Below, in pieces: positions 1 through 64,000 of a DNA stretch of 64,000 bases. The stretch's first letter is position 1, and every line of letters begins with the position of its first letter. The notes under the pieces are model-generated. The model was not told the DNA's origin, did not search any database, and saw nothing but the letters and a program-made list of their open reading frames with translations. A program made the position numbers and the translations under genes. Source of the DNA: Ilyonectria destructans (taxonomy: Eukaryota; Ascomycota; Sordariomycetes; Hypocreales; Nectriaceae); NCBI GenBank assembly GCA_020740775.1, contig JAHEWK010000007.1:2418001-2482000 (forward strand), written 5' to 3'.

Positions 1-1
1 T

Positions 2-1057
2 AGCTGTACTTCCATCGCATCATCTGCCGCCACACCGGTATCCACACATTCCCATGGCCAACTACCCGTGGAGGCCATCGACCAGGGACACACCCCTGTC
101 CCTGAGAGAGCAAGCCTCTTCACTCTTGAGCACTTGGCTCTCTTCCATCACGCGCAGAATCACATGTCCTCTGCCATGATTCCCGATCCCTCCGCAGACC
201 CCATATTCTCAACAGTCATAGAATATGCACTAAAAGCACCATATCTAATGAATGAAGCACTCGCTATCGCAGCTCTGCACTTAGGCAATTGTCACCCAGA
301 GCGATCAGACTACTACCAACAAGCCACAGCCTTGCAGATGCGTGCCCTGTCATCGTTCAATGAGGCCAAGCAAGAAGTGTCGGACATCACCTGCGTTCCC
401 ATGTTCCTGTTTGCATCCATACTCGGACTCCACGTGCTTCACGACACCCTCCGGAACCGACCCGACAATTTTAGCATCTTCCTTGATGAATTTATGGGAT
501 ACCTTTCCCTTCACCGTGGTGTGAGTGCTGTTACAAGCCAGTCGTGGAGTGCGATTAAAGCGTCAAGACTGGCCCCGAAACTCACAGAAGTCGAAAACGC
601 CTTCAAAGTCGACGATGAGGGAGGTGTCAAAGAAATAGAGGTCCTCTACGCAATGGTTGACGAGTCGCATTTGAATGATTCCTCAGTCGAAACATATCAC
701 GCCGCCATAGAGACATTGCGAGGCACTTTCAATCTATATCAAAAATTCAAAGCAAAAGGTAATCAACAGCATGATGGGCCGCTTGCATTTGGCATCGCCG
801 TCAACGAGAAATATGTCGACTTTCTCAAACAACGGCGACCGGAGGCACTGGTTATTCTAGCATTTTACGCGGTGATGCTCCATTGGAGCCGGGACTTCTG
901 GGTATTCAAGGACGGGGGACAGTATTTGATTCGGGCCATTACTGGCTATCTTGGATCCCACTGGGAGCGTTGGCTGGCGTGGCCGAATTCAGTCCTGGAT
1001 TGCGGAACTCCCACACACGACCCGAGGATGGACATTGACAATAATGAAGGGGATTAG
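2..1057 (+). CDS. C6 (Zn2Cys6) transcription factor, C-terminal part; 5' end outside the window
   Basis: The frame is open from base 2 with no in-frame ATG at the left edge and no upstream stop, so the N-terminus lies before the window. The visible ~350 residues match the regulatory half of UPC2-like fungal Zn(II)2Cys6 transcription factors. Typical features are a helical start with an HHAQNH-like stretch, 'MNEALAIAALHL', repeated short helices, and a late aromatic segment (VMLHWSRDFWVF). The Cys6 DNA-binding cluster would sit upstream and is not seen, so the factor type is inferred from the C-terminal region only. The gene ends at TAG 1055-1057, converging on the RTA1-like gene. Target genes cannot be predicted. 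Confidence 0.72.
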   Translation, partial: SCTSIASSAATPVSTHSHGQLPVEAIDQGHTPVPERASLFTLEHLALFHHAQNHMSSAMIPDPSADPIFSTVIEYALKAPYLMNEALAIAALHLGNCHPERSDYYQQATALQMRALSSFNEAKQEVSDITCVPMFLFASILGLHVLHDTLRNRPDNFSIFLDEFMGYLSLHRGVSAVTSQSWSAIKASRLAPKLTEVENAFKVDDEGGVKEIEVLYAMVDESHLNDSSVETYHAAIETLRGTFNLYQKFKAKGNQQHDGPLAFGIAVNEKYVDFLKQRRPEALVILAFYAVMLHWSRDFWVFKDGGQYLIRAITGYLGSHWERWLAWPNSVLDCGTPTHDPRMDIDNNEGD

Positions 1058-1177
1058 GTTGTTGCCTTTTATTTAATATTACAAACTCATAAGTAAAAGA
1101 AAAGTCTCTATGTTTGAGGCGTCTATCTATGCCTCGGCCAGTATGCACATCCCGGCGCTAAACCCCTCGCTGGTCCA

Positions 1178-2065
1178 TTAAATCGGAATAGACCCCCTCG
1201 CCTTCAGTTCGCTGGGGAACTTCCAAGCAAATAACACGGCAACAGCTAACATCAAGAGCGAATCAAAGACGTACATGGTCCACTCATGAGTAAGAGAATA
1301 GCCGGATTGACCCTGAGCATATTCAACCACCCTAAAGATTGATCGAACCATAATCAAAGCGCTGACTGCATACAGCATGTACAACGTTTCCTCCCAAGGA
1401 ATCAACCCGTCGAATGAATCCGGGGTAGGCGCACGCCTCATTCTGCGGTGAAAAACAACCGCAATGATTGCGAAAAGCGCAAACATGACGACCTGGACCA
1501 TGAGGCCAATAATGCCGACTCTCTCACCCCATTTAGCGAGACCCGGTTTCTGAATCACCATCAATCCCGCAGACCCTCCCTGGATGACGAATGACAGTAT
1601 GTCTCCGGTCACGAATGTCTTGGTCAATCTCGAGGGCCTGATCATGGAGTATTTCTCGGCCTGAATGCTGGTAATTATTCGCCCCAATGTCATGTATATC
1701 GACGCGGCAAGGAGAGCGGGAGCAACGAGAATGAACATGTTTTGGATGACGTATGGCATGATTTTACCGGTTTTATCGTGAGCACCGGCGCGGGCACCGT
1801 ATCCAATGACTTCGACTATGATAACTGCGTCAGCAATTGAAAGGTAGGTGTAGAGAGTCAATAGCTTACAGAAACATCCCACGGCAAATACATTGCAGAA
1901 TCGGACCTTCGTCTTGTAGATCTTCCAGGAGATGTAGAAAAAGGACGCCAGGAAGAGGAGCAAGAAAAGGACCGCAGCTCCTTTGTTGGGGAGGTAGCGC
2001 CAGAGGTAGTAGCCACCTTTGGTAGGGTCAACCCCGGGAATAGGATCCGTCATGGAGTTTCCCAT
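1178..2065 (-). CDS. RTA1-like seven-helix membrane protein (lipid-translocating exporter family)
   Basis: Model: complement(join(1178..1824,1870..2065)), 280 aa. The start at 2065 (MGNSMTDP) is chosen because the reading frame above it looks like leader sequence. RTA1 hallmarks are present: an N-terminal PIPGVDPTKGGYYLWRYLPN segment, about seven hydrophobic helices, EVIGYGARAGAH, and 'LVAPALLAASIYMTLGRII'. A 45-nt intron (1825-1869) is hidden in frame. It has a GTAAGC donor, a GCTGAC branch site and a CAG acceptor. Removing it restores the continuous helix before EVIGY. Family members are implicated in resistance to lipid-active toxins such as 7-aminocholesterol and in sphingoid-base export. 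The substrate here is unknown. Confidence 0.88.
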   Translation of the reverse strand: MGNSMTDPIPGVDPTKGGYYLWRYLPNKGAAVLFLLLFLASFFYISWKIYKTKVRFCNVFAVGCFCKLLTLYTYLSIADAVIIVEVIGYGARAGAHDKTGKIMPYVIQNMFILVAPALLAASIYMTLGRIITSIQAEKYSMIRPSRLTKTFVTGDILSFVIQGGSAGLMVIQKPGLAKWGERVGIIGLMVQVVMFALFAIIAVVFHRRMRRAPTPDSFDGLIPWEETLYMLYAVSALIMVRSIFRVVEYAQGQSGYSLTHEWTMYVFDSLLMLAVAVLFAWKFPSELKARGSIPI

Positions 2066-3268
2066 CTCTGTTTTAACTTGATCTGTCGTGGTCTTGTTAC
2101 AAAGCTCGGGTTTTTGACGGGAGAACGTGCTAAGGCGAAGTGGCGAGGATGATGGGAGTGCTGTCGAGAAACTGATGTTGGTGTGAGGCTGATTTGAGCA
2201 AAGGGGAGGTCGTAACTTGTATTTAAATGCATTTATTCTTATTATGAGCATTCTTCAATCTTATTCTCGGTGCACTTTCTTTCGCGTACACGTATCCGGA
2301 TTTGTGGAGGTCCTGGTCTCTGCGATACGAGTATCAGTCGTCCCGAAAATAGAGACACGGATGTTGTGGAGCCAAGCTAGGCATCAAGTGTGCCTCACTG
2401 TGCCTGGCCTAATGAGATGAAGTCGGATAACCACCATGTGCGCTGTGCGCCTCGTGTGTGCAAATATCTCCTCGTTTGAGATCTCACACGCTTTTCATGC
2501 CACATGCTGGCTGTGCGCCTTTTCCGTAGCGCAAGAGATTGACAGCAACTTTGACCTCGGCCAATTCACTCGCCAATGACGCAAATAGATACGTCCCCTC
2601 CAAATATGTAGCTACGTTCTAGTCTTAACCCTAAATACTATAGTACGGTGTATACTCTCCATTGTGTGGCTTGTCGTTTAATTTCCACACTCTCCGGCTT
2701 GTCAACCGATATGCCTGCTTTTCGAGCGGACTGGGATGCCACCAGCGAACTATTGCCACGTTATCCCCCGCCGCTCTATTTGACATTAAGCAGCTGAAAA
2801 TTTGCTCCTGTAACTTGAATGCTGTCCCATATAAGTACGGATTTCTCCAGTATGGAATCCTATTTCACCACCATTCCACCCCGGACCAGGTTTGCAGCAT
2901 ATACACGGGCACACTCAGTGTTATTACTCTTCCTGATTCCAACCCAGTTGTATGGTTTCAAAGGGACTGTTTCGCTGGCGATGCCTAGCATGATTTAGAT
3001 CACCCATAAGGCTTGAGAAGGGTATCAGTATTGTGGCAATGTATTTGCGGCAACTCCTTGGTATTATACCCTTTTGATATGCTTGTGGGGATTGGGATAC
3101 GTATTTGGCCAGACAAACCTTGGGGTCGGATATTTCATCAGACTTTGACATATGGATCATACTTTAAATGCTTTCTATTGTCTATATACCTTTATCTCTT
3201 TAATCCAAACAATCTAGTGGCTATTTTCGCCCCCATCAACTCTACTCCACATCGATGACTTCAACCCT
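2066..3268. other. Intergenic region without recognised gene
   Basis: About 1.2 kb between the RTA1-like start and the 3' end of the thioesterase-like gene. Only short, low-complexity open frames without family resemblance are seen on either strand. The first few hundred bases presumably carry the RTA1-like promoter. Confidence 0.6.
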
Positions 3269-4174
3269 CTATCGCCACCACATATCCGTATAACGGCCCA
3301 AAGCCATATCCCCGGGCTCAAAGAGATCATGGACCATATCCCAGCCACATTTGAGCTGGGCGACGGGCAACCACTTTGCCCTCAATTTCTCCATCTCCAT
3401 AAGGGCCGTCTCGTCTTCCGGCAACAGCCCACAGTCCCGAAGCACCTGCTCGGGTGGCACGGTTCGCCTCTGGTTCTTGAATACGTACCTGGCCACCGAA
3501 GATGCAAAGACGGCCTTGTGCGGATCCTTGGAAATATCTGCGCTCTTGCCTTTCTTAGTGGCCCTGGAGCTCGGTTGCATGGCGTACTCTCCCGGTTTAA
3601 ACTGCCCTGCCTTGACGAAATGGCTCACGAGATAGATCCATTTCTCATCCCATGTTAGAACGCGAGTCCATAGTTCGTATGGCTGGTAAGGCAATATCTC
3701 CTTTCTCCAAACACAATTCGCGCCGCCAAGGACCATCTTGAAATTGTTCGGGCCGGGGAACGGGTTGAATGGTTTGCTAAAGAAAATCAAGCTGAAGTTA
3801 CCACGAGAGATGTCCAGATCCGTGAAGTAGGTCGAGTTGGACTTGTGCATGTTGTAGTCGCACTCGAGCATGGGAGATCGTGTGGTGGTGATGGCAGGCA
3901 GGAAGAGGCAACGCGGATTGAGGTGTTTTGATGAAGCCGAATCCGTCAGACGACGGATTAGTGCGCGGAGAAAACGGAGCTGAGGCAGGGACTAATGATT
4001 AGTTGCCGGTCCCTAAAGCAAGGGGCAGTTTGAAGGGCTGGAGGTACGGACATGCCACATGAAGTGCCAGTTCTTGATGTTGGCTAACGCATACACCACT
4101 AGAATCGTTTTCCAGTGCAAGAGAGACACCGCCAGCTCTCCGTACCCCACCATGGTGCTCAATACGGCGGCCAT
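3269..4174 (-). CDS. THEM6-like thioesterase superfamily (hot-dog) protein
   Basis: Model: complement(join(3269..3979,4052..4174)), 277 aa. Exon 1 gives an N-terminal hydrophobic anchor (LHWKTILVVYALANIKNWHF). A 72-nt intron (3980-4051) has a GTCCGT donor, an AACTAAT-type branch site and a CAG acceptor. Exon 2 continues with LRFLRALI and then the family core: MLECDYNMHKSNSTYFTDLD, 'VLGGANCVWRKEI', 'PYELWTRVLTWDEKWIYLVSHFV'. This matches the fungal THEM6/4HBT-like group, acyl-CoA thioesterase relatives with an N-terminal membrane anchor. The substrate is unknown and biochemical activity in this subgroup is poorly established. The donor is weaker than the consensus, so the first-exon boundary is the least certain part. 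Confidence 0.8.
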
Positions 4175-6021
4175 TTTGTACCGGCCAAGGAGTAAATGCC
4201 GAAATCGAGCAACTGTTGTAGGTGCAAGAATACGGAGAACAAGACAGTTCAGTAGTCACACAATCAAGTCTTTTATTATGCTAAGTCTTTTCTCAACAAA
4301 ATTGTCAATCGTTTGCGATTGTGGTTGTTGAGGACGTGGCCCTGGTCACGCCTCGGCATCGGCTGGATCTGAGATGCCTCAAAAGTCGCATGTGGAAGTC
4401 CCACATGAAACGGAGAAAAGGACATCGTAAGCTTTCTGGAGCAGTTAGCGCACTTATGTAAGAGTTCTTGGAGCTCCTGCTTCTCGGGGGAATGTGGGTT
4501 TAATCCTCAGACCAAGCCAATTGTGACACGGAGGAGTACGCACCTCGGCACTTTGTGGGTCTACGGAGTTGAAGCCGGTGGAGCTGCGCCGTCATACGAG
4601 TCCCAACAACATGAGCCAAGGAAAGATGACAGGGAGTCGACTCCGCTCTGGCCGTATCTTTGTGTGCGGCATCAGATTAAAGTAGTAGTGAGTTGTTGGT
4701 GGGAGATGGGGAGACCAACTCCACGTGGACCTACCCTAGAGGGAGACATATCAATAGCGAAAACCAAGCCGAGAGGTAATATGTACCGACAACTGTGCTA
4801 AACGGTAAGAAAAGCAATCTACGGCATGTTAAGCAAGATGAGGGTGCTGAAACTTGAACGAAGTACGGGAAAAGATGACTCTCACCCGCCAGGTATGACT
4901 GTTTTGTCAAAAAGCTCAGAGTGCGTTGCCGTGCTTTCTAAGCAGAAACAGTATTGCACAGCCAGATAAGGATCCTGGACCCCAACGTTGGATAACATGG
5001 CAACCTTTCCTTTATTGGGTGACTTTCGTCTTGGTACTAGATCCAGCTGTGTTGTCCTTGGTCCTTCGGTGAGTTGTGCGGGATACGCGACTGGCTTCTC
5101 TTGTCACCTTTACACACCGCAGGGTGACTTTGTTCCATCGCATTCAACATGCAAGTCGAACTGTCAAGAATAAGTCAGCATATGCAGATTGTTATCAAGA
5201 TCTAGTTGCAGACGTGGTAACTCAGTCGTATTGATTGGCTTGCATCACTAACTTTAAGACGTTCGCATCTAAATGGACAAACTAAATGAACTAACAAAAC
5301 AACACAAACCACAGAGGAGAAACAATCGAGTGCCGTACAACCTTGCAAGCCACGATATCAAAACCCCAGGAGCTACTCCATACTTGACTTGAGTATCATG
5401 CACCCCTGAATTCTTCAGCCTTCTTAGGCTGGCGCTTTGCTTAGCTTGGTTCAATGATATGATTAGCTTAGTAGCCAGAGGTCTAGATTCCGGTGCGCAG
5501 ATGCTGTGGCTTTGCTTCTAGCCCCACCACCGGAAACCCGCGATTCGTGGGTTGTTGTGGCTGCATTTAGCCAGCTTTGCGGAACGGACGCTCATCCGGG
5601 CATTTGGTCAAGGGAAGGCACTTGTAAGTAACATTAGAGGTCGTATACTAAATAGCTATAGGCGTAGAAATGGACACTCAATAACAACACAGCATAACGG
5701 TCAGATTTTTTAAAATCGGAGTGGTGAAGTGTGATAAATAATTCATGATAGCAGAGGTGGCTAGCTGATCTTTCAATTTCCACAATTCTTAGCTTCGTAG
5801 CGGAGCTGAAGAGACCGGGACGCCACCAAGTAACTACACCACGCTATTGCCTTAAGCTTCATTCTTGGTGGTTAACAACCCCTAGCTTTATTATCATGCA
5901 TCTTTCCGCGGATTCTCTTCTACAAGTACCTGTTCATCGCGCAACACAGGTTCTCCTTTTTCTTGTCACACATTCCGCGGATATCCTGCTTTTCAATTCC
6001 GTCTCGTATCCTTCATCAAAT
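4175..6021. other. Long intergenic region, no gene recognised
   Basis: Roughly 1.85 kb with only short open frames (up to ~90 codons) that look like chance. It contains one copy of a 20-bp sequence found again near 7.4 kb. The segment before 6022 should carry the promoter of the secreted cysteine-rich protein. Confidence 0.55.
4541..4560. repeat. Dispersed short repeat, copy 1 (20-bp identical core)
   Basis: The 20-mer at 4541-4560 is identical to 7407-7426. Both copies are followed, at offsets of 72 and 74 nt, by the shared 8-mer gagccaag. This suggests two diverged copies of an element of at least ~80 bp lying either side of the duplicated cysteine-rich genes. Confidence 0.45.
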
Positions 6022-6447
6022 ATGATGTGCCCAACCCCTTTCCTCGCCCTGCTCGCAGCCTGCAGCATCGTCGGCACCTACGCGAACCGATGCCAACACT
6101 ACCCGAGTACCACTACAACTGCCGCTGCCCAACCGGCATCAAACCCACTCTGCGACCCCCATTTTCCGTTTCAGGCGAGCATATGCTGCGTCACAGGTGT
6201 CGCTGGAGATGGACTCACTCTATACCATCAATATCAGACAACCATTCCGCAAGATTGTTCTGACATCTGCCAATCGTACAGCGATTGCGTTGTGTTTCGT
6301 TACACCCCCGGCGACCATACTTGCGCCCTATATCGGGGTTCGGTTGACATTGATAACATGGTCGACGTTAAAGGGGTTGATATATCGGATCTTCAAACAT
6401 CTACTGTTTTCTTCGACAGGTGGTGCTATGGAGCACAGCAAAAATAA
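6022..6447 (+). CDS. Small secreted cysteine-rich protein with Apple/PAN-like segment
   Basis: 141 aa if started at the tandem ATGs 6022/6025 (frame also open upstream). The first ~20 residues form a signal peptide (TPFLALLAACSIVGTYA). The mature part has an N-terminal Thr-rich linker and about nine cysteines, including ICC and a C-S-D-I-C…C-V-V-F-R-Y…C-A-L-Y arrangement. That arrangement resembles fungal secreted proteins with a degenerate PAN/Apple module. Secreted small Cys-rich proteins of plant-associated fungi include effector candidates, but nothing here shows a host role. A decayed copy follows at 6873-7297. The function is unknown. Confidence 0.66.
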   Translation: MMCPTPFLALLAACSIVGTYANRCQHYPSTTTTAAAQPASNPLCDPHFPFQASICCVTGVAGDGLTLYHQYQTTIPQDCSDICQSYSDCVVFRYTPGDHTCALYRGSVDIDNMVDVKGVDISDLQTSTVFFDRWCYGAQQK

Positions 6448-6577
6448 GTACAGGCATAATATAATTGATCTAAGCGGAATGATTAGTTGAAGTTCCTACT
6501 TTTCATCATGTGAATCGCATTGTATCGGCGCTGATGAGCCATACTGGTTACTACTAGTGCTGAAAAAATGAGGGCGG

Positions 6578-6660
6578 AGGTTTTGTCCCGCTGGCTCGAG
6601 TCTAGGTTGGGGCTACGAATACGCAGTTGCTCTACCAGCATATTGAGCTACTATAAGACC
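6578..6660 (-). ncRNA. tRNA-like relic with A-box and D-arm
   Basis: On the minus strand the sequence begins GGTCTTATAGTAGCTC and contains GGTAGAGC, giving a good tRNA D-arm (GCTC/GAGC) and an A-box-like promoter. The expected anticodon stem-loop and T-arm do not fold properly: the GACTCGAGCC stretch only approximates a B-box, and the acceptor stem has two mismatches. It is best read as a degenerate tRNA or tRNA-derived repeat (SINE-like), not a working tRNA. Confidence 0.3.
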
Positions 6661-6872
6661 ACAAACAGATTTAGAGAGTATGAACAATGATGTTAACATG
6701 CCTAACCATAAGTCTCCAAGAGCTCTGCCAGGCACCTCATTTCTTTTGTGTGTTGCGTCCATTACTCCAGAGCATCCCTTTCTCTCTGAACACGAATTCC
6801 CCTGTTCGTATATCGTCCTACATTCTATCCGCAGTTTTGTCTAGCCTCGCACTCCTCCAATACCTACATGTA

Positions 6873-7297
6873 ATGCGCCCGACGACTATTCTCGCCTCCC
6901 TGGCTGCATTCGGCATCGCCAGCACCCGCGTAAGCCGATGCCAACACTCCCCAAGCGGCACTACCACTGCAGATATTACTCCCACAACCTCCCCGGTTAC
7001 CCAGCCAGATCCAACCTCGGTCTGCGGAGGTACAGAGTGAGTTCCTGGACACCAGGCTGACTTGCTGCGTCACCGGAGCTGCCGGGGAAGCTCACCGTAC
7101 TTTTGGAAACCTTGAAAGACAACCCCTACGATTGTGGTCTCCCCTGCCAAAGTTGCGGCCCTTGCGAGGTTTTTCAGTCCTCCCTGGCCGACTAAATTTG
7201 CACTCTATACCGCAGCTCAAGCGCTATTGATACGTCTGGAGTTGAGACCTCTGTCGTTTTGTTCCAAAAGAACTACTATGGAGGACAACAGGTTTAA
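6873..7297 (+). pseudogene. Broken tandem copy of the secreted cysteine-rich gene
   Basis: The start region (MRPTTILASLAAFGIAS… then SRCQHSPSGTTT) parallels the signal peptide and 'NRCQHYPSTTTT' of the 6022 gene. The first frame stops at TGA 7038-7040. The homology continues in a second frame (TCCVTGAAGE versus ICCVTGVAGD) and then in a third (DCGLPCQSCGPCEVF… CTLYRSS… NYYGGQQ). The third frame is interrupted by TAA 7193-7195 before a final TAA 7295-7297. At least two frameshifts and one nonsense codon disrupt it. A 19-nt GTGAGT…CAG segment spanning the first stop is too short to be a normal intron. This indicates local duplication followed by decay. Confidence 0.62.
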
Positions 7298-7859
7298 GGT
7301 ACTCCATCCCTGGGAAAGTTAGCGCAATCCTTGGTTTATGCTCTTCCGGTCCTTCCGGATTTTGGGCTTGTCCCCTGAGTGCAATCCACCAACAACGCGT
7401 GGTGCACACCTCGGCACTTTGTGGGTCCCTTGATTTGGCGGTGCATGTCTGGAGTTGGGCGAGCTGGTTGGGGATAACGTGAGCCAAGAACAAGATTCTA
7501 GTAGCAGAAAACACACGGAACTTGATGTGGCCGAGGCTTCCACCAAGAAGCATAATCATGACTGTGATGAAAATAGACTGCCGGTATAATCATGTTGACT
7601 GGGAGGGGAGGGCAACGCATGTCACAAGCTTTGGCAACACTCAGGCACACGACATAAGCTGGAGAAGCGTATGGACTACGCTGAGCCGACTCTCAAAAGT
7701 GTATTATAGTATAAGCCGAGGCAAACTTTACCCGAGGACTATATTATACAAGCCTCATTCCCTTATATCGACTCCGGTAAACACTATACAGAGACCTATC
7801 TAGTTGAACACGGGTCAAGAACACTACATTTACGCTTATCGTCGCTTCCAACCTCCATC
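7298..7859. other. Intergenic, promoter side of the crotonase gene
   Basis: No gene seen. It contains the second copy of the 20-bp repeat (7407-7426). The last ~150 bp lead into the ATG at 7860 (context TCCATCATG). Confidence 0.55.
7407..7426. repeat. Dispersed short repeat, copy 2
   Basis: Identical 20-mer to 4541-4560, with the shared downstream 8-mer at 7481. See copy 1. Confidence 0.45.
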
Positions 7860-8856
7860 ATGTCTCCCGCCGTACCCCCCACGTCATACGCCAGCATCGG
7901 CTATAAAGACATTGAAATCTCCCATGTGCCCGCAAATGCTCCCGAAGCGACCAAGGTCCTCGTGGTAGCTTTCAACCGCCCAAGCAAATTCAACGCCGTG
8001 ACCGAGAACCTACTTAATGAACTGGAGGCCGCCTATCGTTTGTTTGATCAGGACGAACGTGTCAGAGCTATCGTGCTTACTGGGAATGGAAAGGCCTTTT
8101 GTGCTGGGGCTGACCTCGCTGTCGGCTTCTCCAGCCTACTCGCCTATAAGGAAACTGAGGAATCCATGACGAAATTCAGAGACCAGTAAGTCTTAACTTG
8201 ACCACGGTTTATTATGTGTTACACCATATACTTATTCAATATGATTCAGAGGCGGTCGCGTGGCGCTTGCAATCTCCAATTGCACCAAGCCTACCATTGT
8301 GGCGCTGAACGGCTCAGCTGCCGGGATCGGTCTCACGGTGACGCTGCCAGCTTGCATCCGAGTTGCCTGGGCAGATGCCAAGATTGGTATTCCATTCTCT
8401 CGCCGAGGCCTAACTCTCGAAAGCTGCAGTGCATTCTACCTGCCACGTTTGCTCGGACTCTCCAAAGCAATGCACTTGGCCACAACCGGCGCAACATATA
8501 GCGCGTCGGATCCTCTCGTCAGCGGGCTATTCTCGAAGCTCCTGCCCACGCCTCAGGAAACAGTGTCTCATGCAATTGAACTTGCGCTCGACATTGCAGA
8601 GAACACCTCGCTGTCCAGCACCAAGCTTATGCGGGACATGATGCTGTACTGCCCGGAAACGCCGGAGCAGACGCATGTGATGGACTCCCGAGTGTTCATT
8701 TCTGTTGTTGGTTCCAAGGACAATATGGAGGGCATCGGCAGCTTTATGGAGAAACGGAAACCAACATTCAGTGGCGGTGTCGATAAGGAAAACTTTCCGT
8801 TTTGGCCGTGGTGGAGTGCTGAGAGTGCTGAGGGTACTCCTCGAGCTAAGATCTAA
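7860..8856 (+). CDS. Enoyl-CoA hydratase/isomerase (crotonase) family, probably peroxisomal
   Basis: Model: join(7860..8185,8250..8856), 310 aa. A 64-nt intron (GTAAGT…TTCAG) joins RDQ to GGRVALAI. Crotonase features are 'FNRPSKFNAVTENLL', the oxyanion-hole segment GNGKAFCAGADL, and the second half NGSAAGIGLTVTLPA…KIGIPFSRRGL. The length fits fungal delta3,delta2-enoyl-CoA isomerases and related enoyl-CoA hydratases, which act on unsaturated fatty acyl-CoA in beta-oxidation. The C-terminus AKI is a variant peroxisomal targeting signal 1 (SKL-like). Isomerase and hydratase cannot be separated from the sequence alone. Some secondary-metabolite clusters also use this family, but no cluster partners are visible here. 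Confidence 0.88.
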
Positions 8857-9685
8857 AGATCACTTCCAGTCAGCTGGAATTAGGATGAGGATGCGCCAGC
8901 GGACGAGCCTAGTTAAGTAAAAGAAGTTCCCTCCTCGCCAATGCGGAGGCCATGCCAAATGACGGCCCTCTCCTGTTCTAATTGTTGCCTACAATGACAA
9001 GTATGTTCCAATGGCGAGATGGAACGCGGTATGGTTGGAATTTGCTATATCCGCCCCACTTGTCGCCAAATCCGGTCAGCAAGAGGAGAAATCTCCCCAC
9101 CCAAAGAACCTCATACCGCGCTTTTAATGGCTTAGCTAAGGTTAGATAATATAGAATGCACGCTTCCTATCAGACACTTCAATGTTGTGGACGTAGTAGC
9201 CTCCTTGAATTCAGCCTTCCCTAGCTGCAAGAGGTGAGTTTGGCATGCCCGCAGCTTGCGCCATCAAGTCACCTTAAGGATGAATCTGTAACAGAGCTTA
9301 CCAGATACGCAAAGGCCCAAAGACTCACTCTCCCCTGATACAACATCACCATTTATATTACTCCCTAGACCCTTAGAGGTGGATTGAGCTGGGGGATAAT
9401 CCCACAACTTCTTGAAACATGATTGGGGTTATTTTTGACTGTAGATATGAGCGAGGCGGTCATGTCTTAGTAATTAATGCACTCATCACATTAAATATGA
9501 CCAGACGTAATATTTGGGTAGTGTTCACTGCACTGATATACTCTTGTAGCATATTATTCATCAAAAGCATAGCAATCGTGACTTTGAGGTCGGACTATGA
9601 ACAAGTTGGATTTCACCTCTGTTTACTAATACAATTCGCTTGCTCAAGATTTTGTCCATGGAAGGAGCTTAGATCTTAAAAACGC
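8857..9685. other. Intergenic between convergent genes
   Basis: About 830 bp between the 3' ends of the crotonase and peroxygenase genes. The 9419-9679 open frame is AT-rich and matches no family I recognise. No gene is supported. Confidence 0.55.
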
Positions 9686-10541
9686 TCATGCGCTCGCAGC
9701 AGCTACCTTTGCCACCAAACCCAAGATTCCCGACGCCGTGATGACCTCCTCGGACGTCGTGAATCCTTCTTGAAAAGGCAGACGCTCCTGTTCTGTTGTA
9801 TCGTGTTAGCGCTTCGCTTCACAGGTTTGAGAGATTTTGACTTACGGAACATGACCCTGACCCATTCAGTGACTGCGTTTCCATCTGCGACGCTCCCAAA
9901 AATAGACAAGTACAGAGCCGTCTCGATGAAGCTGAATTGGACATCGCTGGCGGACATTGCGAACGCTGGGTTGACAGCTGCGGCTGCTTGGATGCGTTCC
10001 TTGCGGGCTGTGGCGGCCGTCTGGATGGAAATTGTAGACTGGTTAAAGTGCGAGGCTACTGTGTCCCAAATAGTCTCGTTGAAGCTGTGGTTGTCGCCGA
10101 AGTAGACGTCATTGCGGCTCAGACTGCCGTCATGCTCAAGGACTAGGATATTTAGTTTCCCTACATCATACTCTTTGCTCTGTAGATGGCAACTTACTAC
10201 CGTGCGTGTTTAGGTTGTCAAGATCAAACGTGACGTTGTTTCCAGAGAGCAGAGCCTTTTGCCCAACCAGAGTAGTAGCGGCTGGGTCCAGGTTGAGAGC
10301 ATCGGTGAATGCGACGATCAGATCAGGCAGAGAGATATTCAATCCATCGCGAGGGAGGTATCCGTGGTTCGCCAAGGAGTTGACCATGGGGCAAGGGCTT
10401 CGGCCTGGATTCATGTCAATCATCAAGAGCTTCTATTATCGATCCAGTGCACTTACGGTCATCTGCGGTAGCGGCTTGCCATTCATTGTTGGCGCTGGCA
10501 GCCAAGGCCGCCGATAGGCAGAATACGACGTTGAACAGCAT
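9686..10541 (-). CDS. Secreted haem-thiolate peroxidase (chloroperoxidase / unspecific peroxygenase family, short form)
   Basis: Model: complement(join(9686..9792,9846..10142,10198..10404,10457..10541)), 231 aa, introns 53, 55 and 52 nt. Exon 1 encodes a signal peptide (MLFNVVFCLSAALAASA). The haem-ligand motif PCP lies in RSPCPMVNSLANHGYLPRDG. The distal EHD motif lies in LEHDGSLSRNDVYFGD, followed by 'FNETIWD' and the late ERLPFQEGF segment. These are the family signatures. Members use H2O2 to halogenate or oxygenate organic compounds outside the cell. The EHD (not EGD) triplet is closer to chloroperoxidase. Splicing is needed to join the PCP and EHD parts. The size (~25 kDa) fits the short group. 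Confidence 0.9.
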
Positions 10542-11671
10542 GATGAGACGAAGCAATGGTCTGGGCGGTGAAAAAACAGAGTGAGACAGAGCCGAGAGAT
10601 TCTGAGCTGGGGGCTTTTCGTCCTGTTATTCTTTTTCTTTACTAGGTTCCATTCAATTGGGTTTATTAATACGGAAAATATTGGACATGGCTCGCCTCCT
10701 GTCTAGGATCAACGGCCGGATGATGGACTTGTTTCTGACTGTCGTTCCGTCGGTATCGTCATCCGGACAAGGGTGAGGTTGCGTCGGCCGAGCTCGTATT
10801 GGTTCTTTTGTGTCTCTGCGGTGGATCACGGCCCTTGCCGATGCAAGATCAGGGGGGAAGCCGGGATATGCATGAGCTCCCCACAGGCATCGCACCAATC
10901 AAGAGAGGTGTGATTAATTTCTGCATTGACAATGGCCAGAGTCGAGGTGGAGATGATTTCAGGGTCCAAATGTCGATGCTGTGGCCGAACAATCCGAATA
11001 GGGTGCCATCGTCCGTCGGCCTCGGTAGGCCGGCCACCCTAGAGTTAGAAAAAACATGTGAGCACATCGAAAGCGGTGTAACCTTTGTGGTGAAAGCCAG
11101 GCCTAGCGTGTAAATGGCCGACACTTGTTCGGAGGACTGGTAGGGCGGGAATGGCGTCTACTTTCGGTAATGCTAAGGCCCAGGTTGTGAACGGCTCGGT
11201 GAAATCCAATTGGGGCATAGCCGTTTCCTATTCAGGGCCCCGCACCGAGACGGATAAGCTGATGTTTTAGGGGGTGGAGTACAAGGCTAAGATGTTAAAT
11301 ATATTTCTTTCGACTCATTGCCCTTATATATCCTGCAGTATGCTGCACAAGGACGAAGTCAACACAGAATGGTTGAAAGATACACAGATGATAAACTAAA
11401 AGGGAGCAAAATTGATTGAAAATAAGTACAAATCAAGGTGACCCGTTCACCATGGAAGAGGAGGATTTATTCTCAGATAACAAAATTGACCAACAGGGAA
11501 GATATAAAACGTTGAGAACTACTCAAGGTTGGAAGTTTTACCATATGAATAAAAATTCTACGTTCAATGATTTGAAGAGAGAAGAACAAACCATTTAGAC
11601 TACTTAATCCTAATCCAACGTGACCTGCTCATTATCGACTAAAGACTTCCAATTTGTCAACTAACGTCGAC
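10542..11671. other. Intergenic region, no gene recognised
   Basis: About 1.1 kb. The segment just above 10541 is the peroxygenase promoter. Between ~11280 and 11620 the sequence becomes A-rich with a Lys/Asn-rich open frame (11416-11598) unlike neighbouring coding sequence; I see no homology and do not call it a gene. Confidence 0.5.
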
Positions 11672-12504
11672 TTATCCAAGGAATCCATTTAGAAATAACA
11701 TCTTGCAGCATTCCGCAAAAACATGTCCTACAATCGCAACAAACAAGCCGCCCAATACGTATTTGATTGCTTCCTGTTCGAACGATGGTGCACTGGGTTT
11801 GATCCTATAGATCTGGTGATTCGATTTGTGACGTGTGTGGGGCGCACACGATGCGCAAATATTGTATTTATGCTCGCACTGACAGCAATCTAGAGTTGGC
11901 CTGGTTAGGATTTATAGTGGGTTAACAAGGCCGCGGGCCATATTTACTTACGTAGATAATCTGCGTCACTCTTGATGTTTTTTGCACATTGACTGCACTT
12001 GGGAGGGATACTCGAGAAGCTCTGGCAATTAGGTGCTGGGGATTTGTCGGTAATTTTGAGGTCACCTCCAGACAATCTCTCCTGAGGAATTGCCTTGAGT
12101 GTCTCTGGCCCAACAGACGGAGCATCAAATGGGCCGGGGGGCTCAGTAAACCCCATGAATTCCAACATTGGGTTGCGAAAAACTTGTACGATCCAACCCG
12201 AAAAGAACCCATGTCCATGACCGAGTCCGTTGATGTTGCTGGGTTGTAACGATTTGCCGAGAAGCTCCTGCCTGATAATTGACAGTTTCCGCGAGATCCG
12301 CTCGCGCCTAAGCAGATTTAAGGCGACCATGGGCAGCGTGATGCCGTAAGTACTGAGTACTGAGCCAAGGCTAAACCAAACCGCCCAGCCGCAGGCGACC
12401 TTCGTCCGGATGCAGTAGGTCTCCTCTTCTCGGAGCGCCTGAGGGCCAAGCTGGCGGCATTTGGCTTGGAACTTATCCTCATCGAAAGAAAATAACTCGT
12501 GCAT
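11672..12504 (-). CDS. Uncharacterised fungal membrane-associated protein with ZZ-like zinc finger
   Basis: Model: complement(join(11672..11889,11952..12504)), 256 aa, with a 62-nt intron (GTAAGT…TCTAG). The N-terminus (MHELFSFDEDKFQAKCRQL…YCIRTKVACG) starts like a fungal-specific hypothetical family, with a hydrophobic stretch near residues 40-65. After a Pro-rich linker, splicing creates a CxxC…CxxC…CxxC cluster (CSQC, CCQC, CASC) followed by H-T-R-H and HQIYRI, resembling a ZZ-type zinc finger. The C-terminal ~30 residues are hydrophobic (LGGLFVAIVGHVF). A ZZ finger usually mediates protein binding. The biological role is unknown. Confidence 0.6.
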
Positions 12505-13677
12505 ATTGAAGAATCGTTGAGTTCAATGACAGGCGTGGGGAATTCTTGATGCCCATGTAAGAAAAATAGCCGCAGTAGTGGTTTAAAGTTGGGCATATAT
12601 AGTAGGAGTGCGCTGACAGGGCGAGTATCGTGGAAGCCTAGCACTGCCCAGCCGTATGCAATCCTTCCCCATTGTTGCATCTCTTATTAATGACACAGCG
12701 ACACATGATAGGATGCACCATAATTTATGCTGTGATAAATACATTCGCAATGTCATGCTGCGCCTCCAGCTTCGACCGTCATTTAGCCCCCAATGGTAGA
12801 TTTAACGTGCACCTGGGTCTTAGAAATGACGTCAAACAAATGACTGCCTGATTTAACTGCACATCACTAACTGATTAGCAATTTTTCAACGAATTACGTT
12901 TCCGTGTTACTTGTCGATCGGAACCTTGGGTCTCGCTGCTAACCTAAATGCGACAGTGTGGCAAAGGATCATCGGCTGATTCGAAAGACACATCAGTATG
13001 CCTCGCACTGGACTCAGGGATTGCAGTAGGTAGACGCAGATGTCTACAGTCAGCACCATCGATGAAACAAGATGGTTAATAGATACTTCGTTCTTTTCAT
13101 CTCTGTGCTTCCTCTGCGAGGGCCGTGCGATCGCACAATCATAAGGAACCAGTCCCTCTTCCCTTAGGATCTGTATGTGTTGTCCTGTGTTCAATTCCAG
13201 CCCCCATTGCTTCACGAACACCCGCGTCTTGGAATGCAGATCAGCGCAAATTAAAGATTTGTCGAGGTTTAACTTTCTCTTGCACCCGTCCGAGCCCAGT
13301 AACTACACTATTATTTCGGTCCAGACTTCCTTCTGGCAGCTGTAAGCGATATTTGCGTTGCCGCGCGCTTTAAGCCTCATAATCACCTTTCTCCTCTTCC
13401 TGGGAGTTTCCCTTTCCTACATTAGAGACTTAGAGCAATGGAGGATTAATGGCGTGTATGTCGGGAGCAGTCTTAAGATACCAATAGCGGGATCGCAGCT
13501 CGGAGAGCCTCAGACTTCCGCGACATGCCCTTAGTCAAGTCATTATACGCCTAGTCGCGAATTATTTGAACGTGAGCATAAGTATCTTTACAACGAAACT
13601 AGCGATTGACTCTGGTGGGTTTAGTATGGTAATACATAGAGTATATTCTAAAAGAACCGAAGAAGTATACTATTTCA
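12505..13677. other. Intergenic region, no gene recognised
   Basis: About 1.2 kb between the zinc-finger gene's promoter side and the 3' end of the AAA gene. Short open frames only, none with recognisable domains. Confidence 0.55.
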
Positions 13678-16600
13678 CTATCGAATCCCTCCCTCCCTTG
13701 CCCACTGTTCGCCACTGTTTCCCCTCACTGTCTTTAGATACTTGTTAAAAGCTGAACTAGTTTTCATGGCCTGGTTTAAATGCTCCCAATCAAGCGTCTC
13801 CTTGCGGTGCTTCGCCAGCTGCCGCGCGGTTAGCAGAGCATTCCGAATTTGTCGGCCGTTCATCTCCTCGGCAGCCAGCTCGTCCAGTCGTCGTTCGAAC
13901 TCGGAAATGTTGGCATCTTCATCTGCCTCCTCGATCATGTCAAGGAAGTTCCTCCAGATCTGCTTGCGCGATCGCTTCGTTAGGTTGTCGTAGTGGATTG
14001 CTACCTGGATGCGAGACTGGAAGGCTTCGTCGAAGGTGCCAACTCGATTGGACGTCAGAATCAGGATGCCCTCGTGGTATTCAAGTACGCGGAGGAATAC
14101 TAGCATTGAGTCAGACAGAGAAAACTAGTCAGGCTAGGGAAGCAACTTACTTGAGACCAGACTATTTCTTTGTAGATCTGCCATTGTTCTCTCTTCCAAA
14201 AAGACATCGGCTTCATCCAACAGAAGAACTAGATTAGATCAATACTGCGCTCTTGTTTTCTCCATCATGTCGTTTCACGTACCGCAATCCCAAATTTTAC
14301 CCAAATACATGACTGTCTCCAAGTACTTTTCGACGTCAGAAGTCTCTGTACCTATGTCGCCGCATGTCACCCGATACAATGGCTTCGCAGCAATTTCCGC
14401 GACACTGGCAAACCCAAGTCAGAATGAGACTCGATTCCACGCGATCGAGGGGCAAACCTTTCTGCCGTCAAAGTCTTTCCTGTTCCCGGGCTGCCATGCA
14501 GAAGAACAATGAGACCGTTTCCCTTCCCAGCAATGATGTCGTCCATTTTCTTGACTGATGTGTGTACGTCCACAAGTGCGTGAATTAGCTGTTTTCTGTT
14601 GTCATCAAGGACCAGGCGTTCAAACGCCATCTTGTTCCATTTTATCGAGTGAATGTCCTTGATGTTGAGGCTAACTATGACCGATTTAAGAGTCAATATT
14701 AGGGAACTGTTATCCAACGTGGCGTGTAGGTACGCCTGGCCAACTTACCCCACTTCTTTTCTCGCATATTAAATCCGAAAGTTGTTGATGGGAGGAGCAT
14801 CATCAATTCCTTTGACAAGTCGTCTTGTTGAGTCTTAGTCAGTGGCCAGGGATCGAATTTGAAAGGCCTATCTGAGAGAAAGCCTTGAGGGTCGGCTTCA
14901 AAATGCATCTTTTTGTAGGTCCGCACATCAACCATAAACCGACTGTCGACCTATAAGACAAGTTGTTAGTGCTTTATGGTTATAATCAAGACGCATATTT
15001 ACTAACATAATAATGCCCCTTGTTCTTATCCCACCCTGTGTAGCTGACAAAGACCTGAGCTTTGTGATCCCAGAACTTCTGCCCTCGTTGTTGAAGTTCT
15101 TCAATGTCGCTCTGGTGTGCACACTCAACCGGATACACATCGAGATCCGTAATGGCCGTCTCACCGTCCAAAGGTGGGTAAATGGCCTCTATCCTCGGGC
15201 TCCTCAGCAGCTCAGTGCCGTTGTACTTCCACGACCAGCCACGCAAATTCATCTTGTCCGTGTCACCTTTTCGTGCTCGTGTACTTTCGGGGTAGTCCAC
15301 CAGCACAAAAGCGTTGAGGCCGCCGGTGCGCTGTGACCTCGATAGCACCATCTGGTTCGGCTTGAACAACTTGCCAAAATGTCGGGCCGACACCCTGCCT
15401 CGCCGAAAGAGCGCCTCGGCGGATTCATATTCCTCCTCATAATTCTTGTCTAAAAACTCCAGCAGAGGAGCAAGGTCGGCTTTATAGGTGTCGGTTTCCT
15501 CGAGCAACGCAGCGAGTTGCTTGCGGTGATGGAACAGAAAGTTGTAGGGCGCACTCATCTGCAAGGACTCGTTTTCATTTTCGATCTTAAATCGCGCAAC
15601 TGTCTCCAATGCCTTTTGTAGTATAGGAGAGACGATTTGTAGTGTTTCCGATCTCTCCGAGGCCATCAACTTTGTGTTCAACGAGTCCAAGTCAAGGTTC
15701 CCTTTGTTCTTTTGCATCATACAGTTGTGCTCCTTGACCACGATGAAGCATATCGACGAATGCTGCGCAAGGTATGCATGTAAATCGTAGATAGGGACCT
15801 TGCCGGTGAGCTCCTTGCCGCCATAGCTAGGCTCATCCTCGTACATTGTGAGATGGTGCTGGTGCTGGTGCTGGGAATTTTTGCAAAAGATTTTGTGAAG
15901 AGTCTGCGAACGTGGCAGCACATCTTCTTCTTTTTCTTCTTCCACCTTTTCTTCGTCTTCAAACACGGAACCGTAGTCGTCGCCAGCACGGAGGTAAGTA
16001 AGCTGCTTTTCGAGGCGCTCTATGGTGTCAAGCAGAAAGCCAGTGAATTGGGCGGTTTCGGACGACTGATTGAGAACATCCAAACCGAAATATTTGTCGG
16101 CAACATAATTGAGTGAACCTGCGAGCCCGAGATTTGGGGGGAGTAGCTCCTCGCTGGGAGTCTCCCACGTCTCAGCTCCAGATACCTTCTCATTGGCATT
16201 TTCGCCGCTGTCATCTCCAGCTGACTGAAGGGCTTCAACGCTACGTGTATTCTCAAAGTCACGAACAACACTTGCGTTGCCCTCAACCTTATTTTTGCAT
16301 TCGGCTAGCGCCCTCTGGGTTTGAGATGAAATCATCGGGGCTTCCTGCGACCCTTCGACACTTGGGCCTCCGTGTGCTTTGCTGTGGGGTATCCTCTGCC
16401 TCCATTTTGCATATCTATCGGCCTTCACGAGCATTCCAGGTGGCTGCAGAGGTCCAGCCCATGGCATGCCGGGAATTGGCGGTCTGAAAGGGGCTTGTGG
16501 ACGGGGTAGGGGAACCGAGCGATATGGCACAGCGGCCGCCCGCCCACGACCACTGTGGTTGGCAGGATATCTGCCCGGCATTCTGGGTGACAGGTGAGAC

Positions 16601-17067
16601 TGCGGCCGGACAGGGTGGTTGAAATTCTGCAGACCTCGCCCTCTTCCCATATATGCTGTCCAAAGTTGTCAGCATGGACCTCCAGCATCAAGATAGCCTT
16701 GTAACTTCAACATACGGCTCGGTGTCGTCGGAGGAACCTGCGCCCGACCAGTTCGGTCGGCAAAATGTAGGCCTTGCCCTCCCTCTCCGACATTTTTCAG
16801 TGGGAGAGCTGCTTAAGCTCGTTAATATATTGACATGCATCATCAGGAAAGACTATCCATATTAGACTCACAACCTGAGTGGAGCTTATCGGCCAGGCTC
16901 TCTAGCATGACTTTCTCTTTGTAATCTTTCCCCAGCGTGTCATCACGAGAAATGGTCGAGTCGACGAAAAGATCGCTTTTAGAAATTCCGGGCCTAGCCT
17001 TGTCGATGTTTTGCGGATCTGAGCCATTACTCGAGACGCTCTCATAATCGTCGTCGGATGAATCCAT
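13678..17067 (-). CDS. AAA ATPase with DUF7025-type N-terminal region (copy A)
   Basis: Model: complement(join(13678..14099,14151..14228,14283..14404,14458..14674,14749..14950,15007..16655,16716..16808,16872..17067)), 992 aa, 8 exons, introns 51-74 nt. An acidic start (MDSSDDDYES) is joined through GTGAGT…GCAG and GTATGT…ACAG introns to a basic Gly/Pro/Arg-rich region. The DUF7025-like part follows (SAPYNFLFHHRKQL to YYVDSRFMVDV). The C-terminal AAA core has Walker A GSPGTGKT (~774-781), Walker B LLLDEAD (~829-835), sensor LILTSNR, and an AAA lid with NGRQIRNALLTARQLA. Related fungal proteins are common and largely uncharacterised. It is divergent from the DUF7708 gene at 17679, and a second such pair lies at 33-39 kb. 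The first two exons are the least certain. Confidence 0.87.
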
Positions 17068-17678
17068 GCCCAACGAGATCCGGTCTGCAAGGCTTGTGGT
17101 GGTATTTTGCCTGGGCCTGCCGCTCTTGCTATTGCGAGCAGGTATTTTGAAAGATATTGAACTGGAAAGATATGGGCGGCAGTATGGTTGCCTTTGTCGA
17201 AAATCAGCGCACTCAAGGCACAGCCTCAGATTTACCCCTCGCAGCTCGGAGACGGCCGCGACTAGAATGAGCTAAATGATGCCCAATGCTGACTCCTCCG
17301 CTTGGGCACAGTAATAAGGCTCATTTCAGCCGATTATCATGTGCTTTGTAGTTCTTTGTAACTGCACAGTAGGCTGGCAGCCTATCATACGCATTTCGTC
17401 CGCCTCACTTTCAAGGACACAGCCTGATTCCCCCGAGCTTCTCCGTTCACTTCCACCACTATAACCTGGATCGATCGATCTTACTGGGCCGAATACGGTG
17501 CCAAGAGGCTCCGAAAGCCGCACTAAGACACAGTAAGCCACAGGGCCGATGTATTTTATGGTATGAATACATTTCAACAACTTTCCAGAGTCGCATTTAA
17601 CAACTAAACTAGCTTCTGCCGTGACTTCTGCTACATCTCACCTCATACTGTCATATTTTCTAACAGCTTCAACACACA
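17068..17678. promoter_or_regulatory. Shared divergent promoter region of AAA copy A and DUF7708 copy A
   Basis: 611 bp separate the two divergent starts. The minus-strand frame above 17067 stays open for ~70 codons without an ATG, so the AAA start was placed at 17067. No specific operator is recognised. The arrangement allows co-regulation. Confidence 0.4.
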
Positions 17679-19663
17679 ATGTTGCCTGCTCCATTAACGA
17701 CCCAAGGGGCCCGCAGTCCGTCTTCAACCACCCTCGCTACCCGAGAGAGCTCCGGGTCAACTAGACCCACTAGCTTCTCAGCCCTTTCCATAACCTCTCC
17801 AGCGTATGTTACGCGGCAAGCGTATGGGGATTGGTATCTCGAAACCCCGAGAAATCGGGGAGTAAGGTTTGTGCTTAAGCACGGTAATCGATGCAGCAAC
17901 TGATGACCCCTTCTACAGATGGGCCGATCCGGCCAAGAGCGCGTACGACTCGGCCATCGAGGTCCTCCGGAATGAACCCGGACTCGATGATAGCTATTTG
18001 GTATGGGTGCGTGACAAGACGTCTATGGCTAACGTGCAGGATGCTCTAGAAAAGGCCGTGAAAGAATATGAAAACAAGGCCGAAGACTCCAAGGTTCGAC
18101 AATGGTTAGCGAGCTGTTCATCGCGAGTCTTATACTATGGAAGTCAGTTCGTTCCCTGGTGGATTGCTTATTCGAGGGAGGATGCTGATTGTTCTCCGGC
18201 CGAGTAGCAATTTTTGATGTTTACGCCCAACATCATCCCGAGTACGTGTCTTTGGCTTGGGGCGCATTCAAGTTCCTTTTCATCGTAGGTAGAGCGGAAA
18301 TATCCAACGCCGAGCAGGGGAATTGTCAGTTAACATACCGTAGGCTGTGTTGAATCACGAGGAACTTCTTGTTGAGTTGGCCAAAGCCATCTCGCGGATC
18401 GCCGATGTTCTCCCCCGAACTGAGTTGCACGCGGGACTCTACCCGACAGAGAGAATCCAGCAGGCAGTGTCCATGGTCTACGCAAAGATTATCGAGTTTA
18501 GCATCAGGGCGATCAAGTGGTACAAGAAAAGCAAACTCAAGCACAGCATCTCATCAATCGTGAAACCCTTTAGCCTCAGCTTTAAGGATATCATCGACGA
18601 CATTTCGGAGCGGTCGCGAAGAGTGGATGAACTGGCTAGTGCGGCGGCTAAGGCGGAGATCAGAGATCTCCATATCAACGTCCATCACTTAACTCAAGGG
18701 TTCAATGAGTTAAAGGAGATCATAATCGGTGAGTGCATCGCACATTGTGTTTCCACATGAGACAGAGAACTAAGGCATCCGTAAGCTTCCCAACTCCAAC
18801 AAAGTCAGATCATGATTGACCTGCGGGACCAGAAACAATTCTTCTGTAACAATCAGATTGAGGACATGAAGAATCTGTTGCTGGATAACACGACGCCGCC
18901 CAAGGACAATCTAACCTACTGCAGTTCGATGCGCAACCGTCGTAGACGGAGAACTCCTGTCCAACTCCCGCCGCCAGAGCTTCTAAAATTTAAGGCCTGG
19001 CTTTCTAATCCATCTTCCTCGCTCCTCCTTGCCCGGGAGCAAAGTGTTAGAACCAGCGCACTGGACTTCGCTACTGGCTTCCTTGACGCTGTTCTTGAAG
19101 GAAACTATTCCGCTATCTGGGTCCTACCATCTGCTGGCGGTGACTGCCAACCATCTCCTTCAGTCACAGGTGTGCTGAAGTCTCTGGTCTTACAAGCTCT
19201 GACTATAAATCGAAACGGTATGAGCGAAGGAGCCCACCCTGTACGGATGCAGCACCTTGGGAGCGCGGTTACAATCGAGCAGTGGTTTAAGGTCCTGGAG
19301 CGGTGCTTACGCGACATACCTCGGCTTCTCATCGTGATTGATATGAGACTAATTGAAATGGCCGTGGACCATGACGAGGATGAGCATGACTGCTTTAGAG
19401 TGAGCGACTTCGTTCAAATGCTTCATGAGATAGTGCAGAATCGGGCAAGGGGAGGGTTGAAGATTGTGATAGTCTCATGGAGATTCAAGACGGCCACTTT
19501 GGCTGAGGCTGAGGAAATATTTGGGGACGAGCAGATCTTCACGGATGGGGGTCGAAGGATGGAGAAAATGATGAGGCAGCCGAGATATAGGGCAGTATTA
19601 AAAAGAGACCACGTGAAGTTCACGCAGAGACTCAAGGTAATAATCCAGGAGTTAGACAATTAA
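17679..19663 (+). CDS. DUF7708 domain protein (NLR-like architecture without a P-loop), copy A
   Basis: Model: join(17679..17803,17919..18142,18208..18284,18344..18728,18786..19663), 562 aa. The N-terminal region is Ser/Thr-rich. The DUF7708 core reads WADPAKSAYDSAIEVL, SRVLYYGT, VYAQHHPEYVSLAWGAFKFL, 'LNHEELLVELAKAISRIADV', IKWYKKSKLKHSISSIVKPF. A coiled region and MRNRRRRR follow. The C-terminal half resembles a degenerate NTPase-like segment (SSLLLAREQSVRTSALDFA…AIWVL…LLIVIDMR) with no GxxxxGKS/T motif. DUF7708 is usually found at the N-terminus of fungal STAND/NACHT proteins. It pairs with the divergent AAA gene. The fourth intron has an AAG acceptor and is less sure. Confidence 0.8.
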
Positions 19664-20018
19664 ATTACTGATTATATTACATGCTAGACATTGTATGATT
19701 TGTCAGAGGTATTGGATGGCAGAATAGACCAGTGCTACTAATTTTCCCCTTCCTTGACCATCAACACATGATCTGTTAGATGTCTTAGCTTTTACAGCAG
19801 CCCTTGGCCTTACATTATCCGTGTCTTTAGCATGGTGTATCAGGAAGCGGATTGATAAGTGCTTCTGACCGCTGTTGTCAATCTCCCCCTGATAGCCGGT
19901 TGTCCCGTAGTTCCAACTCGACCAGGTCATTCCGAGGGTAAGAAAATAGACACACATATCTCTGGCAAATAAAAACCATTGCATTCTTAAGGTACGTCTG
20001 ACTAATAATATAACATTG
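19664..20018. other. Short intergenic region between convergent genes
   Basis: 355 bp between the 3' ends of the DUF7708 and gasdermin-like genes. Nothing recognised. Confidence 0.5.
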
Positions 20019-20825
20019 TCAAGCGCTGCCTTCCGCTGCGTTCATCTCTGGAAGCACCAACATGTCTTCGTCAGATATATACTTGATATCGACCTGCTCC
20101 TCTTCTCCTTCCTCCTCGTCTTCATCGCTATCACTCTCCCTGCTATCGCTCCCCAGTAGCGTCCCATCCTGAACCACCTTCGTCTTGGTCACTTTCTTCA
20201 ACCATCCCTTTCTTGAAATCTCCAGCATCATGTACGCAAAGACGCTCTCCCCATTCACGGACCCTTCGTGCAGATATCCCGTGCTCCCGAGATAAAAGAG
20301 ATAGCCGCCAATTGTAACATGTTCGTTTGGACTCCCATGCCCGTCGACAGCCGCACCTGTACGCTCGCCTTGCACGATCTTGTACTGCAGGATGTCGGCA
20401 TATTTGACCCCGACAACCATGTACACGGGTGCCTTGTCGATGCGCGCCTTGAGTGTTGGAGAGGAGGTTTCAAAGGCGCTGATGAACTTGAGTATGTCGA
20501 CGCTCAGCTCTTCAGTGACGACGCGCTTGGAGGAGAAGCTCATGGCCTTGTCATGCGCGTGGCCGGCCTCTACTTGAAAGCCAAACGTACTCAGGAACTT
20601 GGCCCAGAGGGCGACGCCCCATACCTTTGCCTTGTGGTGGACCAAGTCCTTGATGGCTTGTGGCGGGCCAACGGATTTCTGTACCAGCGCAGCGGGAGCT
20701 TGCGCAATGGGGAATTCGTAGACCTTAAGGGGATGTTCGAATACGGCGCCGAGTTGGATTTTGCCGTCACGGCCGTTGCCGAGTGGGCCAGGAATATAGA
20801 GCGTCGGAGGTGCGGCGACGGACAT
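20019..20825 (-). CDS. Candidate fungal gasdermin-like (HET-Q1/RCD-1 type) protein
   Basis: 268 aa from ATG 20825. The frame is open further up, but only from a GTG and behind an acceptor-like CAG, so 20825 is preferred. The N-terminus (TLYIPGPLGNGRDGKIQLG) and the beta-like segment APVYMVVGVKYA resemble what I know of the fungal RCD-1/HET-Q1 gasdermin family, as does the length (about 250-280 aa). There is no signal peptide. The last ~50 residues form a Ser/Asp/Glu-rich tail (SDSDEDEEEGEEEQ…) that could be a removable C-terminal inhibitory piece. It is head to head with a subtilisin-like protease gene, the known genomic arrangement for this family. In that family, proteolysis frees an N-terminal part that permeabilises membranes and kills the cell. 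Assignment rests on pattern and context, not a computed alignment. Confidence 0.55.
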   Translation of the reverse strand: MSVAAPPTLYIPGPLGNGRDGKIQLGAVFEHPLKVYEFPIAQAPAALVQKSVGPPQAIKDLVHHKAKVWGVALWAKFLSTFGFQVEAGHAHDKAMSFSSKRVVTEELSVDILKFISAFETSSPTLKARIDKAPVYMVVGVKYADILQYKIVQGERTGAAVDGHGSPNEHVTIGGYLFYLGSTGYLHEGSVNGESVFAYMMLEISRKGWLKKVTKTKVVQDGTLLGSDSRESDSDEDEEEGEEEQVDIKYISDEDMLVLPEMNAAEGSA

Positions 20826-21840
20826 GTTCAGAGGTTGTGAGGTATCTGCAATGGTGGGTTTCACAAGATGTTGAGAGAATGTTTTAAGGCCTGCTGGTCA
20901 CGTCCTTCAATAATCTTGTATTTTCTGTCTAGCTGCTGGTGCCAACGCTGTCGAGTTGGTGCTTGGATGCCTGGCCGGCCGCCTTGAATGCGACGCGCGA
21001 TGAGAGCGACCCATTGCGACCCATTGCGACCGACAGAAACGCAGCTGGTGTGTGTCATCAGCCCCTTCAAGCCATCATTGGACAACGCCAAGCGAGGGTG
21101 TAGTTGTCTCGTATTGACGTCACAACTGTCTAGATGTGCTTTTTCTGGAGGCGGTGCTGCACCGCCATCTTACTCGGTCGAACCCCCGTGGCTAGCCTTC
21201 TTGGCACAATCAGGGCGGGCGTGAGGCTATGATGACTCCATACTTGCTATACTTGTCAAGATCATAGTGTAACCGAATACAATGGTACTAGTGTTGTCTT
21301 CGGTTCTCGTGGCTCAACGTGACCCTTTGATATGAAGCTGCCACTGGCGATATTGGGAAGCTGAAGAATTGATTGTTCAACTCATCCACCCCGCGTGCCT
21401 TCTTCCGGCCTTTTCAACGAGCGGGGTACATACCTTCCGGGCGCCGGTCACTGTGATGGGCTTGAGACTATTGACGCCCGCATCGGCAATCGTGTCAGTT
21501 GGGCTGCCATCATTCGCCCATAAATCGCTCAGCGTTTAGCACGATTTGCCTAGTCCTCATGCGGACAGCCCCAAAAGGAACATGTGCATCGAGCCTTCAA
21601 GGGTGGCAAGCGGGAAGTGCTGCTGAAACGAGGCTCAGCCGTCTGGAGTTTCCCTGGTCCTCAAGCCTGCTTTTGAAATCCCGAGAGGCCGAGGATGACC
21701 GTCACACACACCACCATCATCGCTCTTCACACAAATATTTATATCTGACAGCACCTCAATCGGCTTGTCTCATGATTGGATAATACCGAATAGGATCCAA
21801 CGTTGATTGACTAATACTCAACTGACATCGCTATTCGGTT
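20826..21840. promoter_or_regulatory. Divergent promoter region of the gasdermin-like and protease genes
   Basis: 1,015 bp between the divergent starts. A CAG acceptor about 25 bp before the 20825 ATG (minus strand) suggests a 5'UTR intron. No specific sites are recognised. Confidence 0.35.
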
Positions 21841-24800
21841 ATGTCTCTGACTCGCGAAGAGGCCAAGAAAGCATTGGAGACGTTAGCTGAAACGGCTTCC
21901 ACGATTGCCCTTGAACTATCAAGGTCAACTTACGATGCCCAGACTGTTCGGTCTGACCAAGCTAGGGGGCTACGAAAATTGGCCTCAAGGCTAGCAGTCT
22001 TTGTCGAGAGGAGCTCAATGACGACCGAGCCGTACGACTTGGAGATTTTAGAGCTTGTGAAACAGGCAATTTCCGTGAGTCAAACTAGGTCATGCTTGAG
22101 GCAGACATAGTGCTTACTTTGCCCTTCACCACTGCAGCCAGTGACACTAGCTTCGCTCATAGACCCCCAGGGTGGAATCAGCATTGAAGCCTTACTGAAA
22201 GACTCTTATTCGGAATTGAGGCCACAGGTCAATCGTCTCCTGACACGGCTGAGTGAAGACTATGCAACAGGTGTAGATCGGGAGATATTACTACAAGACC
22301 CCCAGCCAACTCAGCAATTTTTCCAACCCGTACAGTTACAAAGTGAGCAACGAAACCAAGTGCTACTTTCCGGACAATCGACCAACTAACTTCTCCCTCC
22401 AGCACCTGCCGACATAGAACTTGAGCTACAGCACGTATATAATGTCGTCAATGATACTGCGCACTGTAAATTGGCACATCAAAGACACCTGCGGCAATTC
22501 GATCTACGGCTACAGCCTCTCGAACTGGAGGCGTTTAACGCCGAGCTTATTTTCAACGCGCACCCAGTTTGTAGTGAAAGCGAAAGCGTATGTCTCCACG
22601 AAACCGAAATACGAGTTACCATGTGAGTGTGTATTTAGTCGAACTCTCCAGGCTGTCAGCGCCATACGAACGAGTGTCAAGGAAGGATATTTCCTACATC
22701 CTCTTTCTCCCCATTTTCTTGCCCTTAGCAACTATTATATGCAATCTGCTATAACAACCACTAAGTCGACTTAGGAATTCAAGTAACGCCGAGAATCACG
22801 GAAACCAGACGTACAGCCCGTGTTCCGGCATTGTAGAGGCTCATGGGAAACGACTCAGCCTTTCGCTCGTTATCGACCATACATTAGCCCACGAGGCACC
22901 AACACTATTCACTGGCGCCTCAACCTCAACTCTCCGAGATCTAGTCGCCGGAAACACCGCAGGGCAGTCGTTCAGCAGCTTTGTCAATAAAATAACCCCC
23001 TACGATGAAATTTCTCTTGCCTATATCCTCACCAAGTCAATTTGGCAGCTTTATAGCACAGACTGGCTCAATAGACCATGGACTGCTGATGACATTCATT
23101 TCTATGACTCGCAAGAGCATTTAAACTACAGTCGCGGAGGAGACATAGATCTTCTTCAAACATATCACCCTTACGTCCACGTCTTCTTACCACAATCTCG
23201 CATGGATATCGCAGCGATGGCACCACCTGGCTCACGTATCGACTACTCAGACGAAGGGAGCGAGTGGCAGGGACGCTCTTTCCCCGACGTTCTTGCCCTA
23301 GGGGTGCTGCTCATTGAGGTTCTTTGGAAGAGTAAGGTCATGCCGCAGAACGACGGCGCTTCGGCGTCGATTCACGGGAATCTAGCCAGATATCGCACAA
23401 TGGCCTTGGCCATTATTACCGAAGGTTTCCCCGGCGATTGCCAGTCGCTAGTTGAGGAGGGTTTTCGGGATATCCTGCAAAAGATCTTCCATAACAAGCT
23501 GTTCCAGGGCAAAGACGAAAGGGGGGACAACGGGAGAGCGACTCGGCGGGATATCCTCTTTCGATCGCTCCTAGAGCCTATTAAAAGATTGTACGAGGTG
23601 GGAGTAAAAGGTCGGATAAACAGAAATGGTCAGCTTGCGGTTGTCAGATCCAGCGAATGTGATCCCGGGAAGGCGACTACTGATTTTGACTACGGGATAC
23701 TCCTAAGCCAATTCGAAAAAGGCTGCGCAAACAGAAAGAGTCATACCAACATGTAAGTCTCAGCCAACCCATCCATTCTTACAGCTCCCTGGATAGGTCT
23801 GTTTTATCCATTCGCGTTTCTTCGACTGACTCTACACTCTTATTAGAGCACGAGCGATTACGGAGCTCCAGCAATTCCCAAGAATTAGTAGTTTCTTTAG
23901 AAAGCTGATGATGAACAAAGAGCCGTGGGAAATCAAGGACCCGATCCGAATTGCGGTCCTTGACACGGGTTGCGACCTCTCTGGAAGATTCTTCACCCGC
24001 AACGGCAACCCTGGCGAGGCGCAGCGGATTCGCTGGCATGACTTTGTTACACCAGGTCAGGCTGTGCCAACTGATGAAGACCCAGATAGACACGGCACCA
24101 ACATTGTGACGCTGCTGTTGATGCTACTGCCTATGTGTGAAATATTTGTTGGCCGGGTGGCGACCTCACAAGCACAACTCCCGGATTCGGTCCCCAACAT
24201 TGCAAAGGTATGATGGACTTGCCTTTTCAAAGAGGACAGAAAACCCCGCAAAAACGAAACACGTCGCTGACCATGTGCTTGGAAATAGGCCATCAGCCAC
24301 GCATCCACCGAATGGAATGCCCACATCATCACCATGTCGTGGGGTTTCGACGAAGAAAAAGGAGAAATCCGAGATGCAATCAACAACGCCTGGGCAAAAC
24401 GGCAGCAGCGCGTCCTCTTTTTTGCAGCTGCGAATAACGAGGGCTTTAGGGAGTCCGAATTATTCCCCGCCAGCCACTACGTGAACGTCATCTCGGTCGG
24501 TGGTGCCGAGAACGACGGCGAGCCCGCCAAGGGACTCTGCCCCAACCCAAAGCCCGAACACGACGAGGGCGTCTTCTCTGCCCTAGGAGTAGCCGTGCCG
24601 TGCGGAAATTGGGAGGATAAGCCTCCCGTAAAGTCCGGCGTAGGAGGAACCTCCATGGTACCGGTGGGCATGAGTGGTTGCTCCTTCGCCGCTCCGGTGC
24701 TTGCGGCGACAGCGGCCCTATTCCTCCATTACGCAACCTTTGCGGCACAGTACAGGCCTGAACACCAAAAGCGATTGCAAAAGGTGTTTGAACCGCAGGG

Positions 24801-24957
24801 GATGCGTCGTCTATTCCGCAATATTGGCCAGGTGAACAAGAGAACGAGCGTGAGACGATGGTTTGTACGACCCGCGCACCTGTTCAAGCCAAAGGCGGTC
24901 AGGGACTTGGACCATAGTGATCTGATTACAGAAATGATTAGCGCTTTGCGTTTGTAG
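21841..24957 (+). CDS. DUF7580-like / subtilisin (S8) serine protease, HET-Q2-like
   Basis: Model: join(21841..22074,22138..22342,22403..22622,22775..23752,23847..24207,24289..24957), 888 aa. The N-terminal ~540 residues are helical and match fungal DUF7580-type regions (LSLSLVIDHTLAHEAP; AYILTKSIWQLYSTDWLNRP; SFPDVLALGVLLIEVLW). The S8 domain follows, with Asp585 (AVLDTGCD), His628 (DRHGTN), the oxyanion Asn near 715 (AAANNEG) and Ser798 (SGCSFAAP), so the triad is complete. There is no signal peptide, so it should act in the cytosol. Splicing is needed to join the triad parts. It is divergent from the gasdermin-like gene, which is its likely substrate. The 152-nt third intron is unusually long; an alternative acceptor at 22816 is also in phase. 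Confidence 0.85.
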
Positions 24958-25199
24958 GTTGTATCAGAGATCAAATAGGAACATACAGTCTTGTAGCCAC
25001 AAAATCCCTCTCGGAATGCGAGTCCAATGTACGCTAGAGTATGGAGAAGTTACAGAGAAGAAAACCAACGCTGTAACCGTATGAAGGGCCAAAGTCAAAA
25101 CCAGGCAGGTTGTAATATCGAGTGGTTCCATCCAGGGGTCGTCCATTTCTCATCTGGCTTGCCCATAGTGACATTCTACCGCGGCGGACTGGCGCCGTG

Positions 25200-27031
25200 T
25201 CAATTGACTGGAATACTCATCACCCCGCGTATCGCTTCTAAGGCGTTCCTCATATGCCATTGTGGCACCGACGATCCGGATACTAATCCCTCGTAAGAGG
25301 TGTAGGCTTTCAGGTAGAATGCAATACTCGTCTTCTCTGCCGGAGATGAATAGCGAATTGGCGCTGATTCAGGTGACGATGTGTCGCCCGACCCTGGCAA
25401 CGAGGAAGGATAATAATTGATGGCCATGGACGAAGGATCCTTCGGCATGCGCGGTACGCTGGATGATACCTCCGCGTTCGTGTTGTCCAAAAGCAGGGGA
25501 TCAGAATCTTCCCGGATGGGCTGTGGCCGAGCCTTTCGAAACGGGTTCAGCCAGCGAGAAGGAGCGGAGTCGAGGATGTTGTCAAGCAATGACTGTGTAA
25601 GAACCGGTTTGACTGTCACCCCTGAAGGTGATGCATCAAGTTCCGTAACTGTTTGGTGAAGAAATGTCCCAGGGAGAACCGGATTGTCGTTGACAGAGCT
25701 TTCCATTGCTTTCATCGAAAAGACTTCCAGACACCACGCAACATGGTCCACGAAATCTCTCCACGCTGCCTCATTGCATGCCTTGTCATCTTCGCCATTC
25801 TCCTGTGCTTTCGTTGATTACTTACACTTATAGTGCTCTCGAGACCCTCCAACCAGAGGACACACTGGGCAGGTGGTGAAAGCATCCATATTGACGATCG
25901 GTCCAGGATGAAGCTGCACCGAACTCGAAGCTGAAAGGCCCAACCTTTTTAGCTCCGGGTTATGCTTGTCTTCCAAATGTTTTAGGCGTGACCCGTTGTC
26001 ATGGAGCTTCTCCTCGCATAGCGGACATGGCCAATACCGGATGTGTTCTTGCGGATTTGTGACCGCATGAGGATCATTCAACATGTGATCAAGCCATTTT
26101 TTCCTTGTCGCATAGAAAGAGAGAGGCTGTAGACAGCCTGGAATCAGGCAAGTATACGGGGCTAGATCAGCGGTGATGTGCTCCCTAACCTCGCTTTAGT
26201 TTAGGTACCCATGGAACGGCAAGTGTCGACAAGTACATACCGCCAAGCATGTGCTTCAGCAAAGTAGGCAGGAAGAGAATCGTAGCAATATGGACAGCCA
26301 AAGTTTATCGACGAAGTAGGCACGACTGGGGGAGCGGGAAGCATGAATGTCGATCGTGGTGGCCAGGTGGTGGCGATATTTGCCACTTCTGGTTGCCTCG
26401 TTTTCTCCCATTTCGTCCTTGCTAGTACAAAGCGGGCACGACGCTTCACATTCGCATCGATCAATCGATCGCGGATCTGTTGGCTCTGGACAGGGGCGGT
26501 TGAGAGATCCCGGCGATTGCGCGAGGCTGGTGTCGGCTCCTTCGTCGACGTTTGGCCGTCGTCCGCGGAAGCGCCACGCGCCTGGCTCATTTCCTCCTTG
26601 AAGTCATCCAGCTCCTTGCGCAGCGAGGAATCGATTTTCGCGTCGTCCAGAGTCCAAATCGTGGAGCACGGCAGCGCGTTACGCGCCGTCGCGGTGAGCG
26701 TCACGACATCGCTCAGAGTGTCCTCCACGTCCCGACGAGCTAGGTTCTGCCCTGGGTGCAGGAACTGGTCTTTGTTGGCAAGCAGGCTCTCCAGGATCCA
26801 TAAGAGATTGCTCAGTGTCGATTGCAGTGACTCGCGGAGGTGTAGCTTCTCGTCAAGGCTATAGCGGCCCTCGGCGAGCGAGCCAGAGCTGTGCGACCAG
26901 AGATTGAAATCTATGTATCGCCGCTGGAGCCAGACGGCGAAGTCAACGTCGCGGTCGTAGCGTTCAGAGTCCCGAAGACGGTCAAACTTTTGTCGGCATG
27001 CCGTGGCAGCCTCAAATATTGGCTGTAACAT
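25200..27031 (-). CDS. Fungal C2H2-type zinc-finger protein
   Basis: Model: complement(join(25200..25765,25826..26184,26241..27031)), 571 aa. An N-terminal helical region (FEAATACRQKFDRL…) precedes a CPYCYDSLPA finger near residue 250. Splicing then gives EHITADLAPYTCLIPGC, FYATRKKWLDHML, WPCPLCEEKL…HLEDKH, and 'FTTCPVCPLVGG…HYKC'. This is the chain of C2H2-like fingers typical of a fungal family often lying near NLR-like genes. The C-terminal part has 'FVDHVAWCLEVFSMKAM' and then a disordered region. The last intron (60 nt) was fixed by phase; an 18-nt alternative was rejected. Role unknown; it may be regulatory or part of the surrounding immunity-like group. Confidence 0.78.
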
Positions 27032-27985
27032 GATTGAAGCATCAGGTGAAGTAGGTAGCGGCGGTGGGCTACAATTGTTAGGGGTAGAATATCAATTGAA
27101 TCGGTCGTGAGATCAGGCTGCGAGAGTCGGACGAGCGGTTCATTTATTTTCCGGGTGGCTGTCTGCTTAGTGCAAGGCAATCCCTCTGAAAGAAGGCGAC
27201 TCGCACTAACAATCCGTACATGCCTCCCGCCTTCAAAGGAGACCGGTACTCCGCAGATCCGATTGCACCCTTAATGAACAAATCGCTAATAGGGGCCACA
27301 GTCCCTAGATGCGGAAGTCGGGGGGTACATCAACGGCTTACGTCTCATAAGTTGCATACAGTAAGTCACTGGTACGGGAGGCCAGGCGTCAAGATGATCG
27401 CTTGTTGCCTATCGCAGATACATGGAGCGGTCGCCGTAAAATAAAACCCGCCCATGTGTCAGACAACGCGTTCTTTGTCGGTCTGAGAAATGCTGGGACT
27501 TCTATTGCGGTATAAAGTAGGTAAGGTTGAATGTACCTTTCCTTTCTGCTCTCTGATTGGACTGGATTTCTGTTCGTGACCTAAGTTCAGGCTTACGACT
27601 GAAATGAATGTTACTTCGTATTAAAAAAGGTTATTATAATATGTCACGGCCGCGGCCCAGGGCGCCTTTTCTTCTCAACATGGGTCAAGGGTAATCTGCA
27701 CCGAACCACCCAACGCCACCCGCATCACCAGTTATTCGAGACTCAACAGTAATCTGACCTGGGCGCCCAGGATTCTCAATAGACAGAGATATGAATAAAC
27801 TAAATCTTCAATACACCCAAATCAGACCGCACTTCTTGGCTATCAATTTCTCTCAGTGACGTTGGTTGAACGTCAAGTCAATACAGGATGTCAGTTACGT
27901 CACACTTCCCTATCCTCATCTCGATCTGGTTTTCGGTTATATCCACACGTGCTAGTCCTTCAAGGCCGACTTCTGCCATATCAAG
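27032..27985. other. Intergenic region, no gene recognised
   Basis: About 950 bp between the C2H2 promoter side and the 3' end of the ankyrin-deaminase gene. Short open frames only. Confidence 0.5.
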
Positions 27986-29542
27986 TCAACAATATTCAAT
28001 CTGGAAGGCGATGCCTAGTTTTTCTTCAACCTGACTGACGAATCGTCTGCAATCAGCACAAACAGCCCGACTCACACAAATCCTCGAAATCACTGTTGGA
28101 ATTCCGGGTTGAACTTTGACAAGTTCCTGCAGTTCCATGTGTTCTTGTGTCCATTCTCCTCTTTTATCTGGGGCGACACGGTTTATCAACACCTTTGGAA
28201 TCACCATGTGCTTGTCAACGTAATACGCAATAAGCTTCTTCTCAGCATGCGAAGCTAAGAAAGACCCAGGAGATGTTGCCTTATCGTATATGTGTGCGGG
28301 CAAGTCATAGTCGATCAGTATAGAGAGTTCCATAACTCGGCGCATCCAGAGCTCATTGTCGATAATGTCGTCGACGGAGAAATCAGTTCTCCAGCCACTG
28401 GCGGCGCTGACTATCGGGAACATCCTGCCCCGGTCCATTCGAGCGATGGTCTTCTTCTCGTCTGGGACAAGGTACGTAGTAGTGTGCTCATAGTATGTAA
28501 TCTCATGTTGTGATGAATTTTGTCCCGGAACATATCGGCCGGGTCTTGATTCCTGGTTTGTGCTAGAGTACCGGCCCGTGGTGCTGGGGGGCTCGTAGGG
28601 GCGTAATCTGATTGCAATGATTCTTCGATTGTCCTCCGCCTCGCTTTTTTCACTACACTCAGATGTCCATTGCCTCATCATTTTAGTGACTGTAGATGGC
28701 AGCGCGTAGAACAATGCATTTCTTCCTCTCCGGTCTTTGCGATCCGGATTGGCGCCATTGGCGAGCAAGAAGTCGACCACTCCTAATCTTCCCCACAGCG
28801 CTGCCTCCATCAAAGGCGTCCTCATTTCGTTATTGACATTGTTCAAGTCCCCACCTTTCTCGCAAAGGAATCGGATCATATTAGAGTGTCCTTCTATTGC
28901 GGCAAAGGAAATGCAATTCTCCCCAAGTCTATTTTTTGCGGCGATGAAAGGGTCCTGATAGGTTTTGGTAAGGTGCTCAACGCCATTGATGTCATCAGTG
29001 ATGCAACAGGAAAAGAACATCTCGAGTCTCCATTCAGGGTCCCGGTATTGGCTCTCCCAGAAATCTTCATTGTTTTCATGTGAGTCCGGCATCCCTTGGG
29101 TACTTTCAGAATCATGAACGGTGAGATTTTCCAGTTGCTCTTGCACCTCTTCCACGTCGTTAGTATCCGTCAGGATGACTTCTTCCTGATTATAAGACCA
29201 CTCCTCTTCATTGTCTTCAAGTCCTGTCACATCGACTGTGACGAAACAAGAATTTTTCTTGTCGAGCTCGTAGGCATACTCGGTTTTTGCCGGATCCTCA
29301 TATGGATAGCACATCTGGTACTGGCGCGAGCTGGGTTCTTCAAGACGTCGTCGATAACAGTGAGATTCACGCCTGTGACGTGTCCAAGGGTGATCACCAA
29401 CTCCATGGCGATGTATGCGTGAACAGTACGGGCAGTAAACTCGGACATCATGATCATTCCAGTCGATAACGAGGGCGAGTGGCACACGACAACCGTTGCT
29501 GTCGAGTAGTCCTTTTGGAAGGGACGACGGATCAGGCGGCAT
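27986..29542 (-). CDS. Ankyrin-repeat protein with C-terminal DYW-type deaminase domain
   Basis: 518 aa in one exon, started at ATG 29542 because the longer frame begins with TTG. Near residue 35 is a putative zinc knuckle (CPYC…H…H…C). An acidic linker follows, then two to three ankyrin repeats (~190-290: FAAIEGHSNMIRFLCEKGGD, TPLMEAALWGRLGVVDFLL). The C-terminus carries the deaminase signatures His432-Ala-Glu434 (SHAEKKLIAYY) and Cys495-x2-Cys498 (RAVCADCRRF), ending IEYC. This is the zinc-binding HAE…CxxC layout of DYW-family deaminases. That family edits C to U in plant organelle RNAs; fungal copies fused to ankyrins have been described in comparative genomics, but their substrate is unknown. 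Deamination activity here is inferred. Confidence 0.78.
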   Translation of the reverse strand: MPPDPSSLPKGLLDSNGCRVPLALVIDWNDHDVRVYCPYCSRIHRHGVGDHPWTRHRRESHCYRRRLEEPSSRQYQMCYPYEDPAKTEYAYELDKKNSCFVTVDVTGLEDNEEEWSYNQEEVILTDTNDVEEVQEQLENLTVHDSESTQGMPDSHENNEDFWESQYRDPEWRLEMFFSCCITDDINGVEHLTKTYQDPFIAAKNRLGENCISFAAIEGHSNMIRFLCEKGGDLNNVNNEMRTPLMEAALWGRLGVVDFLLANGANPDRKDRRGRNALFYALPSTVTKMMRQWTSECSEKSEAEDNRRIIAIRLRPYEPPSTTGRYSSTNQESRPGRYVPGQNSSQHEITYYEHTTTYLVPDEKKTIARMDRGRMFPIVSAASGWRTDFSVDDIIDNELWMRRVMELSILIDYDLPAHIYDKATSPGSFLASHAEKKLIAYYVDKHMVIPKVLINRVAPDKRGEWTQEHMELQELVKVQPGIPTVISRICVSRAVCADCRRFVSQVEEKLGIAFQIEYC

Positions 29543-30421
29543 CGTGGCCGGAGAGTACTCAAATACTCTGGGGTGGAATGTGACCGGGTAAGCTTTCAAC
29601 TATGTTTGAATGCATCAAGCAAATAATGTTGAATGTTTGTAGGAGTGAGCTTTGGACGGTGAGGGGTGGTGCGCCGCTGAGCCGAGCCTTGCCACGCACG
29701 TTATCACGCCCGGGAAAATCGTTGCTCCATTTGGATGGCAGAGATGGAAATTGGCTTTCGTCGCATGCGACATGTGATAATGTCAAAACGACAAAGTGAA
29801 TATCTTTAGCCTACCTACCGCTACCGGTCTTAAATGGTATTTGCTGCGATTATTACGTAGAACATATTCCTACTAGGTGCGTCTGGAGTACATATCTCAT
29901 TTCACTATTAGGCATATTACGAGCTGCGCTACTAGGAGTGCGCATTCCACTTTTGGCGATCAGTTTGGTAATGCGACAATGGCTTTATGTAGCCTCTATG
30001 GATTTCTCCCATCAAGCCTGTTAAATTGTTGGTCAAGCACAGTGTGCTGTCACCCTTCAAGCAGCACCAGGTGAGCTGAAAAAATAGTCATCTGGCCTCG
30101 TCCAATTTAGATTGGGTATGCCAGGGCAGGGCAGGGAGCGTTTGATGTCGTTCAAGCCGAGAGAAACATTAGCTCACAATCTTACGATGGTGAGGTTCTG
30201 GAAGCAGAAGAGTGTCGCAACGAGATTTTTTTTAATAATTGAAGAGCTGGCTAAAAAACAGGCGCGAAGCTGTTGTAGCAAGAAAAGAATATAATATTTG
30301 TGCGCGATAGAGAGTGTCCTAAATGTTTTACCCCAAAGGACAACTTTGTCCAAAACGTAGGATTCGCCATACAGTCTGGCTCAGCCGATGAAACCACCCC
30401 ATCCCGCAGCTAGTACCCTCC
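29543..30421. other. Intergenic region, no gene recognised
   Basis: About 880 bp. Open frames are short and AT-biased around 29.8-30.3 kb. No gene supported. Confidence 0.5.
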
Positions 30422-31351
30422 TCACCCGTTCAGTTTCCCATTGACGAACTGCAATGCAGCCTGTCCGTAGATCGAGCCATATAACTGGTGGTGGGCGGCG
30501 TCATTTCCGTTGCAGCAGTACGGGTCTTGGGAGTCGCAGTAGGACTGGATTTTGCTGGCAGAAGGGCAAGAAAACCCGGCTGGACGAGGATCAAACTGGG
30601 AGTAATGTCAGCGTTGAACGATGTCTTCCTTTTTCAAAAGAATAGTAGTGAGAGAAACGACTAGAGAGGCCACAATTATATCCCCGACTGGGGTTACGTC
30701 AAAAGTAGGAATGAATACTATGGAATCGTGACTTACGCCATTCGCCCTGCATGTGCCAACTTCATACGGCAGGCCATAGATATACCGAGGGTCTCCCATG
30801 AAGATTGCTGCCTTAACCATGTTCACAGCAGAGGCAGAGAGGAGAACAGCAGTGTTGGAGAGGCCCTGGTTGGGGTCACCTCCCCCACAGAAAGCGTTGT
30901 CGAAGATTTGGCCGCCCTGCATTCAACATATCAGATAATGTTGTATTTATCTTCGAGACCAAATTCGGCAGTTTGTAAAACCGGGAAAGGACCATTATTC
31001 ACTTACCTGGGAGTACCCAACCAAGACAAGCTTCGTGGTAGGGCACCGGCTATTGTACGAGTTCACCGCAGAGGCAACAGCATTCGTACCGGTCACCACA
31101 GAGTTGGCATAGCTGATGCCGCCACAGCTACTCTGCCCGCCGCACGCTGGGTACGTGATGGCCTCAGAAGTAGCACCTGGGTGCGCATTGAGGATCAAGT
31201 TGACAACAGTGCCTGCCGAACCGTACCCGGGAGATACAGTCGTTTCTCGGGCACCAAAGACATGGATAGCCGGGCAACTCTGTCTTGTCACTAACCCAGC
31301 AACAAGATCCTGAGCGAGCAGGAAGGATAAGATGACGCTGAGCTTATACAT
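30422..31351 (-). CDS. Secreted acetylxylan esterase / cutinase-like esterase (CE5)
   Basis: Model: complement(join(30422..30595,30737..30916,31007..31351)), 232 aa, introns 90 and 141 nt. A signal peptide (MYKLSVILSFLLAQDLVAG) and a short pro-segment precede SCPAIHVFGARETT. The nucleophile Ser114 lies in GYSQGG, created by splicing. 'CGGGDPNQG' and 'IFMGDPRYI' follow, then the conserved YCDSQDPYCCNG (Asp) and AAHH (His). This matches the Penicillium-type acetylxylan esterases of family CE5, which remove acetyl groups from xylan. It is divergent from a GH11 xylanase gene, supporting joint use on acetylated xylan. Confidence 0.93.
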
Positions 31352-32123
31352 GATGACTGTGTTGTTTCGGGAAGGAGGCAGTGAGTGTTTGTGTTTGTTG
31401 TGACGAAAGTAGTGCGAAGAGATCCAAGAACTTGGAAGTTGCAGATGTTGATATTTATACATGTACTATCGAAAATATCAGCACTCGAGCCCATGGGATA
31501 AAGTTTCGGCTATAGTGATTCATCTCCTCGTCGTTTCTCCTTCCCAATGCCTGCCCATTCTTTCTAAACACGGTCCGCGATGCCGGGTGTCCGGACCAAA
31601 GGAAACCAACCCAACCATCTCATCACGACAACAAGTTTATGGAGTTGAAAGCCGGGTAAATACGAAAACCAGTTGTTTGGAAAGTCTGGATGATCTCACC
31701 GACATGTCAGCATACTCTACGCTTGCCGCCTTCCGAATACGGACAAGGATGATCCCTGGCCGTCCCACTCACGGGCTAGAACCTCGGGACGGCGGTCCTT
31801 GTACACGCAGGGACACGGCAATCGTGCCACGAGGCTATTTAGGCAGATTTACTCCGCAGTATATTTAAGCTACTAAGATCACATTGCCGAAGCAAATGCC
31901 AGTACGGCCCTCATTGGTTCCAACCTGCGGGGCGTGTCCCTCCGCGGGTCTACCCTAGATCATCTGCGGCATGAATGCCGACGTTCCGAGGACCGATCCA
32001 GTAATGATCATCCCTGATGTTTTGTGTTTAGTTCGCCTCGCACGGATTTAATAGATGGAAAACTCTGTACGTAATTCTGGAACCTGCAATTTCCAATAAT
32101 CTATTCGTTGTGAACGGATATTA

Positions 32124-32130
32124 GGCTAAA
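32124..32130 (+). promoter_or_regulatory. Candidate XlnR/Xyr1 binding site (GGCTAAA)
   Basis: Exact match to the canonical xylanolytic activator site, 315 bp upstream of the xylanase start codon. A single 7-mer match can be chance; the gene content makes it plausible. Confidence 0.45.
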
Positions 32131-32345
32131 TGTACTTTCGTCCATGACGCGACTTCCCGTCTTCTCCTCCAACTTGATGTCATGTGGATTATGATTCAGG
32201 TGAATTCTCTTTTCGTTTGGGTGGACGGTGGAAAGGAAGGTGTATTGGTGCATTAATTCATCCTAAGCGATTTAAGTGGGCTATGTAAAATAGGGGGAAA
32301 TGGTGTGATCAGACCTCATGTAGTCCCACTCATACAGAGAAAGTT

Positions 32346-33122
<777 letters not shown>

Positions 33123-33357
33123 TGCAGCTCACAAATTCTGGAATCCGGAGGATCGGAGACTTGTGGTCAAATTCGATTCGAGATGATGGGGAATTGTACA
33201 TAGTCGAGAGTCTGTTGCTTGTTATTTTTGAAGTAGTTAGTAGACTAGTTAGTCTAATTCCTGTCATTATATTAACCCTCTGATTTCATTTATGCACCTT
33301 TGCTTTTGTGTATTAATATTGGAAAACATGCGTAATGTATTCAGACGGCGTGATATG

Positions 33358-35167
33358 TTAACCTGGACGCCCAACTCTATCCCAAGACGAACCGCGAAAG
33401 ATGGAACGAGGCCCGGGTTTCCTCATCCGTTTTGGAACCGGCTGCTCCCACTGAACATCAACAACCTTGGCCGACGTCCCGCCAGCAGGCCAAGAACTGT
33501 TGTAACTGACAACGAGCAACTTCACAACCGTCCGCATCTCATTGAATCGCTTTTCGAGTCTCTGGAGTAGCTCCATGAGCTTTCCAGAGTCCCCTTCATT
33601 CTTGGATACATCCTCGGCCTCGACGATAACAAAACATGAGCTGAGATGTCCGAGTATCCAGCATAGCAAGTTTAGCCACTCATCTTCGCTATGCGAAGCA
33701 GATAGTTTGGTTATACTCAGGTTTTCGGAATCCGAGCTCATTAGATCTGGAGCCAGCTTCATCAACTGGAATGCTAAGTTCCGCAGCACCTCTCCCGTAC
33801 ACGCCGTGTCGCCTTCGCCAATATTAGTAGTCGAGAGATACCATATGACTTGTTCGGTCCGTGGTCGCAACAGCCCGATAACTTCCGTGGCTATCTCTTT
33901 GACTTGGGCCTGTGCTCTTGGCTGAGTTCGCAAAACGAGCAAGGAGGATTGAGGACTGGTGATCCATTGTCCTATGATCTGCAGAATATGGAGTGTGCCT
34001 TGGTTCCGATTTCGCCACGAGGATGATCTTCGAATGATTGATCTATGCCGCTGAAGAGATTCCTCTGGTGATCTATTGGGCCTCATGGTGTCTAGCATAT
34101 CCTTGAGATGCATTTCCCCAATACGGGGTTTCATGTATCCCACATCCACATGGATCTGATCGATCTTCTGCGAGCTGGCTGCGATAATTGTCAGCATTTC
34201 AGTTTCAGTTCGTAGTAAGGGCGACGTACTGCTCCAAGACTGAAGGACATTCCCTACAGCGACAGTAAGATCTGCATGTGAAGCCTCGAACCTGGTTTGC
34301 ATCTCTTGTAATCTGGTCTCCATTGCAATCATTCTCTGGCTCTGGCCATGCAAAGAAACACTGATTTCGCGGACCTCGGCCTTGACTGAAATACCAGCCA
34401 CATCGTCGATGGTCTTGGCGCACTGCTCAATCTGCTCAACAGTGTCTTTGTAGCGCAGTTCGAATGGCTTGAATAGTGCAGTGAGAGCACGGCCAGCCGG
34501 GCCAACATTGTACCATTTTATGGCCTGTTTTAAAAACAATAATATGTGCGCGTACAAACTCGCAATGGCGTCTTTCATGTCGTTGGTGTGGTATAGTTCA
34601 GCGCTTAGCTTCGCTCGTGGCAGCACATCGGCGATCATCGTCAGTGCCCTTGAGAATTGCACAACAAGATTTCCATGGTTAATGACGCCCTGTGGATCGT
34701 CAGTATGAAACTCCAAGTCTGTTGGGCGTGGATTGTCGAGATTCATGTGTCGCTCACTCACCATTAATACGAACTTGATCATCCCCCAAACTAGAGAGAC
34801 GTATTCGGGATGTTGTTGTGACAGAGTGTCTAGGATCTTCCCATAGTACAAAACTCTGACGGAGAGTCCTTGGACCCATTTCACGAGGCCTTTTTTGACC
34901 TGGGATGATTCGAGGTATTTCTTTTCAACATCTTTCGTGGTCTCGACCAAGTCATTCATGGAAGTCACCTGGACTGTCTTCAGCCAAGAAAGAGCCTTGG
35001 CGTTACCCGTAAATTCCACTTCCAGATAGCGGACAGCGTCACAGAATGCCTCACCGGCGATGTCCTGGTTTCTAATAGACTTAGCAACTACGGCGATTTT
35101 CGTTATTCGCGCAGACTACATACGGTTTGACCAACGACAGCGCGAAGGGTTTGCAGGAGAATGCCAT
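33358..35167 (-). CDS. DUF7708 domain protein, copy B
   Basis: Model: complement(join(33358..34178,34230..34689,34762..35071,35124..35167)), 544 aa. The long open frame hides two in-frame introns (72 nt GTGAGT…CACAG; 51 nt GTACGT…GCTGAC…GCAG). A short first exon (MAFSCKPFALSLVK) joins through a 52-nt GTATGT…TTAG intron at the same phase as the first intron in copy A. Core: 'IAGEAFCDAVRYLE', SVRVLYYGKILDTL, QQHPEYVSLVWGMIKFVLM|GVINHGNLVVQFSRAL. As in copy A, the C-terminal half resembles an NTPase-like region without a P-loop (SSLLVLRTQP…VIWYL…CFVIVEAED). An AAA ATPase gene lies nearby on the same strand, as expected for a duplicated pair. Confidence 0.8.
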
Positions 35168-35572
35168 GTCGACTTTGTACTTTAGGCCGGTTTTCTGCAT
35201 CCATATATCTGGAGGTTCTGAGATAAGAGTCCGTACCGAAAGTGAGGGAAATTTTGCGAAGACGGCTTCCCACAGATCTGGAACTGGAATCTGCCCTGTG
35301 AGGCTGAGCTTGGGGCTGAGCTGGAGGCCTGAGGGCCCGATGTTTCCTGCAGTCAATATGCAGTTAACAGGGATGAGCGCCAGGCAACCGAGGGTACCGG
35401 CCAATTGCTTTGGAGTGTGACTTTCCACAGCCTACTTTACTGTGCTTGCTCTCGCAGATTCTCGCCTCATCCTCGTTGACCATCCTTGACCGCCGCGGTC
35501 GCAAGTCAGACGTTTCGAGTCGTATCCTAGCAACCTCAGCCTCAACCTGAACAACAAATCAACCTCCAACAG

Positions 35573-36610
35573 ATGAAGATGAACCAGACGGCGCAACAAT
35601 CCCAAGCACAATTTCAGGCGACGGCGCAAGCGCAGGCGCAGGCGCAGATCAAGCAAATGCAAGGCCAGCCTGGGATGGACAGCAACATACCTCCTGTCCA
35701 GAGCCTAGCCGTGAACATACCGAACACACCTGTATCTCGATCGCCGAATAATATGAACCCCATAGGCAATCAGGGTATAGGCCAGGGTGCGACCCAGTTT
35801 GGAGACCAACGCTTGAATCAACAGAGCCAGCGACCATACAGCCAAGCCTTTCAGAATATGCTTCAAAATCTGACCCAAGAACAGCAATCGGCAGTTCGAG
35901 GATTGGCCCCGGAGAAGCTTGATGAGGTGATACGGAGGTGGGAAACCAAACGCCAGAGTCAGATGGCTGGAGCTCCTGGCAATATAAGTCCACAGATACA
36001 GGTTCCGAGGGTGCCAAACATTCCGGCTCACGTCCTCCAAGTCAGTCCTCAAGAGCTCATGCATGTTCGAAACCAAAGACCCAACCTGGCAAATGTGCCC
36101 GACGAGCAGCTGCGGATGATGGTGATGCAAATGAAGAGGCAGAGCTGGATGACGCAGCAGCAAATGCGAGGCCAGCAAGCCCAAAGTCAGACTGTTCAAC
36201 CTCCAGGTTTCAAGCGACCTGTGTCAAACAACAACCGAGACAGGTACAAATCGCGACTAACAAGGTATGTTTCCGTCCATTGAACTAGAGCCCATAGGAA
36301 ATTGGTACCAAACTTCTGTAGCATCCGTCGAGATAAATCCTCTGTTGTTGATAAAAGTCACATCAAGAGTTCATCAAAAACTTTACAAGTCGATGACACC
36401 CAGAAAATCAGGCCCCCGCAAAATACACAACAGGCCTCAAAGATATTCGTACCTCTGCCGGAGTTAATCGAGCCCTCCAAAAAGAATGTCTCTCAGCATG
36501 TGGTCTATACCATCTCAGAGGATTATACAGACCTAGAAAGGGTCCGAAAGAGCCGGCTGTGTTCTCTTACGTCGTCGAGTACTTGGAAAGAGAGTGGTCA
36601 GAAGTTTTGA
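35573..36610 (+). CDS. Gln-rich Med15-like protein, probably a gene fragment
   Basis: From ATG 35573 a Gln/Ala/Asn/Pro-rich protein is encoded with segments such as LTQEQQSAVRGLAPEKLDEV and 'NQRPNLANVPDEQLRMMV', resembling fungal Mediator subunit 15 or similar Gln-rich coactivators. Coding-like sequence continues upstream for 14 codons to an acceptor-like CCTAG. No upstream exon is recognised, which suggests a copied fragment that begins at an exon edge. The frame closes at 36283. A 33-nt GTATGT…CATAG segment (36265-36297) would in phase add ~100 residues to 36610 (334 aa in all), but 33 nt is short for an intron. It lies between DUF7708 copy B and AAA copy B. Function doubtful. Confidence 0.4.
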
Positions 36611-36811
36611 CGTCCGAAAGTCAAATTGCATGTCCGATTGTGTTTTGGGTACAGTAACTTAGAAACGGAAATGAGAGCCTTCCAACATAATGCTCATTGA
36701 ACTATACTATTTTGCACCGAGCAAAAAGCAAATGTGAAAGAGGCTCAGTTGTAGTCAAAAAGGGAATCGTGGACTGCAGATTTCATAGAGCCGTCTCAAC
36801 CCCCTCATCGA

Positions 36812-39282
36812 TCACTCTAACCGTATGCCCGTCGCCCGTGCATAGTCTCCCGCCTTATTGCCCTGCGTCTTTTCGACGTACGACTCAAACTCATCCACTA
36901 CTCGTATTGTCTGATCCAAGTGCGTGTATCCCAAGGGCTTGTTGCGGAAACGAGCCAACTGTCTCGCGGCTGTGATTGCATTCCGGATTTGGCGACCATT
37001 CAGCTTCTCCTTTGCCAAGACATCAATCTTGTCCCTCAGCTCTTCAATGTTGACCTCCTCTCCTTCCTCAAGCACAGTGGTATAGGAGCACTGGGTATCT
37101 GAACCCGATTGCTTTTTCTGCAAAAGTCTGAAAAAGTTGTTCCAAATTTGCCATCTTCCTTTTTCGTCTAGTGGGGGGTAGTGCAGGGCAAGTTGTACGC
37201 GAGATTTGAATGCTTCGTCAAATATACCAACTATGGCAGAGTTAATTTCGTGGTTCAACTACTGAAACCGTATAGTAAAGAAAACGTCCGTGGGAGCCGT
37301 TAATACATACCACGGTTGGATGTGAGAATCAGAATACCCTCATAATATTCCAGGACACGGATAAAAACGGAGACCAGGGCGTTCCTCTGTAGGTCAGTCT
37401 TCTCACGTTCCTCAAGGAACACGTCACTCTCATCCAGCAGAACAACTATATAATCAGTTGTTATCCCTAAAGAGGCGAGATTGAAAAGATACTCACCGGC
37501 TTTCCAGATTCTTCCGATGTAAAGAGCCGAGTCTAAATACCGCTCTACGCTTTCAGGGTCCGTTCCAATATCACCACAGGTGACACGATATAAGGGCCTC
37601 TCAGCCAATTCGGCCACGCTCTCTGCAGTCAGTGTCTTTCCAGTACCTGGCCCACCATGTAGCAGAATGATCAGTCCCTTGCCCTTTCCTTCGATCATGT
37701 CGGGTGACATGCTTGATGATAAGTGAATGCGAACCATGGCCTCGACCAGTTCTTTCTTGTGTGGATCCAATACCAGTTGTTCGAATGCCTTCTTATTCCA
37801 CTGTATTTCATGGAGGTGTTTGATGAAAAGAATCCCTAAATCAGCAAGTATTAGGTACTCTGGCACTTCACAGAAGCTCAGTAATTTACTAACTCCACTT
37901 CTTATCATGTAATCCATAACCACGAACTTTCGTAGGAAGTAGTAAAAGGAAGGGGTCTTCGGGCGGATCTTTCTGATCCATAGACTCCTTATCGAGGTCG
38001 CTTTCTGGACGAATTTCTTCATTTTGATTAAGCCCATGAAGTTCCCGGTATGTTTCCATGTCTATCATGTATCTGGCGTTGGACTGAAATTATTAGCGAT
38101 GACATAATTTCTCAATGTCTGAGGTTTATGAGCTCTCACAACTTGAATCTCGAATGATGCCTTTGGCGCATCATAACCAACAAAATGCCCTTTCCGACAC
38201 GCCCAAAACATGGCTCCACGATTCCGCAAAGTCGTTTCCAACTCCTCGGTGGAATCGAACCGTAAGGGGTAGATAGGCAATGACGTAATAGGTATAGACC
38301 CACGGGCATTGGAAGGCCATTGAACACCAAGGTAGCTTTCCACTTTGTAAAATCTCCCATCAAAAGCCCAATTGTAACACGTCAAATTTGGGTACATCGT
38401 TTGAGTGAAAGTGCACTTTGTCGAGAGGTATGCGAGAGGCTCTCCTTCTTCGAATCGAACCAGAATGTCGTTGGACTTGAATAGTTTCGCCAGGTGCTTC
38501 TCGTTTACGAGACCTTGGGAGAATAATTCATCCGCCTCTTCATATTCAAGTCTAGAAGACTCTGAGATATAGCGAATCAACTGTTCGACACAGGCCAAAC
38601 CGTTCTTGTTTAGAAGAGTCTCCGCGATGCTCATGAGCAGGGTTGCGTTCTGGTGAAACTGTAGATATGGTGGAACGAAATTCGTCTCCCATTCCGCGAA
38701 CGTAGCATCGTGCGTTGCTAACGTGTCCATAGCCCTCCTCAACTCTCTCGATGGTACAACATGTTCGCCATCCGAGGAAGCGAAGGCGGAGTCGTGTGGT
38801 AGGGTGTAGAAGTAGGGACGGACATTGGAAGGGAGCCGTGGATGAATTGGTTGCGGAAGACGGTCAAATGATTCTTCACATTGTCTGTGGAAGTCCAGAC
38901 AATCGTAATTTCGCTGGATGACTAGGTTGACATCATCATAAGTCTCCAAGTACTCTTCGATATCATCGGTGAGTTCCACTTGGCCCCGCAAAGCGCTCGC
39001 ACGACTGTCTCCCTTAAACAACCGTGGTTGATCAAGATATAGGGTCTGGTCGCCGTGCGCTTCATGCCCAGGTGATTCGGAATCACATAGTACAGCATGA
39101 ATAACCATCGTCCTCAACGACGCAGGGGGGATGATGTCCATGGTTCTCTCTCGCGTCGGCGGCTCTTCGTATTCTGGAGAAAGCCCCATTTCCGGGGAAT
39201 CGAGTCGTTGGCGCTTCCTGCCGACGTGAGGATGCTGGGATTCATGGTTCTCGGTCTCCATTAAGGCGGCAAATTGGTCCAT
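36812..39282 (-). CDS. AAA ATPase with DUF7025-type N-terminal region (copy B)
   Basis: Model: complement(join(36812..37230,37311..37445,37497..37835,37894..38083,38140..39282)), 741 aa, introns 51-80 nt; the 51-nt one (37446-37496) is hidden in frame. The N-terminus has a basic GRKRQR patch. The DUF7025-like part runs through 'LPSNVRPYFYTLPHDS', 'ARYMIDMETYRELHGL' and KKWRILFIKHLHEIQWNKKAF. The AAA core has Walker A GGPGTGKT (~505-512), Walker B VVLLDESD (~558-565), sensor ILTSNR and lid NGRQIRNAITAARQLA. It is shorter than copy A, lacking the long Pro/Arg-rich N-terminus. Family function unknown. Proximity to a DUF7708 gene mirrors the 13.7-19.7 kb pair. Confidence 0.88.
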
Positions 39283-39600
39283 GTTGGGCTTTCGCTTTAT
39301 TCACCTGTACCAGTGATGTCTGAAGGAGATGTTTGACTGAAGGAAGATGCACGTCGGATGATTGAGAAAAGGGCTCATTGACGCGTGGCGCAGCTGGGCT
39401 GTCAGCCTTACAATGGAGACAGCCTTGTTGGGCGTTGTTGGGCCGCAACGGAATTATTATTGGGTATAACGATACCATCAATATCGCGATATGCATCGAA
39501 TTGCCACTATGCACCCGAAAACTTGTGCGTTGGTGTAAAAAGGATTAAGTATTTCGCACACACAGTCCGGTTGTTTGCCATGAGCGCCACTGAAATCTTC

Positions 39601-40253
39601 AGGTAATGGAAATAAATAAAAGGGACAAGATATTAGGGATACCTCAACGGGTATTATTCGATTATATAATTCAGAAGAGAATACTGTATCAATAAGGTAA
39701 AATTACAATCAATTAAATAATCCGGTGATAGTTGCTAATGATGATTCCGGACAGATCCATCTGATAACCTAAAATCCTCCCTGAAAGACCATAAGACTGA
39801 CTTATCGGGCAGAGCCAATAGCTCTAACTAAAACGGGATATTCTAAAGGAGACAGGCGACTGTAAGCCCTCTCCCAAGAAGGACTGCGAAAAGCTTTACT
39901 ATTTATTTTTAATCTAGCGAACTCAGGGAATTTATCAGTAGGGAATATATGTAGTCTAATACTCTAAATATATACTTGTATCTGTATCTACCTTTCTAAG
40001 AACAGTAAGCTGAAGGCAGAGAGAATACATCACCAGCTGACTGTAGAGATAGCAAGTTAGAACCCGACGAAATACCAGTTATCCAAGCCTATTGCCAGAC
40101 GAGGAGATAATGTAGTTGCCCCTCAAACACTTTATTGCTAAAAAAAGGATATGAGGCGGTTTAAGCCACTTTATTACAAGAGCATAATTATCTCAAATTA
40201 GCCAGAGGACTTACTTCTTCCTTCTAGGAGAGTCGTCTATAACGCATTTAATT
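39601..40253. repeat. AT/TpA-rich block, probable RIP-decayed repeat
   Basis: Composition shifts to AT-rich with many TA steps (tatataa, attatt, aatatatac) and frequent stops in all frames. It ends abruptly at the 3' end of the GC-rich kinase gene. This is the pattern left by repeat-induced point mutation of a transposon. No recognisable element ends or protein remain. Confidence 0.45.
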
Positions 40254-41678
40254 CTACCTACCCAAGGCCTCTCTCAGATTCCAGACCTCCCCCCGCGCGT
40301 TGTCGTCCGCCCACTCAGAGACAACACCGGTGGCGAGTTCGTAGTCGCATAGTGCCACGGCGGACTCAAAGTCGAGCAGCTCTACATCCTTCGCGCGCTG
40401 GTCCTCAGGTAGCGGCGCCAGGAGCTCCATGGTCTCGAGGTAAATGTCACGCAGCAGCGTCTGCTCGAATTCAAGCAGGTGGATCCAGTAGAGCTCCGTC
40501 TTTCCCTGATTATCCAGCCGGGGCTCATCCTCGCCAGACTCCACATCTGATTCTGATTCGCTGCCGTAGTCGTCCGCCTGCACCGCGCGTAGTCGCTTTC
40601 GTCCACGCAGAAACTTGGGAATATCCCGGGCACGCCACATTGGCACGGCAGAGACGCACTCCCAGTCAACGATGGCGGCGAGCGCGCCACTGTCATCGAC
40701 GAGGATGTTGTTACCTGACAAGTCATGATGCCACAGCACCGTCTCCTCTCTCGTCGAAGGCGGGAAGAATTTCGGCAAGAGGCGGCAGAGCTTCTGAGCG
40801 CAGGCAAGAGACCGTACTGCAACTTGGCGATCCTCGTCTTGCTGTGTCTCCTTGATGATACGCCCCTGTTCACTCAGCACAACATTGAGGCGAGCGAGGA
40901 GCCAGTCGTGGCTGGATTCGAAGGGGTCGCAAGGCGTATCCGGCCGCTTGTGTGGGCCCCAGAAGAAAATCGGAGAGACCATGGGGCCAATGCGGAAAGT
41001 GCCCTTGTCGTTGACGGGTGGCGTCACTTTCGTTGGGCTTCCCACCTCCTGTGGCGGCGAATGCGTCATCGCAACGCTGGCCCGGTCCGCCTCGAGTATG
41101 TTGCCGACTGAGGTGAAGCGGTTGGCCGGGCAGAGTAGCTCTGCCTGGAATTGAGCAACTGCGCGGACGAGTGCGGCCTTTGCGTCGATGGACATGGAAC
41201 GCCATTGATGTCGCAGAGGCTTCCCGGGCATGCGCTCCATGATGATCCACTCGAAGCCGACGTCTGGGCGGAGGTTTGAATCGAAGGCGTAGATGCGAGG
41301 CACCGGCAGCGACGTACGCTCTTGCACGAAGCGGATTGTTGCCGCCTCGCTTTCGGTCTTGTAGCGGGGGCAGACGGGCAGTGAAGCGCGAAGGAGAAGC
41401 GCAGTCGCTGGGGACTGTAGGTCGGAGCGGACATGGGAATCATCATCATGGCCTCGGGCAGGACGGATCGTGTAGAGCTTGTTGAAGGCGCCTTGGGCAA
41501 ACGGCTCGATGGTAACAGCCTCGCCAGCAAGGGGTAGGGTCGTTTGTTGGTGGATGATGCGCTGGAGAGTGTCGAGGTCGGGCTCCGTTCGCCAGTGTGG
41601 CTCGAGGCCAAACAGTTTGTTCACCCACTCCAGAAGAGAGGCCTTCAGAAGAGAGGGCCCCAGAATAGAGGGCTCCAT
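40254..41678 (-). CDS. Phosphotransferase (APH / choline-kinase-like) family protein
   Basis: 474 aa in one exon from ATG 41678; the longer frame begins with GTG and is preceded by an in-frame stop. APH features are an N-terminal ATP-binding lobe (EPFAQGAFNKLYTI), 'FEWIIMERMPGKPL', the catalytic loop HHDLSGNNILVDD, and the metal-binding IVDWECVSAVP. The C-terminal helices include an acidic insert (ESESDVESGEDE). Members are widespread in fungi and phosphorylate small molecules; the substrate is unknown, and it should not be read as antibiotic resistance. The gene is much richer in GC than the AT-rich block directly downstream. Confidence 0.87.
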   Translation of the reverse strand: MEPSILGPSLLKASLLEWVNKLFGLEPHWRTEPDLDTLQRIIHQQTTLPLAGEAVTIEPFAQGAFNKLYTIRPARGHDDDSHVRSDLQSPATALLLRASLPVCPRYKTESEAATIRFVQERTSLPVPRIYAFDSNLRPDVGFEWIIMERMPGKPLRHQWRSMSIDAKAALVRAVAQFQAELLCPANRFTSVGNILEADRASVAMTHSPPQEVGSPTKVTPPVNDKGTFRIGPMVSPIFFWGPHKRPDTPCDPFESSHDWLLARLNVVLSEQGRIIKETQQDEDRQVAVRSLACAQKLCRLLPKFFPPSTREETVLWHHDLSGNNILVDDSGALAAIVDWECVSAVPMWRARDIPKFLRGRKRLRAVQADDYGSESESDVESGEDEPRLDNQGKTELYWIHLLEFEQTLLRDIYLETMELLAPLPEDQRAKDVELLDFESAVALCDYELATGVVSEWADDNARGEVWNLREALGR

Positions 41679-42065
41679 CACAGCAGCTTCAAGTAGCCCT
41701 GGCGCTTCTGTGTGGGGCACGTTTGCTTACTGCACGGTTTCGTTGACGGGGTCGAAGGTCTCGGTGGTCAAAGGACTCGATGGCCTAATGGCCCGATAGC
41801 CCGATGGCCCGATAGCTTCGGTGGCCGATGGTTTCGTGAGGAATGGATGCGATGACGCTTTGGCGGGATGACGTTTTGGCGGGGGACCTCAGGTTAGTGA
41901 ATTCCGAAAATAGAAGGCGATGCTTGAAAGGTGGTAAAAGGAATAAGTGTTGAAGACAGAGTAAAGGATAGCAATATTGAAATACCAAAAAGGAATAGCA
42001 AATATGAGAGTCCCAGTATCTTTGAGGCACATATCTCTAAGCATGTCGCGCACTACTCGTTTGTC
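41679..42065. other. Intergenic, with short CGATGGCC-like repeats
   Basis: 387 bp between the kinase promoter side and the 3' end of the MDR gene. Around 41780-41830 are several imperfect copies of a gatggccc/gatagcc unit. No gene. Confidence 0.45.
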
Positions 42066-43154
42066 TTAAGCCACACTAATACAGATTTTGCCAATATGTT
42101 GGCCACCCATCATGTATTCACATGCTGCAATAACCTCGTCGCGGCTGAACCCGAACTCCTTTTCAACCGGCAACTTTAGGCCTTTGGCCGCCACGAAACG
42201 AGTGACGTCCTCAAGCTGCTGTTTAGATCCAACCATGATGCCACGGACAACGGCCCCCTTTGACAACGCGAGGGCAGCAACATCTGGCATTTCATCTTGG
42301 GCGCATGCAGCGAGGAAGCCAATCACCGAGATGTTTCCTCCATACGCCACTGCGTCAATGCTCTTTGCGATGGTCCCTGCACCGCCGTTTTCCAGAATGA
42401 AATCCGCTCCCCGACCCTTGGTTATCCTCAAGACTTCACGGGACCAATCGGGAGTTTTATTGTAGTTGATGGTGTAGTCCGCTCCGTATTGTTCTTGGAC
42501 ATGCTTCAGCTTGCTGTCAGAGGACGAAGTGATGATGGTGACAGCCCCGGCAGCTTTGGCAAGAACAAGGCCAGTGATAGAAACACCGCCAGTACCTGTG
42601 ATGTATGTTAGCTTCGTAACGTGCAAATTCTAAGAGGTCATACCGAGAAAGAGAACTGTCTGTCCTGGTTTTAAGGCAACGTTTCCATACAAAGCATTCC
42701 ACGCCGTAGCTCCAGTGCAAACCAAAGCTGATGCTTGGGCGTAATCAACTTGGCTGTCTTCGGGGATCTTGACAAGGGCATCGCTAGGCAATGCTATGTA
42801 TTGCCTGAGTGCTCCATCAAGATTTCCTCCAAGACTGTGATTCCAATCCTGGATTGCTCCGTACGGCGTGTTTAGGTCGAAAGAGGAGATGACTCTGTCA
42901 TGTGGAGCAAAACCTTCCACCCGATTGCCAACACTAACCACATCTCCGGCGAAATCGGAGCATGGAACGACATCGCCCTTTACGGTAAAGGGGTATTTGC
43001 TAGTAGCTACTGCAACATCGCGGTAGTTGAGTGCTACCTTTCTGATCTTGATGAGGACTTCGTTGGGGGAGGGGACAGGAATAGGTTCGTCATTGACAAC
43101 AAGATCGTGAACGGAGGTGCGTTGGGGAAGGCGAAAGACTTTTTGGAGAGCCAT
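42066..43154 (-). CDS. MDR-family alcohol dehydrogenase / quinone oxidoreductase-like protein
   Basis: Model: complement(join(42066..42595,42644..43154)), 346 aa. A 48-nt intron (GTATGA…CACAG) restores the nucleotide-binding motif LGTGGVSITGLVLAKAAGA. The N-terminal GroES-like part has NEVLIKIRKVALNYRDVAVA and 'VVPCSDFAGDVVSVG'. The structural-zinc cysteine set of classical ADHs is absent, so this is a zinc-independent, NADP(H)-dependent MDR reductase. The start at 43154 (AATATGGCT) has the better context; an upstream in-frame ATG at 43190 would add 12 residues. Substrate unknown. Confidence 0.87.
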
Positions 43155-46100
43155 ATTCGATGTAGGCACTCTGGTGCTTTGGGTTTTCATGAATGGTTGG
43201 AAATACTAGGGGTTATCCCCCGAAGCAGTCCTTATATATACACATCTCAAGCCCCTCAAGTATCCTATCTACAACGCATTTGCAAAATTACAGCGAAACG
43301 AGCGCTGACAAATTCAATCTTAGTCCGATTGATTTCAAATCCTACTTCCAATTATAGTACCAATTATAACACCGAGTGAGAGATTGCTTGGTAATGTAGA
43401 CAGCGTGGAGAAGAAAGTCGTGTGTCGACGCTCTCATTGTGGATGTGGTTAAAACAAGTTTTTTTTTACGTAGTTGAAATTTCTTTGGGGTTGAAATTAT
43501 GGCCCCAGCAACGTGTTGGGGTAAAAAATGCCACATTGCCGCTGTACATCCGAGCTCAAATACGTTGATTAATCGTGCCCACAATTCTTACAGCTTTCAG
43601 ACCTGTTTTGTATCCACAGTAGGGAGGGATATGGCTGGGTTTTAAGAATGAACTAAAGCTAATCAACAAGTAGCGTGTGACACTAAACTCGCCAGAGGCC
43701 GCAACAAGGCTTTAAATTTGGTAGATTTAGAGCAGTACCCTGAGTATTATTGGGCCATTTGATCAATAAATAGCCATCTGAGTTAGCTTACATCAACCCT
43801 AGATCATTGTAATGCATCGTTGCTCTAGCTTATCAGATGGCGTGTCGGTCGGCGGCTTGTTCCAGGGTAAGAATAACGTGCTTGCTTGTGACCAGTGAAA
43901 TCCACCCAACGGGCCTAGCATTGGGTCTAGGTGCTCGAAGTAGCAGGACAGTTGCGACATGTGAAGCAACTGATATCGTACCAGCGACCAGGAGCAGGCG
44001 TGTTTTCAACCATGCCAAGTTCAGCAAGCAAGATTCTACTGAGTCTGCAGAATTATATGCAGTGCCCCTGACCTGGTTGAGCGAGGGCTTCGTTAGATCA
44101 GATAGCTCGAATTTAGTAGCCATAGAGTCTATTCAGCTGGTGCAGGCTGCCCTAACTGAATATTCCCACCTTCATCTGCTCGTGTTGGCGATGTTAGCCA
44201 GGGCGCTACACCCAAACTATTGAGCGCCACAGGGGTTCCCAGCCAGCGGGCCGCTTTTTGAGTCTAAATTGCCCAGACTATTGGAGGACCAAGCGATTTA
44301 TAGCCCTAGCCAACCCACCTAGAAAATTACTCGTAGCCTTAAATCTGGATCTCGCTGCTCGCACTCTCCAGATCTTCTCCACCACGTGCGGAGCGATTGC
44401 TCCCGTGTGGCTTGTGTTTCGCCGTGCTAGCGGCTTAAGGCTTAGGCGATCCGGTGACCAGAATCTAGAACTGCATCGTCAAAGCCAAGCCAATAGAGCC
44501 TTATCCTCTGATCTAGCGTCGGTAATCAGGCCTGCCAGGCACAAAATCCTCCAACACATTGGAACATGCCGGATATTGGGGGTCAGGTTGAACGATGATA
44601 CTCCAATCCTGCGAAACTGACCTACCCTACAGCATGATACCCAGGAAGAAGGTAAATACATCTCAAGCCTGTCGGCCTAACTACATAGGTTTTTCTAGTA
44701 CAGTCTCTACACAACAGATGGATGTAAGGCGGTATTTAGCTAGGGTGATCTTGGAAACGGCGTCGGGGGCTCTGACTTGCGTTCCACAGGATAAAGTGTT
44801 TACGTTTGGCTATGCAGGCTCCAAGCGGGACGATGACTTGGTTTTGTGCCGTGAACCTGGAACTCGGACTGTTTGGATTTTAAGGCAGTACCGGAAATGC
44901 GGATTTGTATTTTAGTCCGAGCATGTCCTGTGGAGCATGATATGTGGAATGATGATATGTGGAATGCAGCATGAAATGAGCCTTGTGAGTGTTTGGCTCT
45001 TTCAAATACCGCTGCATTCCAATCTCAGGGTCTCGCAGCTTTGACAGCCCGCCGTGGGGCGAGGTGGAGTTTGTATACGGGGCTTATTTGAAACTTGTTG
45101 AAGATCGTGCTGCTAAGGGATCAACCGCGTCGAAATCTAGCGACGTGATGGCTTCCCCTATTTAAACTTGAGGCAAAGCTATGTCGCCAATTCAACGACG
45201 CAACTTTCGTAGTACGAACGTAAGGTATTGCGCGCCAGGGACTCAGCTTATAGCCGACGGGCCGCCTGAAACAGCGACACTAAGACATGCTGACCACAAA
45301 AGCCATCGTCTGACCGCCGAACGGAGCGTTGCAGTTTCAGCCCTTTCAAATTAATAGCGAGTCGTCACAACGCCTTGCCTTGAGCTGAGTCGTGGATGTG
45401 TCCAGACATACAAATGCATATTAAACTTGTGCAGTGTCCTCGTGCGATTCTCCCCCTTGATCGATTAATTAACGTTGACGCGGCCGTTGCAAAATCCACT
45501 TTGCGTTCTGGAGCCCGATCACCGATCACGCCACAAAAGCCACCCGTCGCTAGAGGCATCCACAGGGTCAATGCAATACCTCAACCCCGCGAAATAGAGA
45601 ATAGAAATCCGCGTACAGGAATTCCAGTTGCAACCTCAGTTGTAGCTTTGCAGGGCAAGAATAAGCCGGCATTTGTTCCTGCTGTTGGAGGGAGAAGGAG
45701 ATCACCCCTGCTATAAATAGGCTGTGTCTTGATCACGACCAGGAACGTCCAACATTCCCCTCCTGGACCGGGGGAATGCCATCCGTGACGCGGCATTCTC
45801 TTGAGTCTCCTTCGCAGTCCCTGGACACTGAAGCCATTTACCCGGCCTCGCAATTCGCCAGGCCCTCACCACGTAGCATCGTCGTCCATAGGGCACGCCA
45901 CCCCCTTTCCCTCGCCCTCTGCCGGCGCCTATCCGCCTCCTCGACACCCTCCGCCGGCCCGTTTCAGTAACAAACCCGTCTGGTCACCCGGGACGCGTGG
46001 CGAGTGTGAAGCCCAGACGCTGACCGTTTACCCCTTGACTCCATCCGCAGGGCGAGTAATTGGTGGACGGGATGTTGCATTTTACCAGGCCCCCCCTGCA

Positions 46101-46407
46101 AATGCATCCGCGGATGGACGCAGTGTTCAAAGGGGACGGACCCTCGGCGGGTGACGGAAGTCGGTCTTCCTCGATTGAGCTGTGTCCTTGAACTCGATTT
46201 CTGTCCCTCGTTGTATGTTTTATTTGCCCTCGTATTCCTTTGCAGCGCGTCTAATATCTTCTCTTCCTTGGCTTGTTTGTCTGCTCGTATCCGTGGATCG
46301 GCCTACCCCTGGTCCAACTATGGTCGCTCGTTTCTCCTGCTAACACACTCACTTCATTCCGGCGGACGGCAGCGCGGGGGGGATTTTTACTGCTATTTTA
46401 GGTCACC
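43155..46407. other. Largest gene-poor stretch (3.25 kb), no gene recognised
   Basis: Contains open frames of up to ~130 codons on both strands (43837-44223, 44258-44620, 44595-44915) with no recognisable domain and no convincing splice structure. The right-hand ~700 bp is GC- and Pro-codon-rich and probably the promoter plus 5' leader of the arylsulfotransferase gene. Confidence 0.5.
45712..45719 (+). promoter_or_regulatory. Candidate TATA box upstream of the arylsulfotransferase gene
   Basis: TATAAATA sits 689 bp before the ATG at 46408. If used, the transcript would have a ~650-nt leader containing several upstream ATGs (such as 45801). Confidence 0.3.
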
Positions 46408-48523
46408 ATGATCTGCACAGGTGCAGCACGAGCCTTGGCCGGCATCATCGCCTCACTCTCTTTACTTCCATCTTCAGTAATTGCCGACGTCCCTCTCCAT
46501 ACCGACCTCCAGTCGTATCAAGATGGAGAGCTCGGCGACAAACCGCTTCAGACATTCCATTCGGCACCCCTCATTGGGGCTCCCATTTACCAGGTCAACG
46601 CACTTGAGCACTACGACGGCGATGATTCCGATTACCTGTTCATGACTGGAGCTTACGGAGTGCGGTATGGCCCCAGTCTCGTCTCAGCCAAGGACCTTAG
46701 CCTTATCTGGGCTGATGAGAACTTCTTTTACTCCCAGGCCGCCGAGGCTACTTGGTTCAAGAACCAATGGGTCATGTCTGTCTTTGTCGACCGGGGAGTC
46801 CGCATCATCAACCAGCACTACCAGCCGCTTTACTACGTGCGCCCACAAGGCGACTTGGCCTCGCACAGCGGCGATTCCCACGAGGCACATCTCACGGCTG
46901 ATGACACTGTCGTCTTAATTGTTTGTCCGGAAACAAACGTGAATTTGACATCGTTTGGTGGACTTGAATCCGAACCCGTCCTGAACTGCCATGTTCAAGA
47001 GATTGAACCCGTGGAGAACAAGGTGCTCTTCCAGTTTGCGACGCTGGATTTCTTTGACGTTTCCGACACGTACTGGGTATACAAGGGAACGGGCGTCTAT
47101 GATCTCGGCACGGGGGCGTTTGACTTTTGTCACATGAACAGCGTGGAAAAGGTGCGCATTCCCTTGACGTCTCAGTGAGGTGAAAGTAAGTGTGGAGGCT
47201 GACGTGACGACGTATAGACTCCAGAAGGAGATTTTCTAATTAGCTACCGCCACTTCAGCGCCGTTATTCTTGTCGATGGCAGGACCAAGGAGGTTAAATG
47301 GGTAATGGGCGGCAAGAGGAACCAGTTCATCGACATTTCCGAGGGCGACAAGTCGGCCACCTTTCACTGGCAGCACCAGCCGCGCATGAGCGGCAAAAAT
47401 CGATTGACTCTTTTTGACAACGCCGGTCTCAACAATGACTTTTGTCCGAACCGCACATGCTCCCGCGGATTGGAGCTTGAGTTCGATCCTATTGACAAGA
47501 CGGTCTGGGTCGTCAACGAATGGTACCACCCGCAGGACATCATGAGCATTTCAAGAGGAGGAGTGCAGCGACTGCCCAATGGGAATACCCTCGTCGCCTG
47601 GGGCCAGAACGCCATGTTTACCGAGCATACACCAGAGGGGAAGGTCATCTTGGATTTTCAGCGAGGCCGAGTTGTCCATCACGACCACGGAATCCCACCC
47701 CTCATTGCTTACCGAGCCTTCAAGGGTCCATGGGAGGGAAAGCCAACGTGGGGACCTAACATTTCAGCCACTGTCGAGGTCGAGGGAGGACCGAAGAAGA
47801 TCTTTGTCTCGTGGAATGGAGCCACTAATGTAGACAAATGGGTGTTGGTACGTCGCCAATATTGTTGCGTTGAAGATCCAGAGCTGACTTATTCTAGCTT
47901 CAATCCAACGACATGTCCAAACTCAGAGGACCCGACACCGTTGTCGCCCAATCTGCCCGCCCGGGCTTCGAGACCCCATTCGACATTTCCCACAACTCCT
48001 CCTTCGCCCGAGTCGCTGCGATTGATATCGACGGCAACATCATTGGATCTACTCCTGCGGTTGAAATCCGCACTGGAAAGCTACACAGGCTCGACTACGA
48101 TATTACCGACCTCGAAATCGAAAATCCCGATTCCGAACCAACCGAAACAGCAGAGCCTACCGAAGTGGCAGACGCTGTGATCATGACCCATACACCCACA
48201 CCCACACCCGCACCAACGGCTGCCCCATCGCCATCGCCCAACAGTGGTTCGCAATGGGTTGATGACACTGGCTCCTCCTTGACCTTTTTCTACTTTGGAG
48301 CTGGTGTTGTCTTTGTACTTGCATTGTAAGCTTCCCGTCAATTTGGCAGCCTCCAACTCCCAAAGTGCCTCGTTACTGACAATGTTGCAGAGCATATATC
48401 TTGTCTGTTGAAAAGCGTCAACGATTCGTTGAACTTTGGCGATTGATCCCCTGGAAATTTGGAATTCCAGGTATGAAGGCAGGATATCAACCGCTAGATC
48501 CCGAGGAAGCAAAAGGCACCTAA
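46408..48523 (+). CDS. Arylsulfotransferase (ASST) family secreted/membrane protein
   Basis: Model: join(46408..47151,47218..47847,47898..48325,48391..48523), 644 aa, introns 66, 50 and 65 nt. Signal peptide MICTGAARALAGIIASLSLLPSSVIA. The beta-propeller family features are GPSLVSAKDLSLIWADENF, DSHEAHLTADD, 'FDFCHMNSVEK|TPEGDFLISYRH', ATFHWQHQPRM, 'LTLFDNAG' and 'NEWYHPQDIMSIS'. After a Thr/Pro linker (HTPTPTPAPTAAP) comes a single membrane helix (FFYFGAGVVFVLALAYIL) with a short basic tail. This fits the fungal arylsulfotransferase group (PF14269 type). Bacterial ASST moves sulfate between phenols; activity of fungal members is largely untested. Confidence 0.87.
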
Positions 48524-49406
48524 TATCCTGTGGACTCTTGTACGGACAGTAGCGTGGATATGTGGGACGGCGTGAATACGCGGGACGGCATTACGAACAC
48601 ATGTATATTACAACGTGTAAGATTTTAATACTAGCTGGATCAAGCGATACCACTGTGTTGAAATTAGTTTATATTTTACGACTCAATCCGTCGTCCGTCC
48701 TCTCAATTTGGGGGCTGTTCTGCGAAGGGTACAGCCGTTGTAAGTTGATTATATGGGTCTACGAGAAATCCAGTATCTTGCAACTGGGTTTTACCCTTCT
48801 TTACTTGAGCGTATAGAGAATCCCAAGATACGTCAATTTCATCGTCTTTATCTATAAGACACCAGCTCTAGACAGGAACATCAAAAGCTTTCACATGAGT
48901 TGATAATCAATCGGCTAGACAATGAATTCGATGCAGCATTGGGCCAAAAGTCCGAGATGCTATGCAGCCGTTTTGTTCTGGCCGTCAACTGCACGATCAT
49001 GCGCCTCCAATTCTACACAAATGTGACATAGAATACTTCAATCTATTTGATTAGTTTGCATTAAGGTATGGTCAAGGAGTCGACCCCGCTTCCACATTCC
49101 CACCGACGCCATCGTCCAGGCCAGTCCAGGCCCAAGCCACGACGCCATCAACGATATCGGCCATCCCATTCATTGGCTGAGAGTCTTTCAGCTCTCATAG
49201 CTGCCTAAACTCAACAGAGGGGTTATTTCGGCACGACACGTCATAGTGTACTTCAAACGAGAGTGAAATCTACGGACTTGGAATCACCCCGCACATTGCA
49301 GACCGCGCAGAATGCTTCAGAAAAACCCATAGATGGACGGGGTTCTTGCGAAATCTTCTCACCACCATCCAAAACTCCTCTCGTCCCATTCTTCTCGTGG
49401 TTCACA
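48524..49406. other. Intergenic region, promoter of the ankyrin gene
   Basis: About 880 bp, no gene recognised. The frame before 49407 is open, but the HeLo-like domain clearly starts at ATG 49407. Confidence 0.5.
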
Positions 49407-51933
49407 ATGGATCCCATCACCCTCATCGGCGCTATTGCCTCGGTAGCCGGCTTGGTGGACGTGGGAGCAAAGCTTTGCTTCACCTTGCATGATATGGCAA
49501 AGGTTTTCTCCTCCGCGCCGGAAACCATTGTCCTAATGGACAAGGATGTCTCCTCGCTACGATCAGTGCTACAACAACTCCAAAGTGAATTGGAAAAAGG
49601 AAATTCACACGCTCTAGACTTGCCTCGCGAAACCAGGATCAATCTTCAAAACATCCTCGAGAGCTGCGAACTTGTCTTTGCAAGCTTGAAAACGATCCTA
49701 GACAAGTTTACAAATTACCCAAAGAAGCTCGAAGGAGCGGGGGTAGCAGTAATCAAGATCAACTCAATCAAGATACGATTCCGATGGATGATGGAGGAGA
49801 GCGAGGTGGTTAGGATTCGCAAGAGTTTGCAAACCCACGTGCAGACGTTGCAGTTGACTTTAACTACGACTACAGCGTAAGTAAATCTCTCCACAGAAGG
49901 TTCTTTCATCAGAGACTGACCTTTCCGAATCCAGCCTCGTAGTTGCTCTCGTTCACGACGACACGACATATATGATCACTCTACTCGAGGATCTCTACAC
50001 AAATTTGAAGAGAACTGTCACCATAACATCGGAGACCGTAGTCGGTCTCCAGGTTCAAACCCCTTTCCAGTCGATAATACATAACCCTTCAACGACGTCG
50101 ACTGCTCCACAAGGGATTGAAGCGCAAATGGCCGCAGCTGTCATCACTGATCAGGGGCCGGGTGAAGAGCTACTCCCTGGACCTAGCGCTCCCAGTAACG
50201 AGCCAACGTCAGTGCCAACAGGAGAAATCAACGAGCCAGGATCAGTACAAGTTAAACCGCCGGACCCGCAGCATGCTTCTGTTTCAAAATTGACAGTATC
50301 GAATCAAGGGCAACGCGCCTCGAAACGCCGTCGACCAGTCACCGCCGTGCCCGGCGAAACGCTCTTTGTGGCTGCTCGAGCAGGAAACAAAAATATCTTT
50401 TTACAGATCCTCCAGACTGGTGCAAAGATAACCGAAGTCGAGGCAGACGGCACAACCGTTCTCCAGGCTGCAGCGGAAGCGAACAGTCTGGATGTTGTCC
50501 TGTCACTACTCTTTTTCGGGGCAGACCCGAACCTGGGAGGTGGGCGAACGCGCAGTCCACTTCTAGCAGCCACGGACAGACAGCATGCACAGGTCGTGGC
50601 TGCTTTGTTGGAAGCAGAGGCGAATCCGGGTGCCTTTTACCCCGATGCTCTTCCCTGGATGAGAAGCGCATTTCACTGCGCCTTATACCATAAGAACCTC
50701 GAGATTCTATCGACACTTCTAGGCGTAGGCGCAGACCCAAATGGAGTCCCGGGTCTCTTGCAGTATGCCTGTTCTGCTGGGACACTTGACTCTGTTGAGC
50801 AGCTCTTAGATGCCAAACTGAATGTCAACAACTCTTCCGATGACAGGGCTTTCTTTGGAACGGGGCTGCAAGTCGCCGTATCGAATAAGCGTACTGATGT
50901 TGTTGAGTTCCTCTTGGAACATCAGGCGGATCCAAACATTATATGTCCGACTCTTCTCCCTTGGCAACGCAGTCCGCTCTTTGAAGCCGTATATGCGAAG
51001 AACTCTGGGATACTCTCAATTCTGCTGGGCAAATGTGCAGATGTAAACAGAGTACCTGGTCTCTTGCATTATGCCTGTTCTGTCGGGACACTTGACTCCA
51101 TCAAGCAGCTCTTGGATACTGACATAGACGTCAATGGAGTTTTCGACAACAGCGGACTGTTTGGAACGCCATTGCAAGTATCAGTATTCGGTAACCGTAC
51201 TGATATTGTTAGGCTCCTCCTGAAACACGGGGCGGATCCTAATATTACGGTGACGACGCTTCTACCTTGGCAACGCAGTCCGCTCTTTCAGGCAGTATAT
51301 GCGAAGAACTCTGAGATCCTCTCGATACTACTAGATACAGGTGCAGATGTAAATAGAGTCCCGGGTCTCTTGCATTATGCCTGCTCCGTCGGGATGCTTG
51401 ATTCTGTTAAGCAGCTCTTAGTGGCTGACCTAGATATCAACCAGCTTTCCCATGAGACGGCTTTTTTTGGAACGGCACTGCAAGTTGCTGTATCAAATAG
51501 CCGTACGGACATTGTGAGGTTCCTGCTAGAACGCAAGGCAGATCCTAATATTACGGCTACGACGCTTCTGCCTTGGCAACGCAGCCCGCTATTCCAGGCG
51601 GTATACGCGAAGAACTCTGAGATTCTCTCGCTGCTACTAGGCGCGAAGGCCGACCCAAAACACATTCCTGGGCTCCTTCCGTATGTTGCAGAAAACAATG
51701 ACTTACAATTCGTAAAGATCATAGTCGAGGAGGGAAAGGCGGACATCGATTCTGTGGATGAGACCCTAGGAACTGCGTTGCAAGTTTTCGCGGCCAAGGG
51801 CCACCGAGATGCCCTGGTTTACTTGCTCGATTTGGGAGCGGACCCAAACATTGGGGGAGGTCGATTTGGATCTGCAATAAACGCTGCGATAGCGAATGGA
51901 CATGAAGACTGCACGAACGAGTTATTGAGCTAG
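49407..51933 (+). CDS. HeLo-like N-terminal domain plus ankyrin-repeat protein (NLR-like without NACHT)
   Basis: Model: join(49407..49876,49935..51933), 822 aa, with a 58-nt intron (GTAAGT…TCCAG). The N-terminus (MDPITLIGAIASVAGLVDVG…) is the fungal STAND N-terminal/HeLo-like helical domain (PF17111 type) found on NLR-like proteins. A ~110-residue disordered linker follows. From about residue 300 there is a long ankyrin array made of ~102-aa units (LPWQRSPLFQAVYAKNSEIL…). No NACHT or NB-ARC P-loop lies between. The units are unusually alike (separate repeat entry). HeLo-like domains in relatives cause membrane-linked cell death; here that is inference. Confidence 0.85.
50653..51876 (+). repeat. 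Four tandem 306-bp (102-codon) ankyrin units inside the gene
   Basis: The anchor CC(T/C)TGG…CGCAGTCC-type motif recurs at 50653, 50959, 51265 and 51571, exactly 306 bp apart each time. Units 2-4 share long identical stretches, such as the 18-mer ccttggcaacgcagtccg in units 2 and 3. Such periodicity with low divergence indicates recent duplication or concerted evolution. Confidence 0.85.
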
Positions 51934-52462
51934 AGAGGTATATAATCACATCGGGGTGATTTGAGGGAAGTGGAGGAAATGAACGAGCTGGTATCACATC
52001 TCTTTCACAGTGGTGGGCTTGCAAAAGGGGTTGCAAGATGGGACTTTGCTCGACTCAACTTGGCATGCCTGCCCACTATGATGTAGGCCCAATAGCTCTT
52101 GTTGGACCTTTAATCTGTCAGAGTGTACGATTGAACTGTTCCTTGTGACTACCTTTAGCCAGTCTACAAGGCCTTAGCTGTTTTTTCTTTAGACCCCTTA
52201 TCAGCTACAGTCGCTGGAGGTGCCTAATACCTGTTAGGTGGTAGCTTTGGGCGAGATGGTGTAAAGAGCAGCCTTGCTACCATTTTGACTATTATTCATA
52301 TTAAACGGCGCTAGCCAAAATACAACACATGAGTCGTTGATACTAGCGATGATTCATGGGTACACTGGTCATTTTACCTACGTGATTGAATAATTATATA
52401 CATATCTGAAAGGAACCCTTCACGCGTTTAAACCTAGCTCCAACCCCCACTGGGAAGTGTAT
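51934..52462. other. Intergenic between convergent genes
   Basis: About 530 bp, no gene recognised. Confidence 0.5.
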
Positions 52463-54136
52463 CTAGACGCACACAAAGTCGTCGCTCTGGAAAGTTCCAT
52501 TCGCACTCCTTCCATCCTGCTTAAGCTTTGCCATCTTCGGGTATGCGCATAGAAGACGACTCGTCTCCTCTCCATTGTCGTCTTTGTATGAATGCGGCAG
52601 TTGCTCGGGGACGGTTCCATTCTCAACCCACGCTCTCAGGGCGTCGAACGTATTCGAGGGCTGGCCTCCAGGTCCGCCGGAACAGTGCAGGAGACCTGGA
52701 ACTTCGAACATGCGATAGAATTGGTCCGCACCGGGGATTATTTTTTCCACCATGTCGGAGTAATGCTCTGTACCTTTGACGGGAATAATTTGGTCACTCT
52801 GTGTCAATATCAGTAAAATCCACTGCAATATCGCCAAGTCGACTTACCATTCCATGGTAGCCGAGGATTTTGCCACCCTTTTTGTAAAAGGCAGTCAAAT
52901 CGGGATCGCTTGTCCCGACAATAGAGTCATAGCGCTGTATGGAAGCGTGGATATAATGCTCAAAGTCATCACGGGTCATGTTCTCATACGACCACTCGGA
53001 ATCAGCCTCAAGCCAGTACTTGATCCAGACTTCTCCAAGTCCCACGGGGACGCCTGTACATTCCCTATCAGAGGGACAAGATGTCATACAAATCCCGATA
53101 TCGTTCGTAAGCGCAGTTGTTGATCCCGTGAGCTGGCTACCGATGTTTGGCCCGTACCACATGAACTTGCCACTCTTTGTTTCCGGGCCGGCCCAGGCAG
53201 CCTTAGCCAATCTTGCTGCATTCTGAGAAATAGTCATATTCTTCCCAGTATCAGAACAAGTGAATGATTCCCCGACCACAGAGAGGGGGTCAAATGCGCA
53301 GGCAGTATCGTCAGCGATTATGCCGTCGACGATACCGTCAAGGCCATCGCATGCCTTGACCGCCGCCGTAGTAATCGCATTAAGTTCGCAGGGATATGGG
53401 TAATAATCCATGTCTATCATCAACAGTTGGGGCCAGAATGTCGACGCAAGCAGCTGGTTCCAAAATAATGCTGGAGCACAGGCGTGGATCCCGTCGTATG
53501 CATCTGGATATCGCTGAGCAAGCATCATTCCCTGCCTACCACCCTGGGAGCAACCGCTCCAGTACGAGTACTCGGGAGCTTGACCGTAAAAACTGGCAAT
53601 CAGGGCCTTGGCAATGATGGCCTAATGTTGTCAGTCGCGAGCCATTGCCGGCTTGGCTGTGAACGTACCTGGTCATGGAGAGAGACAGAACCAAAGTCGT
53701 TGAGTAAATAGAGATTTGGGTTTCCCTCGCTGGCCAAAGCCCAGTTGTCCGGCTGGAAATCATCTCTCATGGACAATCCAGCATCTGTGGTGCTTGTAGC
53801 GTATCCTTCCCCCACTGCGCCAGCCATGGCCGTGTAGCTTGGGGAGTACCGGCCTGCAATCCACCCGCCGCCTCCAACGGACTGAAGCCGGCCGTTGTAG
53901 TTGTCAATGGGCAACCATGTCTCAACGTGAATGGTGTCGTTTTGGCCAGGATGGGTGTATGTCACAGTCACGTTGCAGAAATCGAGATTCTCCACGGTGA
54001 CTGTTGGGTGTCCAAAGTAAAAGAGAGAGTAGGCTGTAGCATTATAGTTTTCCACTAGGTTGGCTTCCAAGGAGGTAATGTGTCCCCCAAAAAGTTGAGG
54101 GAAAGCGAGGGCGTCAGGCGAGCAGGATAGTGCCAT
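52463..54136 (-). CDS. Tannase / feruloyl esterase family protein, apparently without signal peptide
   Basis: Model: complement(join(52463..52798,52848..53621,53669..54136)), 525 aa, introns 49 and 47 nt. Tannase-family signatures: 'RLQSVGGGGWIAGRYS', 'GYATSTTDAGLS', nucleophile Ser181 in WSGCSQGGRQG (formed by splicing), 'LTAFYKKGGKILGYHGM|SDQIIP' and the late VPGLLHCSGG with the catalytic His near 452. Two Cys of the CS…HC pattern are present. The family hydrolyses gallate or ferulate esters and is normally secreted. Here the best ATG (54136, context ACCATGG) starts directly at the mature-like CSPDALAF sequence, with no signal peptide seen upstream. An unrecognised 5' exon or true intracellular location are both possible. 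Confidence 0.87.
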
Positions 54137-54923
54137 GGTGTTAGGTCGTGGAATGGGGCTAAGTAGTTGAGAATATTATTTTGCAGCGGATGGAGCCTGT
54201 ACTTAAACTTCCACTCCTTTTCCCTTGTACCTTTTCTAAGTATACAATTTTTCATCCCGTTGCCTTCGTAAACCGCCAAGCACTTAGCACATCCGGCCGG
54301 ATATTGGAGTGAAGGGTGGTGGTCCACACCCACACGTATCACCCGATTTGGTCAGAGCCTGTTGCCACTCGCGAGTATAGGATCCTGTAATACGGATACT
54401 CGTATTCATGGTCCGGGAACGTGCACGCGTAAAGCTTTATTTAGAGATCACCTTCCAAAGCATGACAAGGATTCATTTAGTGTATGGATTATTCTAAATG
54501 GTAAAGAAGCTTAGACCAGGCTTAACAAGTATATACCAGCCGCACAGGGTCGAGGTAATTAAATTTGAATGAGGCTCAAGACCACCATGTTAAAAACCAG
54601 GAGAGTTTCCACTCGCATCTGGGAAGATGCCGAGGCAATCTATTTTCTCAAGTATATCAGCGTATTGGATTGCGATACCGGCAATTGACATCACACAGCT
54701 ATACCCGCAAATTTCCCACCCTCGCTCGTGCAGATCCACGGCCCACTCGAGGATTCTCGGAAATAAAACGCTCAGAGATCGATTATCTTGAGTTGACGAA
54801 ATGGGCATCTCTTTTGTCCATCGCTGACTAATGCAAGCACCTAATTATTTCCTCATTGTAAAATTATTTCTGACCCACCGTGCTTGCTGATATCCTCTAC
54901 GAGAATGAACCACAGCAATCAAG
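54137..54923. promoter_or_regulatory. Divergent promoter region of the tannase-family and MFS genes
   Basis: 787 bp between divergent starts; open frames are short. A functional link (phenolic-ester breakdown and export or uptake) is conceivable but unproven. Confidence 0.35.
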
Positions 54924-56806
54924 ATGACCCGACATGGCACCGTCACCAAAGCCGAAAAGGCTCTGCACGATCAGGTCAATATTCTACCTCGTCGCCAAAT
55001 CATCACCGTAATGGGCGCGCTGTCCGTCACGCTCCTGATCACCTTCATTGACCAGAATGGCATCTCAGTCACCTTGCCTACGATTGCAGAGGACCTCAAC
55101 GGCCAAGATACCATCTCGTGGGCTGGGACGTCTAGTCTCCTTGCCAACACAGCCTTTCAGATGTTATACGGTCGCCTTTCCGACATCTTTGGCCGCAAGA
55201 CAGTTTTCTCGGCCGCCATTTGCCTGCTTGCATTGGCTGACTTGCTCTGCGGACTGAGTCAGAACCCAACTATGTTTTATGTGTTCCGGGGTGTGGCAGG
55301 CATTGGCGGAGGGGGCATCGTCAACCTATCCATGATTATTGTCTCGGACATTGTCACCCTAGAACAAAGAGGACAGTATCAGGGCATCATCGGGTCCATG
55401 ATCGGCCTTGGCAATATGATTGGACCCTTCCTGGCCGCTGGGCTAGTAAAGCAGACGAGCTGGCGGGTGTTTTTCTGGATGCTGGCGCCGCTCGGGGCGT
55501 TGACATGTATTGTCACGTATTTCTTCCTGCCCTCAAAACCGCCAACGGCGAGTTTGAAAGAGAGTATTCGGAAGGTTGATTGGATGGGCTCGCTGCTTTC
55601 ATCCATCGCCATCATCTTCCTTCTAATCCCCATTTCTGGAGGTGCGATACTACATTCTCATCAACACGTCTTTCGCTATCACTAATATTCAAAAGGCGGC
55701 GCCTACTTCTCATGGGATTCGCCCATGGTCATTTGCATGCTAATTATAGGGGCCCTCTCAATCTTCCTCTTTTTAGGATGGGAATGGAAATATGCAAAAC
55801 TCCCCATGATGCCGCGTAAGTCATTTAGTGCCTCATTCGCTCACCTAAAACCTTTTCGTTTCTCTCATGAGAGCTAATGAAGTTTCAGTTGATCTCTACC
55901 ATAACCATATTGTGGTGGTGATGCTGGTGCAGAACTTCCTGTTTGGCGCTGTGTACCAATCTTACCTGTACTATATGCCTCTTTATCTCCAGAACGCCCA
56001 CGGCTACTCTATTCTACGCTCGGCTCTCATCACACTTCCCTTGGTTGTCTTCCAAATGGTATTTTCAATTTTATCAGGTCAATACATAACCCGACAGAAG
56101 CGTTACTTGGAAGTTATCGTCTTTGGCTTCAGTATGTGGACACTGTGAGTATCTTTCTCCTCCCTTGCGGTATAGACGAGCTAATTTTTAATGTTGTAGT
56201 GGGTCAGGCCTTGCTTTGCTCTTAGACCGGCATACCAAGCCTACCATTATCATCGTCCCGCTCATCCTGAACGGCATCGGGGTTGGCTGCATCTTCCAAC
56301 CCATACTGGTTGCCCTCCAAGCGCACACACCCAAGCTTCGTCGCGCCGTCATAATCTCAAATCGCAATCTGTTCCGCAGTGCCGGCGGTGCAAGCGGTCT
56401 TGCTGTTTCAGCCGCTGTGCTCCAAGCCCGACTCCGCGCGACGCTCCCATCGAGCTATTCCTACCTTGCCAGCTCAACCTACGCACTACCTGAGAGCGCC
56501 AAAAACGTTCCAGCTGTTTTAGACGCATACATGGCTGGGAGTCATGCTGTCTTCATCCTGCAGGTGCCGTTGATTGGTCTTTGTCTACTAGGAACAGTCT
56601 TGATTCGGGATAGAGGGCTTGAGCCTCCGGAGGATATTGTTTCTGGGGAACCTCCAATCAGTACTCAACTTGAGGAAGGAGGTGTAAGCGGACCGTCCAC
56701 TCGACCTTATAATACTTCTGCGAGGAGTCGGGAAGGTGTCAATGAGGATCTGGAACTACACCCGGTGACTTCCAGAACAGATCATAATGAGAACAAACGA
56801 ATATAA
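54924..56806 (+). CDS. MFS transporter, DHA2-type (probable 14-helix drug/H+ antiporter)
   Basis: Model: join(54924..55641,55696..55815,55889..56144,56200..56806), 566 aa, introns 54, 73 and 55 nt. Basic N-terminus, then MFS helices: FIDQNGISVTLPTIAEDL, motif A YGRLSDIFGRK, a Gly-rich helix (GVAGIGGGGIVNLSMIIVSD), EQRGQYQGIIGS and 'GPFLAAGLVKQTSWR'. The second half has 'PLYLQNAHGYSILRSAL' and 'LNGIGVGCIFQPILVALQAH'. This pattern belongs to DHA2/AflT-like exporters of drugs or secondary metabolites. The hydrophilic C-terminal tail (~60 aa) is cytosolic. No biosynthetic cluster is visible nearby, so the substrate is unknown. Confidence 0.92.
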
Positions 56807-57166
56807 CACGATCCTACTAGGAATAAATATAATCCACTGTTTGCGGAGAAGCGCGTTGCAGCAGAGATATCATATGCACTGCCTATAACTCATTCAAATT
56901 ATGTCGTCTGGCACTCTCATTACTATCTGTTGACCACATCTGCCCAAATGTACCCTGCTAAGCCTCCTATCAGCTTTGGTCGACATAAACCACTGCAATT
57001 GGCAACCTCGCCCATGATTTGCGATTGAAAGCCATTACGTCGGTTCATTGCTGGCCACGAATGTCACAAGGTGCAACTATCTCACAAATACATCCCAAAG
57101 CCCTAGGTGGCCAGAAGCAGTAACGATAGGGTCCTCATGGAGCTCGTAAGTTGCTGTCCAGACTCG
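56807..57166. other. Intergenic between convergent genes
   Basis: 360 bp, nothing recognised. Confidence 0.5.
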
Positions 57167-58219
57167 TTACGAGGAGGTCGGCGTTGGTTCCGGCGACGCG
57201 GGTTTAGGGTCCGACAACAAGGGTTCCGGAATGCTCCCGTCCCCCTTTGTGGTGTCGATGTTTCCGATACTCTCGGCAGTTCCAAATTCAGACTGATAGG
57301 TGTTGAATAGGTCTATAAACGCATTGTAGTCGATTCCGTATTCGCCGCCGATTGGACTACCAGCGTTCAGTCCGCCGGTGTTGCAGCAGTCGACCCCAAT
57401 AGCAACAAAGCCTCCGTTGGCTCCAGTACGCAGTACCGGTCCTCCTGTTTGTCCTGATATAAGCCTTAGTAAATTAAAACAACCCCAGGCTGGGTTTTAC
57501 TGAAAGACGCACCTCCAAAAGTAGGCATCCTGTACTCAATCATGTTCAGAGAGCTTGTGGCGAGATCATACTTAGTAGACTGAAAGATCTCGTCCATTCC
57601 GGCACCTTGCTCATTCATCCCTTCCTTATCATGTACAGATTGATTTGCGGGGTATCCGACTAAGCCAATCTTTCCGTCGAGCACTGAAGGCGTGTCTACA
57701 TATTGAAAAGGAGAAAGGCCGCCGGTAAAAGGCATATTGACCTGGATAAAGGCCACGTCCTTCGGGCGATCCCCGTCTTGAGTCCACTCTTTAGTCGTTA
57801 CCACCATGCTGCCATAGCGAGCCTGAGTCTGAACGGAGTCCAAAGAGCGCTTCCCGTGGTAGCCAAGGTAGCACTTGATTTGGGTGGCTGCGCCAAAGCC
57901 AAGACTCCGGTCGTACACGACATGTCCGGCGGTGACAAGCAAGTTGTCGCGAATAAGCCACCCAGTTCCCATCATCCAAATGGGCATGCCATTTTTGTCT
58001 TTGAAACATGATTGGATTTTAACAATGGCTATAAATCTTCAGTCAGATCAGGGTTCCATGAAGAATGGTTGGTGGGCCTGGACACTCGTTTATAGGATAC
58101 GGAGTTAGGCCCAGAGACACCAGCCAATTAAACAGCGTATTATCACGCAGTTTACTAACCGCGCTGTGTTTGATCCTAAAGGCAGGTCTAGACCGCGTAC
58201 ATGCATGGAGCAGCCTCAT
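57167..58219 (-). CDS. Trypsin-like (S1B, glutamyl-endopeptidase-like) protein with Thr in place of the catalytic Ser
   Basis: Model: complement(join(57167..57453,57513..58036,58101..58219)), 309 aa. The peptidase fold shows GTGWLIRDNLLVTAGHVVYD (His), 'RPKDVAFIQVN' (Asp), and after splicing FGGQTGGPVLR. There GQSGGP/GNSGGP would be expected, so the nucleophile position is Thr (ACA). The rest of the domain (FVAIGVDCCNTGG…GIDYNAFIDLF) is intact and ends in a Pro-rich tail. The first exon (58101-58219, joining …GLTP to FIAIVKI) is in phase and gives a plausible family start, but its acceptor (AAG) is weak. It may be a pseudo-enzyme or a slow Thr peptidase. Confidence 0.72.
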
Positions 58220-58407
58220 CGAGTTATCGGTTGCCTGGGAGGGGCTGAAAAAGAATTTCGCCAGTCATGGTCGTTACCCAGAGATAAAAGTCATTAGGCT
58301 AGCCATGATAGTTAACATAAGCTTGGATGGCAGCGCTCTGCTAGGGGCACAAATATTGTGGTGAACACAATGGATATCAGAGTTACAAAAATAGCCCTCC
58401 CCGAGTA

Positions 58408-60150
58408 TTAACGTACTATATCCCGATACAGTGGCAAACAGTACCTGCCAAGTTGTCGCCCAGCGTGAGCCCCAAAACCTTCCGGTTGATCAATGTTACT
58501 CCCTTTATCATCAACAGCCTCCCAATCCAGCCACTTTCCACTCGGGGTCAGCATCGACCACACTTCGCCGTCGATACTAACCTTGAAAACAGTTTCTCGC
58601 CTGGAGCTAAAGCCAGCTGGGCGGTCTGCATACAACTCATATCGCCAGTATGTTCCCTTCGGTATATCGTACCACCAGCCTAGGCGTTCAAGGTCATGGC
58701 GTTCAACTTCCAAAACCGTTGAAGGGTAATTCCCCTTGAATAAAACTAGAGACAGGGTCCCTTGCTTCACAATGTCTGGAATAAATCTTTGCTCAACAGA
58801 CATTTTGGCATGTGCCATTGTCTCTCGGAACATTCGAACTCGCATCGATTGGAAATCCTGTTGCCATGCAAAGCATGCTCGCTCAAGTTGGTTGCGATCC
58901 ACATCAGCCCACGCCCATTCCAGATATTCGGTTGTCAAAATTCCATGGCGGCGAGAGGCTTTGAGAACCTTGATAACGGACAAGCTTTCAGCGTCAGGGT
59001 TGGTTCGGCCACCTTCCCAATCGAATCTCATAGCTTCAGCTAAACTCTTGATGACCTTTTCGAAATACGCGTCAACAAGCAGATCGACTGAAAATCCCTC
59101 TGCGACAGTATTACAACATTTCTTGGTAGTCAGAAAAGCTCTGACTTCTCCGATAACATCTGCTGGAAATGGGTCCTTTCGGAGTATTTCTTTCCATACC
59201 GCTTTTTGCATGGATGCTATAATAGAAATTAGATTGTCCGGGTATTTCTGTGGCATTGCGCCCCAGTTTCTTCTCGATTCGTTGAAGTAGTTGCACCGTC
59301 GGGCCACTCCTTTTTCTGTCCGTCCCAACACGTCTCCTAGATGGTCAAACGGATCGGATCGGATAAAATCATCTTCTCGCTTCTCGCTGATGTCGCGATA
59401 CAAGGCGTTATCGAGATACCTGCGACAATTCCGTTCGTTGTCTGCGACCATCGTTAGGTAAGAGCCAACTAATCCATCGGCATTCTGTTGATCATTCTCG
59501 GGTTGAGATATTCCATTAGAATATTGAAGCAAATCCAGATCTCTTTGTCTCTGCTCTTTCTCGTCATGTTCGATCAAAGCGACCTTTCTGCCGGCGCCAT
59601 CTTCTTGACATTGCGTTCTGTACCAACCAACGTTATCCCAAGTGTTCGAGACCCCTTGTAGAACCCTGTGAAGGGCCATGCGTCTCTCTTCCTCTACATC
59701 GAGCGATAAGGACTCTGCATGGGACGATTCAACCGGCTGCGCTCGTTGTCGACGGGGCGGGAGATTGGGAGCACCCTTGCCATGCTTCTTCTTTTTATCG
59801 TCGGAGTCGGAGTCGTCGGAATCATCGTCGTCGCATTTTCCAAGCCTACGCCTGCGCCTTTCTTTCTGGTCATTTTGACGTCTTTGTGGGGTCGACGTTG
59901 CTCGCGATGAACTGGTTGGGGGAGGGTCTGCTCTCACAGAGACTGGTCGCCGAGAGACATGGCCTGCGACATTGCGGTACTCTGGATCTGGCAGTCCGGT
60001 ATCGTGTTCGGGTAAGCTGTGATTGGATTTGGGGCTGGACTTCGCGTGGAAAATAGATTGCTGTGACTTGACGGATTTCGCGACGAGGCTGTGTTGGGCA
60101 TCAAGGACCACGCCGTTCTCCGGATTTGTCGCACTGCCTTGTAGCGTCAT
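58408..60150 (-). CDS. Unknown protein, 580 aa, with charged disordered N-terminal third
   Basis: Single long frame with ATG at 60150 and good coding character. Residues 1-150 are disordered: Ser/Pro-rich, then an Arg-rich patch (KERRRRRLGK), an Asp/Ser run and a KKKKHGK patch that could be nuclear-localisation signals. Residues ~150-430 look helical (NNERNCRRYLDNALYRDI…, WKEILRKDPFPADVIGEV). The last ~130 residues look like a beta-rich module (YPSTVLEVERHDLERLGWWYDIPKGTYWRYELYA split over several strands). I recognise no family. It lies between the peptidase-like and DUF6594 genes. Confidence 0.65.
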   Translation of the reverse strand: MTLQGSATNPENGVVLDAQHSLVAKSVKSQQSIFHAKSSPKSNHSLPEHDTGLPDPEYRNVAGHVSRRPVSVRADPPPTSSSRATSTPQRRQNDQKERRRRRLGKCDDDDSDDSDSDDKKKKHGKGAPNLPPRRQRAQPVESSHAESLSLDVEEERRMALHRVLQGVSNTWDNVGWYRTQCQEDGAGRKVALIEHDEKEQRQRDLDLLQYSNGISQPENDQQNADGLVGSYLTMVADNERNCRRYLDNALYRDISEKREDDFIRSDPFDHLGDVLGRTEKGVARRCNYFNESRRNWGAMPQKYPDNLISIIASMQKAVWKEILRKDPFPADVIGEVRAFLTTKKCCNTVAEGFSVDLLVDAYFEKVIKSLAEAMRFDWEGGRTNPDAESLSVIKVLKASRRHGILTTEYLEWAWADVDRNQLERACFAWQQDFQSMRVRMFRETMAHAKMSVEQRFIPDIVKQGTLSLVLFKGNYPSTVLEVERHDLERLGWWYDIPKGTYWRYELYADRPAGFSSRRETVFKVSIDGEVWSMLTPSGKWLDWEAVDDKGSNIDQPEGFGAHAGRQLGRYCLPLYRDIVR

Positions 60151-60443
60151 CTGGAATGACTTTATGCGGTGACTTTGCTGATTGAGTGGTGTTGGTCAAA
60201 GTGTAATAACTAGAATAAAGGTGCAAGCTTCGGAGAGATGGCGGAGTAAATGTTCGCTGGAATGAGCGGAATGAGCAGAATGCCCAACTTGGTTGCCTCT
60301 TTGCCTCTTTTGCCTCGTTCTGCCTTACTGCGCCGCAATCGCCACCACTTGATTGGATATCTGCAACCAATTCAGACCATCCAATCAAATCAAATGAAAG
60401 GCATCATGTGACATAAGGCTGCATTTCTAAAGACCAGCCCCCA

Positions 60444-61522
60444 ATGTCAGAATGTATCCGCCAAAGACTTCATTCAATCAAGAAACGCAGCGAAATGGGA
60501 TCTAGGCCATCGGCAGATACAACACGGTCTTCCACCTCTCGAAAGAGGTCTGTTGGAAATACTTCCCTGCACACAATTCCGGAGGCTCCACCCACAGAAG
60601 AGGAGATCCTCCAGAAGCCATGGAAGTTCATCGGATACAGGGGATACGCCAAATTCATCTCCTCCGAGGACGACTTCTTCATCCTTCGCCGCTTTGATAC
60701 GCTGAATACCAGAATTGCCTTAGCACTCCAAGACGAAATTTGCGAACTCGAGGAGGAGCTTTCTGAACTGGACATCGCGTATAGCAGGAGAGACTGCGAT
60801 GATCTGAGCAACGGCACTTTCCGAGACGACGATGTTGAGGAACGAAGGACTTTGATCGGAGAAATAGCCAAGAAGTTGTTTAAATATAGTAAGGCACTTT
60901 TAATCTCTCAAACCACAAAGCACTGATAATTTTAGACGAATATGTGCTTCAACAATCGAGTTTAAGGAAATACCCCCAAGCGCCAAGCCGAGATGTCAAA
61001 AGCATACAAAATTGGCACTACAACTACGACTACAAGGCAATAGCAGCAGAGGAACAAAGTTACCTAGGTCATGAAAAGGACTTATTGTGTGTGGTGCAAA
61101 GAGACAAGGCCCCTCTGCGTCGCCTGATCGACAAATCGCAGCGGCTACGCACACTCCCAATATGGAAGAACAAGACCAAACAAGCTCCAGATGTTGACAT
61201 GCAACACGTCTCATACTATTCTGACAAACGGATTGATGGATTTGCCTCTGGTGTGATTGTGGCGGTTGGTGTAATAATGCTCATTACGCCTATCTGGATC
61301 CTCCAAGCAATGAAGACTCTACAGGCCAAATTAGCGGTAATAACGATTTTCGTGTTTGCCTTCTTGCTCATATTGTCGTTTCCAATGGCTTCAAAACCAT
61401 TTGAGGCCTTGGGTGCAACAGCAGCGTAAGTAAAGTTGAGAAATCTCCCGTTGAAATGTGGACTAACAAGTCTTAGATACGCAGCGGTTCTGATGGTTTT
61501 CATCCAGTTTGGTACCACATAA
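60444..61522 (+). CDS. DUF6594 family membrane protein
   Basis: Model: join(60444..60888,60936..61425,61477..61522), 326 aa, introns 47 and 51 nt (both with clear branch sites). DUF6594 pattern: 'GYRGYAKFISSEDDFFILRRF', LNTRIALALQDEICELEEEL, 'NGTFRDDDVEERRTLIGEI', 'NEYVLQQSSLRKYPQAPSRD', then three C-terminal membrane segments (GFASGVIVAVGVIMLITPIW; LAVITIFVFAFLLIL; AYAAVLMVFIQFGTT, the last supplied by the tiny third exon). Large, uncharacterised fungal family. An alternative start at 60495 is possible. Confidence 0.85.
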
Positions 61523-62130
61523 CCCACATTCTAGTTTCGGATGGCTTCAGCAAAGAAACGGAGATTCGATCTGATTAACAGTCGATACGCAGACTGATAT
61601 AGGCGGTGAAGTTGAGATCTGGCCCTAACGAGTTGGAAGGGGTGGTTAAATAAGCATTGTCAAGAATCCTCGTTCTTGCCATTATATTTTTATATTCATC
61701 ACCGGATCATACCATCAACAAAGGATAATGCAATTGCTATGTCATAGTTGTATTCACAAAACTAGTCTAATCTAGGGTCATCCCTTCAAGAGGTCGCATT
61801 GAAGTTTGCTGACTTCGCACACCTCTGTGATCCTTCAGCGGCGGCATAAATGAAATGTCATTCTTCCCATCAAGTTCACTTTTCCTTAAAATATCCAAGC
61901 TGGCCATTCAAATTAAAGGGTCATCTACATCTACGGTGGGACGAACTCAGTTTATTCACCGAACTAGAAGAAAAGTCGAGATCGAGTTGACTGATGGACT
62001 GCATTACATCTCCATTGAATATTCGAACCCGGGCATCGAGTCAGAGACGAGGTCATCTTCGGCAAAAATTGCAATATGCATGGACCTGCAGAAACGGGAT
62101 CCCTCCTAACCTAAGGATAAAAGGAGAGAA
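61523..62130. other. Intergenic between convergent genes
   Basis: About 610 bp. An 84-codon frame at 61855-62109 shows no recognisable family and is not called. Confidence 0.5.
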
Positions 62131-63455
62131 CTAGTTGAGCTTATGTACAATCTTATAACCCGAGATCTTGCCATCCCTGAAGGCTTGAAAGCCTTCATCG
62201 ACTCCACTCAAGCCCTGATCAATTACCCACGGGGTGTTTGGGCGAATCTTTCCCTGACTAAGTAAGCCAGGAAGCGTCTGATAAAATTCCGTGGCGAGTT
62301 GGTGGTCCTCCTCGGATGCCTATTGAACGTCAGTACATAGCAGAAGGACAGTTTCTACTTATAAGTACAGCTCACAGGTAAGATGCGGGAGCCCATCTGA
62401 TGCTCCTTCAAGAATGATGTGAAGACAAGAATAGATGTAATCTTGGTTCGCGATGACACATGTTCGGTGAACTCTTTACTTGGACGCACGGTGCAAAGAA
62501 TCCCTCCTGCCTCTCGCATGGCCGTAGATGCTGTAGCAGACGACGTCTCGTTCCCGATCGTGTCGAAAATGTACTTTAGATTAGGCAAGGCAGTTTGAAT
62601 CTTTTTCACAACCTCGGAGTCTTTGTAGTCAAAGACGTATTTCGCGCCCAGGGAATGGAGCAGCGGAAAATGGCGCGGGCTGCAGACTGTGGCCACTTTG
62701 AAACCGAACAGGGATGCAATTTGTACGGCATAGAGACCGACGCTAGCTGATAATCGTGTCAGCAATTTCCGTATCAATGTTGAAAGCTCGTGGAAGCCTA
62801 CTGCTTCCAGCCCAGACAAGTAGCTCTACGTCGGAGCCTAGTGTTCGATCGATGTTAAGGCTCTGGGACCTAAATAAGGCCAGCCATGCAGTCGTCGCTG
62901 CCAATGGCACCGTCGCTGCCTGCTCCAGCGGGGTATTGTCTGGAATCTTAAAGCAAATATTCTCGTCCGCAATCGTGTAGTCGCTGTAGGCTCCCAGGCC
63001 TTCGATTTCGCCTTTAAAGAAGGATATCAGTTAGCGGAGAACTTGTTCATGAATCACTGAGACAACCCACCTCCCCATATCAAGCCGGCAACCATATCGC
63101 CCTTCTTCAGACGTGAGACGTTGCTACCAACAGCGTCTACACTGCCCGCAAAGTCACAGCCTAAGACACGCCCGTCTCCAAAGATCTTGTTGTCGAAGCA
63201 CAGGACATCTGTCGGATTCTGCGCTGCGAACGCCACCTTGATGAGGGCTTGGTTGGATGCCAGCTGAGGTATGGCAACATGTTCCTTGACGAGAGTAGGC
63301 TTTCCGTACTTCTCCCGGATCACCAATGCTTTGCAAGTCTGTGGGCTCATAGTGTGGAAGAAAGGAGAGCGAATTGGCGGAGGTGCGCGGAGAAGAGTTG
63401 ATGGCGAACGATGGAAGGACGCGAGAGGCCTAAACCGCTGAATCCTCATGTCCAT
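62131..63455 (-). CDS. MDR oxidoreductase (zinc-independent enoyl-reductase-like), possibly mitochondrial
   Basis: Model: complement(join(62131..62319,62376..62746,62802..63011,63071..63455)), introns 56, 55 and 59 nt. The start is either 63455/63449 (382-384 aa, with an Arg-rich presequence RIQRFRPLASFHRSPSTLL) or 63350 (349 aa, MSPQTCKALV). The GroES-like part has NQALIKVAFAAQNPTDVLCF and 'VLGCDFAGSVDAVG'. The cofactor motif GSTSVGLYAVQIAS is created by splicing. 'LGAKYVFDYKDSEVV' and the C-terminal DGKISGYKIVHKLN follow. This matches the fungal trans-enoyl-reductase/quinone-reductase-like MDR group (LovC/ToxD relatives) that uses NADPH. Substrate unknown. The two possible starts suggest mitochondrial versus cytosolic forms. 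Confidence 0.88.
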
Positions 63456-64000
63456 GATGAAATACAATTGGAAGGAGTGAGCTGCTATTTTTGCAGACAA
63501 CTGAGGGCATTAAATACATTTCGCTCGCCCCTGCGCTTAGAAATCAAATTTACTGAAAGTAAATAACTGCCTGAGGTGGTTATTGGCACCGACAAGGGAT
63601 CGAGCCCGAGATTGTAAGTGCCTAAGGCGGTTATTATCCATTATGAAACGCCAAGATCAACATTCCTCATTCGGATTTGTAAAGCTCGTCTATCCACTTT
63701 ACTTCACGTCAATCACAAGAATTATAATCTTCATCAATTATTGATATGAAAGGAGTTGAAGAACCATGTATCCGCTAGATGCCCACCTTGTCTTGGTCTG
63801 GATGCTAGTGATAAGCGTCTTGCTATTTCGATTGCATGCGACCCAGAACCGTGGGCTATTTGAGCTTATATTTAGGGTTAATCTCAAATGTTGAAGCATT
63901 CCCTGAGTTTCTGGTCGTAGCAATGCGCCAATGTCGCTAGTATTGTATTCTCGATCAATTGCTCTTGAGACTTGTCCCCATGGCGCTCACCCGCTTTACC
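63456..64000. other. Right-edge intergenic sequence
   Basis: Promoter side of the MDR gene. AT-rich toward the window end; no gene recognised. Confidence 0.5.
63564..63635. repeat. Pair of imperfect 21-bp direct repeats
   Basis: 63564-63584 and 63615-63635 differ at 3 of 21 positions and lie 51 bp apart, ~110 bp upstream of the MDR start. They could be paired protein-binding sites or chance duplication. Confidence 0.3.

Follow-up and report, generated by a model that had tools for sequence, protein, structure and literature searches.

A gasdermin-like gene and a DUF7580-subtilisin gene probably form a two-gene cell-death cluster in Ilyonectria destructans

The stretch of Ilyonectria destructans DNA analyzed here, hereafter the window, spans 64,000 nucleotides (C67:2418001-2482000) of a 71.7-Mb assembly in 74 contigs. 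On its minus strand, a single open frame at 20019..20825 encodes a 268-aa protein, which carries TLYIPGPLGNGRDG close to its N terminus and, from residue 133, the stretch PVYMVVGVKYA, whose PVYMVVG motif (residues 133-139; 20409..20429, minus strand) occupies the position of PVYMVTG in the fungal gasdermin-like family. The nearest relative of this protein, from Ilyonectria robusta, is 93% identical, a second is 91% identical and more distant ones are 28-40% identical, indicating that the frame is not a chance one. The protein ends in an acidic tail (residues 224-268; 20022..20156, minus strand) with a net charge of -16 and a mass of 4.96 kDa, and residues 1-223 have a net charge of +5. A divergent intergenic region of 1015 bp between the two start codons (20826..21840), possibly a shared promoter, lies between this gene and a plus-strand gene at 21841..24957, for which a six-exon model (21841-22074, 22138-22342, 22403-22622, 22775-23752, 23847-24207 and 24289-24957), with splice sites picked by hand from frame and GT/AG, gives exactly 888 aa. 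Downstream of the gasdermin-like gene, we also observed a 283-aa ORF (18812-19660, plus strand) with no Pfam family above cut-off, and, about 3 kb past the protease gene, a 518-aa ankyrin-repeat protein (27989-29542, minus strand) that matches Pfam SsdA_C, the C-terminal family of single-strand DNA deaminase toxin A (E 2.5e-16).

The 888-aa protein contains a Peptidase_S8 domain (E 1.2e-15; residues 579-813) with Asp585 in VLDTG, His628 in RHGT and Ser798 in SGCSFAAP, and matches subtilisins in the PDB weakly (best E 1.3e-4). Further upstream, it harbors a DUF7580 region (PF24476; E 2.8e-9, 37.5 bits against a cut-off of 27; residues 203-408). Placed on the DNA through the exon table, these domains lie at 23944..24729 and 22570..23339 on the plus strand, and contain the introns 24208-24288 and 22623-22774, respectively. 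Residues 1-201, searched for HeLo-type and other known domains, gave nothing above the Pfam cut-off. As for export, the highest 19-residue hydropathy means within residues 1-60 are low, 0.62 for the 268-aa protein and 0.39 for the protease, so that neither contains a signal-peptide-like stretch, as judged by hydropathy score rather than by a signal-peptide program; the single hydrophobic stretch of the protease (2.05, residues 632-650) falls within the S8 domain. These results bear out what a preliminary description of the sequence had claimed, namely a 268-aa protein with PVYMVVGVKYA and an acidic tail of about 50 residues, divergent from an 888-aa protein with a complete S8 triad and a DUF7580-like N-terminal region, both lacking a signal peptide.

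Single-sequence searches of Pfam, NCBIfam and the PDB with the 268-aa protein gave no credible match; a cypovirus domain (E 0.17) and the PDB entry 1vl5 (E 0.11) were dismissed as chance-level. A 4-row profile matched only two PDB entries, both at chance level, and no relatives turned up in bacterial and archaeal contigs. A search of the fungus's own genome returned a weak 277-aa paralogue (E 3.4e-4, 24% identity), which adjoins an S8 match above the Pfam cut-off and itself weakly matches RCD-1-1 (E 0.0041). Used as query, this paralogue found ten genome places at E ≤ 1, including the gasdermin-like gene of the window, and another paralogue of the 268-aa protein matched RCD-1-2 directly (E 4.2e-6). 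We then compared profiles: a joint 15-row profile gave five PDB matches at E ≤ 10, all gasdermins and including RCD-1-2, RCD-1-1 and HET-Q1, and a 32-row profile gave eight at the same threshold, again gasdermins without exception: five from fungi, with E ≤ 4.1e-9, and three from bacteria, with E between 0.014 and 0.031. With hhalign, the profile of the window subfamily (8 rows, 6 used) aligned at 99.0% (E 4.6e-18) with that of 24 other fungal gasdermin-like members, which share no row with it but are not an independent choice, as they were gathered by searches started from the window protein. Conversely, the family profile built without the window subfamily matched the 268-aa frame alone among the open frames of the window at E ≤ 10 (1.5e-14).

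The predicted structure points the same way. The AlphaFold model of the 268-aa protein has middling confidence (pLDDT 61; an earlier one from 4 rows reached 29) and shows a gasdermin N-domain fold; all 14 Foldseek matches in the PDB at E ≤ 0.001 were gasdermins. RCD-1 provides the closest solved structures both by sequence profile and by fold, while homology to RCD-1 and HET-Q1 is found by profile only. The sensitive profile comparison that the preliminary description had set as a test of its claim thus returned gasdermins, RCD-1 and HET-Q1 among them, as did the structure comparison, again with RCD-1. That the 268-aa protein belongs to the fungal gasdermins of RCD-1/HET-Q1 type is well supported by these profiles and by the predicted fold. 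A gasdermin too divergent to be recognized by single-sequence search can be identified through profiles of its paralogues and through its protease neighbor.

To place the pair in its genomic context, we listed gasdermin-like places, counting those that reached E ≤ 1e-3 in one or more of five genome searches. The list holds at least 17 places, a lower bound since each search scored its best candidates only; 14 are free of stops and 3 have internal stops. Fragments such as C67:602810-602992 were counted, C8:635242 (E 0.0025) was left out and C17:73340-73459 (E 0.007) was merged into C17:73426. The genome has 50 S8 matches, forming 44 loci, and an S8 locus lies within 5 kb of nine of the 14 stop-free places (eight of 13 when the window's is set aside) and of ten of all 17, the tenth being the stop-containing piece C17:68980, which has its S8 locus in common with C17:73426. 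The expected number for the 17 is 0.11, and 10,000 random placements never put more than two gasdermin-like places near S8. The remaining five stop-free places have no S8 within 10 kb. By strand, the nine paired stop-free places comprise one divergent pair, that of the window, five co-oriented and three convergent ones. Patterns for the catalytic motifs gave partial matches at the other S8 loci; these patterns are strict and blind to introns, so that we conclude nothing from them about the catalytic motifs of those loci. One gasdermin-like gene (within C40:36100-46000) sits on a contig that has no S8 match at all; its neighbors are an OrsD-family frame and another whose hAT transposase match falls below cut-off.

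This pairing bears on the idea that the two genes of the window are unrelated chance neighbors and that the 268-aa protein is no gasdermin at all. Such a reading would account for the lack of a direct single-sequence match and sits easily with a structure model of moderate confidence, but it is contradicted by the profile-profile and structure comparisons as well as by the genome-wide association of gasdermin-like places with S8, and we give it hardly any credence. Stop-containing gasdermin-like pieces were observed at C17:68980-69476, C12:5915985-5916227 and C73:3158070-3158288, and are signs of birth-and-death in the family, a mode of evolution described for it in a review (PMC10197012). In such an expanded family, the window could hold a decaying or neutral copy, a silent pair that merely looks intact; yet both of its frames are uninterrupted and the catalytic motifs are present, and the two closest relatives of its gasdermin, at 93% and 91% identity, are full-length, which makes this very unlikely.

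DUF7580 recurs together with S8 in this genome. With matches no more than 4 kb apart taken as one locus, there are eight DUF7580 + S8 loci, seven of which, including that of the window, adjoin a gasdermin-like place. Both domains were seen in one protein at three loci only: in the gene model of the window and in the open frames L021:6298-8181 and L015:1756-3111, the S8 match of the latter being slightly below cut-off. At the eighth locus (C10:637000-644500), the A2 and A4 profiles found no gasdermin in 7.5 kb; its effector may be another one, or the locus may be an orphan activator. On the contig of the window, we also observed two clusters, each with DUF7580, S8 and a gasdermin-like gene, that together span about 26 kb (C67:921681-947862).

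A 15-row DUF7580 profile matched kinases in the PDB weakly (best E 3.7e-4), MLKL entries included, and among the best 60 of 91 matches 59 were kinases or pseudokinases and one was not. Neither of the catalytic motifs HRD and DFG was found in the 243-aa DUF7580 piece of the window; across the 15 rows, an HRD-like triplet occurs somewhere in two, a DFG-like one in two and both in none, whatever the place of the triplet. Given the weak kinase matches and the absence of HRD and DFG in the window, the putative sensor half of the protease may, from its sequence, be a pseudokinase. Tentatively, and at somewhat less than even chances, we propose both that DUF7580 is an MLKL/IRAK-like pseudokinase that switches subtilisins in response to a ligand or partner and that, in this fungal lineage, the pyroptosis-like module that prevails is the DUF7580-subtilisin-gasdermin cluster; if true, the cluster would couple a switch of necroptosis type to an executioner of pyroptosis type. 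What triggers fungal gasdermin activators is acknowledged as an open question in a review (PMC12881547), and DUF7580, present at seven of the nine S8 loci that adjoin stop-free gasdermin-like places, is a concrete candidate for their sensor. The name DUF7580 was not found in the literature searched, which lay outside the primary account of protease architectures.

A short C-terminal piece after the core is characteristic of fungal gasdermins, and the acidic tail of about 45 residues in the 268-aa protein corresponds to it. The tail carries a net negative charge in 31 of the 32 family rows, the exception being P0026, with just 10 residues there; core charges range from -11 to +5. In the model, pLDDT drops below 50 from residue 208 onward, the tail thus being of low confidence. 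Leu223, which directly precedes the tail a few residues past the last modeled core strand, is invariant across the 8-row subfamily. As HET-Q1 reportedly loses about 40 residues after F238 (PMC10989679), we propose Leu223-Leu224, by analogy, as a reasonable candidate for the protease cut site.

Profile-based family membership, similar predicted fold, protease catalytic motifs, adjacency and recurrent pairing form the basis of the reading that we consider very probable, namely that the window holds a two-gene gasdermin/protease cell-death cluster in which a tail-inhibited gasdermin is freed by the 888-aa protease. The acidic tail would hold the gasdermin inactive and the cytosolic protease would be its activator. 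The N-terminal region of the protease, including the pseudokinase-like DUF7580, would sense a signal, upon which the subtilisin domain would cut the gasdermin near Leu223-Leu224, taking off about 45 residues (~5 kDa), and the released core would oligomerize in the plasma membrane as a pore and kill the compartment, presumably in defense or allorecognition. In a different scheme, the gasdermin would be activated in the manner of RCD-1 by a divergent partner gasdermin, with no cleavage, and the neighboring protease would have another job. RCD-1, which functions without cleavage according to a review (PMC12881547), is indeed the nearest PDB match of the family by profile and fold, and the genome offers many gasdermin-like places; nevertheless, S8 pairing far exceeds random placement and the protein has the acidic tail that a cleaved member should carry, and we regard this scheme as unlikely.

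Gasdermin/protease modules of two genes are already known, since two reviews describe such clusters (PMC10197012 and PMC12881547). The former puts the share of fungal gasdermin genes that cluster with protease genes at about 80%, and with S8 at about 63%, and counts 18 annotated architectures among the Q2L proteases, covering about one-third of some 1500 sequences; the latter mentions kinase-like fusions of the cluster proteases in general terms (its Fig. 6 legend). The window protease has the features of a Q2-like protease, with the S8 Asp, His and Ser motifs and a distance to the gasdermin-like gene of 1015 bp, well below 10 kb. MLKL and other protein kinases, whose kinase domains the DUF7580 profile weakly matches, differ from the window domain, which lacks HRD and DFG and is fused to a protease. 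In RCD-1-1/RCD-1-2 of Neurospora crassa, activation occurs when two allelic variants meet, with no cleavage (PMC12881547), whereas cleavage is the activation proposed here. HET-Q1/HET-Q2 of Podospora anserina, the type to which the pair was originally assigned, resembles it in gasdermin length (278 versus 268 aa), in the short C-terminal piece and in an S8 subtilisin as activator; the window family profile matches the HET-Q1 pore entry 9uv9, which is absent among the best 50 Foldseek matches listed for the 268-aa model. That assignment holds for a gasdermin-S8 pair recurring above random placement, but not for the genetic arrangement or the protease: het-Q1 and het-Q2 occupy a single locus as alternative genes, or idiomorphs (PMC12881547), whereas the window genes lie side by side, divergent, in one haplotype, and HET-Q2 has 388 aa (PMC10989679) versus 888 aa with DUF7580. 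By analogy, the het-Q mechanism would seem to fit; the idiomorph arrangement does not. The pair resembles the gasdermin + Q2L two-gene clusters, in which gasdermin and S8 genes are likewise adjacent and the protease is fused to an extra domain, and differs from them in its divergent layout, shared by no other paired stop-free place of this genome, and in DUF7580. That the window pair is a further member of these known fungal clusters is well supported.
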